From NCBI GenBank assembly GCA_947475525.1, contig CANJMI010000011.1:124001-188000 (forward strand): a DNA stretch of 64,000 nt. The letters run 5' to 3'. Position numbers and translations under genes: made by a program. Below the pieces are notes generated by a model. It saw nothing but the letters and a program-made list of their open reading frames with translations, searched no databases and was not told the origin of the DNA. Positions 1 through 64,000 of the stretch are shown in pieces (within the stretch, counting starts at the first letter, position 1; every line of letters starts with the position of its first letter). Source of the DNA: Polyangiaceae bacterium. Its GTDB lineage: Bacteria > Myxococcota_A > Polyangia > Polyangiales > Polyangiaceae.

Positions 1-93
1 CCGGCTCTCTGCGATAAGCCCGCGCAACACGAAATCACCAACGCTGTCGCCAGGTTTCGGCTCGGGGGGAGGCGCTTTGAGGGGACGAGCCAT
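1..93 (-). CDS. N-terminus of a probable Ser/Thr protein kinase (cut by window edge)
   Basis: An ATG on the minus strand at 91-93 opens a frame of 31 codons that runs without a stop off the left edge. After a Pro/Lys-rich start it reads GDSVGDFVLRGLIAES, which looks like the segment just before the glycine-rich loop of myxobacterial Hanks-type kinases. The catalytic motifs lie outside the window, so the family call is an inference from this short stretch. Two complete kinases of the same class follow within 6 kb, which makes the call more plausible. Confidence 0.45.
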   Translation of the reverse strand, partial: MARPLKAPPPEPKPGDSVGDFVLRGLIAESR

Positions 94-211
94 AAGTGCA
101 TTCCGAAAAGAATCGACGCAGCTAGCGTACTTCTACCGATCGGTTGGAACAAGACCCGACGTCCGTCCGGTCTCGCTTGACATCGCGGCCGTGACCACCG
201 ACATCGATGCA

Positions 212-931
212 ATGTCGAAGCAGTTGATTTGGGCGGTGGCGGGCGTCGCGTTTTCGTGTGCGGGTCAGGCTCCCGTCGAGGAAGCGCCGCACGTGCCCGC
301 AGCACCCCAAGTGACGGCCGCAGCCACGGCCGCGGCGACCGCCGAACCCGTGCCTGAACCTGTACCCGAGCCCGTCGCCACCGCCGAAGCCGCCCCCGGA
401 AAAAATGTCGCTCCGCCGCCATCCGGGCGCCCGGCGATCCTCGTAGGTCCGCAGAAAAAGATCCTCAGCACGTTTGGCTCGACCCCCGCGTCCGTCCTGA
501 AGTTGAAAACTTCGGCCGGCGACTTCACCCTCAAGCTGAATGAATACGCTCTGCGCACAGGTACGAACATCCTGTTCGAGGTCGGTGCGAAGGTACAAAA
601 GGGCAAAGCGACCCTCCTCGGTGAGATGGTGCACATCACGACGCAGGTCGGCGACAGCAGCCGCCTCAGCGAGGTCGAGGCGTACGCGGCTCCGTTCATC
701 GTTATCGTGCCCAGCAAGAAAACCGTCAACCTCGCCGTAGGGACGATGCAGCTCGATGATGGCGGACAGGAGACGATGAAAGTCAACGACTGGCGCGTGG
801 TTGGGCCGACGCGTTTCGACGAAGGTCTTGGCCAAGTGGTCTTCGAGCTCGACCGCATCGGTCCATCGGTGATGCACGCGACCCTTTCCCCGCCGAGCGA
901 GAAACCGGCCACCGGAACGACGGGTTTGTGA
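212..931 (+). CDS. Predicted lipoprotein with Pro/Ala/Glu-rich linker, function unknown
   Basis: About 239 residues. I chose the ATG at 212 because it is followed at once by a short basic start, a hydrophobic stretch and a Cys (AFSC, a weak lipobox). An upstream TTG at 77 would add 45 residues without signal-peptide character. Residues about 25-70 are a low-complexity Ala/Pro/Glu linker with a repeated PVPEP unit. The remaining 165 residues alternate hydrophobic and polar positions as in a beta-rich domain. I do not recognise the family. It ends 57 bases before the FtsZ/tubulin-like gene on the same strand, so the two may be co-transcribed. Likely exported and membrane-anchored. Confidence 0.7.
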   Translation: MSKQLIWAVAGVAFSCAGQAPVEEAPHVPAAPQVTAAATAAATAEPVPEPVPEPVATAEAAPGKNVAPPPSGRPAILVGPQKKILSTFGSTPASVLKLKTSAGDFTLKLNEYALRTGTNILFEVGAKVQKGKATLLGEMVHITTQVGDSSRLSEVEAYAAPFIVIVPSKKTVNLAVGTMQLDDGGQETMKVNDWRVVGPTRFDEGLGQVVFELDRIGPSVMHATLSPPSEKPATGTTGL

Positions 932-988
932 GCATCGCCATTGCACCCCGCCGTTAGTCGTGGGAAACCGCGGCCGGAGAATTGAGCG

Positions 989-2227
989 ATGACCGAAGAG
1001 AGCAAGCTGACTGGTGATTCGAGCCGTCCGAACACGTTCGGTCGCTCACTTCAGTTTGGGGTAGTCGGACTCGGCCAGTGCGGCGGAAATTTCGCTGAGG
1101 CGTTCGCGGCGATGGGCTATCCCGCACTCGCGATCAACATCTCGCAGGCCGACCTTCGAGGCCTCCGGACTCTCACTGATTCGCAAAAGCTCGTCATCGG
1201 TGATGACGGATTTTACGGCGCGGGCGGCTCACTGTCGATTGGCGGGGAGGCTCTGCGGGCGTCCCAGGGGCGCATCGAGGAAGCGGCAGTCGCTCACCTC
1301 GATGACGTCGAAATCGTCATTGCCGTCGGCGCGCTCGGCGGCGGGACCGGCGGCAATCTGGCCGAGCTCGTCAATTTGCTTTCTGCCCAGGAATTCCCGG
1401 TGATCGCCATCGGCGTCTTGCCATCGGCGAGCGAAGGCCATCGCACCAAGACGAACGCGCTTTGGGCATTGAATGAGCTCGTCGACAGTGCCGCCGAAGC
1501 GATCCTCCTCGTCGACAACGACAAGCTCTTTTCCGCCCACGGTAGTTCGAGCGCGGTCCGCTTCATGCAGGATTGCAACGTCACGTTCGTCAAGGCGTTC
1601 GACGCTCTCAATCGCCTCGCCGGAAACGATTCGATGCGCCCCATTCGCACGTTCGATCCGAACGATCTCCGTCAGGTGCTGCGGTTTGGCGGCGTTACCG
1701 TTTTCGGCTCGCAGCCCATCGATGGCGATCTGACGCGCGAGGCGCTCCTGTCCGCCTATGTCGACGTGCTCAACAAGAATGGCCTGCTCGCAGGCGGCTT
1801 CGAGAGTCACGACGCGGTGATGATAGCGTCGGTCGTTGTCGCGAACGAAGCGACTTTGTCGGACGTTCCCGCGGCCGTGTTCGACGACTACCTCCGTGAC
1901 GTCAAGCAGCTCACGTTCGGAGCGGCGCACCGTACGGGCCTTTACATCGGTGAAGGCCAGACGATGCTTCACGTGATGGTCGCCGGGCTTCCGTTGCCTT
2001 CGCGAGCCGGCGAAATGCTCGGTGAAACGACCGCGGAAACGATGGCGTTCGGCGACAAGAAGCTGGCGGCACGCAGCAAGCTGAAGAAACTCGACCTGAG
2101 TGGACTCGGCATTGTGGCCATTCCGCTGGTCCCGAGCGACCCGGGCGCCCTCGCTCCGCCGGCGGTCGACGTCTCGGACGAAGTCGAAGAATTGGGCACC
2201 GGTACCGCAACGCTCGGCCTAGCCTAG
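989..2227 (+). CDS. FtsZ/tubulin-superfamily GTPase-like protein (not canonical FtsZ)
   Basis: 412 residues. The nucleotide-binding signatures of the tubulin/FtsZ superfamily are visible: GLGQCGGN at residues 28-34 region (T1) and GGGTGGN at 117-123 (T4, tubulin signature). The T7-loop region around residue 223 keeps two acidic residues spaced DxxD (D223, D226), the arrangement that activates GTP hydrolysis in the neighbouring subunit of FtsZ. The T1 sequence GQCGGN is closer to tubulin (GQCGNQ) than to FtsZ (GxGGGG). There is no division-cluster context: neighbours are a lipoprotein and protein kinases, so this is probably a paralogue with another cytoskeletal or membrane role. The C-terminal 60 residues are variable and acidic, without a clear FtsA/ZipA-binding tail. 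ATG preceded by GGAGA at 976-980. Family call firm, function unknown. Confidence 0.85.
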   Translation: MTEESKLTGDSSRPNTFGRSLQFGVVGLGQCGGNFAEAFAAMGYPALAINISQADLRGLRTLTDSQKLVIGDDGFYGAGGSLSIGGEALRASQGRIEEAAVAHLDDVEIVIAVGALGGGTGGNLAELVNLLSAQEFPVIAIGVLPSASEGHRTKTNALWALNELVDSAAEAILLVDNDKLFSAHGSSSAVRFMQDCNVTFVKAFDALNRLAGNDSMRPIRTFDPNDLRQVLRFGGVTVFGSQPIDGDLTREALLSAYVDVLNKNGLLAGGFESHDAVMIASVVVANEATLSDVPAAVFDDYLRDVKQLTFGAAHRTGLYIGEGQTMLHVMVAGLPLPSRAGEMLGETTAETMAFGDKKLAARSKLKKLDLSGLGIVAIPLVPSDPGALAPPAVDVSDEVEELGTGTATLGLA

Positions 2228-2251
2228 CGGTTCGCGCCTGCGCGACGGCCG

Positions 2252-5200
2252 TTACTCGGCTGAGTTTCGGCCGGTCAAGGCGACGCCGAGTCGAGCCGCG
2301 GCGCGGCCGAGCCGCGATTTCGGTCGAATGCGGCCTTGCTCAGCATAATGCGCCACGTAACGCCACTCGGTGAGCGCGGCGTCGTGGTTGTTCGCGCCGA
2401 CTTCCAGCCACGCGCGGCAGAGATAGACGAGCATCAATCGCTCGGGCAGAAGCGTGCCGTGGAGGAGTTCTTCGGCCCGACGAACCCCGCGTACGGCACG
2501 TTGGGGCTCCCCACGCTCGAGGAGAGAGAGTGCCCAGAGGGAAAGGTTGACGGCTTCGATTTCAGCTGAGCCGAGCTCGCGCGCCCGAGCAGCAGCTCGC
2601 TCAAGCGTGCGGTGGGCCACCTGTGGATCGCGTCGTCCTTGGAGCTCGCCGAGCCAGGCCATCGCGTGCGTCTGCTGCAAGCGGCTGCCGATCTCTCCGA
2701 ACATAACGTGCGCCGTCTCGAAACATCGCGCGGCGCGTTCGTCGTCCGAGCGTTGTTCGTCCGCGCGTTCCGCGAGCGTTTCACCCCACAACATCAGCGC
2801 CTCCGCCTCGAGCACACGGTGGCCATCGACGCGATGATGCGCCGTTGCATGCTCGAACGCGGCGTCTGCTTCATCGAGTCGTCCGAGTACGAGCGAGAGC
2901 GCGCCTAGGATGTGCATGGCCATTCCGGAGGCTGGCCCGCTATTGCCGGCGAGCTGCATCGCGGCGACGCACGCGCGGTGCGCATCGTGGGTATTGCCCG
3001 CGTGGAGCGCCGTGAAGCCGAGCTCCGCGAATGCGATGCTCTCGCCGGCCGCGTCGCCGAGTCCGCTCGCGATGCTGCGTGCCGCGTCGAACGCCGCCCA
3101 AGCGCGATCGGCGTGCTGCGCGAGGCGAAGGCAGCGGCCGCGCTCAAGTTCGAGCGCGTAGCGTGTGTGGGGCGCGAGCATGGGATGCGCGAGCGCTTCG
3201 TCGAGGGTTGCGACCGCTGCGCTTGGGAGCCGTTCCAACCGCAGCAAGGTGGCGAGGGCCGTAGCCAGCGCAGCGGCGGTTGCGTGCTCGTCGTACTGGG
3301 TCGCCCATGCGAGCGCCGCGCGTAGGTTCGAGGCCTCGAGGGCGAGGCGCGTACGGCGTACGAGGCCTCCGCATTGCTTCAGCGGCGCGAGCGCGGCCGA
3401 TTCGCCGAGCGCCGCGAAATACGCCGCGTGCCTGGCCGAAGCGCCTTGGGCTTCGGGATCGAGCGCGCTCGCTGGGTCCGCGAGGAGTTGCGCCGCGTGC
3501 CTCGCGAGCGCCGGAGCCATTCGGTAGCGACTCTCACCGACGAGCGGTTCTTCGTGGACCATGAGGCCGCGATCGACGAAGTCGAGCACCACCTCGTACG
3601 GGCGCTGGATCACACGCCACTCGCCATCGACGACGGCTTCGGCCCCATCGAGTGTGACACCGTCACGAAACACCGAGAGCTGCGCGAGTGTGCTGCGCTC
3701 GGCGAAGCTCAGCTGTTTTACCAGCCAGCGAATTGTCGACGTCAGCGTACTCTCTGAATCGATGCGTGCCGTGCCTTGGGGACGCGCGAGCTCAGCGCCA
3801 AGGCTCGCGCTGAGCTCTTTCAACCGGAGCTCAATCGCCATGCCCGCGCCGAGGTGAAGACCGAGGGGAACGCCGCCGAACCGCATCGCGAACTTCGCGA
3901 GCTCGGGCGTGAGTTCTTCGTCGCCGAGAATGCTGGCGTCGCGTCGCAGGGCGCGCACGACGAAGAGCGCGGTGGCCGGGTGCTGCAGCAGCTCACGGAA
4001 GTTCGAAAACTGCGCAACAGGTTGGGGAAGCGGGTCGAGGTCGAGTGGGGTTTCACCGGGTACACCGAGCCGGTCGCGCGCCGTCAGGATAAACACGGCT
4101 TCGGGCGCGGCTGCGAGCCACGATGGCAACGCTCGAGCGAGCTCCTCACGGCAGCCGTCGACGGCATCGATCAGGACCACGACGCGCCCGAGCGCGCGCA
4201 ATGCGCGGGCGATGTCGGGCACCGCGGGTTCTCCACTGCCGTCCATGCTGAGACCCGCCGCAAGTTCGAGCCAGCACCACGGTTCGCCTTCGACTTCATC
4301 GAGCCAACATGCGACGCGCGGCAGCCCATGTTGGTCATGCCACCGGCGCGCGGCCTCGCGGGCGAGCCGGGTTTTGCCGATCCCCGACGGCCCCGTGAGC
4401 GTGATTACCCGTGCACCGCTGGCGAAGAGAGCGTCGAGCCGAGCGTTTTCGTCGTCGCGCCCGACGAGCGGCAGCGGCTCCCGCGCGCTTCCAAGCGGAA
4501 CCGTTCGGGCCATCGTCTCGCGCGTCATGGTGGAGGCGGTCAAGTCGCCTTCCATGCGGCGTGTGCGCCCGTTCCGCGTACTGATGGCTGCATCGACGAG
4601 CACTTCGCGCAGGTGCTCCATCATCGATTCGGCGGACGGAAAGCGCTCGTCGGGGTTGAGCCTGACGGCGCGTGCGAACCATGCGTCGAAGCCTCGCGGC
4701 ACCGCCGCTAATCCGGAGGGGATGGGCGCTTCGCCTGACGCGATCTGCGTGAACACCTGCGCGAGCGCGCGGCCTCGAAACGGTTTGACCCCGCAAAGAC
4801 ACTCGAACGCGATCACTCCGAGAGACCACAAGTCGGCGCGGTGATCGACGTTTGGTAAGGCCCGCGCTTGTTCCGGGGACATGTAGTACGGGGTCCCAAG
4901 AAGCGCCCCGGTGCGGGTCTGGATATCGACCGTCGCGAGGGACAAGCCAAAGCTTTTGACGAGACCGAAATCGAGGACTTTCGCTACATTTTCCTCACCG
5001 AGGCCTCGCCGCGAGAGGAAGATATTCCCTGGCTTCAGGTCACGGTGGATGATGCCGGTGCGGTGGGCGAGTTCGACGGCGGCGGTGATGTGGTTGAAGA
5101 GACGCACGGTCTCTTCGACGTCCAGCTTTTTGCACCGCTTGAGCCGTGTGGCGAGCGACTCGCCGCGCAGCAGCTCCATCGCGATGTAGATGATCTCACC

Positions 5201-5563
5201 GTCGCTGCCGTGGTCGTGGAGGGCGACGACATGCGGGCTTTTCAACGTCATCAGCGCCCGCGCCTCGCGGGAAAACCGCCCGATAGCGAGCTCGCGATGC
5301 TCCATCGAGCCTTCGAGGCGCTCTGGCAGCATGATCTTGAGGGCGACCTCGCGCGACGTCGCCCGTGAGGAGGGCATCGGGCGCGATGAGGCCGTGCCCG
5401 AAGACCCGGAATCGGAACTCGGTGGTGAGGCAGCCTCGTCGGTGGCGCGCCACACCGATCCCATGCCGCCTTTGCCAACTTCGGCAATCAGCCGGTAACG
5501 TCCGGCGACGAGTCGTCCGGCCTCGATCGGCCGCTCATCCTCCTCTTCGGTCGCCTCCGTCAC
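2252..5563 (-). CDS. Ser/Thr protein kinase fused to a P-loop ATPase and TPR-like C-terminus
   Basis: 1103 residues, GTG start. Kinase domain about residues 23-325: glycine loop GKGGMGSV at 30-37, catalytic Lys76 in VALK, HRDLKPGN at 173-180, DFG at 198-200, and GTPYYMSPEQ. A Ser/Pro-rich insert of about 30 residues (43-71) separates the glycine loop from the lysine strand, which is unusual. A short linker leads to an NB-ARC/AAA-like ATPase with Walker A GPSGIGKT at 391-398. The last 450 residues are helical, Ala/Leu/Glu-rich repeats of TPR type. This kinase-STAND-TPR layout is common in myxobacteria and usually signals to an unknown partner. No transmembrane segment seen. It diverges from another kinase at 5648. 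Confidence 0.93.
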   Translation of the reverse strand: MTEATEEEDERPIEAGRLVAGRYRLIAEVGKGGMGSVWRATDEAASPPSSDSGSSGTASSRPMPSSRATSREVALKIMLPERLEGSMEHRELAIGRFSREARALMTLKSPHVVALHDHGSDGEIIYIAMELLRGESLATRLKRCKKLDVEETVRLFNHITAAVELAHRTGIIHRDLKPGNIFLSRRGLGEENVAKVLDFGLVKSFGLSLATVDIQTRTGALLGTPYYMSPEQARALPNVDHRADLWSLGVIAFECLCGVKPFRGRALAQVFTQIASGEAPIPSGLAAVPRGFDAWFARAVRLNPDERFPSAESMMEHLREVLVDAAISTRNGRTRRMEGDLTASTMTRETMARTVPLGSAREPLPLVGRDDENARLDALFASGARVITLTGPSGIGKTRLAREAARRWHDQHGLPRVACWLDEVEGEPWCWLELAAGLSMDGSGEPAVPDIARALRALGRVVVLIDAVDGCREELARALPSWLAAAPEAVFILTARDRLGVPGETPLDLDPLPQPVAQFSNFRELLQHPATALFVVRALRRDASILGDEELTPELAKFAMRFGGVPLGLHLGAGMAIELRLKELSASLGAELARPQGTARIDSESTLTSTIRWLVKQLSFAERSTLAQLSVFRDGVTLDGAEAVVDGEWRVIQRPYEVVLDFVDRGLMVHEEPLVGESRYRMAPALARHAAQLLADPASALDPEAQGASARHAAYFAALGESAALAPLKQCGGLVRRTRLALEASNLRAALAWATQYDEHATAAALATALATLLRLERLPSAAVATLDEALAHPMLAPHTRYALELERGRCLRLAQHADRAWAAFDAARSIASGLGDAAGESIAFAELGFTALHAGNTHDAHRACVAAMQLAGNSGPASGMAMHILGALSLVLGRLDEADAAFEHATAHHRVDGHRVLEAEALMLWGETLAERADEQRSDDERAARCFETAHVMFGEIGSRLQQTHAMAWLGELQGRRDPQVAHRTLERAAARARELGSAEIEAVNLSLWALSLLERGEPQRAVRGVRRAEELLHGTLLPERLMLVYLCRAWLEVGANNHDAALTEWRYVAHYAEQGRIRPKSRLGRAAARLGVALTGRNSAE

Positions 5564-5647
5564 GCTTACGTTCGTACCACCTCCGAGCCTCGGCCGGGCG
5601 AGGTTGCGCGGTCGGGCGGTTGCGAAAGCGAGCCTCGGACTGCATGG

Positions 5648-6979
5648 ATGCTAGGCTCGCTCCCGGTGCGCATCGAGCCCGGGCGGATGATCGGAGAGAG
5701 CCTGCGGCTGTCACGCCTGCTGGGGCGCGGCGCGATGGGCAGCGTCTGGGTCGCCGAGCACACAGGCTTGCGCTCGCAGGTGGCCGTGAAGTTCATGGCG
5801 CAGGCGATGCTCGACGACCCTGTGAGCCTGATGCGGTTCCAGCAGGAAGCGACGGCCGCGGCCGAGATTCGCAGTCCGCATGTGGTCCGCGTATTCGACC
5901 ATGGGACCACCGAGGACGGCGTTCCGTATATCGTGATGGAACTGCTGGAGGGCGAGAGCCTCGACCAGCGAATCCGAAGGCAGGGCGGGCTCGAGCTGTC
6001 CGAGGCCGCGTCGGTGGTGCGGCAGGTCAGCCGAGCGCTCGCGAAGGCCCATGAACGCGGCATTTTTCATCGCGACATCAAGCCCGCGAACATCTTCCTC
6101 GCGACTGACGACGAGCTGTTCGTCAAAGTCGTCGACTTCGGTGTGGCGAAGTTCTCTGGCCCAGAAGCGCTGGAGATGACCGCACAAGGCAACATGGTCG
6201 GCACCCCGGCGTACATGAGCCCCGAGCAGCTGTTCCACGGTCGGTCCGTCGATCATCGAGGCGACTTGTGGTCACTTGGCGTCGTTGCGTATCAGGTGAT
6301 CACCGGGACCCGGCCGTTCGATGGCTTGACGCTCGGCGAGCTCTGCGTCGCGATCAAACGCGGAACCTTCGTGCCGGCGAGCACGTTGCGGCGCGGCGTC
6401 TCCTCCGAGTTGGACGCGTGGTTCGACAAGGCGTTCGCGAGGGATATCGCCGAGCGGTTTCAGACGGCCCGCGAGCTGTCCGCCGCTCTCGACGCGGCCA
6501 CGGGCCAGGTCTCGACATCGACCCCGAGTCTCGCAGGTCCGGGCGCGGTTCCGGCCACGTTCCCTGGGGGCATCGCCGTGACGACGCCGACCTCGACCGC
6601 GGGCGTTCGCCGAGCCGCCATGGTCGGAGCGCTCGCGGCCGTCGCCGTCTCCGTCGCAGCTGTTGTGGGCCTGATCGGGCGGTCCGAACCCCGGACTGGG
6701 AGTCCGCCAGTTGTCGCGCTTACGTCGCTCTCCGAGGCTTCCGCGCCGCCTGACGGAGCGCCGGCCGCGACGGCGGAGGAGCCCGCGGTGCTCGATGCTG
6801 CTGCTTCCGCGGTTCCCGTTTCAGCATCGGTAACGCCACAAACGCGACAGCCGGCGCCTCCGGCTTCGGTGAGCGCCGCGCCAACGCGACCCGCCCCACC
6901 GGTCGGTGGTGCGACCTCCGGGGGCCCGGGCGAATCGGACGAGCGAAGCCTCCGCGCCGCCGAACAACTCGGCATTTGA
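5648..6979 (+). CDS. Membrane Ser/Thr protein kinase
   Basis: 443 residues. Hanks-type kinase domain at residues 18-285: glycine loop GRGAMGSV, Lys48 in VAVK, HRDIKPAN at 141-148, DFG at 163-165, GTPAYMSPEQ. A Ser/Thr/Pro linker is followed by one transmembrane helix at about 323-344, then about 100 Ala/Pro/Ser-rich residues predicted outside the membrane. The catalytic set is complete. It is transcribed divergently from the large kinase fusion, with 84 bases between the start codons that must hold both promoters. The gene downstream starts within 90 bases on the same strand. Confidence 0.93.
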   Translation: MLGSLPVRIEPGRMIGESLRLSRLLGRGAMGSVWVAEHTGLRSQVAVKFMAQAMLDDPVSLMRFQQEATAAAEIRSPHVVRVFDHGTTEDGVPYIVMELLEGESLDQRIRRQGGLELSEAASVVRQVSRALAKAHERGIFHRDIKPANIFLATDDELFVKVVDFGVAKFSGPEALEMTAQGNMVGTPAYMSPEQLFHGRSVDHRGDLWSLGVVAYQVITGTRPFDGLTLGELCVAIKRGTFVPASTLRRGVSSELDAWFDKAFARDIAERFQTARELSAALDAATGQVSTSTPSLAGPGAVPATFPGGIAVTTPTSTAGVRRAAMVGALAAVAVSVAAVVGLIGRSEPRTGSPPVVALTSLSEASAPPDGAPAATAEEPAVLDAAASAVPVSASVTPQTRQPAPPASVSAAPTRPAPPVGGATSGGPGESDERSLRAAEQLGI

Positions 6980-7068
6980 CCGGCCCCGGCGTGCGCTCGC
7001 GCGGTGCGAGCCTGCCCGAGCGCCTTAGAATCGACGCCACTCGGCTTTGGTGTACGCTGGTCACTGAA

Positions 7069-8085
7069 ATGGCGGCGCGCGGATTCCTGCGACTTGTGCT
7101 TGTCCTCGCGTGCTTGGGAGCGTCTCTGCGGCCCGCCGTCGCACACGCCGAGACGCCAGCCGAACGAAACCTCGCCCGCAAGCTAGCCGGGGAGGCGCTC
7201 GACCTCTTCAAGGCCGCAGACTACGCGGCCGCGCTGTTGAAATTCTCGAAGGCGGACGGCCTCGTTTCAGCCCCGACGCTCAAGGTGCGGATCGCGCGGT
7301 GCCTCGATAAGTTGGGACGCATGCACGAGGCTGCGGGGCGTTATCGGGAGGTGATCGCCCTCGAATTGAAGCCGTATTCACCATCGGTGCATGTCGAGGC
7401 GCGAAGCGAGGCCGTGGCTGAGTTGGCGAAGCTGAACGTGGCTATGCCTCGGCTCACGGTGCTGCTCTCCGGGTCGTTGCACGCGGGTGCCGTGGTCTCC
7501 GTCGACGGTGAGCCGCTCGGTTCCGCGCTCGGGCAGGAACAGCTGCTCGACCCGGGATTTCACTCCGTGTCGGTGGCGGTCGGTACGCGCCACATCGACA
7601 AGGGGGTCACGCTCGAACGCGGCAAGTCGGAAAAATTGCTCCTCGGCGTGCCACCGGGCGCGCTCGATGGTTCCGACGAAGGCCTCGGCGACGGCGATAG
7701 CGGCGGCCATAGCGATGCCGTGTCGACGCCAACGCTTCGCACCGCGGGATGGGCGCTCGCGGGTGTAGGCGGCGCCGGCCTCGTCGTTGGCGTTGTGGGG
7801 ACGGCGCTACTTTACCGTGATCGGGCAACGCTCGCCATCCAGTGTCCGACGGGCACGTGCTTCAGCGATGACGCGGCAGGAGTGGAGCTCGCAGACCGAT
7901 ACAATCGCGAGCGCGTCGTAGCGAGTGTGGGGTGGATTGGAGGCGGGATCCTCGGAGCGGTCGGCGCCTCCATGCTCGTCGTCGCCTCCTTGCGAACGAG
8001 CCCGTCGGGGTCGAGTGAGACGTCGCAGACCACGATCGTCCCAGTCGTCTCACCTGAATTTATGGGTGTTTTTGGTCGATTCTGA
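7069..8085 (+). CDS. TPR/PEGA-like membrane protein
   Basis: 338 residues from the ATG at 7069, chosen because it gives a clean signal peptide (basic start, LVLVLACLGASL, cleavage near AHAE). A frame open from 6976 would put 31 residues ahead of it. Residues 35-120 form helix pairs of tetratricopeptide type. Residues 130-195 resemble a PEGA-like carbohydrate or peptidoglycan surface domain (VDGEPLG, followed by a short beta segment). Two hydrophobic helices lie at about 224-249 and 284-308. Proteins of this layout often sit next to Ser/Thr kinases in myxobacteria. Probably a periplasmic protein held in the membrane; function unknown. Confidence 0.75.
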   Translation: MAARGFLRLVLVLACLGASLRPAVAHAETPAERNLARKLAGEALDLFKAADYAAALLKFSKADGLVSAPTLKVRIARCLDKLGRMHEAAGRYREVIALELKPYSPSVHVEARSEAVAELAKLNVAMPRLTVLLSGSLHAGAVVSVDGEPLGSALGQEQLLDPGFHSVSVAVGTRHIDKGVTLERGKSEKLLLGVPPGALDGSDEGLGDGDSGGHSDAVSTPTLRTAGWALAGVGGAGLVVGVVGTALLYRDRATLAIQCPTGTCFSDDAAGVELADRYNRERVVASVGWIGGGILGAVGASMLVVASLRTSPSGSSETSQTTIVPVVSPEFMGVFGRF

Positions 8086-8124
8086 GCTCGCGTGGGCTAA
8101 CGTTACGATGAGAGGAAACGCGCC

Positions 8125-9387
8125 GTGACGAAGTCAAGCCGAGCAACGAGGACGTGGACCGTCGCGGCACTCGCCGTGGCCGGTGGCGTGACAATGGCGA
8201 GTTGCCTCTTGCCGTCGGTCGAGGTGTCCGAGCGCCCCGTCACGAGCGACGGCGGTGCGGGTGGAAGCGGTGCGGGTGGAAGCGGCGGAGTTGGCGCAAG
8301 CGGTGGTGCCGGTGGTGCCGGCGGCTCGAGTGAATGCGTCAACACGGTTTGGCCAGGGCCACCGGCTGCGAGCGATCCAAGCTCCGAAGACGTCGAGTTC
8401 GTCGTCGCGATGCGCAAGATCGACTTAGGAGAGAATGCGCCCGACATCGAATCTGTCGGTCCAACGATCGGTTACGATCTCGATCTCCGCTGCACCGGCT
8501 ACGGCGACGGGTCGAGCTGTCTCGTTCCATCGGGCGCGATGCCTTCGAGTTACAAGGACGGGCCGGGCGGAATCGACAACCGTGCCGCGAAGCTCTTCGC
8601 CTCGGCGAAGGATTTCAGCACGACGATAGGCAGCGACCGTTACACGAAAGGAGCCGAGTCCGGTAAATGGTCGCTGCTCGTGCGGGTACGCGGTTACAAC
8701 GGGACGCCGAACGACTCCAACGTGCACGTCGCGATTTACCCGAGTCCGGGGATCCATGGGCAGGCGTGCGTCGACAGTGCGGCCGTGCCGGCGTGGGATG
8801 GCTCGGACGCGTGGCCTATCGAATCCTCCTCACTGCAGGCGGGCAAGGGCTTCGGCAGCGACGGCGGTATCGGCCCGTGCGGCAAGGGCGTGCCAAACTT
8901 CACCTTTGACAGCCCCAAGTTTTTTGACGCCAACGCCTACGTAACGGATGGCGTGCTCGTCGCGAACATACCGCAGAGCCAGCTTGTGTTGACGAGCGGC
9001 ACGAACGGCACGCTGGTCAAGCTCACGGCGGGCTTCATCACGGGCAAGATCGTGAAGGACGGGGGGGGCATCATCAGCCTTAAGAGCGGGGTGCTTACCG
9101 GCCGGTGGAAGGCAACCGACCTCTTCGCGGCGCTTTCGCACGTGGTCAATGACGCTCAGGCGATCTGCACCGACAACCAAATCTATCAAGTGCTCAAGTA
9201 TGCAGTCTGCAAGGGGCGCGACATCGCCGCGTCGCTCGGTGGGCCGACGACCCCGTGTGATGCCGTCTCCATCGCGATTGGTTTTGAAGCGGGACCCGCG
9301 AAGTTGGGCATTGTGGCCGCGTCGCTGCCGCTCTTGGTGCAATGCCCCAAGGCCACCGATCCCGCTTTCGATACGTGCCCTGACTGA
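8125..9387 (+). CDS. Predicted lipoprotein with Gly-rich linker, function unknown
   Basis: 420 residues, GTG start preceded by AGAGGAAA. The N-terminus is a lipoprotein signal ending in MASC near residue 27. After it come about 30 residues of Gly/Ala/Ser repeats (GGAGGSGAGGSGG type), the spacer seen on many myxobacterial surface lipoproteins. The rest is a single large domain with paired cysteines (such as SECV, DLRC, GSSC and CTDN), suggesting disulfides outside the cytoplasm. I do not recognise the domain. It converges on the redox operon ending at 9433. Confidence 0.8.
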   Translation: MTKSSRATRTWTVAALAVAGGVTMASCLLPSVEVSERPVTSDGGAGGSGAGGSGGVGASGGAGGAGGSSECVNTVWPGPPAASDPSSEDVEFVVAMRKIDLGENAPDIESVGPTIGYDLDLRCTGYGDGSSCLVPSGAMPSSYKDGPGGIDNRAAKLFASAKDFSTTIGSDRYTKGAESGKWSLLVRVRGYNGTPNDSNVHVAIYPSPGIHGQACVDSAAVPAWDGSDAWPIESSSLQAGKGFGSDGGIGPCGKGVPNFTFDSPKFFDANAYVTDGVLVANIPQSQLVLTSGTNGTLVKLTAGFITGKIVKDGGGIISLKSGVLTGRWKATDLFAALSHVVNDAQAICTDNQIYQVLKYAVCKGRDIAASLGGPTTPCDAVSIAIGFEAGPAKLGIVAASLPLLVQCPKATDPAFDTCPD

Positions 9388-9432
9388 GACCCGAGCAACA
9401 GCGTGGGATTGGATCAACGCGCGACGCTGTCG

Positions 9433-9735
9433 TTAGAGCCGGTGGAGCCGAAACGCATCGACGCCCGCGCTCGTTTCGAGTCGCGACGCGATTAGCTGCT
9501 CGTGCGAGGGTGCGCAGGCCACAAACACCCGAGCCCGACCTTCCGGATCTTCTGGAATGCCTTCGAAGCCGACGAGCTCCGCTTCTTGCGCATTGAAGAC
9601 TTGAGCGCCCGTCATCTCGAGGACTTCGGCTGACAATAGCGTGTCGCGATCCCACTCGTTCGTGATGAAGACTTCGAACAGATGCATCGCGAGATCGTAC
9701 CAGTTTTTCCGCGTGCCCTTCGGTGATTCCGTCAC
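9433..9735 (-). CDS. Conserved-looking 100-residue protein of the redox operon, function unknown
   Basis: GTG start at 9735 overlaps the stop of the ferredoxin reductase gene by four bases (GTGA). The 100-residue product is acidic to neutral with alternating helix and strand character and no cysteine pair for a metal site. No family recognised. Its place as third gene of an overlapping operon with a sucrase/ferredoxin-like protein and an FNR suggests a role in the same electron-transfer process. Confidence 0.65.
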   Translation of the reverse strand: MTESPKGTRKNWYDLAMHLFEVFITNEWDRDTLLSAEVLEMTGAQVFNAQEAELVGFEGIPEDPEGRARVFVACAPSHEQLIASRLETSAGVDAFRLHRL

Positions 9736-10466
9736 CAATAAGTTTCGGTCGAGAGCTGGCCGGGGTCGCGGCGTCGGTGCTTTTTCAGGCCGCGCTCCTC
9801 GAGCGCTTTCTTCACGCTGTCGAGCATCGCCGGATTTCCGCACACCATCACGTGGGAATGGGCCGCATCGATGGGCAGGCCTGCGGCGCGTTCGAGCTCT
9901 CCGTTCGCGACAATTGCGTCGACGCGACCGTGCAGATGAGTTGCGCCGTGCTCTCGTGTGAGCGTCGGTAGGTAGTGAAAAGCCGGCCGCGCGTCCGCAA
10001 TATCTTCGAGCTCGCGTCGGTAACCGAGGTGAGCCGACGTGCGTACCGAGTGTACGAGGACGATGGCCTCGTGCCGCAAAAACACCGAGCCCTCGCGGAG
10101 CATCGCGATGTACGGACCGAGGCCTGTGCCCGATGCGACCATCCAAAGATCCCGAGCCTCGGGAACTTCGCTTGCGACGAAAAAGCCATGAGGTCGTGGA
10201 TCGAGTTCGAGTGAGTCGCCTACACGCAGTCGATCGAGGACAGGGCTCACTTTGCCGCCGGGAATTGCAACGATGTAGAACTCCGGGGGGCGGTCTTTGG
10301 TCGACACGACCGAGTATGCGCGCTTCACGCGGACGCCTTCGATGGCCACCGCAAGGTTGAAAAATTGCCCCGGCGCGTACGGTTCGACTTCGGCGTCGAG
10401 GGTGAGCGAGAAGAGGCCTTCCGACCAGTCCACGCGCTCGATCACGCGGGCCGCGGCAAAGCTCAT
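9732..10466 (-). CDS. fpr: Ferredoxin--NADP(+) reductase family protein
   Basis: 244 residues. FAD-binding motif RAYSVVS near residue 50, then the NADP-binding motif GTGLGPYIAML, and the C-terminal pair VMVCGNPAM and a terminal TYW, as in the bacterial Fpr subclass whose aromatic C-terminal residue stacks on FAD. Length fits bacterial Fpr (about 250). I chose the ATG at 10466, which overlaps the stop of the upstream gene (ATGA); an upstream start at 10496 would lengthen the overlap. It should exchange electrons between NADPH and ferredoxin or flavodoxin. The upstream partner encodes a thioredoxin-like ferredoxin protein, a possible redox partner. Confidence 0.9.
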   Translation of the reverse strand: MSFAAARVIERVDWSEGLFSLTLDAEVEPYAPGQFFNLAVAIEGVRVKRAYSVVSTKDRPPEFYIVAIPGGKVSPVLDRLRVGDSLELDPRPHGFFVASEVPEARDLWMVASGTGLGPYIAMLREGSVFLRHEAIVLVHSVRTSAHLGYRRELEDIADARPAFHYLPTLTREHGATHLHGRVDAIVANGELERAAGLPIDAAHSHVMVCGNPAMLDSVKKALEERGLKKHRRRDPGQLSTETYW

Positions 10467-11407
10467 CCGCCAGCGCTCGCATCGCGCAGGTCGCATCCTG
10501 CTACGTGCCGCACGACGTCGAGACGCGTGAAGTCCGAAGGAGCGGCGCCACAGCTCGGGCTGCGACGCGCCCCGCCACTACGCGAGAGCACCGTGAGTTC
10601 GTGGACGACCCCGTCCCGCGCGCGAAAGCTGCAGCGCGTACGCCCGGCCTCGACCACGGTTTGGCCGACGCGTTCGAAGGCCGAGAAGCGTCGCTCGTCG
10701 AGCTCTTCCCGCAACCAAGCTTCGGCGGCTTGTTCGTGGGGCGACAGCGTGGCGAGGCCGCGGTAGCGGTCGATGCTGTGGACGTGCCCGCGCGCGTGAG
10801 CGGCAGCGATAGGCTCGACGTCGCCGAGCTCGAGTCGGCCGTAATGAATGCCATGGGGAAGGTAGAGCATCGTTGCGGCGAAGCGGTGTCCACCTTGGTG
10901 TGAACTCTGCCAGACCTCGCCGTCGAGTTCCTTCTCCGCGAGCTCGCGCACGAACGCTACGCCACGTTTCGCGCAGCAAGCGTCGCGTCTACCGTGCGTA
11001 CAGACGAGGTAGAGCGCCCGCGTACGTTCCCCGCCTTGGGCTGTCGCTGCTGCATGGCCGCGCACCACAACGGCCACGACGTCGAGTCTCGCGAGGTCCT
11101 CGTGCGTGTCGACATTGAAGCGAAAGACCGCGCGCTCGGGGCGCGACGTGACGACAAAGAATGCAAGGCGTTCGGTTCGTCCCTCGCCCCGAACGAACAG
11201 CACGCGGCACCTCGGGATGGCGCGCGTCGCGGCGTCAAGCCAGGCGCGCGTTACCGCCGGGAGTTCGGTCGTCGCGATGTCGGCTTCCCACTTGCCCGGG
11301 TATTCGAGGAGAAGCCACACGTCGGTGTCGGCGATCGCGGTTCCACGGAGAGGCTCACCGACCTTGGCGGAAGCCTCCGAGCACGAGGGGATAACACCGA
11401 GGGTCAT
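10463..11407 (-). CDS. Sucrase/ferredoxin-like family protein (thioredoxin-like [2Fe-2S] domain)
   Basis: 314 residues from the ATG at 11407. The family signature is clear in the middle: a Cys-x-His-Gly-x-Arg-Asp-x-Cys-Cys block (CTHGRRDACCAKRG) followed by HQGGHRFAATML, as in the Suc_Fer-like (PF06999) proteins, which carry a thioredoxin-like ferredoxin fold. The N-terminal cysteine in PSCSEAS fits the first ligand. The open frame runs on upstream to 11869, but that part is antisense to the GspE-like gene and looks like a shadow. It is the first gene of an operon with FNR and a 100-residue protein, and diverges from the ATPase gene at 11480. Confidence 0.85.
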   Translation of the reverse strand: MTLGVIPSCSEASAKVGEPLRGTAIADTDVWLLLEYPGKWEADIATTELPAVTRAWLDAATRAIPRCRVLFVRGEGRTERLAFFVVTSRPERAVFRFNVDTHEDLARLDVVAVVVRGHAAATAQGGERTRALYLVCTHGRRDACCAKRGVAFVRELAEKELDGEVWQSSHQGGHRFAATMLYLPHGIHYGRLELGDVEPIAAAHARGHVHSIDRYRGLATLSPHEQAAEAWLREELDERRFSAFERVGQTVVEAGRTRCSFRARDGVVHELTVLSRSGGARRSPSCGAAPSDFTRLDVVRHVAGCDLRDASAGG

Positions 11408-11479
11408 GATTGTGTTCGGTTGCTTACCACGTTGTCGCCACATGCGGCCAGGCCTCCGCATTGCTGTTACCCTCGGCCG

Positions 11480-13312
11480 ATGACACCGAGCCGCGGGTCC
11501 ATGACGTTCGATGAGTTGCTTGGCATTCTCGTGCGTGATGGCCAGCTGATCCCGGAGCGGGCGCAGGAACTCTTCGAGCAGAAAGAATCGCGCCTCGTCC
11601 GTCTCGTCCTCGAACAGCAACGGGCAACCGCGCACACTGGCGGTCCCGCCTCGACCGGTCCCCGCGGCGGTGACGTTGGCGCTATTGGCCCCGTCGAACT
11701 CTTCATGAGCTTTGGTGTCACCGATCCTCGAGGGCGCCCGCTCTCCGAAGACCGCGTGACCGAACTCTACGCGCGCGGCGTCGGCCTGCCGTACCTCAAG
11801 CTCGACCCACTGAAGCTCGATGCCGCGTTCGTGACGGCCGCATTCAGTCGGGCCTTCGCGCGCAAACACTCGATGTTGGCGATCGCGGATCTCGGTGCGT
11901 CGGTACGCGTCGCGACCATCGACCCCTTTGACCAGTGGGCGGTTGAATCGGCCGAGCAGAGTGTCGGCAAGAAACTTGAGCTCGTGGTCGCGTCAAAGAG
12001 CGACATTCAACGACTAATTGCTGAGTTTTACGGCTTTCGTCGCTCGGTCAAGAGCGCCGAGGACAAGCTCACGAGCGGCGTTGACATCGGCAATCTAGAG
12101 CAGCTCGTGCGGATGAAGAGCGCCAACGAGATCGAGGCGAGCGATGAGCACGTCGTGCACGCCGTCGAGTACTTGATGACTTACGCCTTTCAGCAGCGCG
12201 CGAGCGACATCCACATCGAACCCAAGCGCGAGGAGGCCATCGTCCGTTTTCGCATCGACGGCTCGCTCCACGAAGTGAACCGGCTGCCACCCGTGGTGCA
12301 CAAGGCGGTCGTCAACCGCATCAAGACCCTCGCGCGGCTCGACATCGGCGAGAAGCGTCGACCACAGGATGGGCGCATCAAAACCGAGTTTGCATCCAAG
12401 ACCGTGGAACTTCGCGTCTCGACGCTGGCGGTGGCGTTTGGCGAGAAGGTCGTCATGCGTATTTTCGATCCGGACATCGTCCACGACGACCTTGAGAAAC
12501 TCGGATTTACCCCGCGCGATCGCGGACTCTTCGAAGGCCTCATCCAGCGCCCTCACGGCATCCTCCTCGTCACGGGGCCGACCGGCTCCGGCAAGACGAC
12601 GACCCTTTACACGGCACTGCGAAAGCTCGCGACCGACGACGTCAACATCACCACGATCGAAGATCCGATCGAGATGGTGTTCGAACGCATCAATCAGACG
12701 GCTATCAATCCGACGCTCGGCTTGGGTTTCTCCGAGACGCTCCGAACGCTGCTGCGGCAGGATCCGGATATTCTGATGGTGGGTGAGATCCGCGATGTCG
12801 ACACGGCTCGGCACGCTATCCAGGCGGCGCTCACCGGGCATCTCGTCTTCAGTACGTTGCACACGAACGACGCCGCTGGCGCGATCACGCGCTTGCTCGA
12901 CCTCGGCACGGAACACTTCCTCATCGCGTCCACTTTGAGCGGCTTGATGGCGCAACGGTTGCTCCGAAAAGTGTGCGTTCACTGCGCCGAAGAGCGCATC
13001 CTGACGCCGTCCGAAGTCGAGCTACTCGGCCCCGCTTTGCCGAGCGGTCCACGCCCCGTTCGCACCCGAGAGGGCGCGGGCTGCGTTGAATGCCGTCACA
13101 CGGGCTATTTCGGTCGGTCCGCGGTCTACGAGTTGTTCGAGGTGAACGAGGGGATTCGGCGGCTTATCATGGCGCGGGCGGACGCGACGCTCGTGAAAGC
13201 GCAGGCGCGCCGCGATGGCATGGTCACACTACGCGAGGCGGCGGTGGTGAAGCTCCTCGCCGGCGAGACGACGTTCGAAGAAGTGCTCGCCGTGACGCAC
13301 CCCGACGAATGA
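11480..13312 (+). CDS. GspE/PilB-type secretion ATPase
   Basis: 610 residues from the ATG at 11480 (an in-frame ATG at 11501 is an alternative). N-terminal regulatory region of about 200 residues, then the ATPase core: Walker A GPTGSGKT at 366-373, Asp box, Walker B ILMVGEIRD at 431-439, His box HLVFSTLHTND near 454-464. Four cysteines in two CxxC pairs (499/502 and 535/538) form the zinc finger typical of GspE/PilB. It powers assembly of a type II secretion pseudopilus or type IV pilus. No other secretion genes are next to it, so it is an orphan; a second PilB lies at 56.5 kb with pilT. Confidence 0.92.
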   Translation: MTPSRGSMTFDELLGILVRDGQLIPERAQELFEQKESRLVRLVLEQQRATAHTGGPASTGPRGGDVGAIGPVELFMSFGVTDPRGRPLSEDRVTELYARGVGLPYLKLDPLKLDAAFVTAAFSRAFARKHSMLAIADLGASVRVATIDPFDQWAVESAEQSVGKKLELVVASKSDIQRLIAEFYGFRRSVKSAEDKLTSGVDIGNLEQLVRMKSANEIEASDEHVVHAVEYLMTYAFQQRASDIHIEPKREEAIVRFRIDGSLHEVNRLPPVVHKAVVNRIKTLARLDIGEKRRPQDGRIKTEFASKTVELRVSTLAVAFGEKVVMRIFDPDIVHDDLEKLGFTPRDRGLFEGLIQRPHGILLVTGPTGSGKTTTLYTALRKLATDDVNITTIEDPIEMVFERINQTAINPTLGLGFSETLRTLLRQDPDILMVGEIRDVDTARHAIQAALTGHLVFSTLHTNDAAGAITRLLDLGTEHFLIASTLSGLMAQRLLRKVCVHCAEERILTPSEVELLGPALPSGPRPVRTREGAGCVECRHTGYFGRSAVYELFEVNEGIRRLIMARADATLVKAQARRDGMVTLREAAVVKLLAGETTFEEVLAVTHPDE

Positions 13313-13381
13313 GCGTTTCGCGTCTGCTCGGGCCGGCTTGCGCTCGAGCATGCGCACTCTCGTGTAGAGTGTCAGCTCAAC

Positions 13382-13867
13382 ATGGGCGACATCGGCAAAG
13401 CGGACTTTAGGAACGTGATGGGCTCGTTTGCCGCGGGAGTCACGGTGGTCACGACCGTCACCGACGCCGGAGTGCCGGTGGGCCTGACGGCAACGGCCTT
13501 TAGCTCGCTGTCGTTCGAGCCGCCCCTCTGCCTCGTGTGCATCGACAGCCGCAGCGCGAGTCACGCCGCGATTCTCGCTAGCCGTAAATTCGCAGTCAAC
13601 ATGCTCGCGTCGCAGCAGGTCGAGCTTTCGAACCGCTTCGCGTCACGCAGCGAGGACAAGTTTGAGGGACTCGCCCACGCACCCGGTGAAGCGACCGGGT
13701 GTCCCATTCTGGAAGGGGTGCTCGCCTCGATGGAGTGCGTGGTCTCCGACGTCCTTGCGGGCGGCGACCACTCGATTTTCGTCGGGGAGCTGCGGCGCGT
13801 CGCCGTTCATGTTGGAAGCCCGCTCGTTTATTTTCGCGGAGGTTACCGCGAGCTCGCAGACGGTTAG
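13382..13867 (+). CDS. Flavin reductase-like FMN-binding protein
   Basis: 161 residues, the usual length for the flavin reductase-like (DIM6/NTAB) family. Family features: a start with FRNVMGSFAAGVTVVTT, then GLTATAFSSLSFEPPLCLVCID, and the C-terminal block HSIFVGELRRVAVH with PLVYFRGGYREL. Such proteins form an FMN-binding split-barrel dimer and supply reduced flavin to a partner monooxygenase. No monooxygenase is adjacent, so the partner is unknown. It lies 69 bases after the ATPase gene on the same strand. Confidence 0.92.
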   Translation: MGDIGKADFRNVMGSFAAGVTVVTTVTDAGVPVGLTATAFSSLSFEPPLCLVCIDSRSASHAAILASRKFAVNMLASQQVELSNRFASRSEDKFEGLAHAPGEATGCPILEGVLASMECVVSDVLAGGDHSIFVGELRRVAVHVGSPLVYFRGGYRELADG

Positions 13868-13912
13868 CGGGCGGCCAAGCTCTGTGCGCGGAGACGTTGG
13901 TGCAACCGTTCG

Positions 13913-15940
13913 TCAGGCACCAAGTGTTGCCGAGCGTGAGAGTTCGGTGTGGAGCGCGAGCGTTCGGGGATGGTCCGGCGCGAGCGCTTGAAGGGCTGAC
14001 AGGGCGCCCTCCGCGGAGAGCTTGTCACCGAGCTCTGCGGCCAGCGTGCCGATGGCGGCGATGAAGGTCGGCTCCGTTGGGTACGCGCAGTGGGCCGCGT
14101 CGAGCACATCGATGGCCGCGATGGGGTTGCGTTGCAGGCGATGGGCTTCGGCGAGGCCGAGGTGCGCATCGACGTTCTGCGGGGCGCGCGTCACGAGCTC
14201 GCGAAAGAGCTCCGTTGCGTGCACGAGCCTGCCGGTTTGCAGGAGGAGCTTGCCGCGTTGGACTTGGAGGCCGATGTCTTTCGGTTCGATGGTGCACGCG
14301 CGTCCGAGGGCGGCAAGACCCCCTTCGACGTCACCGCCCGCGAAGCACGCAGAGGCCACGCCGACCTGTGCCGGGGCAAAGTCGAGGTACTCGGCGGCGA
14401 GGGCTTCGAAGAGTTCCTTCGCCGCAACCCACTCGCCCGTGGCTGCGAGTCGCTCGCCTTGCTCGAAGAGCGCATCACGCCTTGCCATGCGGCTCGCGGT
14501 CGTCGCGTGCGGCGTTCCTTTTTGAGGGAGAGCGACCGTGGCAGGCGGCGCGGAAAAGCGAGCGCAAAGTTGACGGGCTTCCGCGTGCGAAGGCGCGATC
14601 CTGAGTGCCCGTTCGGCGTTGATGCGGGCCATGCCCATGTCGCAGTTTGCCTCCCAGGCGAGGGCGAGCTGGACGAACGCCTCGCCGACATCGTACGTCA
14701 ACGTGGCATCGTCGTTCGAGGCGACGATGCTCGCGCGGATGAAGCGTTCCTGGGCGGAGTGAAAGTTGCCGCGTCGGATGGCGAGATGACCGGCGGTGAG
14801 GTGCACGTCTGCGTGGTCCGGGATGAGCGCAGTGAGCTCGGCAAGGGCGGCGTCTGCGGCGTCCAGATCGTTGTTGTCGGCAGCCCGCTGAACGGCCGCG
14901 GAGAGCCGTTGGATCGTCGCCGGGTTCGGACCTTCGGCCATCGCCGCAGGCCTTGGGGGCATGGCCTCCTTCGCGCTCGGGCCTTGCTCGAGGTGTTGTG
15001 CAACGATGCCGAGCAAAATAGCCCGACTCTTCGCGACGTCCTCCTGCGCGAACTCGTCAACGAGCACGCGGTTGGCTCCATCGAGCGCGGCGAGCAGCGA
15101 CGCGTACGACGGATGGCGCTTCAGGCATTCGACGACGCGGGCTCGGTTGCACGGAGCCTGAGAAGGCTTGGTTTCGTTGATGATATTGATCGTCGACATA
15201 GAAATTTCGAATTCGGGATGGAGGTTGCGAATCGTGGATGTCGCCCCGCGCACCGCTTCGGCGTAACGCGCGAGGTCGAGTGGGTGCGCCGCGTGGCTGC
15301 ATGGAGCGAACTCGGCTTCGGGATGCTGTGACGTGACGACGCCCGGAAAGCCCTGTGGCCACTCATTGGGGTCCCCCTCTTCGCTTTGCGCGCCGTGGGA
15401 GTCGTGGTCTCCCCGCCACTCGTTGCGGCGCTTTCGCCATGACGTGATGGTGGCGAGACCGCGCGCGTCGTGACGCACGCCGATGAGCCTGACGCGGGAG
15501 CTGGCGTTTTCGCCTGGCTGCTCGCTCGCTTTTGAATACCGGTGTTCGTGAATGACGACGGAAGCTTCGCCGAGTTGATCGAGACTTGGCGTTGGTCTCG
15601 AATGGAAGAAGACGTGCGGCTCGACGTAGGTGAGGATCGAGCCTTCTGGCTGGCCCGCGAGCACGTGAAGCATGGCGCTTGGCGTGAGCGTCCTGTGGTA
15701 GTCGCCGAGCGATTGCGTCTCGCGAGACCGAATGAGCGCATCGTCCCGCTGTTCCACCGCATGCAGCGCCACCGTGACGATGTTTGGATTGCCGAGTGCG
15801 AGTAGGAGGGTCCGGGTGATTTCGTCGAGGCAGACAATGTGGAGCACCCACGGTGTGGTCTCGTGCTGTGCGAGCGACGCGACGAGGGCCAAGCCCTTCG
15901 CGAGGTCGTGTGCGTCAAGGAGCGTGCAGTAGTGGCGCAT
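13913..15940 (-). CDS. Degenerate glycosyltransferase-like domain fused to TPR repeats
   Basis: 675 residues. The first 280 resemble a family of bacterial sugar transferases that open with a YxCTLLDxxxLxxGLAL block; here MRHYCTLLDAHDLAKGLALVASL. Where that family carries a YLDADLYFF-type metal-binding DxD, this protein reads YVEPHVFF, so the acidic pair is lost. From about residue 340 to the end there are TPR-type helical repeats, closely similar in style to the separate TPR protein at 15997. Likely a cytoplasmic member of the sugar-transfer island, perhaps a scaffold rather than an active enzyme. It lies 56 bases downstream of that TPR gene on the same strand. Confidence 0.72.
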   Translation of the reverse strand: MRHYCTLLDAHDLAKGLALVASLAQHETTPWVLHIVCLDEITRTLLLALGNPNIVTVALHAVEQRDDALIRSRETQSLGDYHRTLTPSAMLHVLAGQPEGSILTYVEPHVFFHSRPTPSLDQLGEASVVIHEHRYSKASEQPGENASSRVRLIGVRHDARGLATITSWRKRRNEWRGDHDSHGAQSEEGDPNEWPQGFPGVVTSQHPEAEFAPCSHAAHPLDLARYAEAVRGATSTIRNLHPEFEISMSTINIINETKPSQAPCNRARVVECLKRHPSYASLLAALDGANRVLVDEFAQEDVAKSRAILLGIVAQHLEQGPSAKEAMPPRPAAMAEGPNPATIQRLSAAVQRAADNNDLDAADAALAELTALIPDHADVHLTAGHLAIRRGNFHSAQERFIRASIVASNDDATLTYDVGEAFVQLALAWEANCDMGMARINAERALRIAPSHAEARQLCARFSAPPATVALPQKGTPHATTASRMARRDALFEQGERLAATGEWVAAKELFEALAAEYLDFAPAQVGVASACFAGGDVEGGLAALGRACTIEPKDIGLQVQRGKLLLQTGRLVHATELFRELVTRAPQNVDAHLGLAEAHRLQRNPIAAIDVLDAAHCAYPTEPTFIAAIGTLAAELGDKLSAEGALSALQALAPDHPRTLALHTELSRSATLGA

Positions 15941-15996
15941 AGGACCGTGCGACGCGCTCTAAAGAGTGGGGTTCGCGCGTCGTTGGACGATTGGGT

Positions 15997-16728
15997 TCAG
16001 CGTGCCAGGCGCTCCGCTAAAAGCTGCACTTCGGCGTGTTGCGGATCGAGGGCGACAAGGCGCCTGTAGGAGGCTTCTGCGCTTACGCGGTCGCCGAGAT
16101 CGAGGGCGCACGTGCCGATGGCTCCGATGACATTCGCGTTGTTCGGCTCGAGCGAGTGGGCCTGGTCGAGGAGCTCGACGGCTTCGATGAAGTGGCGCGA
16201 CGCGCGGCACAAGTGCGCGAGGCTGATGATCGCGTCGACGTTGTGCGGCTCGAGTTCGAGGACCTTCAAGAAGGCCTCCTGTGCACGCTCGAGATGTCCG
16301 CTGTGGGCGAGCGCCACCCCGAGTTGCGAGTGTAAAATCGGGTTGTCGGGGTAGATCGTGATCGCGTGTTCGAGGGCCATTGCTCCCGTCGCGACGTCGC
16401 CAATCGCGAAGGATGCCGATGCGAGTCCGACATAGCCCGGCCCAAACAGCGGACTGGATTCCACCATCGTGAGGAACAACTCCGCGGCGGTTCGCCAATC
16501 ACCAGCGGTGGCTGCGCGCTCTGCGCGGTCGAATACGGCCAGGATCTCTGCACGTCCGGCGCCCGTCTTTAGAACTGGCGCCGTGTCCGGGGCGAAGGCC
16601 TCCGACGCTCGTGTCGCCTCAAGCGCGAGGGTGGAGATGGGTTGGGGCTCGTCGTCGATGCCGGTTTCCCACCAGGCATCTTGGACGGTTGACGCGAAAG
16701 CGCGGTTTGGGGTCGCGAGGAAGTTCAT
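15997..16728 (-). CDS. TPR protein
   Basis: 243 residues. A start of about 70 residues without recognised motifs is followed by about five tetratricopeptide repeats, with conserved positions such as GxxYVGLASASFAIGD and DPQHAEVQLLAERLAR. A good ribosome-binding site (AAGGAG) sits 8 bases before the ATG. A sigma-54-like promoter lies about 105 bases upstream. It is the first gene of a two-gene minus-strand operon with the GT/TPR fusion protein and diverges from the glycosyltransferase operon at 17116. Confidence 0.85.
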   Translation of the reverse strand: MNFLATPNRAFASTVQDAWWETGIDDEPQPISTLALEATRASEAFAPDTAPVLKTGAGRAEILAVFDRAERAATAGDWRTAAELFLTMVESSPLFGPGYVGLASASFAIGDVATGAMALEHAITIYPDNPILHSQLGVALAHSGHLERAQEAFLKVLELEPHNVDAIISLAHLCRASRHFIEAVELLDQAHSLEPNNANVIGAIGTCALDLGDRVSAEASYRRLVALDPQHAEVQLLAERLAR

Positions 16729-16832
16729 GGTTTTCTCCTTGTCGGCTGTCGGGGGGCAAGCTCGAGGAAGAGCCCTCCGCTGGGGTCGCGGCCTGATGAG
16801 CTGATTGCTCGCGGCCTCGGGCTTTCGCTAAC

Positions 16833-16848
16833 TACAAGAAAGGTGCCA
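16833..16848 (-). promoter_or_regulatory. Sigma-54-like promoter upstream of the TPR operon
   Basis: On the minus strand the sequence TGGCAC, five bases, then TTGTA matches the -24/-12 consensus (TGGCAC-N5-TTGCA) except for T in place of the C of the -12 GC. The spacing between the GG and the -12 dinucleotide is exactly ten bases. It lies in a locally AT-richer stretch and points at the TPR gene that starts at 16728. The single mismatch is at an important base, so this is a candidate only. Confidence 0.4.
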
Positions 16849-16863
16849 GCGTTCGCCGAAGCA

Positions 16864-17046
16864 TTAAATCAATTGAGAACGTGGAGAGACGAGCCAGAAA
16901 GGCGGACCCAGCGCCACGCCCATGACGGAGCCATTCGTCAACTGCTTGACGGCCAATTCGAGGCTCACGGGGAGGAGGGCCTTCAGGACGCCGTGCCGGG
17001 TTACGCGAATTGGCGCGAAGGTCGCTTCATCGCGTCGTGGAGACAC
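16864..17046 (-). CDS. Possible small ORF, about 60 residues, unrecognised
   Basis: The 387 bases between the divergent starts at 16728 and 17116 hold the sigma-54-like site and this weak candidate. A minus-strand frame from a GTG at 17046 to the TAA at 16864 has the G/C-rich third positions seen in real genes here, and its product has a hydrophobic middle (ALLPVSLELAV). A longer start at 17217 would overlap the glycosyltransferase gene by about 100 bases. No family recognised and no clear ribosome-binding site. It could be a gene remnant or chance. Confidence 0.25.
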   Translation of the reverse strand: MSPRRDEATFAPIRVTRHGVLKALLPVSLELAVKQLTNGSVMGVALGPPFWLVSPRSQLI

Positions 17047-17115
17047 GCCTTCGGTGGAGGCGCATCGATTCTGGCACCGTCGTTGCAGTGACGAGCCGAC
17101 GACGAGCGTTGAACA

Positions 17116-18207
17116 ATGCCGAAGTGCCTCTTCGTGAACACGTACCACTCGGGCTTTCTCGCCGCGCATCTCGTCGGCGGTGAGGGACTGTCTACGCGCA
17201 CGTACGCTGAGCTGCACGAGTCGCTCATGGCGGCGAAGTTCGGTGCGAGCGACTACGGTTCCGCGGGATTGCGGAAGGCGGGTTGGATCGCAGCCGACAT
17301 CGTGGTCAATTGCGAACCGCTTGGGCGTGCGTGGGCTCGGGAGAACGGCTCTGCGGCAGCCGGGCTCGGCGTTGCGATCGAGCAGGCTCGCGCCCTCGCG
17401 CCGGACGTCGTCTATGTGAAGGACCTAAACGCGACCCCGCGCGAGTTCTTCAATGCCGTGCGTCCGCGGGTGGGCCTGCTCGTCGCCGAGACCTCGACCC
17501 CCATCGGCGCTCACGTTCCCATCGACGCGATTGACCTCGTCATCTCGTCGCTGCCGACCGTGGTCTCTGACTTGCGTGCAGCCGGAGTTGCCGCAGCCTA
17601 CCAGCCCCTCGCGTTCTCATCGCCATCGAGCGTGGCGGAGGTGCAGAAACCTTGGAGCGAGCGGCCCATCGATGTCTCGTTCGTGGGTGGCGTGTCGTCC
17701 GAGGACCCGGAGAGGACGGCATTCCTCGAGGCGCTCACGCCGAGGACACCGATTCGCGTGTGGGGCTATGGGAAAGACTCGCTGCCTGCGAGCTCGAGCC
17801 TGCGAGCGCGCCACGGCGGCGAAGCCTGGGGGGCTTTCATGCAAGCGAAGCTCGGCGACTCGAAACTTACCGTCAATCGACACGCGCGCGCCGGCCGCTA
17901 CGCGAACAACCGACGGCTCTTCGAGGCGACGGGCGCAGGCGCGCTCTTGGTTACGGATTTCAGGGACAACCTCGACGAGCTTTTCGTTATTGGCGAGGAG
18001 GTCGTCGCCTACCGATCCGCGGGGGAGTGCGCATCGCTCGTGCAGTACTACTTGCGTCACCCCGAACGCGGCGAACGCATCGCGCGAGCTGGCCAGGCCC
18101 GGACGCTGCGCGACCATCACTACGACAAGCGAATGCAAGAGACCGCCGCGCTGTTGTCGCGGCACCTTCGCTCCCCCCGAGACGCGACCTTCGCGGGAGC
18201 CGCATGA
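17116..18207 (+). CDS. CgeB-like glycosyltransferase
   Basis: 363 residues. The C-terminal part carries the signature of the CgeB/DUF3880-type glycosyltransferases: NNRRLFEATGAGALLVTDF, then a stretch EEVVAYRSAGECASLVQYYL and RERIARAGQARTL-type ending. The N-terminal half has alternating strands with DVVYVKDLN, as in a GT-B Rossmann domain. It should transfer a sugar to an unknown acceptor in the cytoplasm. The last four bases overlap the start of the 54-codon ORF, so it is the first gene of a three-gene coupled operon. Confidence 0.82.
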   Translation: MPKCLFVNTYHSGFLAAHLVGGEGLSTRTYAELHESLMAAKFGASDYGSAGLRKAGWIAADIVVNCEPLGRAWARENGSAAAGLGVAIEQARALAPDVVYVKDLNATPREFFNAVRPRVGLLVAETSTPIGAHVPIDAIDLVISSLPTVVSDLRAAGVAAAYQPLAFSSPSSVAEVQKPWSERPIDVSFVGGVSSEDPERTAFLEALTPRTPIRVWGYGKDSLPASSSLRARHGGEAWGAFMQAKLGDSKLTVNRHARAGRYANNRRLFEATGAGALLVTDFRDNLDELFVIGEEVVAYRSAGECASLVQYYLRHPERGERIARAGQARTLRDHHYDKRMQETAALLSRHLRSPRDATFAGAA

Positions 18208-18368
18208 GCGTCAGTGCGCCGGCGATTGGGGTGCACGAGGTGATGCGCGTAGCGGCGACACACGTCCCGGAACGTGTGTTTTCACTGCCGATGTTTTCGG
18301 AACTGACCGACGCTGAAGTAGATCATGTCTGTTGCGCACTCGCCGATTGCGCTGGAGAAACTCGATGA
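18204..18368 (+). CDS. 54-residue ORF resembling the C-terminal tail of DegT/DnrJ/EryC1 aminotransferases
   Basis: The ATG overlaps the stop of the glycosyltransferase gene (ATGA at 18204) and its stop overlaps the ATG of the next gene (ATGA at 18365). The second half reads VFSLPMFSELTDAEVDHVCCAL, which matches the way DegT/DnrJ/EryC1/StrS sugar aminotransferases end (LPMFPELTDEQV type). The first 350 residues of such an enzyme, with the PLP lysine, are absent. It may be the leftover of a nucleotide-sugar aminotransferase kept to couple translation of its neighbours, or a small protein in its own right. Confidence 0.5.
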   Translation: MSVSAPAIGVHEVMRVAATHVPERVFSLPMFSELTDAEVDHVCCALADCAGETR

Positions 18369-20857
18369 GTCATTTGCCCTTGCGCGACCCTTTGGCGTGC
18401 GCCGTACGTCCCCGTTCGTTCGCCGTCCTGCTTGCAGGATCGCATCTCGCTCGTGGCATGGCGCTTATCGAGTCGATTTTTCAGCATGAGGACGCCGAGC
18501 ATCGGATCTTCGCGCTGTGTCTCGACACGGTGGCGCTGGATGCGCTCCAGACCGTCCGCATGCCGCAGCTCGTGGCCTACTCGGTCGCGGCGCTTGCGCC
18601 CGCTGAGAGCTCGATTCCCGGTGTTCTGGCCGCGCTCCTGGAGGCCCATCCGGACATCGATACGCTGGTCCAGATTGCCCCGGAGCGTTACCTCACGGGT
18701 CCGACCGCCGCGCTCGCGGAAGGCGATGCTCCGGTTGAGCTGTGGCGTGCTTCCGCGGCCTCTCCGCTCGACGCCGGCATCGTCGTCGTACGAAGGTCGC
18801 GGGGCGGTTTGGAGGTTCTTCGGGCTTGGGTGGACGCGGCGGCCTCCGCGGAGGACGTCGACGTTGCGACGATCCCCGGCGTACGGGCGAGCACCGATGT
18901 CGCGCGAGCATTTGGCCCGGAGCAATTCGTTCGAGAGGACCTCGCTCTCATCGACGGTGCGCCGTGTGTGGCGGGCCGTCCGATCCTGTCCGTGGACTTC
19001 ATCGGCCTGCAGATGTTCAGCCCGGAACTCTTCGCGCTCGTCGATGGACTCGGCGGGGCGGTCTCAGGCGCATGCTATCGCTTGTGCGTGCAGCCTTACA
19101 TCGACGCCCTTGCGCGGGCCGCGGTGTGGGAGCGAGGCGTCACCGGCGCGATTGCCGGCCAATGCGACGCGTCCGACCTCAGCTTGGCGAGCGAGCTCAT
19201 CGCCTCTCGGGGCGTTCGCGCCCGTGTCCAAGGCTACCAGTTGCCGCACCGACGCGTTGAGCTCGGCCCGATGTGGGACGCGTACCTCCGCGTCGATTAC
19301 CCGACGCGGTCGTTCCCGAATGGAATGGCGTTGCACCGGCCGCCGTGTCCGGTGAGTGTGCCCCTCGCATCGTCGGCGACCGCGCGCGCGCCGCGTGTCT
19401 CGGCGATCGTGTCGACTTACGCCGCCGACCGCGTCTTCCGCGGTTGCCTCGAGGACCTCGTCGCGCAGACCCTTTTCCAGCGCGGCGAACTTGAAATTAT
19501 CGTGGTCGACAGCGCGTCGCCCGGCGGCGAGCTCGATGTCGCGCTGGAGTTCGTTGAGCGTTACGAGAACATCACCGTCGTGCGTTCGGCGGAGCGCGAG
19601 GGCGTCTACATGGCGTGGAATCGTGCGATTTCGCTCGCGCGCGGCGAGTATCTGTCGAACGCCAACACCGACGACCGGCACTGCCCGGACGCTCTCGAAC
19701 GCCTTGCGAGCACGCTCGACGCTCACCCCGAGCTTGCGCTCGCCTATGCCGACAGCTGGGGTACGCACGACCTCGACGTCCCGTACGATCGGGCGCGCAT
19801 CATCGGTCGATTGCATTGGCCCGATTACGACCGCGAGAGCCTGCTCAACCTGTGTCACGCCGGGCCTCATCCGATGTGGCGTCGCGAGCTTCACGCGCAG
19901 CACGGGTGGTTCGATGGCCGGTACGTGGTCGCGGGTGATTATGACATGTGGCTCCGCTTCGCAGAACACCGACCGTTTCTCCACGTCGACGAGCCGCTTG
20001 GCCTCTACGTACGGCGCGCCGACAGTGTCGAGCACGGGAACCCTGCGCAGTGCCGAGCGGAGACGCTGACGTTGCGCGGGTTCTACAAGGTGAGGGCGGG
20101 TGTCGAAGTCGAGCCGCACTTGCCCGCGTCGTCCGACGCCGAGCATGCCTCAGACGCGCGGCATTCGAGAGATGCCAAAACGACCACCGCGGCTTCAGAT
20201 TCGGCCGCCATCCTCACCTCGTCGGACTTCGCACCAGGGCGCGCGCCGGCAGCGAATCCGACGTTCGCGTGCTCCGCCGTCTTGCTGCTTCCAGGGACGC
20301 GCGCCGCGGCGGCTCGGTTCCTCGAAACGTTCGTATCGAACACCCCGCGCTACATTTCGCACGAGGTGATCGTGCTCGTATGCAAGCCCGATGAGGAACT
20401 CTCGACGCTTCTGACTTCGCTCGGAGGCGACGTGCGCGTGATGGAATTCGACGAGGGCAGGGACGTCCTCGATGCCTACCGCGCTGCGGCCGAGCTCGCG
20501 GCGAGCGACATGGTGGTGCTCGTCGATGGCGACGTGACCGTGAGCGAAGGCTGGCTCGATCCGTTGCTCCGCACGCTCGAACTCGAGTCGCATGCGGGGG
20601 CGGGGGCCGGTCGGAAGGTCGTGATGGGAGGGGCGTCTTCGGCAGTGCGCGATCGGGTTGGCGCGGTCGCCGTTCGTCGCGAGCTTCTCATGGCGGTTCC
20701 GTCCGCGATCGGTGCTCCCGTTCGCCGTCACGCCGACGCGATGGTCCACCTCTTCCGCTCGATCGCCGCGCGCGGCATGGCGATCGCGCAGGTTCCGCGC
20801 AGCTCGGTTGTCGCTCCGCTCGGTGCCTCGTCGGCTCAGCCGCGCGCCTGTGCTTGA
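18365..20857 (+). CDS. Multidomain glycosyltransferase (degenerate GT + GT2 + GT2-like)
   Basis: 830 residues from the ATG at 18365. Residues 1-320 resemble the sugar-transferase domain of the minus-strand protein at 13913 (RSFAVLLAGSHLARGMALIESI) but without a visible DxD. The middle is a GT2 domain: VSAIVSTYAAD, IIVVDSASPGG, AWNRAISLARGEYL, NANTDDRH, and AGDYDMWLRFAE. After a Ser/Asp-rich linker a third region is GT2-like (MVVLVDGDVTVSEGWLDPLL). A flagellin- or surface-protein glycosylation role is possible but not shown. Last gene of the coupled operon. Confidence 0.85.
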   Translation: MSHLPLRDPLACAVRPRSFAVLLAGSHLARGMALIESIFQHEDAEHRIFALCLDTVALDALQTVRMPQLVAYSVAALAPAESSIPGVLAALLEAHPDIDTLVQIAPERYLTGPTAALAEGDAPVELWRASAASPLDAGIVVVRRSRGGLEVLRAWVDAAASAEDVDVATIPGVRASTDVARAFGPEQFVREDLALIDGAPCVAGRPILSVDFIGLQMFSPELFALVDGLGGAVSGACYRLCVQPYIDALARAAVWERGVTGAIAGQCDASDLSLASELIASRGVRARVQGYQLPHRRVELGPMWDAYLRVDYPTRSFPNGMALHRPPCPVSVPLASSATARAPRVSAIVSTYAADRVFRGCLEDLVAQTLFQRGELEIIVVDSASPGGELDVALEFVERYENITVVRSAEREGVYMAWNRAISLARGEYLSNANTDDRHCPDALERLASTLDAHPELALAYADSWGTHDLDVPYDRARIIGRLHWPDYDRESLLNLCHAGPHPMWRRELHAQHGWFDGRYVVAGDYDMWLRFAEHRPFLHVDEPLGLYVRRADSVEHGNPAQCRAETLTLRGFYKVRAGVEVEPHLPASSDAEHASDARHSRDAKTTTAASDSAAILTSSDFAPGRAPAANPTFACSAVLLLPGTRAAAARFLETFVSNTPRYISHEVIVLVCKPDEELSTLLTSLGGDVRVMEFDEGRDVLDAYRAAAELAASDMVVLVDGDVTVSEGWLDPLLRTLELESHAGAGAGRKVVMGGASSAVRDRVGAVAVRRELLMAVPSAIGAPVRRHADAMVHLFRSIAARGMAIAQVPRSSVVAPLGASSAQPRACA

Positions 20858-20891
20858 CGGGCGCGCCGACACAGCGAAAGGTCGCGTTGTC

Positions 20892-22052
20892 ATGGGCTCG
20901 ACTTACTCCGACCTTATCGCCGAAATTCGCCAATCGATTCGCACTGTTTCCTTGGAAGAGATCAAGGGCAGGCTCGAGTCTCACGTGCCGATGGTGCTCG
21001 TCGACGTGCGTGAGAAGGAGGAGTACCGCCAAGGTTACATTCCTGGCGCGCTCAGCGTTCCGCGGGGATTTTTGGAGATGCAGATCGAGCAGGCCGTTCC
21101 GGATAAGAACGCGCCCGTCGTGCTCTATTGCGCCGGCGGGACACGCTCGGCGTTGGCGGCGCGCACGCTCGCCGAGCTTGGCTACACGCGGGTCGAGAGC
21201 GCGACCCTCGGTTTCGTGCGCTGGAAAGACTCCGGGTTTCCGATGGAGAAACCTCCCGCGCTCAGCGACGCCCAGCGCTCGCGTTACGCTCGGCACTTGC
21301 TGCTCGATGAAGTCGGGGAGCGAGGCCAGGCGAAGCTGCTCGCATCCAAGGTCCTCTTGCTCGGTGCCGGGGGACTTGGCAGCCCGGCTGCGCTCTACCT
21401 CGCAGCGGCAGGTGTCGGGACGATCGGCGTCGTCGATCTCGACGTCGTCGAGGCGTCCAACCTTCAGCGACAAATCCTTCACGCAACGTCGCGCGTAGGG
21501 ATGCCGAAAGTGAGCAGTGCCGAAAAGGCGATAGGCGACCTCAACCCGGACGTGAAGGTCGTGGCGTTTGAAGAGCGCCTCGACAGCTCGAACGTCGAGC
21601 GGATCTTCTCAGGCTTCGACATCATCGTGGACGGCTGCGATAACTTCCCGACGCGCTACCTCGTCAGCGACGCGAGCGTGTGGCTCAACATTCCCGTCGT
21701 CCACGGGTCGATCTTCCGGTTCGAAGGGCAGGTCACCACGTTCGTTCCGAAAGACGGCCCGTGTTACCGCTGCCTTTACCCGGAGCCGCCGCCTGCGCAT
21801 CTCGCTCCGAGCTGCGCCGAAGCCGGGGTGCTCGGGATCTTGCCGGGCGTCGTCGGAACGATCCAGGCCACCGAAGCGATCAAGTACCTCCTTGGCCGAG
21901 GTGATCTCTTGAAGGGCCGCTTGCTCTGCTACGATTCGATGCGGATGAAATTTCGCGAGCTCAAGTTGCGCCGTGATCCAACGTGCCCAGTGTGCGGCGA
22001 GAACCCGTCGATCACCGAGTACATCGATTACGAACAGTTCTGCGCCGTGTGA
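20892..22052 (+). CDS. moeB: Rhodanese--MoeB/ThiF adenylyltransferase fusion
   Basis: 386 residues from the ATG at 20892. Residues 20-118 are a rhodanese domain with active cysteine 80 in CAGGTRS. Residues 125-386 are an E1-like adenylyltransferase: RYARHLLL, GAGGLGSP at 158-165, DLDVVEASNLQRQ, DGCDNFPTRYL, and two zinc CxxC pairs (C291/C294 and C365/C368). It should adenylate the C-terminus of MoaD or ThiS and deliver sulfur for molybdopterin or thiamine synthesis. In MOCS3 and many bacterial fusions the rhodanese follows the E1 domain; here it precedes it. The frame is also open upstream to 20658, but that overlaps the glycosyltransferase and is a shadow. Confidence 0.9.
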   Translation: MGSTYSDLIAEIRQSIRTVSLEEIKGRLESHVPMVLVDVREKEEYRQGYIPGALSVPRGFLEMQIEQAVPDKNAPVVLYCAGGTRSALAARTLAELGYTRVESATLGFVRWKDSGFPMEKPPALSDAQRSRYARHLLLDEVGERGQAKLLASKVLLLGAGGLGSPAALYLAAAGVGTIGVVDLDVVEASNLQRQILHATSRVGMPKVSSAEKAIGDLNPDVKVVAFEERLDSSNVERIFSGFDIIVDGCDNFPTRYLVSDASVWLNIPVVHGSIFRFEGQVTTFVPKDGPCYRCLYPEPPPAHLAPSCAEAGVLGILPGVVGTIQATEAIKYLLGRGDLLKGRLLCYDSMRMKFRELKLRRDPTCPVCGENPSITEYIDYEQFCAV

Positions 22053-22087
22053 GTCGCGCGAGCTTGCTGCGCGGTGCCCCGCGAAGG

Positions 22088-22426
22088 TTAGGTTTGAAGC
22101 GGGCGGTTCAAGGGCAGCTTGCGACGGTCTGAGCGCTCGATTTTTTCGATTTGGCTCGTCACGAGCTGAGAGTCGCTCTCACCCGTCGCGAGCACGAAGT
22201 ACATTGGACCGCCAACCGCCGGGTCATCGATGGTCGGGAGCACGCAGCCGCTTGCGAGCATGCGCACGCCGCCTTCGATGCGTTTCTTCACCGCGGGGTG
22301 CAGTGCATCCCACTTCCCTGTCTTGCGACAACGCACGGCTACGCAGACTCCGTCGAGCGCGTGATACTCCGTGTTGCGTGTGAGGTAGACGCGCCTTCGA
22401 CGACGTTCTCGTCCCGCGTAATCCAT
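22088..22426 (-). CDS. Small conserved-looking protein, function unknown
   Basis: 112 residues from the ATG at 22426, which has GGAG nine bases upstream. A TTG at 22495 would add 23 residues whose sequence also looks codable, so the start is uncertain. The product begins with a very basic block (RERRRRRVYLTRNTEYH) and then DGVCVAVRCRKTG, ending in a beta-strand-rich region (GPMYFVLATGESDSQLVTSQI). No family recognised. It diverges from the gene at 22515. Confidence 0.65.
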   Translation of the reverse strand: MDYAGRERRRRRVYLTRNTEYHALDGVCVAVRCRKTGKWDALHPAVKKRIEGGVRMLASGCVLPTIDDPAVGGPMYFVLATGESDSQLVTSQIEKIERSDRRKLPLNRPLQT

Positions 22427-22514
22427 GCGCGGACGCTCCCACGGGTTCGCGAGGCGGGCCAACTTCGAATTGGTTCTGTCGTCTTCTTGGCGCAACGCCT
22501 CGAGGGATGGAACG

Positions 22515-23084
22515 ATGCTGTTCGTGGCCCCCGTACTGCTCGCGCTGGAGAGGATCCTTACCCGGGTCTTGGTCGGTCCTGGGCTTGCGAAGGTGCGACC
22601 GGCGCCGGAGGACTTGGCGTCGGGCGAGGGCGGCTATGCGGTCGTTGCCGAGAAGCACCCGACCTTGTGGCTCATCCGCGAGACCTGGGTCGCACGGCTG
22701 CTCGAGGAGTCGGACATCTTCAGCGAAGGCGAGGCGCATCTCGAGGCTACGGCTCGGGGCGAACGGCGTGTCTACTATGGCTCGACGAGCATTCGTTGTG
22801 GGGTCGGCGCCGTACGCGCACGCGTCGAAGGTTTGCCCGAGGGCGAAGTCATCGCACCGACGGAGCTCGCCCAGGCACTGCTCGCCAACCCGCATGCGCG
22901 GCTTTGCGCTGTACGCATCGCGCGGCGTGAGGCCTGTGCCCGCGCGGGTGCCGCGTTGAACGTGATGCATGCGGAGTTGTCGGCGCGGGTGCTCCGCGAT
23001 GCAGACGGCATCCGACTTGCGATCGATGTCGACGTGAGCGCGGAGGTTGCCCGCCTTCACGACGGCGTGCTGCGCGACGATTGA
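22515..23084 (+). CDS. Hypothetical protein
   Basis: 189 residues from the ATG at 22515, with a GGATGGA-type ribosome-binding site just before it. Third-position GC is high on this strand and low-complexity on the opposite strand, which supports the plus-strand reading. The first 25 residues are hydrophobic (LFVAPVLLALERILTRVLV) and could lie along the membrane. The rest has no motif I recognise; it contains RREACARAGAALNVMHAEL and ends acidic. It may share a regulatory region with the divergent small gene at 22426. Confidence 0.6.
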   Translation: MLFVAPVLLALERILTRVLVGPGLAKVRPAPEDLASGEGGYAVVAEKHPTLWLIRETWVARLLEESDIFSEGEAHLEATARGERRVYYGSTSIRCGVGAVRARVEGLPEGEVIAPTELAQALLANPHARLCAVRIARREACARAGAALNVMHAELSARVLRDADGIRLAIDVDVSAEVARLHDGVLRDD

Positions 23085-23148
23085 AGCGCACACCATCTTG
23101 ACGCGCGAATGGACGTGATGGACGACGCTTCTTCTTCGCGAGTCCGCA

Positions 23149-24156
23149 ATGTCTCAGAACAAACGTCCAATCGACTCGAAGGTTATTCGCGTCGCCTTCG
23201 GCCCTGGTGGCGGCCGCATCGCCGACGCGCCGGACGTCGAGCCCGAGGACCTCACTCCACTGCCCGAGCCGAGCCATCGCGAGCCGCTCGCGGACGTTTA
23301 CACGCAAACGGAAGTCACGCGGCTTCTCGGGCTGTCTGGGGGCAAGCTCCGTTCGCTTGATCGCGCGGGCATCGGGTCGCCGACTGGCCGTCGCAAGGGT
23401 CGCCGTGCGTACACCTTCAGCGACCTCATCGCGCTGCGTGCCGCCCGTGACTTGCTCAACGTGAAAGTGCGCATCCGCGACGTGGCTCGCGCCATCCGCC
23501 GCATCCGCGAGACGCTGCCGAAGGTCGCGCGACCGCTCTCGGAGTTGCGCATCGCATCCGACGGCTGCCAGGTGATTGTTCGCACCGCGGCGGGTCCCTT
23601 CGACGCGCTCACAGGTCAGACGGTCCTCGACTTCGAGGTCCGGCAACTCCACGAGGATGTCGTCCGCGTGCTGCGGCCGAACGCTGGGCGCGATCGCGCG
23701 CGGATCGCCTACGAACTCTATTTGGAGGCGAGCCAACTCGATGAAGATCCGGATACGATGGAGCAGGCCGAGCAGCTCTACCGACGCGCTCTGAAGTACG
23801 ACCCGTGGCTCGCGATCGTCTACACGAACCTAGGTAACATTCGCTTCCGACGCGGTGATGAGACGCAGGCCGAGCAGCTCTACCGCTCCGCCATCGACAT
23901 CGAGAAGAGCCAGCCCGAGGCGCAGTACAACCTCGGCTACATGCTGATGCACCGCGGGCAGTTGGACGATGCGGTGGTGTATTTCCGTGGCGCCATCGAA
24001 AGCGATCCGCGCTTCGCCGATGCGTACTTCAATTTGGCAATGGCGCTCGAGCAAGCCGGCAAACGCGAGCCCGCTCGCGCAGCTTGGCAGCGGTATCTGG
24101 ACATCGAGCCGGTCGGAACTTGGGCTGAGATCGCGCGGCAGCACCTCCGCAAGTGA
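23149..24156 (+). CDS. MerR-type helix-turn-helix fused to TPR repeats
   Basis: 335 residues. Residues 50-125 resemble a MerR-family DNA-binding head: YTQTEVTRLLGLSGGKLRSLDRAGIGSP, then YTFSDLIALRAARDLL and an arginine-rich helix. Residues 185-325 contain three to four clear TPR repeats (AIVYTNLGNIRFRRGDETQAEQLY, AQYNLGYMLMHRGQLDDAVVYF, ADAYFNLAMALEQAGKREPA). A MerR head tied to TPRs instead of a ligand or metal domain suggests a regulator controlled by protein-protein contact. Located just upstream of a PEGA lipoprotein gene. Confidence 0.88.
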   Translation: MSQNKRPIDSKVIRVAFGPGGGRIADAPDVEPEDLTPLPEPSHREPLADVYTQTEVTRLLGLSGGKLRSLDRAGIGSPTGRRKGRRAYTFSDLIALRAARDLLNVKVRIRDVARAIRRIRETLPKVARPLSELRIASDGCQVIVRTAAGPFDALTGQTVLDFEVRQLHEDVVRVLRPNAGRDRARIAYELYLEASQLDEDPDTMEQAEQLYRRALKYDPWLAIVYTNLGNIRFRRGDETQAEQLYRSAIDIEKSQPEAQYNLGYMLMHRGQLDDAVVYFRGAIESDPRFADAYFNLAMALEQAGKREPARAAWQRYLDIEPVGTWAEIARQHLRK

Positions 24157-24205
24157 GGCCCCGTCCGGGCTTGACAGCCGGGCGATGGGGTATCTTGATC
24201 AGGGC

Positions 24206-24595
24206 ATGAACTCGCGTCGCATGCTGTTCTCGGTCGTTCTGATTGCAACGCAGGCGGTAGGCTGTGGCAAGTCGGCGGGTGTGACCGAGGCGAAGTTGCC
24301 GGTGCCGGTACTTGCCGAAGCTGATCTCGAGCCACAAAACAAAGAGCTTTGGGCGACCATCGTGATCGAGTCGAGCCCTCGCGGAATGGCGGCTCTTCTC
24401 GATGGCAAGCCGGTCGGGAAGACCCCAATCAGCGTCGATAGGCTCAAGCCAGGAAGCTACGATGTCACCATCAAAGACGAGGCCAACGGCGACGTCACGA
24501 TGAACGTTCAGCTCGGCGAAGGCGAGTACCGCACCGTGAAACACAACGTCGTCCCGCGCGCAGATAGCTCCGCTCCGGCGAGCGCGAAGCAGTGA
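24206..24595 (+). CDS. PEGA-domain lipoprotein
   Basis: 129 residues from the ATG at 24206, chosen because it gives a lipoprotein signal (RRMLFSVVLIATQAVGC, Cys20). An in-frame ATG at 24185 would add seven residues. Residues 50-105 match the PEGA-type repeat: WATIVIESSPRGMAALLDGKPVGKTPISVDRLKPGSYDVTI. It is probably anchored at the cell surface or periplasmic face. Its stop overlaps the GTG of the fatty acid hydroxylase gene. Confidence 0.85.
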   Translation: MNSRRMLFSVVLIATQAVGCGKSAGVTEAKLPVPVLAEADLEPQNKELWATIVIESSPRGMAALLDGKPVGKTPISVDRLKPGSYDVTIKDEANGDVTMNVQLGEGEYRTVKHNVVPRADSSAPASAKQ

Positions 24596-25269
24596 CCGAA
24601 AGCTCGCGATGCGCTAGAGATGGGGACGCGATGGTGAAGGAACTCGGACCCAAGGCCACGAAGCCCGTCACGTGTCGGATGTTCGAGACGCCGATTATCG
24701 AGTTGTTCTCGCGTATCCATCCTTTCTCGCCGGCCGCCTTTTGGGTGCCGACGTTGCTGCTTCTTCTCGGCTACGAGCATCATCGCGGCGTGGCCCCGCT
24801 TCGTCTCGTCGCGCTTGTCGCCGTCGGCTGGCTCGCGTGGTCCTTGACGGAGTACCTGCTGCACCGCTTCGTGTTCCATTGGATCGAGGGCAAGCCGTGG
24901 CAGCGGCGCTTTCACTTCATCTTCCACGGCGTGCACCATGACTTCCCCCAGGACGCGAAGCGCCTCGTGTTTCCATTGGGCGTCAGCATCCCGCTCGGTC
25001 TCGTGTTCTTTCTCGGGATGGATGCAGCTTTTGCCCGTGACACGGCCATCGCGCTCTTCTGTGGCTTCGGCGGGGGCTACATCGTCTACGACGGAATCCA
25101 CTACTTTACCCACCACCTCCCGGCGCGCTCGGCGCTAGGTAAGTACCTAAAGCGCTACCACATGGTGCACCACCACGCGGGCGTCGAGGGGTTGTGGGGT
25201 GTGTCCGTCCCGCTTTGGGATTACGTCTTTCGTTCGTACTCGAACGTGGCGCGCGCAGCGAAACGCTGA
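24592..25269 (+). CDS. Fatty acid hydroxylase superfamily membrane protein
   Basis: 225 residues, GTG start overlapping the previous stop (GTGA). An ATG at 24631 would remove 13 residues. The histidine clusters of the di-iron membrane hydroxylases are all present: EYLLHRFVFH, HFIFHGVHHDFP, DGIHYFTHH and HMVHHH, set between four hydrophobic helices. This is the sterol desaturase/fatty acid 2-hydroxylase fold; the HGVHHDFP box is typical of the fatty acid 2-hydroxylase branch. The substrate, perhaps a membrane lipid acyl chain, is inferred. Confidence 0.9.
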   Translation: MTESSRCARDGDAMVKELGPKATKPVTCRMFETPIIELFSRIHPFSPAAFWVPTLLLLLGYEHHRGVAPLRLVALVAVGWLAWSLTEYLLHRFVFHWIEGKPWQRRFHFIFHGVHHDFPQDAKRLVFPLGVSIPLGLVFFLGMDAAFARDTAIALFCGFGGGYIVYDGIHYFTHHLPARSALGKYLKRYHMVHHHAGVEGLWGVSVPLWDYVFRSYSNVARAAKR

Positions 25270-25275
25270 AAGCCT

Positions 25276-26508
25276 CTAGAACAACGCGGCGGCGATTCCG
25301 TCGGTAAAGAGCCAGGCGTCGCGCGGGATGCGCAGCGATCCACCTTCCTGAACGAGCCGACCTGAAGACATAAGCTCGCGCGTGGCTCGACGGCGCTCAT
25401 CGGTCCAGGCCTCCGTGCGGCACTCTTCTGCCGCGCGTTCGAGGTCGATACCTTCGCGCAGACGTAGGCCAAGCATGATGCGTTCCTTCAGTAGCGTCGG
25501 TCCGTCGAGCTGCTCGCGCTCGTGCGGCTCGAACTGCCCCGCCTCGACCCGCGCGAGATAGCGCTCCGGGTTTGGGGCGTTTCGATAGCGAAAAGCGCCG
25601 TTTTCCGTCGTAATCGTTCCATACGCGGCGCAGCCGAGTCCTAGGTAATCCTGCCCGACCCAGTACCCGACGTTGTGGCGCGAGCGCTCTCCAGGTCTCG
25701 CAAAATTCGAGATTTCGTAGTGCTCAAAGCCACGCTCCTCGAGGGCGCGGCTGGTCTCGAGAAAGGTGGTCGCCATGCGATCGTCGCCGACGAGCGGCAG
25801 CTTGCCTTTGCGATCGAGCTCGCCGAACCGCGTCTTCGCCTCGACGGTGAGCTGGTAGGCCGAGATGTGGCTGACACCCAGTTCGGCGACCACCGCGGCT
25901 TCTCGCACCGCTTCGGCGGGCGCCTGGTGCACCCGCTCGTCGAAACCCGTCGCGATGCCGATCATCAGATCGGCGTTCACTCGTACGCCGGATGCGATGG
26001 CGGCCCGAACGGCGGCGAGTGCTTCGTCCGGGTTGTGCAAGCGACCGAGAAACTCCAAGCGACTTTGGTCGAGGCCTTGAACGCCAACGCTGAGGCGATT
26101 GACGCCTACGGCCGCAAATTCTTTGGCACGCGGACCGTCGAGTGAGCTCGGGTTGCACTCGACCGTTACCTCGACGCCGTCGGGTGAAAGCCCCTCGGCG
26201 CGCTCAAGAATGGCTTCCAGTACGCGCCCGAGTTCCGCGGGCTCCCAAAGTGAAGGCGTCCCGCCACCGAAGAACACGGTCTCCAATCGGCCCTTGTACC
26301 AGTCGCGACGGGCGTCGAGTTCCGCGATGACGGCGTTGGCGTATCCCCGGTGGTCGATGGCCTCCCGGGGACGCTCGAATGTCGCAAAATCGCAGTAAGG
26401 ACACTTTCGGAGGCACCACGGGAAATGGACGTAGACGCCGATGGGCTTGACCCACTCGCTGCGTGAGCAAATTGCGGGGACCGGGGCGTCGGTGCTAGGA
26501 TTTTGCAT
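25276..26508 (-). CDS. hemW: HemW-like radical SAM protein
   Basis: 410 residues from the ATG at 26508. The radical SAM cluster motif is CLRKCPYCDF (CxxxCxxCxF), which marks HemW and HemN relatives; the single-cluster layout, FFGGGTPSLW, ECNPSSLD, RLSVGVQGLD, and YEISNFARPGERSRHN-type region fit HemW, the heme chaperone, rather than true coproporphyrinogen dehydrogenase. Its start codon lies one base away from the start of rel on the opposite strand. No strong ribosome-binding site is visible. Confidence 0.88.
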   Translation of the reverse strand: MQNPSTDAPVPAICSRSEWVKPIGVYVHFPWCLRKCPYCDFATFERPREAIDHRGYANAVIAELDARRDWYKGRLETVFFGGGTPSLWEPAELGRVLEAILERAEGLSPDGVEVTVECNPSSLDGPRAKEFAAVGVNRLSVGVQGLDQSRLEFLGRLHNPDEALAAVRAAIASGVRVNADLMIGIATGFDERVHQAPAEAVREAAVVAELGVSHISAYQLTVEAKTRFGELDRKGKLPLVGDDRMATTFLETSRALEERGFEHYEISNFARPGERSRHNVGYWVGQDYLGLGCAAYGTITTENGAFRYRNAPNPERYLARVEAGQFEPHEREQLDGPTLLKERIMLGLRLREGIDLERAAEECRTEAWTDERRRATRELMSSGRLVQEGGSLRIPRDAWLFTDGIAAALF

Positions 26509-26509
26509 T

Positions 26510-28681
26510 GTGCTGAGTGCGGAGCAATTAGCCGACAAGGTCGGAGCCTACCACCCCGACGCAGACCTTGCGCTGGTGCGCCGCGCGTATGCGTTCTCGC
26601 AGCGCGCCCACGACGGTCAATTGCGCAAAAGCGGTGACCCGTACTTCATCCACCCGGTGAGCGTGGCGGGGATCATCAGCGAGCTGAAGCTCGACGTGGC
26701 GAGCGTCTGTGCGGCGTTGCTCCACGACGTCGTCGAGGACACCGAAGTCACCGAAGCCGATCTCGAGCGCGAGTTCGGCCATGAGGTCGCGTTCTTGGTG
26801 GATGGTGTCACCAAGCTATCGAAAATCAACTTCGCGTCGAAGCACGATCGCACCGCCGAGAGCTTCCGAAAACTCGTCGTAGCGATGAGTCGTGACATTC
26901 GCGTGCTGGTGGTGAAGCTCTGTGACCGCCTCGACAACATGCGCACCCTCGAGCACATGAGCGATGAAGGCAAGGAGCGCATCGCCACCGAGACGATGGA
27001 CATCTACGCGCCGCTTGCCAATCGGCTTGGACTCGCTCGCTTCCGCGACGAGCTTCAGGACCTTTCGTTCAAGCACATAAACCCCGACGCGCATCTCGAC
27101 GTCTCGCGCTCGGTCGACGCGACCGCGGCCAGCCGTGACGCCGGGATCGCACGGGTCTGTCAATCGCTCACCGGCAAGCTTGCGCAGCAAGGTTTCGCAT
27201 GCCACGTGACCGGTCGGTCCAAACACCTTTATTCGATTTGGCGCAAACTGCAGGAGCGCCAGTGCACCTTCGAGCAGGTCTACGATCTGACGGCCTTCCG
27301 AGTCGTCATGGAGTCGGTGTCGGACTGCTACGCGGCGCTCGGAGTCATCCATTCGCTGTGGACCCCGGTGCCCGGGCGCTTCAAGGACTACATCGCGCTC
27401 CCCAAGCCGAACATGTACCAATCGCTTCACACCACGGTGTTCGGGCCTGGTCACCAGCGCATCGAGGTGCAGATTCGCACGCACGAGATGCATGGTGTGG
27501 CCGAGCATGGCATCGCCGCACATTGGCGATTTCGCGAGAAGATATCGGGCGGTCTCGACCCCAAAGACGCGGCCCAGTTCGCGTGGCTTCGCCAGCTGAT
27601 GGAGTCGCAGGACGAGCTAAAAGACCCGGCTGAATTTCTCGAGAGCGTGAAGATCGATCTCTTCCAGGACGAGGTGTACGTGTTCACGCCGCGTGGCGAC
27701 GTTCGAGCGTTTCCCCGTGGGGCGACGCCGATCGATTTCGCATACTCGATCCACACCGATCTCGGGGATCACTGCAACGGCGCGCGCATCAACGGCGGTC
27801 TCGCGCAACTCGCCTACAAGCTCCGCAATGGAGATCTCGTCGAGATTTTAACGAGTCCCGATCAGCGGCCGCACAAAGAGTGGCTGGACTGGGCGCTCAC
27901 GGCGAAGGCTCGCGGTCGCGTCCGCAGCTACCTGCGTGAGACCCAACGCGAAAAATCGATGAAGCTTGGCCGTGACCTCCTCGAGAAGGAGTTGCATCTG
28001 GCGAACATCAGCCTCGTCAAGATCGAGAAGAGTCCCGCCGAGGCCGGGCGCCTCTGCGAAAAGCTCGGCTACCCGCGGCTGGAGGATATCTTCGTCCACG
28101 TCGGTTACGGGAAGCTGAAAGCCCAAGATGTCGTGCTCGCGGTCGCGCCGAAGGAGGAGCCCGATAGCTCGCGGCCGACGCTTCCCCCGGCTGCGATCCG
28201 TCAGGGACGCATCGAGGCGTTCATGCGCAAAGTAACCGGCCGCAATTCTCACGGCGTGCTCTTGAACGGCGTGGATGACGTCCTCGTCCGCTACACGAAA
28301 TGTTGCAACCCGCTTCCCGGTGATGAAATCGTAGGGTTCCTCACGCGTGGGCGCGGCGTCACCATTCACCGCCGCAACTGTGAGAAGGGGTTCGAGGCCG
28401 ATCCGGAGCGGCGCGTCGCGGTCGCGTGGGATCCGAAGGCGCAGATAAACCGCCAGGTGCAACTCAGCGTGACGACGGCCAACCGCCCGGGGATCCTGGC
28501 GACCGTGGGTCAGACGTTTCATCTCGCGGGCATCAACCTCAGCGAGGCGGCGTGCCGTGCCGGGCTCGATGGCCGAGCCGAAAACATGTTTACGTTTTTG
28601 TGCGCGGATCTTGCGCAGCTCAAGAACGTGATGAAGCGCCTCGGAAAGATTGACGGCGTCGTCGAAGTTCGTCGCGTCTGA
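26510..28681 (+). CDS. rel: Bifunctional (p)ppGpp synthetase/hydrolase
   Basis: 723 residues from the GTG at 26510; a weak AGGA precedes it. Domains in order: HD hydrolase (HDVVEDT at 72-78), synthetase (GRSKHLYSIWRKL near 235-247, RFKD at 290-293), TGS (from about 386), a helical/zinc-finger-like region with RYTKCCNPLPGD, and a C-terminal ACT domain. An intact HDxxED and the basic RFKD loop (rather than the acidic ExDD of RelA) show a bifunctional Rel/SpoT enzyme. It controls the stringent response, which in myxobacteria also feeds into development. An in-frame start at 26441 would overlap hemW by 68 bases. Confidence 0.95.
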   Translation: MLSAEQLADKVGAYHPDADLALVRRAYAFSQRAHDGQLRKSGDPYFIHPVSVAGIISELKLDVASVCAALLHDVVEDTEVTEADLEREFGHEVAFLVDGVTKLSKINFASKHDRTAESFRKLVVAMSRDIRVLVVKLCDRLDNMRTLEHMSDEGKERIATETMDIYAPLANRLGLARFRDELQDLSFKHINPDAHLDVSRSVDATAASRDAGIARVCQSLTGKLAQQGFACHVTGRSKHLYSIWRKLQERQCTFEQVYDLTAFRVVMESVSDCYAALGVIHSLWTPVPGRFKDYIALPKPNMYQSLHTTVFGPGHQRIEVQIRTHEMHGVAEHGIAAHWRFREKISGGLDPKDAAQFAWLRQLMESQDELKDPAEFLESVKIDLFQDEVYVFTPRGDVRAFPRGATPIDFAYSIHTDLGDHCNGARINGGLAQLAYKLRNGDLVEILTSPDQRPHKEWLDWALTAKARGRVRSYLRETQREKSMKLGRDLLEKELHLANISLVKIEKSPAEAGRLCEKLGYPRLEDIFVHVGYGKLKAQDVVLAVAPKEEPDSSRPTLPPAAIRQGRIEAFMRKVTGRNSHGVLLNGVDDVLVRYTKCCNPLPGDEIVGFLTRGRGVTIHRRNCEKGFEADPERRVAVAWDPKAQINRQVQLSVTTANRPGILATVGQTFHLAGINLSEAACRAGLDGRAENMFTFLCADLAQLKNVMKRLGKIDGVVEVRRV

Positions 28682-28714
28682 GCGAACCGGCGCGTTTATT
28701 TTCGCTTCGCTGTC

Positions 28715-29215
28715 TCAGTCGACGAGGGCTCGCGTGAGAGGACGCCCCCGCTCTCCGTCGTGCTCATGGCGAACGGCAAGCTCCTGGATCCGTCGGACGA
28801 ACGCGCCGAGTACGTCCCGCTCTACGGCGGTGGGCCCGGTGTCGGCGCGGTGGCACCAAAACGTCCGGCAGCCGAGTGGTCGCGCGTCGTAGATCGAGCA
28901 GCGGCCCGTGTAGTCGAGCATGGAGCAGGTACGCTCGTCGTCGCGTTCGCGTGGGACCATGGGCAACGCGCGACGTTTTTCGGGGAGCTGCCCGCCACGA
29001 CGAGCAATCGCGCGGCGCATGACGAGAAGCTCGATCGATGTGACGTACGGCTCACGTCCGGTGATTCCGAATCGGCAGCACTCGGTCGAACCCGGGCAAC
29101 TGTAGCCCGAATACGCGGCCTCGACGTCGCGGTACACCGCCATCAGCTCCGCCTCGAGGTCGCGAGAACGCGCGCGCTCGGGGTCATGGGTGCGTGCGCG
29201 GCGCGGCTTCGTCAT
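28715..29215 (-). CDS. YkgJ-family cysteine cluster protein
   Basis: 166 residues from the ATG at 29215, two bases after the stop of the acyltransferase gene. The cysteine pattern is that of the YkgJ family (putative zinc or iron-sulfur binding): CPGSTECCRFG, then CSMLDYTGRCSIYDARPLGCRTFWC. The first 25 residues are rich in Arg. A longer start at 29347 would overlap the acyltransferase and reads as a shadow. Function unknown. Confidence 0.88.
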   Translation of the reverse strand: MTKPRRARTHDPERARSRDLEAELMAVYRDVEAAYSGYSCPGSTECCRFGITGREPYVTSIELLVMRRAIARRGGQLPEKRRALPMVPRERDDERTCSMLDYTGRCSIYDARPLGCRTFWCHRADTGPTAVERDVLGAFVRRIQELAVRHEHDGERGRPLTRALVD

Positions 29216-29217
29216 CG

Positions 29218-30504
29218 TCAGGGAACCAGCCGGTCGCGAAGTGCGAGGGCGGGTTTTTCGATGAGAATATGCAGGGCGTACGACAGCGCCAGCGACAGGG
29301 CCCACATGGCGATGAGGCCGAATGTCCACGTGGCGAAGAACGGCCACTGCAGCACGTTGAAGAGCCGCAAGAACGGCATGACCAAGTACTCGAACACCGG
29401 GATATGGACGAGGTAGGTGCCGTAGCCGAGGGTCGCGAGCCGGAGAAATCCGCGATGCGAGAGAAAGCGTTTAACGGGCCCGTCGCCGTAAAAGAGCAGC
29501 GGCAGTGCCGTCAGGTACAAGATCGAAGTGAACGTGCCGAAGCAGAAAACGCGGTAAAATAGGAAGTGACGCGGGCCGGCGATCTCGTGGGGGAACAAGA
29601 GCAGAAAGAAGCAGGCGAGGGCGATCGTCACGAGGAGCGCCCGCGGGCCTTTGCGCGAGAGCCAGGCCTGGAGCGGCTCTCTCAGGTGGAAGTGCACGTA
29701 CGCGAGGATCACCCCCGCTATCAGGGTGTCGTACCGCGAGTGCGTCTTGAGATAAAATTGCTGGAAGTGGTCGCTTTCGGTCCAGGGGGCGTGAGCGCGG
29801 AAGAGGGCAATCCGGACGAGCAGCCCTGATAGCCAGAGTAGACTCAAAAGCATGAGGCGCCCGCGGTGCCCGCGAATGAGATGAAGCCCACCGACGAGCA
29901 GTGGCACGGCCAGGTAAAAGTGCTCTTCGACGCAGAGCGACCAACCCCAGAGCATCGTCACCGTCTCTTCGGCGACGTACGAGCGGTAGTTCGTCAGATA
30001 GACAAGCTCGAACGGAAGGTTTGCGCGCTTGATGGCCGTGAACGGTAAGACAGCGGCGAGAAAGAGCAGAACGACGTAGTAGAGCGGGAACGTGCGGAAC
30101 GCCCGCCGCGCATAGAAACGCCCGATGCCACGGAGCCCTGAGGTATGTCCGACCTTCGTGGCGTGCATCAGCATCGAGCCAATGAGAAAGCCGCTCAAGA
30201 CGAAGAAGAGGTCCATCCCGAAGAACATCGTGAGTGACCGCAGCGCGAAGCGCCTCGCCGATTCGGTTCGAATCAGGCCGTTCAAGAGCATGATGCTGGT
30301 GACGTGCCATTGCAGAACGCACACGATGGCGAGCACCCGGACCCCGTGGAGCTCCGGAAAGTGATTGGCGAGTAGGCTAAGCGAGAAGAGCGTTTTTGGT
30401 CGGAGTTCGCCTTGCCCTGGACGCTTGGCGGCGTCGCTCGCCGGGGCGCCGAGCGTGCCGTCCGAAGGCTCGACGAGGGCGCTCACTCGAACTTCGTCGC
30501 TCAT
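29218..30504 (-). CDS. Acyltransferase family 3 (OafA/YrhL-like) membrane protein
   Basis: 428 residues. Typical of acyltransferase 3: ELHGVRVLAIVCVLQWH at the start of the first helix, DLFFVLSGFLIG, RFYARRAFRTFPLYY, and about ten hydrophobic helices. The histidine in the first helix region and the R-x-x-R-x-x-P block match the conserved residues. Such enzymes O-acetylate polysaccharides or other envelope glycans; the substrate is not shown here. The first 40 residues are cytoplasmic and polar. Probably co-transcribed with the YkgJ gene. Confidence 0.92.
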   Translation of the reverse strand: MSDEVRVSALVEPSDGTLGAPASDAAKRPGQGELRPKTLFSLSLLANHFPELHGVRVLAIVCVLQWHVTSIMLLNGLIRTESARRFALRSLTMFFGMDLFFVLSGFLIGSMLMHATKVGHTSGLRGIGRFYARRAFRTFPLYYVVLLFLAAVLPFTAIKRANLPFELVYLTNYRSYVAEETVTMLWGWSLCVEEHFYLAVPLLVGGLHLIRGHRGRLMLLSLLWLSGLLVRIALFRAHAPWTESDHFQQFYLKTHSRYDTLIAGVILAYVHFHLREPLQAWLSRKGPRALLVTIALACFFLLLFPHEIAGPRHFLFYRVFCFGTFTSILYLTALPLLFYGDGPVKRFLSHRGFLRLATLGYGTYLVHIPVFEYLVMPFLRLFNVLQWPFFATWTFGLIAMWALSLALSYALHILIEKPALALRDRLVP

Positions 30505-30559
30505 CGGATCGATCTACTTGACCTGGTTCGCGGTGCCGACTAAATCAGTCGCTCACACT

Positions 30560-30634
<75 letters not shown>

Positions 30635-30682
30635 AAGCACCTGTCCGCTGCGGCTGTCTGCAGAACCGAGATGCCTTCCGCG

Positions 30683-30705
30683 AAGCCCGACCCCGTCGGG
30701 TTTTT
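30683..30705 (+). terminator. Rho-independent terminator after tRNA-Gly
   Basis: CCCGAC (30686-30691), loop CCC, GTCGGG (30695-30700), then five T. The stem can extend by A-T and G-T pairs. It lies 50 bases after the tRNA and ahead of the diheme gene. Confidence 0.75.
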
Positions 30706-30815
30706 GCGTTTCTGGCTCTCGAGTAAATCGCCAGAAAGCTCCGTTTCGGCGTTTCTCGGCTGGGTCGGGTTGCCGCAGGTTCTTGCGCCTCGTATGCTCC
30801 GATTCGGGTGATGTT

Positions 30816-32291
30816 GTGAAACCTGGACTCGGACGCGGATGGTGGCTTCTCGCGTTGCCGCTCGCCCTGGGTACGCTTGGCTTCGGAGCGGACGATTCCG
30901 TCCCTTGGCCACTGGGCACCTCGCCGACCGAACTCGACCTCGTCGAGTGGGTCGCAGCGGAGCACATCGTCGCCGACCGCGAGCGGTTCGAAGAGTTCCT
31001 CGAGGCGGCCGAGGTGGGCGAGGACACCGAACACATCACGGTTCGTCAAGAAGACATCGATGCCGGGTATTTTAGCCTCGAACGCCTCTTTCTTTTCGGC
31101 GACGCGGCCTTCACTCATGAGTTCCGACGGCTCGATGGCTACGGTCGTAGCGAGCTGCCGCGCATCCATCGCGTGCACGACGGGCACACAGGTGGACTCG
31201 ATACGTTTTCGTGTGCGGGCTGCCACCAGCAAGGGGGCGTGAACGGCTCCGGAGCGAAGACGGCGAGCGCACTCTACTTTGCCGATGGCGTGCACGCGTC
31301 CTCTGCGGTCGTGCGAAATCCGCCGAATGTGCTCGGCCTCGGACTCGTGCAAAAACTCGGCGCCGAGATGACGACTCTCCTTCGGTATGCACGCGATGGC
31401 GCGCTTGCCGAAGCCGCGCTGTCAGGCGCGCCCGTGACCGTTCCGCTCGAAGCGAAGGGGGTGACATTCGGCGTGATCGTCGCGCGCCCCGACGGCACCG
31501 TCGAGACCTCGAAGGTCGAAGGCGTGGACCCCGACCTCGAAGTGAAACCTTTCGGCTGGAAGGGGCACACGGCTCGGTTGCGACGATTCGCCGAGCGTGC
31601 CGCCCTCGTTCACTTCGGGATCCAGTCCCACGTGCTCGCGCTCGGTTACCAAGCGAAGCCCGACCCGTCCCTCGGTCCCGGTCCGCAGTGGTGGGACCCT
31701 GACAACGACGGCGTGCAGCAAGAGCTCTCCGAAGGCACGCTCACCGCGTACGCCCTCTACATGGAACAACTCGAGGTGCCGATCGCGCTGCCCCCGAGCG
31801 ACGAAGGTTTGCGGGAACGTGCCGCGTACGGCTCGGCGCTTTTTCGGGATATCGGATGCGCCACGTGCCATCAAGAGAGCCTCTCGCTCATCGACGCGAG
31901 TTGGTACGAGAGGTCCGATACGACCGAAGGTGCGCCCGTGCTCGTTGGCTTGCTCACCGACGGGGAGCATCCTCGGGGTGGTTCCAATGTTCGGATTTTC
32001 AGTGATTTGAAGCGCCACCACATGGGGGAGCGCCTCGCCGACCCCCACGATGATCCGGACGGGATCGGCCGCGACGTGTTTCTCACGCGACCGCTGTGGG
32101 GCCTGGCCGAGAGCGCGCCCTACCTGCACGACGGCCGCGCGCAGACGATCGGCGAGGCCGTTGCGGCTCACGGCGGCGAAGCCCAATCGGCCGCGGATTT
32201 GTTCTCGGCGTTGAGCGAAGACGACCGAGTCAACATTCAGCTCTACCTGCTCTCGCTGTCGCGTATGCCGCGTCTCAGGGTGCCTCAATGA
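30816..32291 (+). CDS. Secreted diheme protein (DUF1111/thiol oxidoreductase-like)
   Basis: 491 residues from the GTG at 30816, which gives a signal peptide (GWWLLALPLALGTLGFGA). Two c-type heme motifs: CAGCH in the N-terminal half and CATCH in the C-terminal half. Blocks such as RRLDGYGRSELPR, PFGWKGH and YLHDGRAQTIGEAVAAHGGEA are those of the di-heme oxidoreductases (DUF1111, related to diheme peroxidases). It should act in the periplasm or at the surface in electron transfer or peroxide chemistry. Its stop overlaps the ATG of a paralogue. Confidence 0.88.
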   Translation: MKPGLGRGWWLLALPLALGTLGFGADDSVPWPLGTSPTELDLVEWVAAEHIVADRERFEEFLEAAEVGEDTEHITVRQEDIDAGYFSLERLFLFGDAAFTHEFRRLDGYGRSELPRIHRVHDGHTGGLDTFSCAGCHQQGGVNGSGAKTASALYFADGVHASSAVVRNPPNVLGLGLVQKLGAEMTTLLRYARDGALAEAALSGAPVTVPLEAKGVTFGVIVARPDGTVETSKVEGVDPDLEVKPFGWKGHTARLRRFAERAALVHFGIQSHVLALGYQAKPDPSLGPGPQWWDPDNDGVQQELSEGTLTAYALYMEQLEVPIALPPSDEGLRERAAYGSALFRDIGCATCHQESLSLIDASWYERSDTTEGAPVLVGLLTDGEHPRGGSNVRIFSDLKRHHMGERLADPHDDPDGIGRDVFLTRPLWGLAESAPYLHDGRAQTIGEAVAAHGGEAQSAADLFSALSEDDRVNIQLYLLSLSRMPRLRVPQ

Positions 32292-33799
32292 CGCGTCGTT
32301 TGGGCCTCGCAACAGTCATCGTCGCTCTCGCGGCGTGCGCGACCGAGAAGGTGAACCCTGCGGTCACTTCGCGCGATAGTACTGCGGAAACATTGGGCAT
32401 CGTATCGACAGCGTTCGAGGTCGAACCGCGCGCCAATGCCTTGGGGGCGCTCGAACGTGATGCCCGTCGTCGGGCGGTGCGTTTTCGCGAGGTAACCTCG
32501 CCCGGGTTTCTTTTCGCTGCAACGCGCGTTCCCCAAGGCGAGCTCGACGCTGGATTGTGGAGCCCGAGTGAACTCTATGAGCTCGGCGGTCAGCTCTTCA
32601 CGCAGCGCTTTCGAAGAGAAGATGGCTATGGCGCCGCGGACCTACCGGCATTCGGACGGTTCCAACGCGGGGAACGCGGTGGCCCCGATGCGGAACAGTG
32701 CGCGGACTGCCATCGTCGCGGCGGGCTCGCGGGCGCGGGCGACGCTTCGGACAACGCGTATCCCTACGGTGATGGCGAGAACCCGGACACCGGCCTCGAG
32801 CGGAACGCGCCCTCGTTGACGGGCCTCGGATTGCGGGAGCTCCTCGCCCGCGAGATCACCGCCGAGCTCGCCGCCGAGCGGGCGGCACTCTTCGACAAAG
32901 CCAAAGAGACGGGCGCGCCAGTGCGAGGCAAGCTCAGTGCGAAGGGACTCGACTTTGGCTCGTTTACAGCGCGACCGAACGGCACGGTCGATGCGAGCGA
33001 GGTCGTCGGCATCGAGCCCGATCTCGTCGTCCGTCCTTTCGGCTGGAAGGGCCACTCGCGCACGATCCGCGAGATGGTCGAGTCGGAGCTCGCGACCCAC
33101 CACGGTATGCAGTCGGCTTGGTTTGTCGCGCATGCGACGACCGCGGCGAAAGGCGCTCAGCCGCAGCCGGATCCGGACGGGGATGGGGTCACCGATGAAA
33201 TCTCCGAAGGGCAGGTTTCTGCGCTGACGCTGTTCCTTGCGATGCAAGAGGTGCCGACGGTCGAACCGCCGATCGTCCTCGTGGAACTCGGCCAAGCCAA
33301 CACCAATTTGTTCCCGCGATGGCTCGACGGCGCGACCCGCTTCCGCTCGCTCGGCTGCGCGACCTGCCACGTTCCGGAGTTGCCGCTAGCGTCGGCAAGC
33401 TTCACCCTCGAGAGCCGTACAGGCGCGGCTCCAGTGACGATCGATCTCGCGAAGGACGGAGCTGCCCCACGCATCGTCCCGCTCGCCGATGGGACGTTGC
33501 TCGTGCGCGCGTTCACGGATTTTAAGCGCCACGATCTCGGACCCAAACTCGCCGATGCTTTTTCCGAACGCGGCCTCGCGAGCTCGAGCTTTCTCACGCC
33601 GTCCCTATGGGGAGTGGCGCGAACCCGCCCGTACCTTCACGACGGACGCGCGCCGACGCTCGAAGCCGCCATCTTGATGCATGGAGGCGAAGCCGAGGCG
33701 TCTCGAGACGCGTACGAGGCGCTGAGTGACCATGACCGCGGCGGCCTTCGCGTCTACCTGACCTCACTCACTCGTGCGCGCCGCTTTGCCGTGCCTTGA
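32288..33799 (+). CDS. Diheme lipoprotein, paralogue of the preceding gene
   Basis: 503 residues. ATG overlaps the previous stop (ATGA). A consensus lipobox LAAC follows a short signal, so it is membrane-anchored. Heme motifs CADCH and CATCH; shared blocks with the upstream protein include FRREDGYGAADLP, RPFGWKGHSRTIREM, and YLHDGRAPTLEAAILMHGGEA. The pair is a tandem duplication that diverged: one product is soluble or signal-peptide exported and the other lipidated. They may form a redox complex. The frame upstream of 32288 is a shadow of the first gene. Confidence 0.88.
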   Translation: MTRRLGLATVIVALAACATEKVNPAVTSRDSTAETLGIVSTAFEVEPRANALGALERDARRRAVRFREVTSPGFLFAATRVPQGELDAGLWSPSELYELGGQLFTQRFRREDGYGAADLPAFGRFQRGERGGPDAEQCADCHRRGGLAGAGDASDNAYPYGDGENPDTGLERNAPSLTGLGLRELLAREITAELAAERAALFDKAKETGAPVRGKLSAKGLDFGSFTARPNGTVDASEVVGIEPDLVVRPFGWKGHSRTIREMVESELATHHGMQSAWFVAHATTAAKGAQPQPDPDGDGVTDEISEGQVSALTLFLAMQEVPTVEPPIVLVELGQANTNLFPRWLDGATRFRSLGCATCHVPELPLASASFTLESRTGAAPVTIDLAKDGAAPRIVPLADGTLLVRAFTDFKRHDLGPKLADAFSERGLASSSFLTPSLWGVARTRPYLHDGRAPTLEAAILMHGGEAEASRDAYEALSDHDRGGLRVYLTSLTRARRFAVP

Positions 33800-33846
33800 C
33801 GCGAGCCCCGCGCGCGCCTTCGTCCGCGTAGCCGTGTGCGAGGCGA

Positions 33847-34902
33847 TTAAAGGCCGAGTCGTTCACGGCGGTAGACGCCGTTCGAGATGCGCTCGCACCA
33901 GTCCGCGTGGGCGAGGTACCAAGCGACCGTGGTTTGCATGCCTTGTACGAATGGTGTCCGCGCGCGCCATCCGAGCTCGCGCTCAAGTTTCGTGGCGTCG
34001 ATCGCGTAGCGGCGATCGTGGCCTGGGCGATCGGTTACGAACGCGATCTGGTCGCGGTAGCTACCGCTCGCGCGCGGCCGAATTGAATCGAGTTCGTCGC
34101 ATATCGCGTGGACCATCTCGAGGGTTGTGCGTTCGTTGTTCGAGCCGATGTTGTAGGTCTCGCCGACCGTCCCGCGTTCGGCCGCGACGAGCAGCGCCTC
34201 GCAGTGGTCACCGACGAAGAGCCAATCGCGGACATTGCGGCCGTCGCCGTAGACCGGCAAACGTTTGCCCTCGAGCGCGTTCAAGAGACACAGCGGAATG
34301 AGCTTCTCGGGGAACTGGTAGGGGCCGTAGTTGTTCGAGCAATTCGTCGTGACTGTCGGAAGTCCGTACGTGTGGTGGTAGGCGCGTGTGAGGTGGTCCG
34401 AGGAGGCCTTCGAGGCGGCGTAGGGTGAATTTGGCGCGTAGGGCGTCGTCTCGGAAAAGAGCCCTTCGGTGCCGAGTGAGCCGTAAACTTCGTCGGTCGA
34501 GACGTGGATGAACCGGAAGGCGCCTCGGTCATCGTTCGAGAGGTTGGCCGCGAACGCGCGTGACGCTTCAAGCATCTCGAAGGTGCCCACAATGTTGGTT
34601 TGCACGAAAGCGCCAGGTCCGTCGATCGACCGATCGACGTGCGACTCGGCCGCGAGGTGAAAGACATAACGCGGACGCTCGAGCTCAAGCGTTTCAAGCA
34701 CGCGCGCCCGGTTGCAGATGTCCCCTTCGACGAACGTGCAGCGCTTGCCATCGATGACCCCCTCGAGGTTGTCGAGATTTCCGGCGTAGGTCAGCGCGTC
34801 ATAGACGACCACCCGCGCATCCGGCCGCGTCTCGAGGATGTGATGCACCAGGTTCGAGCCGATGAATCCGGCCCCGCCCGTCACGAAAAAGACATCCGAC
34901 AT
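33847..34902 (-). CDS. rfbB: dTDP-glucose 4,6-dehydratase
   Basis: 351 residues from the ATG at 34902, with AGGAGC just upstream. Extended SDR features: NAD-binding [22 protein letters not shown], catalytic STDEVYG, YAASKA (YxxxK), [17 protein letters not shown], and DHCEA. Length and motifs fit RfbB/RmlB, the second step of dTDP-rhamnose synthesis. The other rfb/rml genes are not in the window. An upstream start at 34941 would add 13 residues and lacks a ribosome-binding site. Confidence 0.95.
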
Positions 34903-35016
34903 GGGCTCCTTATAGCCCGCGAGGTGGCCTCGGCGAATCAATTGGCGGGCGACCCCGCGCGATGACGCTAGAATGCGCCGTCGCGACCATGACGGTCGGT
35001 CGACGAGGAGTCAGCG

Positions 35017-38000
35017 ATGGGCGTTTCCGTACCGCTTTTGAATGTGGGACTTCCGACGAGCGAGGTCGCGGAGCTCGGCTTCGCGGATACCAAACTCACG
35101 ATGGCGGTGAGGGCCTTCGCAATCCACGAGGGCCTCGATCGGCTGTTCGATGTGCTCGTCACCGCCGGCTCGCGCGATGCGGAACTCGACCTCGAGACGG
35201 TCGTCGGACACGCGGCGGCGTTCCGAATCCTCGGTGCGGACGATGGCGGACCGCTGCGCTTCTGGAGCGGTATTTGTCGCGAAATTGAACAAATTGGCGT
35301 CGCGGATGACGGCCTTTCGATCTACCTCCTACGCATCGTCCCCGATCTCTGGCGCCTGACTCAACGGTCGAACCGCCGCATTTTTCAGCACGTCACGGCG
35401 GTCGATGTCGCGACGACGATCCTCTCCGAGTGGGGCCTCTCGGTCGAGCTGCGACTTCAAGGCGCTGCGCTCCCTCGCCATGAGTACCGCGTCCAGCTCG
35501 ACGAATCCGACTTCGCGTTTCTGTGCCGCCAACTCGAAGAAGCCGGCGTGAGTTACTGGTTCGAGCCCGGTGCGCCCCGCAAAGAGGGGGACAAGCTGCT
35601 CGAGCAGATGAAACTCGTACTCGGGATCGAGCCCCAACGCGCAGCCGCTCGGCGCTCCGAGATTCCGGTGCGGTCGGCGTCGGAGCATGACGACGCCGGC
35701 CCTTACGTACGTGACGTTCGCGTCTCTCGGAGTGTGCGACCAGGGCGTTATACGCTGCGAGGACACGAGTTTCGCGCGAGCCCTGAGCTGATGCTGCTGG
35801 CTGAGGCTCAAGCGCACCACGAGCTCGAGCGCAACTACGAGCTCTACCGCTTCGCCCCGTTGTCTTTTCTCAACGAAGCGCCCGATGGCGGCGCACGCGG
35901 GGCGGTGCTCGACGAACGCGCGGGAGCTGCCGCCGCTCAACTCGGCCTCGACCGCGAGAGATCCGGGCGCGTCACGGTGCGCTTCGGAACGAACCTCCTC
36001 GACCTCGTCCCTGGATTCGCAGTTTCGATAACCGGGCACCCACGCGTGGAGCTCTGCTACCCCGAGGCGCTGCTTGTCGTTGGGGCCGAATGGCACGGGG
36101 ATGTCGGTTCGGAGTGGCAGATCGCGATCGAGGCCGTCCCGGCATCCGAGCCGTACCGCGCGCGGCTCGTGACCCCGAAGCCACGCGCGCATGGGCTCGA
36201 GAGCGCGGTCGTGGTCGGCCCCGCGTCCGGTGACGAGGAGATCCACACTGACGAGTACGGTCGCGTCAAAGTGCACTTTCATTGGGATCGCCAAGGCGCC
36301 TTCGATGAAAGTGCCAGCTCGTGGCTGCGTGTCAGCCAGGGCTGGGCTGGAAACGGTTACGGCACGGTGCACATCCCGCGCGTCGGAACCGAAGTGTTGA
36401 TTGGGTTTTTCGAGGGTGATCCCGACCAGCCCCTCGTCGTCGGGCGCGCGTTCAATCGCACCGCCACGCTCCCTTATCCGTTGCCGCAAAGTCGCACCAA
36501 AACGGTGTGGCGTTCGAGCTCATCCCCGGGCGGCGAGGGCTTCAACGAACTCTCGTTCGAAGACAAGGCCGGTGACGAGGTACTCCACCTGCGCGCGCAG
36601 CGGGACCTCGAAGTCGTGACGTTGAACGACGAGCGCTCGAGCGTCGGGGCGAACCGGCACTCCACCGTGCGGCGCAACGAGCGGCACGTCGTCGGCGGTG
36701 ACCGCAGCGAAGAAGTGCACGGCTCGCAGCGCGTTCGGGTGGCCGGCCTTCATTCGGAGATCTTCGAGGGAGGCTCTGAGTCTCGCTCGGGAGCTCGCAG
36801 CGGCATTACAATGGAAGACGGCAAGCTCGTGATCTCGAACGGTCAGGCCTCGATCGTCCTCGACGGCCCGATCGTGCGCATCGATGCGGCGTCGAACATC
36901 TGGCTGCGGTCGAACCGGCTCGTGACCATCTCGAGCAAGACCGTCACAATCGACACGAACGTATCCATCAATCAGCACGCGCTCGTTCCGGCAGACGTCG
37001 CGCAATTGGCGCCCCTAGCCGCTCCGAAAGTGCTCGCCCCCGCCGAGACTCCGAAGTCAAAAGCGCCGTCGGCCGGCAGGCCGCAAGCCGGGGAGCCGCC
37101 ATTTGACTCTCACAAGTTCTACGAGGAGTTGCTCGCCAAGGCCGGCATCAAGGTGAAATTGCCGAAGCACCTTCCGCTGCCGGATTCGGTCAACGAACAG
37201 CTCGAGCACCTCGCGCTCGTTTCCCATAAGGCGGGCCTCGTGCGTGGCGAACTGCTCGATCCCAATCTTTACTCCAAGGTGAAGCATCGCCTCGCGGACC
37301 GCCTCGAGGCCGAGAAGGCGCGGCTCGTCGGCATGGGAGACTCGATCCGGACGACGTTCGAGAAGAACCGTGAACACCTGGGCGGACTCAGCGAAAAGCT
37401 CGGCGATCGCTACGCGCTCGAGCAGGCCAATCTCGCGAATCTTAGCGGCGAGCTCGGTGACATTTTCTCAGGAAAACACGGAGGCTTCATCGATTCCGCG
37501 AAGGCTCTCGCCGGCGTTTTCAAGGAGCAAGCCTCGCACGTTATGGCTCTGCGTCGCGATGTGCTCGCGATGATCGAGCAGGAAAAACGCTGGTTGAAGG
37601 AGACCGTCGGAGAGTGGACGTCGATCGCCGAAGACATCGACGGCTACCTCGACGGGATGAAGAAGCTCGCCGAGGATCCGAAGGATGCGTTGCTCGAGCT
37701 TGTGCTCGGACCCGATAGTTCGCTTGGCAAAAACATGGCGTCGCTGGCCGACGAATTCGGCTACGGCGACGAAGTCGGGAAATTCTTCGGCATCGATTCA
37801 CCCGCGGCGCAGGCCCCTGTGCCTGGACGCGCGCCGGCACTCGGGCTCGCTGGATTGAACCTTACGAGCGTCGGGACGTCCCACGCGTCGAGCGCTCCTT
37901 CGCTCTCTTCTTTGGTCGTTTCGCGAAACGGAGGGCTTGCTTCCCATGATTTCACGACTGCCGTGGGCCCTCAAAGTGTCGGCTTTTTTCAGAGTCCTTC

Positions 38001-38214
38001 GGAGGGGCAGATGATGGTGATTCCGACCGAGCAGGCGGCTCCGCTAAGCGAGGCGATGATGACCACGCACCTCGTCGACGCTCAGCTTGCTGGCACGCCG
38101 GCGAGCTCGGCTGTCAGCGACGTCCTGCAGGCCAACGGCTACGCGGTCTACCAGCGCCCCTGGGGTGATTGGTCGGGACCCTTCGTGCAGGCCGCCTCAC
38201 AGGTTAAGGCCTAG
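35017..38214 (+). CDS. vgrG: VgrG-type type VI secretion spike protein with a C-terminal extension of about 400 residues
   Basis: 1065 residues; preceded by GAGGAG. Residues 1-400 fit the gp27-like part (EYRVQLDESDFAFLCRQLEEAGVSYWFE), 408-485 the gp5 OB fold (HTDEYGRVKVHFHWDR, WAGNGYGTVHIPRVGTEVLIGFFEGDPDQPLVVGR), and to about 650 the beta-helix needle. From about residue 655 a Pro/Ala linker leads into a domain rich in charged helices (EEKARL-like heptads, residues 700-900), then a Gly/Ser/Ala-rich segment and an aromatic C-terminus. The extension matches no effector family I know; it could be a cargo domain or an adaptor for one. Followed two bases later by a DcrB-like gene. Confidence 0.92.
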   Translation: MGVSVPLLNVGLPTSEVAELGFADTKLTMAVRAFAIHEGLDRLFDVLVTAGSRDAELDLETVVGHAAAFRILGADDGGPLRFWSGICREIEQIGVADDGLSIYLLRIVPDLWRLTQRSNRRIFQHVTAVDVATTILSEWGLSVELRLQGAALPRHEYRVQLDESDFAFLCRQLEEAGVSYWFEPGAPRKEGDKLLEQMKLVLGIEPQRAAARRSEIPVRSASEHDDAGPYVRDVRVSRSVRPGRYTLRGHEFRASPELMLLAEAQAHHELERNYELYRFAPLSFLNEAPDGGARGAVLDERAGAAAAQLGLDRERSGRVTVRFGTNLLDLVPGFAVSITGHPRVELCYPEALLVVGAEWHGDVGSEWQIAIEAVPASEPYRARLVTPKPRAHGLESAVVVGPASGDEEIHTDEYGRVKVHFHWDRQGAFDESASSWLRVSQGWAGNGYGTVHIPRVGTEVLIGFFEGDPDQPLVVGRAFNRTATLPYPLPQSRTKTVWRSSSSPGGEGFNELSFEDKAGDEVLHLRAQRDLEVVTLNDERSSVGANRHSTVRRNERHVVGGDRSEEVHGSQRVRVAGLHSEIFEGGSESRSGARSGITMEDGKLVISNGQASIVLDGPIVRIDAASNIWLRSNRLVTISSKTVTIDTNVSINQHALVPADVAQLAPLAAPKVLAPAETPKSKAPSAGRPQAGEPPFDSHKFYEELLAKAGIKVKLPKHLPLPDSVNEQLEHLALVSHKAGLVRGELLDPNLYSKVKHRLADRLEAEKARLVGMGDSIRTTFEKNREHLGGLSEKLGDRYALEQANLANLSGELGDIFSGKHGGFIDSAKALAGVFKEQASHVMALRRDVLAMIEQEKRWLKETVGEWTSIAEDIDGYLDGMKKLAEDPKDALLELVLGPDSSLGKNMASLADEFGYGDEVGKFFGIDSPAAQAPVPGRAPALGLAGLNLTSVGTSHASSAPSLSSLVVSRNGGLASHDFTTAVGPQSVGFFQSPSEGQMMVIPTEQAAPLSEAMMTTHLVDAQLAGTPASSAVSDVLQANGYAVYQRPWGDWSGPFVQAASQVKA

Positions 38215-38216
38215 CC

Positions 38217-38657
38217 ATGGCTCGGCACCGCAGTCCGATTCTCTCGTTCGATTACCCCCGTGACTGGGAGGACCGAAGCGAGGTGCGCTACGAAGCCCCA
38301 ACGCGTCCTGCCCCTTCGGGCGCGGCGAGTCCGGGGCGCGCTGTCGTGCGACGCTCGCGGCTCCTCGATGACGAAACGCTGCTTTCGTTTGTCGAGCGCG
38401 AGCTCCGAGTTCTCGCCGCCTTGGACGGCTTCGTCATCCGTGAGGTGCTCGAGACGCGGGTTGAGGAGCGCTCGGCATCGCTCGTTCGTTATGCGACCCT
38501 CGAGGCTTCGGTGCCCTACGAACATCGGCTCTTGTTCGTACCCCTGAGCGACCGGGGCGTGGCGCTGTTCACCCTCTCGGCTCCGCGCAGCGAACAGGCC
38601 CAGCTCGAGCCGCTGTTCGAGCGAATGCTGGCGAGCGTGGCTGTCGGCGACGCGTGA
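38217..38657 (+). CDS. DcrB/DUF1795-like protein
   Basis: 146 residues, starting two bases after the vgrG stop. It shows the compact pattern of the DcrB/DUF1795 fold: LSFDYPRDWEDRSEV, then RAVVRRSRL, LVRYATLEA, HRLLFVPL, GVALFTLSAP. Family members include the Eag chaperones that load type VI effectors onto VgrG, which fits the position here. A chaperone role is an inference from family and context; no prePAAR effector is adjacent. Confidence 0.75.
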   Translation: MARHRSPILSFDYPRDWEDRSEVRYEAPTRPAPSGAASPGRAVVRRSRLLDDETLLSFVERELRVLAALDGFVIREVLETRVEERSASLVRYATLEASVPYEHRLLFVPLSDRGVALFTLSAPRSEQAQLEPLFERMLASVAVGDA

Positions 38658-38675
38658 ACGGGAGCGCGGGTCGCG

Positions 38676-40817
38676 TCAGAATTCGAGCACACGGCCAAGC
38701 GTGACGGCGCGAAGCGCAAAGCGCGCGGTTTCGTATTGGTCGAGACGCACGTGGGTCTCTGCGAGCACGCGTGCACGGAAGGCCGTCATCATCGGGAGGT
38801 CCGAGGCGAGCGCGTCGGGCAGATAGCAGGGGACGGCCTCGCGGCTTCCCGACGTCGTCAAAAGCGCGCGGATCCAACGTCCGCCGAGGAGCGTGCGTCG
38901 CTGGTATTTTCGCTGTTCGAGGAGGCTGCGCGTCACGATCTCGTCGAGCTGTTCGAGCGAGACGGTGCGGCGCGTTTCCCGATACGTGCGGCGGAGATGC
39001 TCGTGCATCTTTTGAACGGGCTCGAACGATGCGGCGGCAAGCGGTGAGGCGATAAGCTCATCGACCGAACCGAGCGCCTCGCCGAGTTTGCGATCATCGC
39101 CGAGGAGCGGGGTCATCACCGCGGCCGTAGCGCGCAGGTGCTCGAGCGCGTCGAATGGCAAGGAGAGCTCCCCGGTCAGTGCCACAAGCGGAGGCGTGAA
39201 CTTTCCGGAGTCGCTCACCGATTCACGCACCCGTTCACGCAGTTCGCTTATGCCGATCGGCAGAAGCTCGGTGAGCAAACCGAAGTGCGTATGGTGATCG
39301 CGCGCGCGGCTCGGATCGGGCGACGCGAGGTCGTGTTGCGGATCACGGGGTTCGAACTCGAGCGCCTCGGCGATCGTCGAGAAGCGACGGCGAAGTTTTG
39401 GTGTCTCCTCGGCATCGAACCACAAGAGTTCGACCACGTCGCGCGAAGGGCGCTTTGGAAGTTCTACAACCCGCGGTGCTTCTCGCTCAGGTTCCGGCGC
39501 CTCGTAGCGGCTCGCGGTCGGCGGCGCAGGCTCGGGGTCGTTCTTGCCTCGGCTCCAGGGTGAGTCTGTGAGTGCCGGAGCCATCGCCGTCGCGCTCGGG
39601 TGGGGCAGGCTTGGCCGCGGGAGGGGGGCACCCAGCGCGGCAGGTGTGGTGAGGAGCGGGGCAGGTGCGAGGCCGAGGATGGTTGGTGTCGCGAGCAGCG
39701 GGCTGGACTCGGTGAGCGCGGGTACCGCCTGAGTCTCTCCGGCATGGCGGTGCGGTTGAGAACTGTACGGTGCCGAGGCAGGCAGTGAGGGCAACGTGCC
39801 GCGAGCCGAGGAGACCGCGGGCGGCCCACTGAATGCGTCACGCTTCAGCCACAGCGGCGCCAAATCCTCGAAGGCTTCGAAGTTGTCGCCCGTCGCATCG
39901 TCGACGCAGTCTCCGATGAGGCCGCCGAGCAGAGACGTGGCGGTCGCCTCGCGGTGGCGCTGCGTGCGGAGTGTGTCTTCGCCTTCTTGCCCAGTAAAAA
40001 CACTGTTCACGGCGTGAGCTTTTGCGTCAGTCGGGGAGCCGCGGAGCTGGTCGATGAGCTCGCCTAGCCCGGTGTCCGAGAGTCGCCGATCGGGCCCGGC
40101 GACGGCGACGAAAAGCTTGCATGACTCATGGCGTTGAGCGAGCCCAGCCTGCGCGCGAAACGTGACGCAACATATCCCAATGGTTCCGTCAAACCAGACC
40201 CCGTCGATCCGCATCGGCAGCTCGCGGCGCGCGCCGTCTCGCTCGATGAAGGCTTGCGGCTGAACGTTCGGAAGACGTGTCGTGAGGTGTCGATGGTCGG
40301 GGTGCATGCCCGTTAGATGAAATTCGGCGTCGGGCCCGAGTTCATGGAGCCTTTGATCCGGCGGCGCGGAGTTGAACGCCGACCAATCGAAGCCTTCTCT
40401 CAACACGACGTCGTCGGTCCCGAGCGGCGCCGCTAGCGGTCGCTCCCGTGAGCCTACGGCGTAGCCGACGAGGTCGAGGGCAAAGGCGCCGACTACGGTC
40501 ACTCGTTTGTCGATCGTTCCGACTGCAATGCGAACCTCACTGGACTCGCCGTTTGAGTTCGCTTGCGGAGCGAACGCGGTGACGTCAACAGCCGCGCGAG
40601 CCGGGACGCAATCGCACGGGGCCAAGATTCGGTCGGCTGGAAACCCGGCGGGGCGAAGGTCCTCTGAGTGAATGGGTACTTGCCGCTTCGCGAGCCGTGC
40701 ACGGTCGGGCCGGAGTTCAAACGTAAGCTTGCAGACCACCGCGATAGACCACGGACCTTCGCCGGTGCGCCAATGCAGAGAGGACACGGGAACGGGGGCG
40801 AGCGAGACGACGTCCAT
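38676..40817 (-). CDS. DUF2169-like protein of the type VI cargo module
   Basis: 713 residues. The N-terminal 330 residues resemble DUF2169: a start with WRTGEGPWSIAVVCKLTFEL, GSRERPLAAPLG, FNSAPPDQRLHEL, HLTTRLPNVQPQAFIERDG, and LVFIDGVWFDGT-like pattern. DUF2169 proteins are encoded beside vgrG genes and act as adaptors. A Pro/Ala/Ser-rich linker (about 350-460) joins a C-terminal helical region of unknown function. It converges on the vgrG-dcrB pair with 18 bases between stops. Confidence 0.8.
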   Translation of the reverse strand: MDVVSLAPVPVSSLHWRTGEGPWSIAVVCKLTFELRPDRARLAKRQVPIHSEDLRPAGFPADRILAPCDCVPARAAVDVTAFAPQANSNGESSEVRIAVGTIDKRVTVVGAFALDLVGYAVGSRERPLAAPLGTDDVVLREGFDWSAFNSAPPDQRLHELGPDAEFHLTGMHPDHRHLTTRLPNVQPQAFIERDGARRELPMRIDGVWFDGTIGICCVTFRAQAGLAQRHESCKLFVAVAGPDRRLSDTGLGELIDQLRGSPTDAKAHAVNSVFTGQEGEDTLRTQRHREATATSLLGGLIGDCVDDATGDNFEAFEDLAPLWLKRDAFSGPPAVSSARGTLPSLPASAPYSSQPHRHAGETQAVPALTESSPLLATPTILGLAPAPLLTTPAALGAPLPRPSLPHPSATAMAPALTDSPWSRGKNDPEPAPPTASRYEAPEPEREAPRVVELPKRPSRDVVELLWFDAEETPKLRRRFSTIAEALEFEPRDPQHDLASPDPSRARDHHTHFGLLTELLPIGISELRERVRESVSDSGKFTPPLVALTGELSLPFDALEHLRATAAVMTPLLGDDRKLGEALGSVDELIASPLAAASFEPVQKMHEHLRRTYRETRRTVSLEQLDEIVTRSLLEQRKYQRRTLLGGRWIRALLTTSGSREAVPCYLPDALASDLPMMTAFRARVLAETHVRLDQYETARFALRAVTLGRVLEF

Positions 40818-40914
40818 GCAGCAGGGGAAACTACCACGGAACCGAGCCCTTACGAGATGCGCGCCTCATGAGGCCTTGCCGCTCGCGTCGTTGAATTCGA
40901 GGTACCATGTCCGA

Positions 40915-42456
40915 ATGTCCAACGTCCGCGCGGCCACATTGGCGTCTCTCGTCGTGGCGCTTGTAGCAACGCAGGCGAATCCGGCGCACGCCCTCAAGCA
41001 GCCGAACAATGTGGTCATTCCGGTCGGTACAAGCCTTCAAACGCTGTTTGTGAAGCGCGGTGAGGCACTGAACGCAACGACGGACGCGCAAGCGGTTCCT
41101 GAGACGTACACGCCGACGTGCAAGCTCGAGTTCGAGGTGCTGCAGCGCAACGCCGGCTACAAGAACGCCTTCGGTTGGTACAACGTGACCGGCCTAAAGC
41201 CCGGGCTCGCGGAGCTGCACGAGTTCTTGAGCTGCAACGATGGCGTCGGCACAAAGAAGGTCCTCAGCATCAAGAAGGATCCGGCCTACGCGGGTGGTGA
41301 CATCGGGTTCTTCGAAGCGACGGGCGGCTGCGGCTCCGTTCAGAAGCACGACGCGATTTTTTTCAGTGAGAAGAAATACAATCCCGATGGCAGCAATCAG
41401 AACGCGTTCTACCACCTGCTGATTTACAACAGCACCGTTCTGCCCAAGGCGTTCTACTTCGGTTGGGAAGACTTGCTCGCGGGCGGCGACAATGACTTTG
41501 ACGACCTGACGACGTTCGTGAGCGGAATCGGCTGCACCGGCAGCGGCTCGAAGTGCGCGACAGGCCAACTCGGGATCTGTGGCGAAGGCTCCCAGCAGTG
41601 CCAGGGCGGAGCGCTCGCCTGCGTGCCGCTTTTCGCGCCAGAGACGGAGCTGTGCGATGGGCTCGATAACGACTGCAGCGGCATCGTGGACGAAGGCAAC
41701 CTCTGCGCCGACGCCGACGTGTGCGACAAGGGTCACTGCGTTCCGAAGTGTGGGGGCGGCGAGTTTACGTGCGGTGGCGGGACGGTCTGCAGCCCAACCG
41801 GCGTGTGCGTCGATGCGGCTTGCCTGCTCGTCACGTGCCCGGAAAACACGAGGTGCGATGGCGGAAACTGCGTGGGTCCATGCGACGGCGTCGCGTGCCC
41901 CTTCGGTGAGGTGTGCCTCGCCGGCTCGTGCTTCGACCCCTGCACGAAGTTCAGCTGCGATGACGACCAAGTGTGCGTCGATGGTGCGTGCGTCGAGCAT
42001 TGCGATTGCGCCGGGTGCAAGCCCGGCAAGACGTGTCAGTCAGACGGGCGCTGCCTTGCGGACGCCTGCGTGAACAAGGTCTGTGCGGCCGGAACCCACT
42101 GCGACCCGGTCGGAGACTGCATCGACGATTGCATCGGAGCGATATGTCCAGCGGGTGAAGTCTGCGCGATAGGCGAGTGCGTTGCGAAGCCGGATCCAGG
42201 TCAAGGCGGAGCGGGTGGGAGCAGCGGAGCGTCGATGCTCGTTGGCGGCGGCTCGCCCGTGGCGGGCTCGACGGCGTCAACGGGGCAGGGCGGTTCCTCG
42301 GCCGGTGGTGCGGGTGACGGCTCGCTCCAGGTTCCGAGGCCCAGCGGTTGCGCTTGCCGCGTCGCTCCAACGAGCGATGCCGGCACGGGTGCGCTCTCTG
42401 CTGCTATGGCTCTCATCGGCTTCGCCTGGCGGCGTCGGCGGGCAACTCGGTCGTGA
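40915..42456 (+). CDS. Secreted Cys-rich DUF4114 protein with MYXO-CTERM anchor
   Basis: 513 residues from the ATG at 40915; signal peptide (AATLASLVVALVATQANPAHA). Residues about 80-200 resemble DUF4114 (NAFYHLLIYN, FGWEDLLAGGDNDFDDLTTFV). Next comes a MopE-type metal-binding motif (LCDGLDNDCSGIVDEG), then about 180 residues with a cysteine every 5-8 positions (CPENTRCDGGNCVGPCDG pattern), like EGF-type modules. A Gly/Ser linker leads to the C-terminus GCACRVAP, a hydrophobic helix and WRRRRATRS: the MYXO-CTERM sorting signal. Predicted surface or outer-membrane attached. The last four bases overlap the next gene. Confidence 0.9.
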   Translation: MSNVRAATLASLVVALVATQANPAHALKQPNNVVIPVGTSLQTLFVKRGEALNATTDAQAVPETYTPTCKLEFEVLQRNAGYKNAFGWYNVTGLKPGLAELHEFLSCNDGVGTKKVLSIKKDPAYAGGDIGFFEATGGCGSVQKHDAIFFSEKKYNPDGSNQNAFYHLLIYNSTVLPKAFYFGWEDLLAGGDNDFDDLTTFVSGIGCTGSGSKCATGQLGICGEGSQQCQGGALACVPLFAPETELCDGLDNDCSGIVDEGNLCADADVCDKGHCVPKCGGGEFTCGGGTVCSPTGVCVDAACLLVTCPENTRCDGGNCVGPCDGVACPFGEVCLAGSCFDPCTKFSCDDDQVCVDGACVEHCDCAGCKPGKTCQSDGRCLADACVNKVCAAGTHCDPVGDCIDDCIGAICPAGEVCAIGECVAKPDPGQGGAGGSSGASMLVGGGSPVAGSTASTGQGGSSAGGAGDGSLQVPRPSGCACRVAPTSDAGTGALSAAMALIGFAWRRRRATRS

Positions 42457-43490
42457 GCGTGCTCGAGGAGAGTGCTCGCACGGCGCTGCAAGCGTGGGGC
42501 TTGTCGGGTGACGCGGGCGCGCCGCTTGGCAACGGTCTCATCAACCGCACGTTCCTCGTCGAGCATGCCGGTGGACGGCTCGTGCTCCAGCAGGTGAACG
42601 CGATTTTTACGCCGCGGATCCACGAGAACATTCAGGCGGTGACGAACGCTCTTACCCGCGCCGGCATGAAGAGCCTCGAGCTCGTACCCACGTTGGACGG
42701 GAAACTCTACGCAGAGTCGGACGGCGTGTGGCGTGTCTACCGGCACGTCGAAGGTGTCTCGGTGGACGTCGCAACGAGCGGCCCTCAGGTGCGCTCGGCG
42801 GGCCGGCTCGTCGGGGCATTTCACGCGGCACTCAATGATTTGTCGCATGAATTTATCGGTCAGCGCCTCGGCGTGCACGACACCGAGCGCCACTTGGCGA
42901 CGCTGCGCGAGGCACTCGCGGAGCACGACGGGCATCGCCTGATAGCCGAGGTGCGAGCACTTGCCGACGCGTTGCTCGAGGCCGCGTCGTGTTTGCCCGA
43001 CCTGCCGTCGGTGTCGCTTCGCGTCGGACACGGCGACCTCAAACTTGGCAACGTGCTCTTCGAGTGCAGCGCGCCCTCGACCGCGTTGTGCCTCGTCGAT
43101 CTCGACACCGTGGGACCCATCAAGCTCGCCCACGAGCTTGGCGACATGTGGCGCTCGTGGTGCAATCGCTCAACCGAAGACGACGACGAAGCCACGCTCG
43201 ACCTCGACGTCATGCGCGAGAGCTGGGCGGGGTATCAAGCTGGATTCGGACGGGCCGCTCTTGCCGACGAGCGCGACGCTGCACTCCTCGGCGTGGAGTG
43301 GATAAGCCTCGAGCTCGCGGCCCGGTTCGCAGCCGATGCGCTCCGTGAGAGCTACTTTGGCTGGAACCCCGCGAAGTTTCGGGCGCGCGGAGAGCACAAC
43401 CTCAAGCGTGCTCGCGGGCAGTGGTCGTTGCACCGTGCGTTTCGAGCCACCCGCGATGAGCGGCGCGCGATCATTTCGCTCGAGCGTTAA
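42453..43490 (+). CDS. Aminoglycoside phosphotransferase-fold kinase (sugar kinase-like)
   Basis: 345 residues, GTG start overlapping the previous stop (GTGA). Kinase-like motifs: GLINRTFLVEHAGGRLVLQQVN (nucleotide loop), HGDLKLGNVLF with catalytic Asp195, and LVDLDTVG for metal binding. The INRTF start and LQQVNxxxF block resemble N-acetylhexosamine 1-kinases. It probably phosphorylates a sugar or small alcohol in the cytoplasm. The coupling to a surface-protein gene is surprising and may be fortuitous. Confidence 0.85.
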   Translation: MSVLEESARTALQAWGLSGDAGAPLGNGLINRTFLVEHAGGRLVLQQVNAIFTPRIHENIQAVTNALTRAGMKSLELVPTLDGKLYAESDGVWRVYRHVEGVSVDVATSGPQVRSAGRLVGAFHAALNDLSHEFIGQRLGVHDTERHLATLREALAEHDGHRLIAEVRALADALLEAASCLPDLPSVSLRVGHGDLKLGNVLFECSAPSTALCLVDLDTVGPIKLAHELGDMWRSWCNRSTEDDDEATLDLDVMRESWAGYQAGFGRAALADERDAALLGVEWISLELAARFAADALRESYFGWNPAKFRARGEHNLKRARGQWSLHRAFRATRDERRAIISLER

Positions 43491-43510
43491 CGCCGCCTTC
43501 GCCCGAAACG

Positions 43511-44293
43511 TCAGCCGCCGTTTTGCTTCGCGAGCGCTTCGAGACCTGAGTAATTACCCGAGTAGCCCATCTGCGTGTAGGTGACCTTCATCGTGCGCGG
43601 GTCGACGTAGTGCAGCATCGGGGTGCCCACGGAGTTCGTGTACGCGAGCGAGAAATTGGGGTCGCTCATCACGGAAACGTCGAGAAGGTTGTACTTGTCC
43701 TTCCACTCTTTCGTTCCGAGCAACGTCGGAGGTCCGTCGTTCGGCGCATCGATCATCAACGTCACCACGCGGATCCCCATCGGTTTCCACTTCGTCATCA
43801 AATTGGGAAGCGAACTCGCTTCCTGGGCGCAAGCGCCTCAGCCAAACTGCGACGAATCGAAGAGAATCGCGGTGATCCCCTTCGAGCCGTCGCAGTCGAG
43901 CAACTCCTCGATGCTGAGGCTGCCTTGCACCGTGCCGCCGGCCGGGTAGCCTTCCCACTTCAAGTTCGACGGGAGGATTTTTCCTTGGGCCACGCCGTAC
44001 GGACCGGCGGGGTAGACGCACGCCGCGCCTGTGCTCGAGCTTGCGGAGGCGGTGCTGTTCGATGACCCGCCCGTGCTCGCGGCAGTTGTCGTCGCGCCGG
44101 CCGAGCCGGTCGTGGCGCTCGAGGTTGAACCGACCGCGGCCGAGCCGGTCGTCGCGCTTGAGGTTGGACCGACCGCGCCGTCTTTGCCGCCGGTGCCCTC
44201 GACAAATTCGACGCCGTCTGCACCCGTTAACGAGTTGCACGCAACGAGCGCCGCGACGGCCACCCAGCGTACACAATGGTTCAACTCTCGCAT
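43511..44293 (-). CDS. Thioredoxin-like lipoprotein, probable selenoprotein (in-frame TGA = Sec152)
   Basis: The minus-strand frame from the ATG at 44293 to the stop at 43511 is interrupted only by TGA at 43838-43840. Read through, it gives 260 residues: a lipobox (LVAC, Cys19), a Ser/Thr/Ala/Gly linker containing a 13-residue tandem repeat (to about 92), then a thioredoxin-like domain. The TGA falls in ILFDSSQFG-U-GACAQEASSLPN, where thioredoxin-fold proteins have CxxC; the result is a UxxC redox motif (U152, C155) with the expected helix after it. The domain continues with MGIRVVTLMIDAP, and a GTPMLHYVD block matching the cis-Pro region (TP). Both halves show normal codon use. A SECIS-like hairpin follows the TGA. 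Without selenocysteine the product would stop before the second redox residue. A nonsense mutation or base error is the alternative. Confidence 0.82.
43806..43823 (-). promoter_or_regulatory. Candidate bacterial SECIS element
   Basis: In the mRNA a perfect 7-bp stem GGAAGCG/CGCUUCC carries the tetraloop AGUU. Its loop begins 22 bases after the UGA, inside the 16-37 base window of bacterial SECIS elements, and has a G in the first two loop positions, as SelB binding requires. A smaller hairpin (GGCG, loop CUUG, CGCC) lies directly after the UGA. The stem also encodes protein, so codon pressure could make part of it by chance. Confidence 0.65.
44100..44177. repeat. Tandem duplication of 39 bases inside the linker of the selenoprotein gene
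   Basis: Two adjacent copies (44100-44138 and 44139-44177) differ at three positions. Each adds 13 codons, encoding the GxTSSATTGSA unit of the lipoprotein linker. The length is in frame, so copy number can change without damage. Confidence 0.85.
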
Positions 44294-44296
44294 GTT

Positions 44297-44328
44297 GACA
44301 CTGTAACCCGATTACCTAGGTCAGTGTC
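44297..44328. promoter_or_regulatory. Inverted repeat just ahead of the selenoprotein start
   Basis: GACACTG (44297-44303) and CAGTGTC (44322-44328) are perfect inverted arms with an 18-base spacer, in the 45 bases between the SDR stop and the lipoprotein ATG. It could be an operator or a hairpin near the start; there is no T-run for a terminator. No consensus ribosome-binding site is visible here. Confidence 0.35.
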
Positions 44329-44338
44329 CAGCGCGGCG

Positions 44339-45184
44339 TCATCCCCAACGGCAACCACACCACGCTTCGCTGCGCCGCCAAAGGTCGGCCGCGAGGGCGG
44401 CGTCGTCGGCGAGTCGGCTCGGGCGCTTCGGTGCGGAGCGGTCGTAGTAGCGACCGGTCTCGCTCGCCAACCCGGGGTCCGTCGCGCAGTGCAGCGTCGT
44501 GCGGGCGCCTTCTTCGTTGGTGATCATGGCAAGCTTCATCAGTGCGCGGAATGGCCACGGCACGCGGCGCCAAACATCCGAGGCGACTACGCCGGGGTGC
44601 AGCGAATACGTTGTGATCCCGGTGCCTGCGAGCCGTCGGCTGAGCTCCGCCGCGAAGAGGACATTCGCGAGCTTGGAGACCCCGTACTCCGCAACGCCCG
44701 TGACGCTCGGCGTCGTCATCTTCACCGCGTCAAAATCGAGCTTCTTCGGTCGGTAGTGGGCGCGGCTCGAGACGACCACGATGCGCGCGGGCTGCGATTC
44801 GATGAGGCGCTCCCTGAGGAGGCATGTGAGGAGGAAGTGGCCAAGGTGGTTCGTTCCGAAATGAACCTCGAAGCCGTCGCGTGTCAGTCCGCGAGAGCCC
44901 GCGAGGCCTGCGTTGAGGATGAGCAGATCAAGGGGCTCCTTGCGCGCAAGAAACGCCTCGGCGCATTGGCGAACCGAGGCGAACTCACCGAGGTCGAGCG
45001 GCAGGAAGTCGGCCGTGCCCCCCGCTGCGCGAATCTCCTCGAGGACAGGGCGCGTGCGCTCCTCGGACCGTCCCGCCAGGATGAGCTTTGCACCACTGCG
45101 CGCGAGCTCAATCGCGGTGACTCGCCCGATGCCGGTGTTCGCACCCGTGATCAGGCACACTTTGTTCGCGACGTTCCAGCTCAT
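44339..45184 (-). CDS. Short-chain dehydrogenase/reductase
   Basis: 281 residues. Classical SDR layout resembling retinol dehydrogenase-like enzymes: cofactor motif TGANTGIG, NAGLAG, catalytic VVSSRAHY (Ser) and YGVSKLAN (YxxxK). The arginine at the end of the second strand (AGRSEER) suggests NADP(H). Substrate unknown. It lies 45 bases upstream of the selenoprotein gene on the same strand. Confidence 0.93.
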   Translation of the reverse strand: MSWNVANKVCLITGANTGIGRVTAIELARSGAKLILAGRSEERTRPVLEEIRAAGGTADFLPLDLGEFASVRQCAEAFLARKEPLDLLILNAGLAGSRGLTRDGFEVHFGTNHLGHFLLTCLLRERLIESQPARIVVVSSRAHYRPKKLDFDAVKMTTPSVTGVAEYGVSKLANVLFAAELSRRLAGTGITTYSLHPGVVASDVWRRVPWPFRALMKLAMITNEEGARTTLHCATDPGLASETGRYYDRSAPKRPSRLADDAALAADLWRRSEAWCGCRWG

Positions 45185-45279
45185 GGCGCCGAGTGTGGCA
45201 CAGCTGACAGCAGCCTAAGAGGGCGATCACGGCGTGTCGTCGGGTTAGGGCCCGGCTGTGGCGCAATCACGGCGCGCGC

Positions 45280-46806
45280 TCAGCGGGGAAGTCGAAACTT
45301 ACGCCCGGCCAAGTTGAACGCGACAGAGTGGACGGTAGCCGCCGTTTTCGGAACCAGCATCACGCCGCCGCTGAGATGCGAGTACGGGTAAAAGCGACCG
45401 ACGAGGTGCTGCTTGCCCGTCGTCGTGGTGACCTCGAGCGCGGTCGCTTCACCACTTGGGTTCGCGGAGTTTAGAAGAGGCTCGAGCCACTTGGTCGTAC
45501 CGTCTGCGGCGATGGCGATTCGATCGTAGAGGACGGGCGAGCCCTCGATCCACGCGGCGTTGTTGACGAGCTTGATGCGATTGAAAAGCTGCTTGAAGGT
45601 AAAATCGCTGACCCACGCGGGCTCGCAATAACTCATGAAGTCGGGCGCGTCGGGCGCGATGAGTTTCGGGGCTAGGAGATCGAATCCCCATGCGCCGATC
45701 GAGCCATCCGGGCGGGGAAAGAACGGGTCGACGCTTTGGCTCACGCCGCACGGAGCGTGAGGCCGTCCGTGTTGATGCCCGAGCTCGTGAGCAGCGGTTC
45801 CCGCGGATTCTTCGCCCGTAAATCCGATGCCGATCCCAGCTCGGGACATCGGATCGTTGGGTCCGGCGAGCAGCGAGAGCCCCGCGACGCAGCCCGAGCT
45901 GCAGAACGATCCAAACGAACCCGCCGCGTTGAAGAGACCGTAATAATACTCGTCGTTCGCGGCGCCGGACGTCTGCCGGTAATCGGTGATCGCGTTCAGC
46001 AAATCGTTCCAGCCGTCGCCGCCCGGATCCACCGCTTGGTTCCAGGTCACCGCCGGCTTCACGGTCACGGTGACGCTCGGTACCGGGTACAGCCGGAACA
46101 ACGCATCGCGATAACGATCGACTTGCTGCTGCGAGGTGTCGGGCAAGCGGTTCGAGCCGTCGGCGGCGTAAGCGACGGGCACGAGCACGACTTTCAACGT
46201 CGCGCCAACAGCCTGGATGGGCAGCGCCAAGAGGCCCGATGGCGGATAAGCCGCGGTCGTGTTCGTCCCACTCGACTGGGCCGCGGTCGTGAGGAGTTCG
46301 ACCCGCATGCTGGTCGCGGCGCCGATGCGCGCTCCCGGGATCGCAGCGTTTGCCGTGGTTTCGAGAGTCTGCTGGTCGGAGGAGCCCGCGAGTGTCGTCG
46401 GGACCTCGATAGGAGGGCCGTCGCCGAACGTGACGCGCAGCACGCCCGTGCTCGACGCTGACGCCTTGTAAAAAACGCGGAGGTACGCGTCGCGCCCCGC
46501 CACGATCGGGATGTCCGAGTCGAGCTCGTCGCCACCTTTCATTAGCGGCCGTTCGACGCCTTGGTAGAGTTTGATTTCGGTTACCGTGACGCCGTCGGCC
46601 GCGACGAGCTCGGATGTCCCGCCGCTACTCGAGCTTGCTGGGCCTGGACCAACGGAGGCGCTGCTTCCCGCTCCACTGCCGGTCATCGAGCCGGTGCCCC
46701 CGCTCTGCTCCGGGAGGAGCTCGATCCTGTCCGCGCCAGAGATCAGATTGCAAGCCGTTGTCGCCACTACCGCGAAGGCAAACGCCGATTGTCGCCAATC
46801 TCTCAC
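45280..46806 (-). CDS. Metzincin-like zinc metalloprotease lipoprotein
   Basis: 508 residues from the GTG at 46806, which yields a lipoprotein signal ending TTAC. The residues after the Cys (CNLISGADRIEL) repeat those of the selenoprotein lipoprotein (CNSLTGADGVEF). A Gly/Ser linker follows. The zinc site HELGHQHGRPH at 340-350 fits HExxHxxGxxH, and a Met-turn (MSYCEP) lies about 60 residues later, so it is a metzincin. N-terminal region is beta-rich (VTEIKLYQGVERPLM). Likely an outer-membrane or surface protease. An ATG-initiated longer start at 46857 seems less likely. Confidence 0.85.
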   Translation of the reverse strand: MRDWRQSAFAFAVVATTACNLISGADRIELLPEQSGGTGSMTGSGAGSSASVGPGPASSSSGGTSELVAADGVTVTEIKLYQGVERPLMKGGDELDSDIPIVAGRDAYLRVFYKASASSTGVLRVTFGDGPPIEVPTTLAGSSDQQTLETTANAAIPGARIGAATSMRVELLTTAAQSSGTNTTAAYPPSGLLALPIQAVGATLKVVLVPVAYAADGSNRLPDTSQQQVDRYRDALFRLYPVPSVTVTVKPAVTWNQAVDPGGDGWNDLLNAITDYRQTSGAANDEYYYGLFNAAGSFGSFCSSGCVAGLSLLAGPNDPMSRAGIGIGFTGEESAGTAAHELGHQHGRPHAPCGVSQSVDPFFPRPDGSIGAWGFDLLAPKLIAPDAPDFMSYCEPAWVSDFTFKQLFNRIKLVNNAAWIEGSPVLYDRIAIAADGTTKWLEPLLNSANPSGEATALEVTTTTGKQHLVGRFYPYSHLSGGVMLVPKTAATVHSVAFNLAGRKFRLPR

Positions 46807-46913
46807 GCCGGGAGAATACGGTTCTACGGCGTCTTCGCGACCCATAATTCGCGGCATCGCACCCGATTTTTGTCCGCGCTGGCGCCAGCCGCGGCCAGGT
46901 TTCGCGAGCCGTA

Positions 46914-47786
46914 CTATTCGCCGAGGATGAAGCTCGGCGTCGTCTCGAAGTGCAGCGCCGCGGAGATTTGCGTGCAGGTGCCCTCAGCATTCACGCCAAG
47001 GTCCGCGCGCGTTTTTAAGAGCGGGACCACGGCCCCCTTGACGGAGCCGCCGACGTTGAAGCTCTGGATCACCTGCGCGAGCTCCTCGACCACGATGCCG
47101 CCGCCGACAAACCCACCGAGAGAAGCACCCGGACCGAGGTCGTCGGGATTGACGTTCATGCGGATCGCCGTCTGGTGAACACCGAGGTTGAACGCGGCGT
47201 CGAGGACACGCACGGGCAAGACCACTTCGCCCGGGCCGGCCGTGAGAACCCCGCCGTCGATGCGCGCGCCCGCGACCACCGTGATCGGCGCTGTCGCGGC
47301 GTCCCACGCGAAGGTTTGGTACGGTAAATACTTGCCTGTCCCATCTTGCAGCGGGGTGCCTGCACCGGCCCCGAAGGTGACATCGACGCACGCGTCGTTC
47401 TCGAAATCGTCGACGCCGCGCAGGGCCATCAGAAGGATCAGCTGGCCGTTGGAGATGGCAGCGCCGAGAAGCTGATCGATGTTGTCTTTTCCGACCAGCC
47501 CTTCGACGATTGGAAGCAGCGTCGCGACCTGATTGTCGATGCCGGGCGTGCCCTCTGGCGAAACGAAGTCCACCTGGTAACAGCCTTCGGGGTCGTTGCC
47601 GTCGCTGATGCGGCCGTCGACATTGAGGCCCTCGACGGATTTGTCGTCGTGCTGTTTTCCGAAGGTCGCGAACGTCACGACCGACGCGATGGTCCTTCCT
47701 GAGCTCGTGCACGTAACGACAGGCGGCTCCCCTCCGCAGCCGAAAGCAAGGAGCGGCAAGACGGCCACCAACCTCTGCGCTCTCAC
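46914..47786 (-). CDS. Predicted lipoprotein, third gene of the DUF1592/DUF1552 operon
   Basis: 290 residues; GTG start overlaps the previous stop (GTGA). Signal peptide with lipobox LAFGC (Cys17). The mature part is a beta-rich domain (VVTFATFGK, YQVDFVSPEGTPGIDNQVATLLPIVEGL, DACVDVTFGAG), without cysteine pairs beyond three positions. No family recognised. Its position in a coupled operon with secreted DUF1592 and DUF1552 proteins suggests a shared envelope process. Confidence 0.8.
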   Translation of the reverse strand: MRAQRLVAVLPLLAFGCGGEPPVVTCTSSGRTIASVVTFATFGKQHDDKSVEGLNVDGRISDGNDPEGCYQVDFVSPEGTPGIDNQVATLLPIVEGLVGKDNIDQLLGAAISNGQLILLMALRGVDDFENDACVDVTFGAGAGTPLQDGTGKYLPYQTFAWDAATAPITVVAGARIDGGVLTAGPGEVVLPVRVLDAAFNLGVHQTAIRMNVNPDDLGPGASLGGFVGGGIVVEELAQVIQSFNVGGSVKGAVVPLLKTRADLGVNAEGTCTQISAALHFETTPSFILGE

Positions 47787-49120
47787 GCCTCGAGCTCCGA
47801 GAGCCCCTCGGTAACGAGGCCCTTGCCTTCGCCGAAGGAAGTGACCGGAATACCGAGCGCGCGTAGCAGCGTAAGGCCGAGCTTGCTCGCGCTTTCGGGC
47901 GCGGGCGCATGATAGTGAACGCCCTTCTTTAAGGCACCGTTGCCTCCCCCCGCGACGAGCAGAGGGTAGTTGTCGATGGCGTGCGATTTTCCGAACGAAC
48001 AGTCCGAAAATCCGAGCAGCACCATGTGGTCGAGCAGCGTGCCATCGCCTTCTTGGACGCTGCGGAGTCGTTCGATGAAATACGCGAACTCTGAGATGAT
48101 TTGCAGGATGATCTTGTTCACCTCTGGCTGCAGACCGGGCTCGTCGTGGGTGAGCTGGTGGTGGCCCGAAGGCGCGCCGGGATAGAGGATGTTGCTCACT
48201 GGTTTGGAGAACAGAAGCGAGCAGGCACGCGTCGCGTCACACGCGAGAGCCATCGTCAGCATGTCTGCCATGACGCGGTGAATCGCGCTCATTTGCGGCC
48301 GGCCATCCTGGTCGGGATAGTCGCTCTCGGGGGACGCGGGCTTCTTGCACGAGGCGAGGTTCGGCGGATCTTGCTCGAGCTTCGCGAGCTGTTGTTCGAG
48401 CGCACGAATGCCGTCGTAGTGCTGCTCCAGGCGGATGCGGTCGCTCGCGCTCACGCGTTTCTGCAGGCTCTTGGCATCGTCACCGACCGCGTCGAGCACG
48501 CTGCGTCGCAGGGCCACTCGCGGATCGATGATGGGGCTGGTCCCCGGCTCGACGAAGCCCGCCCCGAAGATCCGCTGATACATCGCGAAAGGCGAGGTCT
48601 CGGGAGGATTGGCCGCGCCCGGAGCCGAGTAGGAGAGAGTCGCCGTCGTGCGTTCGACACCGGCCTCGAGCGAGCGGAAGCGGGTCGCATCACCGTAAGC
48701 TTGGGCCACCACCTGGTCGAGCGTGGGCCCGCCGAAGACGCTGCTGTCGAAGCTGTCGCCGACGCTCAGCAGCGGTCCACCATAGAGCACTCCCGCCGGG
48801 CCGCTTCCGTGCGGAATGGCGTTCGGCAAGTCGACCCGCAGTCCGCTCACCACCGAGACTTCGCTTTTCACTTTCGCGAGCGGCGCGAGCTGTGGAGAAA
48901 GCTCCCACTCGGGTCCGTTGCCGGCCGGGACCCACGAGCCGGTATGGACGCCGTTGCCGAAAAACCACCAGGCGAAGCGCGACGGAAAGCCGCTGCCGTC
49001 CGCGAGTGCATCGCCATTCGATGAGAGAAACGCCTCGAGAGCGGGAAGCCCGATGGCGACGGCGCTGCCTCCGAGGAGACCGCGAAGGAGTAAGCGTCGC
49101 GAAAGCTTGTAGCGGCTCAT
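47783..49120 (-). CDS. DUF1552 protein with Tat signal
   Basis: 445 residues. Starts SRYKLSRRLLLRGLLGGSAVAIGLP, a twin-arginine-type signal (RR followed by LLLRG). The domain matches DUF1552: FAWWFFGNGVHTGSWVP, HGSGPAGVLYGG, GGPTLDQVVAQAYG, SGHHQLTHDEPG and LLGFSDCSFGKSHAIDNYPLLVAGG near the end. These proteins occur with DUF1592-family heme proteins in Planctomycetes and myxobacteria; biochemical role unknown. ATG overlaps the upstream stop. Confidence 0.9.
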   Translation of the reverse strand: MSRYKLSRRLLLRGLLGGSAVAIGLPALEAFLSSNGDALADGSGFPSRFAWWFFGNGVHTGSWVPAGNGPEWELSPQLAPLAKVKSEVSVVSGLRVDLPNAIPHGSGPAGVLYGGPLLSVGDSFDSSVFGGPTLDQVVAQAYGDATRFRSLEAGVERTTATLSYSAPGAANPPETSPFAMYQRIFGAGFVEPGTSPIIDPRVALRRSVLDAVGDDAKSLQKRVSASDRIRLEQHYDGIRALEQQLAKLEQDPPNLASCKKPASPESDYPDQDGRPQMSAIHRVMADMLTMALACDATRACSLLFSKPVSNILYPGAPSGHHQLTHDEPGLQPEVNKIILQIISEFAYFIERLRSVQEGDGTLLDHMVLLGFSDCSFGKSHAIDNYPLLVAGGGNGALKKGVHYHAPAPESASKLGLTLLRALGIPVTSFGEGKGLVTEGLSELEA

Positions 49121-50757
49121 GGCGCCTCCGATGCGCGACGAAGGCCGTCGCTCATGGCGATGTGCTTTAAGAGTGGGAGCATGCGGAAGCCCTCGTGCTC
49201 GAGCGCGTCACGGAGCCAACCGATCAGCGCTTCTTCGCCCTTTTGTTCGCGTTTTCCGACAGCGTAGCGGTAGAGGTGCCGCGACAGGCAACGGGTAAAC
49301 TCGGGGTGAACCGCGATCGCCGCACCGAGGTCTCGCGGGTCCTCGAAGGCGACGCCGTCGAGGTCGCCAGTCGTGTCGATCATGACGGCCTGCTCCGTGA
49401 GTCGATGGCGCCCGATGCCGTCGAATGTCTCGAGGCCGAGCCCGATAGGGTCCATGCTCTGGTGGCACGACGCGCAGTTAGGGTCCTCGATGTGCTGACG
49501 CATCCGATCGCGCAACGTGGGGAGGTCGGGGCTCGGCTCGGGGAGGGCTGTGTCGACGTCCGCCGGCGGCGGCGGGATCGAGCCGCAGAGCAGGACGGTG
49601 CGCATGAACTTTCCGCGCAGAGTCGATGAACTCGAGGTCGCGTGGGCGTAGAGGGCGAGGATCCCCGCTTGGCCGAGGAGGCCGCGCCGCTCGCCGTGCT
49701 CGGGCAGCAGCGTGGCCCCGAACCCGTCGATCACCGGGGCGGGGATCTCATAGAGGGTAGCGAGGCGTCGGTTCACGAACGCGCGACGCGACGTCATCAT
49801 CTCGCGGGCGTCACCGTCGGCATCGACGACGAGCTCCTCGAGGGTTCGCAGCACAGCCTCGCGAGCATCGGGGCCAAGGTCGGCGCTCGACTGAGGGAAA
49901 ACGCTGGGATCCTTCACGAGGTCATCGAGACGAAAAAGTCCGAACCGCTCGTCGAAGAAGTTTCGCACGCCGCGTCGAGTTTTTGGCGAGGCCACCATGG
50001 CATCGACGATTCGTTCGAGGCTTCGGTCGTCGGTAAGTTCGCCCCGTTCGGCGGCATCGAGGAGCGCGTCGTCTGGCGTCGTGTTCCAGAGGAAATAAGC
50101 GAGGCGCGTCGCGAGTTCCCAGTTGGAATACCGCAAGCCGCCGGTGGCCGCGTCCGGTTCGCCGAGCTCGATCCGAAAGAGAAAGTGCGGCGACTGGAGG
50201 ATGCCGGCGAGAGCGAACTCGAGCCCTTGATGGAAATTTCCGAGGGTCTTTGAAGCGTTCGTTGCGAGCGCGACGTAGCGTGCGAGCTCAGCTCCTTCGA
50301 GTGGTCGTCGGAACGCACGGCGCCCAAAGGACGCGACGAACGTCTTCGCGCACGCCTCGTCGATGGTGCCGCCGGGTGCGCACGGGACAAGTGCATCGCG
50401 AGCGGCGCCGGGTTTCATCGCCTGCGCAGCAAGGTCGAATGCGGCTGACTCGTACCTGTCGACGCCGAGTGACGAGATGCTCGTCTGCGACGCTCCGACG
50501 GCGAGGAAACCATCGCTCACGGTGTCGGGTTCGAGTGCATTCGGAACCGCCACGTCGCCGAGAAGATCGCGCACGGTTTGTCGGTATTGCGACCGAGTGA
50601 GGCGTTTTATCACCGCTTCGCTTGGCGCGACGTCGGGCGCTGGCGGGAGCGGCGAGACGGGCGTCGCCGGTGGAGACTCGCAACCTCCTAGCAGCCACAG
50701 GCCTATCCACGACACGCAGAGCGCGACGGCGATTCGGGGGAGGGGTCGGAGCTTCAT
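49117..50757 (-). CDS. DUF1592/DUF1588/DUF1585-family lipoprotein with a heme-binding motif
   Basis: 546 residues from the ATG at 50757 (lipobox LLGGC). Domain order follows the PSD1-type architecture: LTRSQYRQTVRDLLGD (DUF1587), a middle region with FGRRAFRRPL (DUF1595), RLAYFLWNTTPDDALLDAA (DUF1592), RRGLLGQAGILALYAHATSSSSTLRGKF (DUF1588), and a C-terminal DUF1585 region with CASCHQSMDPIGLGLETFD. The CxxCH is a single c-type heme site. First gene of a three-gene operon with four-base overlaps. Longer start at 50811 has no signal character. Confidence 0.9.
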   Translation of the reverse strand: MKLRPLPRIAVALCVSWIGLWLLGGCESPPATPVSPLPPAPDVAPSEAVIKRLTRSQYRQTVRDLLGDVAVPNALEPDTVSDGFLAVGASQTSISSLGVDRYESAAFDLAAQAMKPGAARDALVPCAPGGTIDEACAKTFVASFGRRAFRRPLEGAELARYVALATNASKTLGNFHQGLEFALAGILQSPHFLFRIELGEPDAATGGLRYSNWELATRLAYFLWNTTPDDALLDAAERGELTDDRSLERIVDAMVASPKTRRGVRNFFDERFGLFRLDDLVKDPSVFPQSSADLGPDAREAVLRTLEELVVDADGDAREMMTSRRAFVNRRLATLYEIPAPVIDGFGATLLPEHGERRGLLGQAGILALYAHATSSSSTLRGKFMRTVLLCGSIPPPPADVDTALPEPSPDLPTLRDRMRQHIEDPNCASCHQSMDPIGLGLETFDGIGRHRLTEQAVMIDTTGDLDGVAFEDPRDLGAAIAVHPEFTRCLSRHLYRYAVGKREQKGEEALIGWLRDALEHEGFRMLPLLKHIAMSDGLRRASEAP

Positions 50758-50811
50758 CGCGGTTGTCTCCAAGCTCACGAGCATACGACACTTTCGGCGC
50801 GCGCGCCGCAC

Positions 50812-51474
50812 TCACCCGAGGCGCAGGGCCGTCACGCCGAGCGCCTTCGCGAGGATGCCGGCGAGATTGAACCAGGTCCCGCAATGATCGAGGACCTCGG
50901 GACTCGCGCTGGCGACGAATGCCGCTCCACGGAGGCGGGCCGCGACACTGGCCACCTCCTCGCAAACGACGGTCGGTTTGCGTTTTCCGCTTAAAAGCTT
51001 CCGGAGCGCGTCGGCATGCTCGAGGGACGCGGCGTCGTGCACGATGCGGACGGCACTTGGGCCTAGGGTGAGCACGACCTCGGCGATCCGGCGGAGCGCT
51101 TCGGGTTCATGGACGGCAAGCACCTCCGGGGCGACCTCGGCGGTACCAATCAGTCCGGCCGCGCTCTCGAAAAGCACGATGCGTGGGTCGAACGTCGCCG
51201 CGATTGAGGCGGCGACATTCGCGCAAACGCTCGCCACATCGAGGCGCAGTGGTCGTCCTGCGACATCGTCCGGATCGAGCTCGCGCGCGATGTGATGGCG
51301 GTGGTGGGCGTCGGCTCGGGCGATGGCGTCGAGCAGGATGCGCTCGCGTGGGCTGAGCCCGCGGTGCTCGGCGATAAACCGGGCGACCTCGAGGGCGGGG
51401 TAGCCGCGAGCGCAAAGCCAGCTCGCTTCTTCGGCCGCGGTGCGCAGGCGGTCGACCTCGCCGTCACTCAGCAT
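50812..51474 (-). CDS. DUF434-like protein
   Basis: 220 residues. The N-terminal 70 residues resemble DUF434: LCARGYPALEVARFIAEHRGLSPRERILLDAI, followed by a second domain (DVASVCANVAASIAATFDPRIVLFESAAGLIG) with Rossmann-like alternation and VVCEEVASVAARLRG. No catalytic residues are obvious. The downstream operon starts 54 bases after its stop. Family call by resemblance only. Confidence 0.6.
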   Translation of the reverse strand: MLSDGEVDRLRTAAEEASWLCARGYPALEVARFIAEHRGLSPRERILLDAIARADAHHRHHIARELDPDDVAGRPLRLDVASVCANVAASIAATFDPRIVLFESAAGLIGTAEVAPEVLAVHEPEALRRIAEVVLTLGPSAVRIVHDAASLEHADALRKLLSGKRKPTVVCEEVASVAARLRGAAFVASASPEVLDHCGTWFNLAGILAKALGVTALRLG

Positions 51475-51515
51475 GAGCTCCTCAAATCCGCGCTGCCACC
51501 GGACGACGGTGGTAG

Positions 51516-51824
51516 ATGAGACGCATGACGGCTCGTAAGCGATCCCAGCCTCGCCAGACCAAACGCGAGCGTAAGGCCATCTCCGGTCCCGGCAATTCGG
51601 GCAACGCCGCCCACGACCACAGCCAGCACATCCACTGCGTGGCGTGCGGCGTTCACCTCGATGCGGCTCAGTTTGCGGCCGCTCCGGTGACGGCTCGCTG
51701 GGTTACGTGCGAGCACGGCAGCCGATTCGCCGCATGCGAGGGCTGTGTGCCGCGTGCCAAGCAGTTGCTCGAGGAACACGATCGCTCGGGTCGCCCGGTC
51801 GATGCCGCGTCGGCGTATCACTGA
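51516..51824 (+). CDS. Small zinc-ribbon-like protein
   Basis: 102 residues from the ATG at 51516 (or ATG at 51525). A basic start of 20 residues (RKRSQPRQTKRERKA) precedes HIHCVACGVHL and later CEHGSRFAACEGC: two CxxC pairs suited to bind one zinc ion. No family recognised; the basic tail could bind nucleic acid. It diverges from the DUF434-like gene with 41 bases between starts. Confidence 0.7.
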   Translation: MRRMTARKRSQPRQTKRERKAISGPGNSGNAAHDHSQHIHCVACGVHLDAAQFAAAPVTARWVTCEHGSRFAACEGCVPRAKQLLEEHDRSGRPVDAASAYH

Positions 51825-51871
51825 CGCTCCGGTCGCGGCTCCTGCTCGCGGCACACCTACTCGCGGCACAC

Positions 51872-52282
51872 CTATTTGCCGCCGCAATAGGTGTTGATAG
51901 CTGCGATAAGCTCGGTGCTGTCTTTTTCGATCCGGTTGCCGTCCGTTGCCGTCGCCTGAAGTTTTGCGACGTCCCCGCTCTCTTGAGCGTCGGCGAGGCT
52001 TCGGAGATCCTTTGAATAGTCCACGATGAGGGTTCGGTAACGGTCCCGAAATCCGCGCAAGTCGGCGAGCTTCAGAGCGACCGCATCGAGCTTTTCGACG
52101 ACGACGTCGAGCTCTTCGGCAAACTTGCGGATCCCCGAGGCGTCGGCTTGGCCGTGGAGCCCGTCGAGGTCGTCTTGCGCCTTGTTGATGACGCGGACGA
52201 GGCCGTTGCACTCCTCGACGCGCGGATCGCAGCCGATGGCGAGCAGGAGGAGCAGACAGAGGGGGGCGCCACGGAGTCGCAT
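51872..52282 (-). CDS. Small helical lipoprotein
   Basis: 136 residues from the ATG at 52282 (signal peptide ending LLAIGC, Cys18). The mature part is almost all charged helix with heptad-like spacing (LDGLHGQADASGIRKFAEELDVVVEKLDAVALKLADL), and a single C-terminal Cys. Likely a coiled-coil envelope protein; function unknown. Confidence 0.75.
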   Translation of the reverse strand: MRLRGAPLCLLLLLAIGCDPRVEECNGLVRVINKAQDDLDGLHGQADASGIRKFAEELDVVVEKLDAVALKLADLRGFRDRYRTLIVDYSKDLRSLADAQESGDVAKLQATATDGNRIEKDSTELIAAINTYCGGK

Positions 52283-52373
52283 CGGTCGTTCCAGAGGCGA
52301 CACTCTCCTTCCGGTCCCCTCTCGGTCAACCCAAATGAGAATAGGTGAACCCGATTGAGGGTGACCAAATAAG

Positions 52374-52408
52374 AAAAAGCCCGGAACCTTGTGAGTTCCG
52401 GGCTTTTT
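52374..52408 (-). terminator. Rho-independent terminator after the tRNA pair (bidirectional)
   Basis: AAAAAGCCCGGAAC (52374-52387), 7-base loop, GTTCCGGGCTTTTT (52395-52408): a 14-bp perfect stem including A/T tracts on both sides. It terminates the minus-strand tRNA-Val/tRNA-Asp transcript and could also act on the plus strand. Confidence 0.9.
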
Positions 52409-52426
52409 CCGTGGGCCGCATCCTTG

Positions 52427-52500
<74 letters not shown>

Positions 52501-52581
52501 AATCGGGAAGCGTTTGTAACGCACTCGCTCCCGTTCGTCCAGCCTCTCATTCTTGCTTGCGACGAATGTTTGCGTCTCTCG

Positions 52582-52653
52582 TAGGCGGGACAGGGATTGA
52601 ACCTGCGACCAGCGGCGTGTAAAGCCGCAGCTCTACCACTGAGCTACCCGCCT
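52582..52653 (-). tRNA. tRNA-Val (anticodon TAC)
   Basis: On the minus strand: acceptor AGGCGGG with CCCGCCT, D arm GCTCAGTGGTAGAGC, anticodon stem GCGGC/GCCGC with loop TTTACAC (anticodon TAC), T loop TTCAATC, discriminator A. CCA is not encoded. Followed 81 bases later by tRNA-Asp on the same strand. Confidence 0.92.
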
Positions 52654-52716
52654 GAATTGGCCGCAGGCTACTGCAAATTGACGGCCGCGCGAAGTAGGTT
52701 CACGCTGTCGCCTCGA

Positions 52717-54618
52717 ATGCGCCCACTCTGTCGATTCGTGCTGCTCGCGACGGGCCTCCTCGGCTGTACCGACACGCGGAGGGACAGCGTCGACGATCCG
52801 AACACCGAACCGCCAGCGATGTGCGTGCCGGCGGGGACCTCGTGTCCGGTCGTGTTCCGCTACCCGATCGGCAACGGAGTTTCGTCGGTCGAGCTGCGGG
52901 GAGACTTTGCGGCCGGAGCGTGGGCGAAGGGGGTGCCGATGCAGATTGAAGGCACGTTCTTCCGCGCAGAGGTGCCTGCGCAGGACGGTGCGACCATCCG
53001 CTATAAATTCGTTCTGAACGGCCAAGATTGGGTTCTCGATCCATCGAACCCGAACAAGGCAGCAGACGGGGCAGGGGGCGAGAACAGCGTCACCGTCGCG
53101 GCGTGCGGCTTTACTTATTGCGACACGGAGCCGCCCAAACCGAACCCCGACGCGTTCGATTGGCGAAGCGCCGTCATGTATTTTGTTTTTGTGGACCGGT
53201 TCCGCAATGGCGATCCTACGAACGATGGCCCCGTGTCCGGCGTGGAGGGTCCGGCGAACTACCAGGGCGGCGATTGGGCTGGAGTGATCGAGACCCTCGA
53301 GAGCGGATACTTCGAGTCACTCGGGGTCAACGCCCTCTGGCTCACGGTGCCGCACGACAATCCGAACGTCGCCGGCGCGGGCTACGACGGTCGCCAGTAC
53401 TCGGCCTACCACGGCTATTGGGCGAGCGACCTCGATAAGCCGGAAGAGCACTTCGGTACGATGGCGACCCTGAAGGAACTCGTCCAGAAGGCACACGCCC
53501 GCGGCATCAAGGTCTTGCTCGACTACGCGATGAACCATGTTCACGAGGCGAGCACGCTCTTCAAGGAACACGCCGACTGGTTCTGGCCGCTCCACTACGA
53601 CAACCACCAGTGCGTCTGCGGCGACGGCTGCGATTGGAATGACACCTACCAGCAAAAACGCTGCTGGTTTACGTCTTACTTGCCCGACTGGAACTTCACC
53701 AACCAGGCCGCGCGCGCCTACAGCGTGAACAACGCCGTCACGTGGATCAAAGACACCGGCATCGACGGCTACCGGCTCGACGCCGTCAAACACATCGAGC
53801 TCGATTGGCTGCTCGACCTTCGAACACGCGTGACGGCCGAGATCGAGCCGGCGTCGAAGGAACACTTCTACATGGTCGGCGAGACGTTCGAGTCCGGCAA
53901 CCGCGACATCATCAAGTCGTACGTCGGCACCGACCGACTCGACGGGCAGTTCGACTTTCCGCTGCGAGCCGTCGTTGTCGAGAAGCTCTTGCGGCGCACG
54001 GGCACGATGCACGACCTCGCGTCATTCCTCGCCACGAACGACACCTACTACCCGGGCGTCATGTCGACCTTCATCGGCAACCACGACATCCTTCGGGTGG
54101 TGCACACGGCGGAGGATGTGCCGTGGGACGCGTGGGCGCCAGGCAACCCATGGGGGGCGCCGCCATCACTGCCGAATTACGCCGCGCCGTTCGAGCGCCT
54201 TGGGCTGGCCTTCGCGTTCTTGTTCACGACCAAAGGCGTACCGCTCGTCTACTACGGTGATGAGCTCGGGATGGCGGGCGCGGGTGATCCGGACAACCGC
54301 CGCTTCATGCAGTGGGACGGGCTCTCCGTTCATCAAACCGCACTGCGAACGCTTATCGGCCGTCTCGGCAAGCTCCGCCAGGCCCACCCCGCTTTGTGGC
54401 GCGGCGTCCGAACGACCTTGAGCATCACCGACGACACGTATTCCTACGCCATGAGCGACGGCAACGAGACCGTGTACGTCGGCTTGAATCGGAGCGATGT
54501 CACGGCCGCGGTCGGCGGAATGCCAGTAAAAGGCCGTGATTTGTTGACGGATGCGCTCGTCGATGGTCCGGGGGTGGCCCTCGCGCCGCGCAGCGCACGC
54601 ATCATCGTTGCGGAGTAA
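52717..54618 (+). CDS. GH13 alpha-amylase-like lipoprotein
   Basis: 633 residues from the ATG at 52717 (lipobox LLGC, Cys17). Residues 45-135 are a beta-sandwich resembling an N-terminal starch-binding/E-set domain (IRYKFVLNGQDWVLDPSNP). The GH13 barrel starts at about 150 (VMYFVFVDRFRNGDP). Catalytic set: GYRLDAVKH with nucleophile Asp355, GETFE with acid/base Glu389, and GNHD with Asp457. It should hydrolyse or transfer alpha-1,4-glucans outside the cytoplasm. The open frame upstream to 52597 overlaps tRNA-Val antisense and is not coding. Confidence 0.93.
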   Translation: MRPLCRFVLLATGLLGCTDTRRDSVDDPNTEPPAMCVPAGTSCPVVFRYPIGNGVSSVELRGDFAAGAWAKGVPMQIEGTFFRAEVPAQDGATIRYKFVLNGQDWVLDPSNPNKAADGAGGENSVTVAACGFTYCDTEPPKPNPDAFDWRSAVMYFVFVDRFRNGDPTNDGPVSGVEGPANYQGGDWAGVIETLESGYFESLGVNALWLTVPHDNPNVAGAGYDGRQYSAYHGYWASDLDKPEEHFGTMATLKELVQKAHARGIKVLLDYAMNHVHEASTLFKEHADWFWPLHYDNHQCVCGDGCDWNDTYQQKRCWFTSYLPDWNFTNQAARAYSVNNAVTWIKDTGIDGYRLDAVKHIELDWLLDLRTRVTAEIEPASKEHFYMVGETFESGNRDIIKSYVGTDRLDGQFDFPLRAVVVEKLLRRTGTMHDLASFLATNDTYYPGVMSTFIGNHDILRVVHTAEDVPWDAWAPGNPWGAPPSLPNYAAPFERLGLAFAFLFTTKGVPLVYYGDELGMAGAGDPDNRRFMQWDGLSVHQTALRTLIGRLGKLRQAHPALWRGVRTTLSITDDTYSYAMSDGNETVYVGLNRSDVTAAVGGMPVKGRDLLTDALVDGPGVALAPRSARIIVAE

Positions 54619-54666
54619 TTGCAGGGTCGCGGCCGGGAGGAGGCGCGGTGACTCCGAGGCTCCACG

Positions 54667-55542
54667 ATGCTACGTCCGTCCGCGATGGAGAAGCGCGTCG
54701 GACTCGTCGTTGGCCACGAGCCCCAGTTCGTCGAAGCGTTCTTTTCACGCCTCGCCTTGGAGCCCGGACTCGAAGGTGAGCTTGTGTCGATTGGCGGCAC
54801 GAGCGAGCGGCACATCGGACACCACGACGTCATCGTCGACCGCTTGAGCGATCGGGTGCCGCACTATCGAAGCTACTTGAAGGCCGAGGCGATCGCCGGC
54901 GCCAGGATCGTGAATGACCCATTTCGGACGAGCTCGCAGGACGCATTCTTCGCGCTTTCGCTCGCTGCTCGTCTCGGCGCCAGAGTGCCGCGCACGATGC
55001 TCCTGCCTCAGAAGAGCTACGGCCCCGACGTGGTGCCAGAACGCGAACTCGGCAACCTCGAGTTTCCACTTCGCTGGGAGTCGATTGCGCATTACGTCGG
55101 TTTTCCAGCGCTCGTACGATCCGCGCGTGACGGTCACGTTCTCGGCAACGTGCAGGAGCTCAACGGGCTGTTCTCCGCGTTCGACCACGCCGGCGAGAAC
55201 GTCTTGATGCTTCAACGCGAGGTCCGCGGGCGGGCATTTCATGCGCTCGTCGCCGGAGAGAGCGTCGTCATCGTAGGCGCAGGCGCGCTGTCTCCAGTCG
55301 TGGTGGTCGAGGCGAGCCGTACGGCGCTCGTGGTCGCCAAGGGGCTCGGCTACACGCTTTGCGCGGTGCACTTCGTAGCCGCTGGTGACGAGGCGAGCGT
55401 TGTCGCGGCCGCCGATCCGTTCCCCGTGCTCGACCCATCCAAGCTTGGCGACGGCTTCGCCACGCTCATCGATGGGCTTGTCACGGCCGTGGCCGTCGTG
55501 GCTCGACAACCCGCGGTTTGTTGGTCCCCGAGCCCGGCATGA
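54667..55542 (+). CDS. ATP-grasp-like protein
   Basis: 291 residues. The first 130 residues follow the pattern of ATP-grasp proteins with a Rossmann-like start (HDVIVDRLSDRVPHYRSYLKAEAIAGARIVNDPFRTSSQDAFFALSLAARLGARVPRTMLLP). The later nucleotide-binding lysines and Asp/Glu metal ligands are not obvious, so activity is uncertain. Its last bases overlap the next lipoprotein gene (ATGA at 55539). Ligase target unknown. Confidence 0.6.
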   Translation: MLRPSAMEKRVGLVVGHEPQFVEAFFSRLALEPGLEGELVSIGGTSERHIGHHDVIVDRLSDRVPHYRSYLKAEAIAGARIVNDPFRTSSQDAFFALSLAARLGARVPRTMLLPQKSYGPDVVPERELGNLEFPLRWESIAHYVGFPALVRSARDGHVLGNVQELNGLFSAFDHAGENVLMLQREVRGRAFHALVAGESVVIVGAGALSPVVVVEASRTALVVAKGLGYTLCAVHFVAAGDEASVVAAADPFPVLDPSKLGDGFATLIDGLVTAVAVVARQPAVCWSPSPA

Positions 55543-56369
55543 GGGAAGATGCCGCGGTGACTACGGTGGACCATCCCCGGGGGCTGCGCCTTCTCGAACT
55601 CGGTCGTCGCGTGTTGTCCGTCGGGACGCTCTCGGCTTTCGTCATCGTCGCCGTGGGCTGCCCCGCGACGCAGTTTCCCGACGAAGGGCCAGGCCAACCG
55701 TCCGATTGGGCGAATTCGCAGGCTCCGGCCGGCGTCATCGGCGCATGCCGGGAGCCGCTATCGAAGCGCCCACCGATCGTGAATTCGCAGCTGTGGGAGA
55801 ACATGCGGCGCTGCGACTCGAAGACTCCGCGTCGATTTTTGCACATCGGCTATGGCAAGTCCGACGCCGCCGACGACCCGAGCGACCGCCGCATGGCCAC
55901 GATCCTCGACTCCGTGCGCAACGGCGCGACCGAAAAAGACGGCAACCTCAAGATGCTGTCGATGGTGCGCTCTGTGAAGGGTGAGCTCGGCGATGATCCG
56001 AAGTTCGCCTCGCGGGTCGAACGCTCATCGGGTCGCACCTTCGCGTGCGATTACGCGTACCTTTTTGGGACGACTGAGAAGCAGCGGCAGAGCGTGGCCG
56101 ACGACCCGTGCCCGGCTTACGCATTCGATCCGAAAGAGCGGCGCGAGGTCTGTCTCTTCGACGTGTCGCTGCGTGAGGTGCGTTGGCTGACGAGCGCGTG
56201 GAGCTGCCTCGCCTTCACCGACACGGTGGGCGAGGGCGGCTCGTGCCATCGGCTTTGCGCGTACGACGACCACTGCAGCGCGCAGGTGAGTTGCGCCTCC
56301 CCTGATTTCGACCTGACGCTCTGCGCGCTTGGCGTCTGCATGCCCGACAAGGTCGCCGGGATCCTCTGA
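55539..56369 (+). CDS. Cys-rich predicted lipoprotein, function unknown
   Basis: 276 residues from the ATG at 55539 (ATGA overlap with the previous stop); a GTG at 55557 is a possible alternative. The N-terminal hydrophobic stretch ends in VAVGC (lipobox). The mature protein has about 10 further cysteines, including CLFDVSL, CHRLCAYDDHCSAQVSC and a C-terminal CALGVCMP, suggesting disulfides in the periplasm or outside. No family recognised. Confidence 0.75.
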   Translation: MREDAAVTTVDHPRGLRLLELGRRVLSVGTLSAFVIVAVGCPATQFPDEGPGQPSDWANSQAPAGVIGACREPLSKRPPIVNSQLWENMRRCDSKTPRRFLHIGYGKSDAADDPSDRRMATILDSVRNGATEKDGNLKMLSMVRSVKGELGDDPKFASRVERSSGRTFACDYAYLFGTTEKQRQSVADDPCPAYAFDPKERREVCLFDVSLREVRWLTSAWSCLAFTDTVGEGGSCHRLCAYDDHCSAQVSCASPDFDLTLCALGVCMPDKVAGIL

Positions 56370-56490
56370 GCCCAGGTTCGCCGCACTTGCCATTCGAGAC
56401 GCGAGGCGCCGGCAAGAGCGCGCCGTTCACCAGCCGAATGACCTCGCGCTCCTTGACATTTCTCGGCCAAGGCGGAACCATCCGACCCTC

Positions 56491-58200
56491 ATGACGACGC
56501 GCCTTGGCGAGCTTCTGGTCCGTGAAAAGCTGATAAGCCTTCAGCAGCTTCGGCAGGCACAGGAGGAGCAACGCAAGGGCGGCTCGAAGCTCGGCTTTGC
56601 TCTCGCGAAACTCGGCTTCATATCCGACGGGGAGATTACGAATTTCCTCTCGACGCAATATCGCGTGCCCGCGATCGACCTCACCGGCGTCGAGCTCGAC
56701 AAGGAACTCACCAAGCTCGTCAGCAAGGAAGTCTGCGAGCGGCACCACATCATCCCCGTTGCTCGCAACGGCTCATCGGTCACCGTCGCTATGGCGGACC
56801 CGACGAACCTCAACGCGATTGACGACATCAAGTTTCTGACTGGCTACAACGTCGAGGTCGTCGTTGCGGCCGAGAGCGCCATCACCGAAGCCATCGCGAA
56901 GGCTTATACGAAGGAGGCCGAGACCTATTCGTCGATGCTCGCGGACTTCTCCGACGATGACATCGACTTCGCGGTCAACGAGGATGACCTCAACGCTCAC
57001 GAGCTCGAGCGGGAGGCCGAGGGCGCCCCCGTCGTGCGCCTCGTAAACGCGATCCTCGTCAACGCGATCCAAAAGGGCGCGAGCGACATTCACATCGAGC
57101 CTTACGAGAAAACCTTCCGCGTTCGCTACCGCGTAGACGGCGTGCTCATCCCCGAGATGGAGCCGCCGATGAAGCTGAAGAATCCGCTCGTCAGCCGCCT
57201 CAAAATCATGAGCTCGCTCGACATCGCCGAGCGTCGCCTGCCGCAAGATGGGCGCATCAAGCTCAAGCTCGGCAAGAACCTGGAGATGGATTTTCGCGTC
57301 AGCGTCCTGCCATGCCAGTACGGCGAGAAGATCGTCCTCCGCCTGCTCGATAAGGCGAACCTCCAGCTCGACATGACGAAACTCGGCTTCGACACGAAGC
57401 CCCTCGAGGACTTTAAATGGGCGATCGAACAGCCGTGGGGCATGACCCTCGTCACGGGACCGACCGGTTCCGGTAAAACGACGACGCTCTACTCCGCGCT
57501 CTCCGACTTGAACCGCCCCGGCACGAACATCTCGACCGCCGAGGACCCGGTCGAGTTCAGCTTGAACGGCATCAACCAAGTTCAGATGCACGAAGAGATC
57601 GGCCTGAACTTCGCGATGGCGCTGCGCTCCTTCCTTCGCCAAGACCCCGACATCATCATGGTCGGCGAGATCCGTGACTTCGAAACCGCAGAAATTGCGG
57701 TCAAGGCGGCACTGACGGGCCACATGGTGCTCTCGACGCTGCACACCAACGATGCCCCGTCGACCATCTCGCGTCTTCTCAACATGGGCGTTGAACCGTT
57801 CCTGATCACCGCGAGCGTGAACCTCGTGCTCGCGCAACGCCTCGCGCGAAAAGTTTGCCGCGAGTGCACGCAGCCGACGCGCCTCGACCCACGCGTCATC
57901 GCGGAGCTCGGCACGACCGAACAGTATTTCCATCAGATGGGCGCGACGCCGGCGAAGGGCGCGGGCGGCGCATGCAAGCTCTGCGGCGGCTCTGGCTACA
58001 AGGGACGTGTCGCGCTCTACGAGGTCATGCGCTTCAACGAGCAGCTAAAGGAGCTCGTCCTCCAGGGCGTGTCCACGGCCGAGCTCAAGGCCGCTGCGAT
58101 CAAAAACGGCATGGCTTCGCTGCGCATGAGCGGGATCCAGAAGATCATGCAGGGTGTGACGACACCCGAAGAAGTCATGCGCGTCACGATGAGTGATTAG
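56491..58200 (+). CDS. pilB: Type IV pilus assembly ATPase PilB
   Basis: 569 residues from the ATG at 56491. N-terminal MshEN-like domain (residues 1-150), then the ATPase core: Walker A GPTGSGKT at 323-330, Asp box EDPVEF, Walker B IIMVGEIRD, His box HMVLSTLHTND, and a zinc finger with CRECTQP and CKLCGGSGY. It drives pilus extension. pilT follows 15 bases later. The gliding/twitching (S-) motility of myxobacteria uses this system. The frame open from 56329 overlaps the lipoprotein gene and is not the start. Confidence 0.93.
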   Translation: MTTRLGELLVREKLISLQQLRQAQEEQRKGGSKLGFALAKLGFISDGEITNFLSTQYRVPAIDLTGVELDKELTKLVSKEVCERHHIIPVARNGSSVTVAMADPTNLNAIDDIKFLTGYNVEVVVAAESAITEAIAKAYTKEAETYSSMLADFSDDDIDFAVNEDDLNAHELEREAEGAPVVRLVNAILVNAIQKGASDIHIEPYEKTFRVRYRVDGVLIPEMEPPMKLKNPLVSRLKIMSSLDIAERRLPQDGRIKLKLGKNLEMDFRVSVLPCQYGEKIVLRLLDKANLQLDMTKLGFDTKPLEDFKWAIEQPWGMTLVTGPTGSGKTTTLYSALSDLNRPGTNISTAEDPVEFSLNGINQVQMHEEIGLNFAMALRSFLRQDPDIIMVGEIRDFETAEIAVKAALTGHMVLSTLHTNDAPSTISRLLNMGVEPFLITASVNLVLAQRLARKVCRECTQPTRLDPRVIAELGTTEQYFHQMGATPAKGAGGACKLCGGSGYKGRVALYEVMRFNEQLKELVLQGVSTAELKAAAIKNGMASLRMSGIQKIMQGVTTPEEVMRVTMSD

Positions 58201-58215
58201 CTGCGGTGCTTCCCC

Positions 58216-59403
58216 ATGAGCGAAAACGATTATTCCGACGGCCAGCCGGCTTCGCAGCGCCCGGGGTTTAGCTTGCAGCAGCTGCTCAAGGTGATGGTTG
58301 AGAAGGGCGCGAGCGACCTGCACATCTCGGCCGGGCAGGCGCCGCTCTTGCGCATCGACGGGCAGGTCATCCCACTCAAGCTGCCGCAGCTGACCGCGCC
58401 CCAAACCAAAGAACTTTGCTACGAGGTCATCAGCGACGAGCAGAAGATCAAGTTCGAGAAAACGAACGAACTCGACTTCGCCTTCAGCATGAAGCAGGTC
58501 GCCCGGTTCCGCGGCAATTTGTTCATGCAGCGAGGCTGCGTCGGGGCGGTCTTCCGATTGATCCCCTATCAGGTGCGATCGTTCGAAGAGCTCGGTTTGC
58601 CGGCCGTGATGCTCGACGTGTGCCACAAGTCGAAAGGGCTCGTGCTCGTGACGGGCGCCACGGGCAGCGGCAAGTCGACGACCCTCGCGGCCATGATCGA
58701 CAAGATCAACAGCGAGCGGCGGGCGCACATCATCACGATCGAGGATCCCATTGAGTACGTGCACGCGCACAAGCGTTGCGTCGTTAACCAGCGCGAAGTT
58801 GGGCAAGATACCGAGTCTTTCAAGAAGGCGTTGAAGCACGCGCTGCGTCAGGATCCCGACGTCGTCCTCCTCGGAGAGATGCGCGACCACGAGACGATCG
58901 AAGCGGCGTTGACGATGGCCGAGACGGGGCATCTCGTCTTCGCGACCCTCCACACGAACAGCGCGATCCAGTCGATCAACCGAATCATCGACGTCTTCTC
59001 GCCGCACCAGCAGCCGCAGGTCCGCGCGCAGCTATCGTTCTCGCTGACGGCGGTCATCACCCAGTGCCTCGTGCCGCAACTGAGCGGTCCAGGACGCTGC
59101 CTCGCGCTCGAGGTGCTGCTCCCCAACGCTGCGATTCGCAATTTAATCCGCGAAGACAAGCTGCATCAGATCTACTCGCAGATGCAGGTGGGGCAGCAGG
59201 GCACCGGCATGTGCACGCTCAACCAGTCTTTGTTCGACCTTCTGCAGCGTGGGCTCATCTCCTCCGAGGAAGCGTTCACATTTACGAACGAAGCCGACGA
59301 GCTGCGCTCCCAGATCGAAGGTCGCGCAGGCGGTTACCGTCCGAAGGGCCCCGCGGGGCCTGCCGGGGGGGCGGGAGCTTCGGGACCAACGCGCCCTCGC
59401 TGA
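58216..59403 (+). CDS. pilT: Type IV pilus retraction ATPase PilT
   Basis: 395 residues. Walker A GATGSGKS at 147-154, EDPIEYVH, Walker B VVLLGEMRD, His box HLVFATLHTNS, and the PilT hallmark AIRNLIRE near residue 305. The C-terminal 25 residues are Gly/Pro/Ala-rich, longer than in typical PilT. It retracts type IV pili. Pair with pilB strongly supports co-transcription. Confidence 0.95.
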   Translation: MSENDYSDGQPASQRPGFSLQQLLKVMVEKGASDLHISAGQAPLLRIDGQVIPLKLPQLTAPQTKELCYEVISDEQKIKFEKTNELDFAFSMKQVARFRGNLFMQRGCVGAVFRLIPYQVRSFEELGLPAVMLDVCHKSKGLVLVTGATGSGKSTTLAAMIDKINSERRAHIITIEDPIEYVHAHKRCVVNQREVGQDTESFKKALKHALRQDPDVVLLGEMRDHETIEAALTMAETGHLVFATLHTNSAIQSINRIIDVFSPHQQPQVRAQLSFSLTAVITQCLVPQLSGPGRCLALEVLLPNAAIRNLIREDKLHQIYSQMQVGQQGTGMCTLNQSLFDLLQRGLISSEEAFTFTNEADELRSQIEGRAGGYRPKGPAGPAGGAGASGPTRPR

Positions 59404-59455
59404 CGTTGCTCGACGCGCTCCACTCGCCGTGTCATGACGCGGCGCGGTCGACGAA

Positions 59456-60919
59456 ATGTGCGGAATTTTCGGTGTTTTTGGTCACGCCGAGGCAGCGAAA
59501 CTCGCCTACCTCGGGTTGCATGCGTTGCAGCACCGGGGTCAAGAGTCCGCGGGGATCGTCGCGAGTGATGGCGAGCAGCTAACGAGCTTGCGTCGCATGG
59601 GTCTCGTGCAGGCGGGTTTCTCGAGTGACGACCTGTCGGCCTTGCCCGGCAATGTTGCGATTGGCCACGTCCGCTATTCGACAGCAGGTGGTTCGCACCT
59701 AAAAAATGCCCAGCCATTCGCGGTCGACTACCAAGGCGGGTCGGTGGCAGTTGCGCACAACGGCAACCTGACGAACCACGAGGGGATCCGCCGAGCCCTC
59801 GAGGAGCGCGGCTCGATTTTCCAGAGCGGCTCGGACACCGAGGTGATCGTTCACCTGATCGCGATGAGCCGTGCCCAGACCCTCGAGGCTCGCGTCGTCG
59901 ATGCCCTGCGCGAGGTTCGTGGGGCTTACTCGCTTTTGTTCATGGATGCGGAGCGGATGATCGCCGTCCGCGACCCCATGGGTTTTCGGCCATTGTGCTT
60001 GGGGATCGTTCGACCGAAGGTGACCGAGCCTGCCGCGACGACGAAGCCGGTCTACGTCGTGTCGAGCGAGGCTGTGGCGTTCGAGCTCATTGGAGCCGAC
60101 CTCGTGCGCGAGCTCGAGCCTGGGGAGATGGTTGTCATCGACGAAAGCGGCCTCGTGTCGTCGCATCCCTTCGAGCCGGAGCCGCGGCGCATGTGCCTCT
60201 TCGAGTACGTGTACTTCGCGCGGCCGGACAGCTTGCTCGAGGGAGCGAGCGTGTACGACGTGCGCAAGCTCTGCGGTCGCCGTGTGTTCGAGGAGCACCC
60301 GCTCATCGGAGCGAGCGCCGAGGATTGCGTCGTTGTTCCCGTACCGGACTCGGGCGTACCCGCGGCGATTGGCCTCGCCAACCACGCCCGTTTGCCGTTC
60401 GACATGGGACTGATTCGGAGCCATTACGTCGGCCGAACCTTCATCGAACCCAGCGACTCGATTCGCCACTTTGGCGTGAAGCTGAAATTGAGCCCAAACC
60501 GCGCGGCCCTTGAAGGCAAGCGTGTGATCGTCGTCGACGACTCGATCGTTCGCGGCACGACCAGTCGCAAGCTTGTCGGCATGCTTCGCGGAGCCGGCGC
60601 GCGCGAAGTCCACGTGCGCATCTCGAGCCCACCGACGAGCTGGCCTTGTTACTACGGGATCGACACGCCTACCCGCAGTGACCTCATCGCGTCGAGTCAC
60701 ACGACCGAGGAGATCCGCCGTTACCTCAACGCCGATTCGCTCGGGTACCTCTCACTTGGGGGCCTCGAGGCTGCCGTCCGCGAAGCCGAAGAACGCGCGT
60801 CCGGAAAATCCCATGCGGGCGTGTCGCGGTACTGTCACGCCTGTTTTTCCGGGGAATATCCGGTCCCGATCGCTGCGCCGGCAGACACGCCGCGGCACCT
60901 GCGCGTCCTCGGAAAATGA
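59456..60919 (+). CDS. purF: Amidophosphoribosyltransferase
   Basis: 487 residues. Starts MCGIFGVFG, so the catalytic Cys2 becomes N-terminal once Met is removed; no propeptide. [13 protein letters not shown] and [14 protein letters not shown] fit the glutaminase domain; [13 protein letters not shown] is the PRPP motif. Four cysteines at the positions of the B. subtilis type [4Fe-4S] cluster are visible ([26 protein letters not shown], and [11 protein letters not shown]). It makes 5-phosphoribosylamine, the first step of purine synthesis. The neighbours are not purine genes. Confidence 0.96.
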
Positions 60920-60987
60920 TTCACTGACGCGTCCGCGCGGGCTCCGGGAGGCGTGCTCTCGCTGGCCGGCTGTGGCATCCTCTCTCG

Positions 60988-61935
60988 GTGGGAAGCGAGC
61001 TCGTCACCGTGTACGAAGTGGGCCTTCGCGACGGCCTGCAAAATGAGAAGGGCTTCATCCCTACCGAGCAGAAGCGCGAATTGCTCGATGCGCTCGTTGG
61101 CGCTGGTCTGTGCCGGCTCGAGCTGACGAGCTTCGTGTCACCGAAATGGGTGCCTCAATTGGCAGACGCCGAGGCGTTCGCGCGGCTCGTATTGCCTGCG
61201 GCGGGGTACTCGGTCGCGTCGCCCTCGGGCCCGGCGACTGACGGTGTGTCGCTCTCCGCGCTCGTTCCGAACGGCATGGGCCTCGAGCGCGCCCTCGCGT
61301 GCGGTCTCCCTGAAATCGCAGTGTTTCTCAGCGCGAGCGAGACGCACACCCAAAAAAACATCAACAAGTCGATCGACCGCGCGCTCGGGGTGATTGAGGA
61401 ACTCATACCGCCAGCCTTGGCCGCGGGCGTACGGGTGCGCGGCTACGTCTCCACCGTATGGGGTTGCCCGTATGAAGGGACCGTGGACCCGGCCCGGGCG
61501 ATCGCGGTCGCGGCCCGGCTCGCCGAGCTTGGGTGCTACCAAATTTCGCTCGGCGACACGATCGGTGTCGGCAATCCTCGGCAAACTCGAGAGATTGTGC
61601 GCCGCGCTCTCGACGTCATGCCGCTCGAGTCGATCGCGCTGCATTTGCACGACACTCGAGGCACGGCGCTCGCGAACATTTTGGCCGCGCTCGACCTCGG
61701 CGTTCGCGTGTTCGATTCATCGATAGGCGGCATGGGCGGTTGCCCCTACGCCCCCGGTGCCGCGGGCAACGTAGCGACCGAAGACCTCGTCTACATGCTC
61801 GCGGGCATTGGCCTCGAGACGGGCATCGATCTCGAGAAGCTTATCGAAGCTGCCAACGTGGCTGAACGGCTCGTTGGCCATCCGCTGCCGGGAAAAGTGC
61901 ACCGCGCTGGAGCGTTTCGCCCGCGCGTCGCGTGA
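60988..61935 (+). CDS. Hydroxymethylglutaryl-CoA lyase
   Basis: 315 residues, GTG start. DRE-TIM metallolyase signature VGLRDGLQNEKG near the start, SFVSPKWVPQLAD, ASETHTQKNINKS, HLHDTRG, and the catalytic loop GGMGGCPYAPGAAGNVATEDL near the end. Splits HMG-CoA to acetoacetate and acetyl-CoA in leucine breakdown; in myxobacteria HMG-CoA metabolism also links to branched-chain fatty acid supply. Length fits the family. Confidence 0.93.
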   Translation: MGSELVTVYEVGLRDGLQNEKGFIPTEQKRELLDALVGAGLCRLELTSFVSPKWVPQLADAEAFARLVLPAAGYSVASPSGPATDGVSLSALVPNGMGLERALACGLPEIAVFLSASETHTQKNINKSIDRALGVIEELIPPALAAGVRVRGYVSTVWGCPYEGTVDPARAIAVAARLAELGCYQISLGDTIGVGNPRQTREIVRRALDVMPLESIALHLHDTRGTALANILAALDLGVRVFDSSIGGMGGCPYAPGAAGNVATEDLVYMLAGIGLETGIDLEKLIEAANVAERLVGHPLPGKVHRAGAFRPRVA

Positions 61936-62007
61936 GCCGCGCCTCGCGTACGCGGTAGCTGCGGTCCCGAACGGGAGGTCGCACGTTGCTCGATTGAGTT
62001 GGACGAC

Positions 62008-64000
62008 TCAGCGCCAATCGTCAGAGAAAAAGCCCGCGTCTTTCACCGTACGCGTCCCCAAGAGCTCGCCGCCGCGAAGCGCTCGAACCCCTGCGTCGTA
62101 GATCGCGAAGTCGGGTACGAGCCGCGGCAGATGGCGACTCGCCAGCGTTCCCTCGTAGCTGACGCCGGCGTGCAGCACGACGTATTCGTCGGGAGCGAAC
62201 GGGCTCGGATGGATGAGCGAAATTCCGACGTCCGAGCCCGCGTGTTTGGTGCCGCGAAACGACAGCGAGCCATCCTCGAAGGTCACCGGCAGTGACCCGG
62301 CGACCCGAGCGGTGAGCGAGTTGGTGGCGGGACGTCCGATAAGGACGAGGCTCGCCCCGTGGAGCTCGACCTCGGTGATGTCTCGGTCGGGCAGCACGGG
62401 GAAATGAGCGCCACTCCACGAGTCGTGGCTCGCCCAGTGCTCGGCCACGAGTCGATTGGTTTCGGTTTCGTCGGAGAGCTGGGTTCCGTAGACGACCAGT
62501 GTCCGATGGCGGAGCACATCGTCGAGTGGGCCGGCGACGTGCGGCCGTTTTTTTCTCGAGCGGTCGGGCTCCTGCGTCGCTACGGAAAAGCCTTCGACTC
62601 CGCGCACGAAGAACCGTTCGCCCGAACCCGCGGAGAGCTCAAGATCGCGCCCGTCGACGCGCGCCGACTGGGCGTCGAAGCCGTCGAGGTTGATCGCGAA
62701 CGCGTCAACACCGCTGGTTTTTACCTCGAAGCGCCGCTCCTTCGGCCGGTAGTGCGCATCGATGGACACAAACTCCTCTTCGCGCGATCGCGCGATGAGC
62801 CGCAGCCAATACGAGCGGTCGTAACGCAGTTCGCCGGTCGTCAGGCGGACATGCTCGGGGCGCTCCGGGCGACTGCGTAGCCTGAGCCAAGCGAGCATTT
62901 TTCCTTTTTCGTAAGCCGTGTCCCAGACGTTGTGTGCGAGCAGCGGTTCGATTTGAAATAGACGCGAGTAGCCAAGCTCGCGGTAACGATCGGCGATCAC
63001 AGCGGAGCGTTGGGGCGTGTCTCTCCCGCCATGGACGATGTGCAGCGGCAGGTGCACTCCATTCTCGGCGTAATTCCGAATGTAGCGCCGCGCGAGCATC
63101 ACGTCCTCGTAGGGCACGCGCGCCGTGAGACGAACGTCGCCGTAGCTCAGAAGGTTGGGGTAACCGCAGAGCGGAGCTGCCGCCGAAAAGAGCGAGGGGT
63201 AGTGCAGGGGTAGCGTAAAGGACACCGTTCCGCCCAGCGAATAACCAGTGATTCCGATGCGCCGTTCGTCGATCGCGTAGAGAGCGCGCACGTGACTGAG
63301 CGCGTCGAGTACGTCGGCTTCGCCCACGGTGCGTTGCCCCGCATCCCGAAAACCTCCCGGTGCCAAAACGAAGATGCCGTAGTCTGGAAGCGCGGGCAGG
63401 TGGCGTGTCGCGTATCCGCGATCCTCGTCTTCCTTCGGACCTTCACCGAAGGCGATCCGGAGTGCGAGCGCCGGGTCGTGGTTCAAGCCATGAGCCACGA
63501 CGACGAGTGGGAGGGGCTTTTTCGCGCGATGCGCGCTCGGCGGAACGTAGAGGACGTAAGGCTGGAGGTTCCCATCGAGCGACGAGCGGTAGGCGCGGTG
63601 GACGACGCCGACCTTGCCCGCGTACGGATCGGTGCCCTGCTCGATGGCGGTGGCCATGCGCTCGAGTTCGTCCGTACGGGCGCCAAGCCAGCTCGCGTCG
63701 GCGTGACCGGCTTCGGCTGCGCCGACCATCGTTCGCAGAGCATGCTCGAAGCTCGCGCGTGAATCCTCGGCGAGTGATTCGGGCAGTGCCGCGGCGCGTG
63801 GAGAGCGAAGGTCGCCATGGAGGAAAGTCTCCGTGAGTTTGGCGAGCCGGTCGCTCACGCGGCCTCCATGGCTCAGCGTGAAGGTGCGCACGCTCGGCTG
63901 TTCGGCGTCTCCGAGTTGCACCCGCAGTTGCTGCGAGCCCGGGCGCTCGAAGGGGATGCGGAGGTCGAGGGAGGTCCCTGCCTGCACGAGGCTCCGCGCT
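62008..64000 (-). CDS. Alpha/beta hydrolase (esterase/peptidase-like), 5' end cut by window edge
   Basis: At least 663 residues visible; the frame is open through position 64000, so the true start is outside. The catalytic region is in the first half: PLVVVAHGLNHDPALALR, DERRIGITGYSLGGTVSFTL (nucleophile in GYSLGG), and later HNVWDTAYEKGKMLAWL as the likely His. The second half is beta-rich with no recognised domain (GASLVLIGRPATNS). It resembles prolyl oligopeptidase or feruloyl/PHB-type esterases, with substrate unknown. The visible N-terminus has no signal peptide, consistent with truncation. Confidence 0.8.
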   Translation of the reverse strand, partial: ARSLVQAGTSLDLRIPFERPGSQQLRVQLGDAEQPSVRTFTLSHGGRVSDRLAKLTETFLHGDLRSPRAAALPESLAEDSRASFEHALRTMVGAAEAGHADASWLGARTDELERMATAIEQGTDPYAGKVGVVHRAYRSSLDGNLQPYVLYVPPSAHRAKKPLPLVVVAHGLNHDPALALRIAFGEGPKEDEDRGYATRHLPALPDYGIFVLAPGGFRDAGQRTVGEADVLDALSHVRALYAIDERRIGITGYSLGGTVSFTLPLHYPSLFSAAAPLCGYPNLLSYGDVRLTARVPYEDVMLARRYIRNYAENGVHLPLHIVHGGRDTPQRSAVIADRYRELGYSRLFQIEPLLAHNVWDTAYEKGKMLAWLRLRSRPERPEHVRLTTGELRYDRSYWLRLIARSREEEFVSIDAHYRPKERRFEVKTSGVDAFAINLDGFDAQSARVDGRDLELSAGSGERFFVRGVEGFSVATQEPDRSRKKRPHVAGPLDDVLRHRTLVVYGTQLSDETETNRLVAEHWASHDSWSGAHFPVLPDRDITEVELHGASLVLIGRPATNSLTARVAGSLPVTFEDGSLSFRGTKHAGSDVGISLIHPSPFAPDEYVVLHAGVSYEGTLASRHLPRLVPDFAIYDAGVRALRGGELLGTRTVKDAGFFSDDWR

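Follow-up and report, generated by a model that had tools for sequence, protein, structure and literature searches.

A candidate lipid-anchored UxxC selenoprotein of the thioredoxin fold in a genome of the Polyangiales

Introduction

Thioredoxin-fold proteins of the ResA/TlpA/CcmG (DsbE) type are located in the cell envelope. In Streptococcus pneumoniae, the surface thioredoxin lipoproteins Etrx1 and Etrx2, for which no Sec was reported, are encoded together with CcdA and, in the case of Etrx1, also with MsrAB2 (PMC3914529). It was shown that Prx-like and Trx-like families with a UxxC motif are abundant in marine samples (PMC2398784). Moreover, Prx-like thiol:disulfide oxidoreductases (PF00578, UxxC) and thiol-disulfide isomerase-like UxxC proteins (cd02966) were catalogued as selenoproteins in 2026 (PMC13188914). 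The same catalogue describes the bSECIS by a loop of 3–9 nt, a stem of 4–16 bp and a G in the first two loop positions (PMC13188914), at 16–37 nt from the UGA and with an MFE of at most -7.5 (PMC13188914 Fig. 2).

Here we describe a gene of a Polyangiaceae bacterium, located on a stretch of 64,000 nucleotides (the window). Standard annotation would end such proteins at the UGA, in this case leaving a fragment of 151 residues. From the sequence data we estimate a probability of about 0.93 that the gene encodes a selenoprotein in which UGA-152 is read as Sec.

Reading frame and protein architecture

The frame running from 44293 to 43511 contains a single internal stop, a TGA in the context DSSQFG-U-GACAQEA (Table 1). 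Re-reading of the frame reproduced the coordinates, the residue number 152 and the TP motif of the initial annotation and adds the strand, which is minus. Translated from the ATG, upstream of which inspection of the sequence found no obvious Shine-Dalgarno motif, the protein starts with MRELNHCVRWVAVAALVAC-N. By inspection, the short signal peptide ends in a lipobox, WVAVAALVA-C19 (lipobox region of the 260-residue lipoprotein: MRELNHCVRWVAVAALVA-C19), which is conserved in most homologues. This lipobox points to lipid anchoring, and the same sequence evidence would fit the inner membrane, the periplasmic face or the cell surface; of the surface lipoprotein proposed initially, the lipoprotein part is retained, and a location at the surface would be one of these options. 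The window protein carries the conserved blocks YPxGPYG and DPRTMKV, and the TP at residues 224–225 is invariant in an alignment of 11 sequences.

Table 1. Predicted features of the selenoprotein locus, in window coordinates.
Feature	Position	Strand	Basis or remark
Predicted selenoprotein gene, 260-residue lipid-anchored thioredoxin-fold protein	43511..44293	-	frame, homologues, purifying selection before and after the UGA
Start ATG; terminal stop TGA	44293..44291; 43513..43511	-	frame reading
Predicted Sec codon TGA, residue 152, first of UxxC (U152-G-A-C155)	43838..43840	-	frame and homologue column
Signal peptide, residues 1-18, lipobox L-V-A-C	44240..44293	-	sequence; lipobox in most homologues
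Cys19, predicted lipidation site	codon 44239..44237	-	sequence
Low-complexity Ser/Thr/Ala/Gly linker, residues 20-91	44021..44236	-	sequence
Thioredoxin-fold domain, residues 92-260, ResA/TlpA-like, cis-Pro-type T224-P225	43514..44020	-	AlphaFold, ResA structure match, PF00578 in relatives
bSECIS-like hairpin GGAAGCG(AGUU)CGCUUCC, 7-bp stem, 4-nt loop	43806..43823	-	fold and published criteria
Short-chain dehydrogenase (SDR), upstream neighbour	44339..45184	-	order conserved in two congeners; genomic context
M66-like metallopeptidase lipoprotein, CNxxSGADxIE N-terminal motif	45280..46857	-	upstream in congener G159 too

Measured against the two nearest congeners, dN/dS for the codons past the UGA comes to 0.19 and 0.22, next to 0.18 and 0.22 upstream, and the substitutions cluster at third codon positions. 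GC3 is likewise nearly the same in the two parts (0.80 upstream versus 0.81 downstream). Translation and retention of the segment beyond the UGA are therefore very probable.

Selenocysteine machinery of the genome

The initial annotation had seen no Sec machinery in the window; the source genome (5.15 Mb, 59 contigs, 98.9% complete) contains all four components. A tRNA-Sec scores 71.6 bits (cut-off 47) and was assigned the anticodon tca by ARAGORN. At about 1.2 kb from it lies selB with 302.9 bits (cut-off 242), the SelB model match covering only residues 2–427 of 581 in a frame of 641 aa. Furthermore, selA (481.3 bits) and selD (320.6 bits) are present. SelD of this genome (L014, 2439..1390 on the minus strand of G000:C22) itself has an in-frame TGA, in LVLGGGUARK, which is the usual Sec form of the enzyme. 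Together, these genes indicate a complete Sec apparatus, and SelD makes at least one further predicted selenoprotein.

Exchange of Sec and Cys among homologues

The survey comprised 184 genomes of the order. In 54 of them selB exceeded the cut-off, 55 have a tRNA-Sec, and the domain was matched in 107. Among 54 homologues read, the codon aligned with the first active-site Cys is TGA in 19 and TGC or TGT in 35, whereas the second active-site Cys is invariant in 50 aligned homologues. In the order-wide search, the in-frame stops among the matches listed are all TGA, with no TAA or TAG. Because the TGA accounts for 19 of 54 codons, with Cys in all others, and no other in-frame stop is listed, its position at the Cys column is far beyond chance. 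The proposal that the TGA sits exactly at the first Cys of CxxC is thereby borne out, the column holding Sec or Cys only and not random residues.

The 19 TGA forms, that is the focal gene and 18 others from several families of the order, are spread over 13 genomes. All 13 have selB and 12 a detected tRNA-Sec, the remaining genome being 76% complete. As selB exceeds the cut-off in 47 of the 107 homologue-bearing genomes, its presence in 13 of 13 corresponds to P = 8e-6 with relatedness ignored; the compared genes are related, which makes the P values given here optimistic. On the maximum-likelihood tree, Sec and Cys interchanged approximately six times, at least three of these changes being forced by well-supported branches. 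One further TGA form (L153) belongs to another family of the class.

Relatives were named by an alignment-based scan of genome contigs, which found them in Polyangiaceae and other myxobacterial or deltaproteobacterial MAGs, whereas a scan with the single protein as query gave no match; tblastn against plasmids gave none either. The protein of isolate ZH-3nov15-113 is 81% identical and has the TGA, that of isolate K_DeepCast_35m is 74% identical and has Cys, and a relative from Minicystis rosea is also a Cys form. Two genomes of one genus encode three Sec paralogues each (G114: L021, L058, L059; G115: L057, L033, L061), two of the six, L033 and L061, being cut by contig ends. In a distantly related sister clade, made up of UPGC lipoproteins (L063–L069, families f3 and f5) mostly with SEF[FY]UPGCRNAARDLAAQG, all seven members read have the TGA, and the hairpin is a different one with a longer loop (CGTGATYT). 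A Cys homologue of 35% identity (L107) comes from a genome record outside the myxobacteria, Candidatus Hydrogenedens AG-422-L23. A TGA-bearing match in G079 (L152) was discarded as a selenoprotein because the codon is its terminal stop and the active site reads CTVC.

These data also bear on whether the TGA is simply a real stop, in which case the gene would encode a truncated 151-residue lipoprotein, be a pseudogene or contain a sequencing error. The codon does terminate elsewhere, as the same gene ends in TGA, and annotation that does not handle Sec would yield an ORF of 151 aa. A sequencing error, the check for which had been proposed together with the initial annotation, is excluded since congeneric and other genomes have the same TGA; the pseudogene was rejected for the same sharing among homologues and for the purifying selection past the UGA. 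The truncated product would lose the larger part of the fold together with the second Cys, and neither the recurrence of the TGA in 18 other genes nor the full Sec machinery would be expected, making a real stop very improbable next to the selenoprotein reading.

A bSECIS-like hairpin downstream of the UGA

The focal hairpin has G-U at loop positions 2–3, a distance of 21 nt from the UGA to the loop and a folding energy of -11.4 kcal/mol, and it lies within all of the published bSECIS limits (PMC13188914). An Rfam search of the region gave no match. The hairpin is better than approximately 94% of synonymous re-codings (P = 0.057); as for most genes this per-sequence test lacks power by itself, the comparative contrast between Sec and Cys genes was used instead. 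A fixed hairpin rule, set after the first folds were seen, holds for 17 of the 19 genes with TGA and for 2 of the 35 with Cys (Fisher P = 6e-10). The two TGA genes that the rule missed are both cut at contig ends and have a bulge in their hairpin. In the sister group the stem has compensatory changes, and the named pairing exceeded all slid controls in the cells paired and in covariation. The case for the hairpin is thus a comparative one.

One of the two Cys genes that satisfy the rule (L019, G159:C2) is the 74%-identical ortholog in a congener, which has TGT at the Sec codon and a nearly unchanged 7-bp SECIS-like hairpin, in a genome that retains a tRNA-Sec and two selB-like genes. This hairpin is likely a relic of a replacement of Sec by Cys. 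Such a pair of orthologs, one Sec and one Cys, at the same locus within a genus and with the hairpin still present in the Cys form, offers a natural experiment on keeping or dropping selenium.

The association of hairpin and codon also matters for the idea that the UGA is read through by a near-cognate tRNA or is reassigned to Trp. Such decoding would explain why the frame stays open before and after the TGA. However, the focal gene and several homologues terminate with TGA, the alternative at the column is always Cys and never Trp, and the hairpins track the TGA; the latter two points led us to reject UGA as Trp, and any such decoding has a negligible probability compared with insertion of Sec.

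Predicted fold and function

AlphaFold predicts a thioredoxin fold (pLDDT 93.4, pTM 0.87) with a TP of the cis-Pro type, in which the helix 77–96 begins at the UxxC pair (model residues 76 and 79). The closest solved structure is ResA (Z 16.6, 2.2 A over 134 residues), followed by other TlpA/DsbE-type proteins and by peroxiredoxins, and ResA also ranked first in the profile search. The best Pfam match of the window protein, PF00578 AhpC-TSA, reaches 19.6 bits, which is under the 26-bit cut-off, and the family is matched in 27 of 50 family members; among NCBIfam models, ResA included, none relevant matched the window protein. Because no curated family model was reached above its cut-off, the protein is described as ResA-like and not filed as ResA.

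Most likely, the protein serves in the envelope as a lipid-anchored disulfide reductase or exchange protein, and, given the selenoprotein reading, an oxidoreductase role is probable. The main functional rival is a peroxidase, that is a peroxiredoxin-like selenoprotein in which Sec would attack the peroxide and Cys155 would resolve. PF00578 as the best Pfam match, even though below the cut-off, would suit such an activity, as would the structural similarity to peroxiredoxins, whose Z of ~14–15 is slightly under that of ResA. Against this, the pair is of the CxxC type, ResA is best in profile and structure, and peroxiredoxin selenoproteins have TxxU (PMC13188914) where UxxC is found here, so that we consider a peroxidase rather unlikely.

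From the reading frame, the machinery, the Sec/Cys exchange, the hairpin, the selection and the predicted fold, all of them supported by sequence data, we infer the following course, including selenium insertion, lipidation, envelope position, direction of electron flow, reductant and substrate. SelD and SelA would make Sec-tRNA, and SelB with tRNA-Sec would decode UGA-152 as Sec, guided by the bSECIS with its loop 21 nt downstream. The protein would then be exported via the Sec translocon and lipidated on Cys19, so that a flexible linker would hold the thioredoxin-fold domain in the cell envelope. There, the pair U152-x-x-C155 would serve as a fast ResA/TlpA-type oxidoreductase of the dithiol/selenothiol kind, whose most likely task is to reduce disulfides or oxidised thiols in envelope proteins.

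Locus context and shared N-terminal motif

In the congener G159 the order of the locus is the same (metallopeptidase, SDR, redoxin, phosphotransferase). Among the neighbours examined, there is no gene for an electron donor, substrate or partner, and there are no cytochrome c maturation genes. The motif at the start of the linker, CNSLTGADGVEF, is common to other lipoproteins of the genome. In the approximate form C-N-x-[IL]-[ST]-G-A-[DS]-x-[IV], it follows the lipobox in the selenoprotein, in the paralogue of this genome with CxxC and in two metallopeptidase lipoproteins of the M66-like type, the sites being 44239-44204 (minus strand) and ~46752-46718 within 46857..45280 (minus strand) in the window, and L112, L114 and L075. 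A strict DNA pattern of the motif was found in 7 of 108 family genomes, from two genera, and in none of the reversed control. The shared motif may be a sorting or anchoring signal. As a tentative and rather doubtful extension, the genes might represent a Polyangiales-specific family of lipid-anchored UxxC selenoproteins, with up to three Sec paralogues per genome, that forms an undescribed envelope selenium redox system tied by the motif to the M66-like metallopeptidase lipoproteins.

Comparison with known systems

A literature search with little coverage of subscription papers found no published myxobacterial selenoprotein, which is weak evidence, and the words "lipoprotein" and "Myxococc" are absent from the catalogue paper (PMC13188914). 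Going by the counts of selB and tRNA-Sec, myxobacteria of this order use selenocysteine widely, and the selenium literature searched does not mention them; they seem to place Sec in exported lipid-anchored redoxins, sometimes with several paralogues per genome. None of the 50 family members matched an NCBIfam selenoprotein model, which leaves them outside the selenoprotein families known there.

The bSECIS of E. coli fdhF has the loop GC-AGGUCU-GC. Its small apical loop with G-U is also found in the focal hairpin, and the sister-group loops, GC-AGGUA-GC, resemble it; the focal loop differs in being AGUU and in having its G-U about 3 nt further from the UGA. With ResA/TlpA/CcmG (DsbE), the window protein shares the thioredoxin fold with a CxxC-type pair, the best structure and profile matches being ResA (1st9, 2f9s), whereas ResA and its relatives use Cys and are only ~15% identical. 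With Etrx1 and Etrx2 it shares a lipid-anchored thioredoxin fold, and Etrx2 (4hqz) is among the structure matches with a Z of 14.0; the CcdA and MsrAB2 partners that sit with Etrx1/Etrx2 are not found beside the window gene among the neighbours examined.

The closest resemblance is to the UxxC selenoproteins of the catalogue (PMC13188914), with which it shares the thioredoxin-fold class, a single Sec as the first residue of CxxC, Cys homologues and a bSECIS just downstream. The catalogued PF00578 members differ in that the window protein lies below the PF00578 cut-off. The initial annotation rightly called the gene a notable find, yet overrated it, because UxxC thioredoxin-fold selenoproteins are already a well-populated kind. 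By description, the lipobox, the long low-complexity linker and the blocks YPxGPYG and DPRTMKV set the window protein apart from the catalogued members, so that its distinct architecture extends a known kind of selenoprotein by a lipid-anchored branch.
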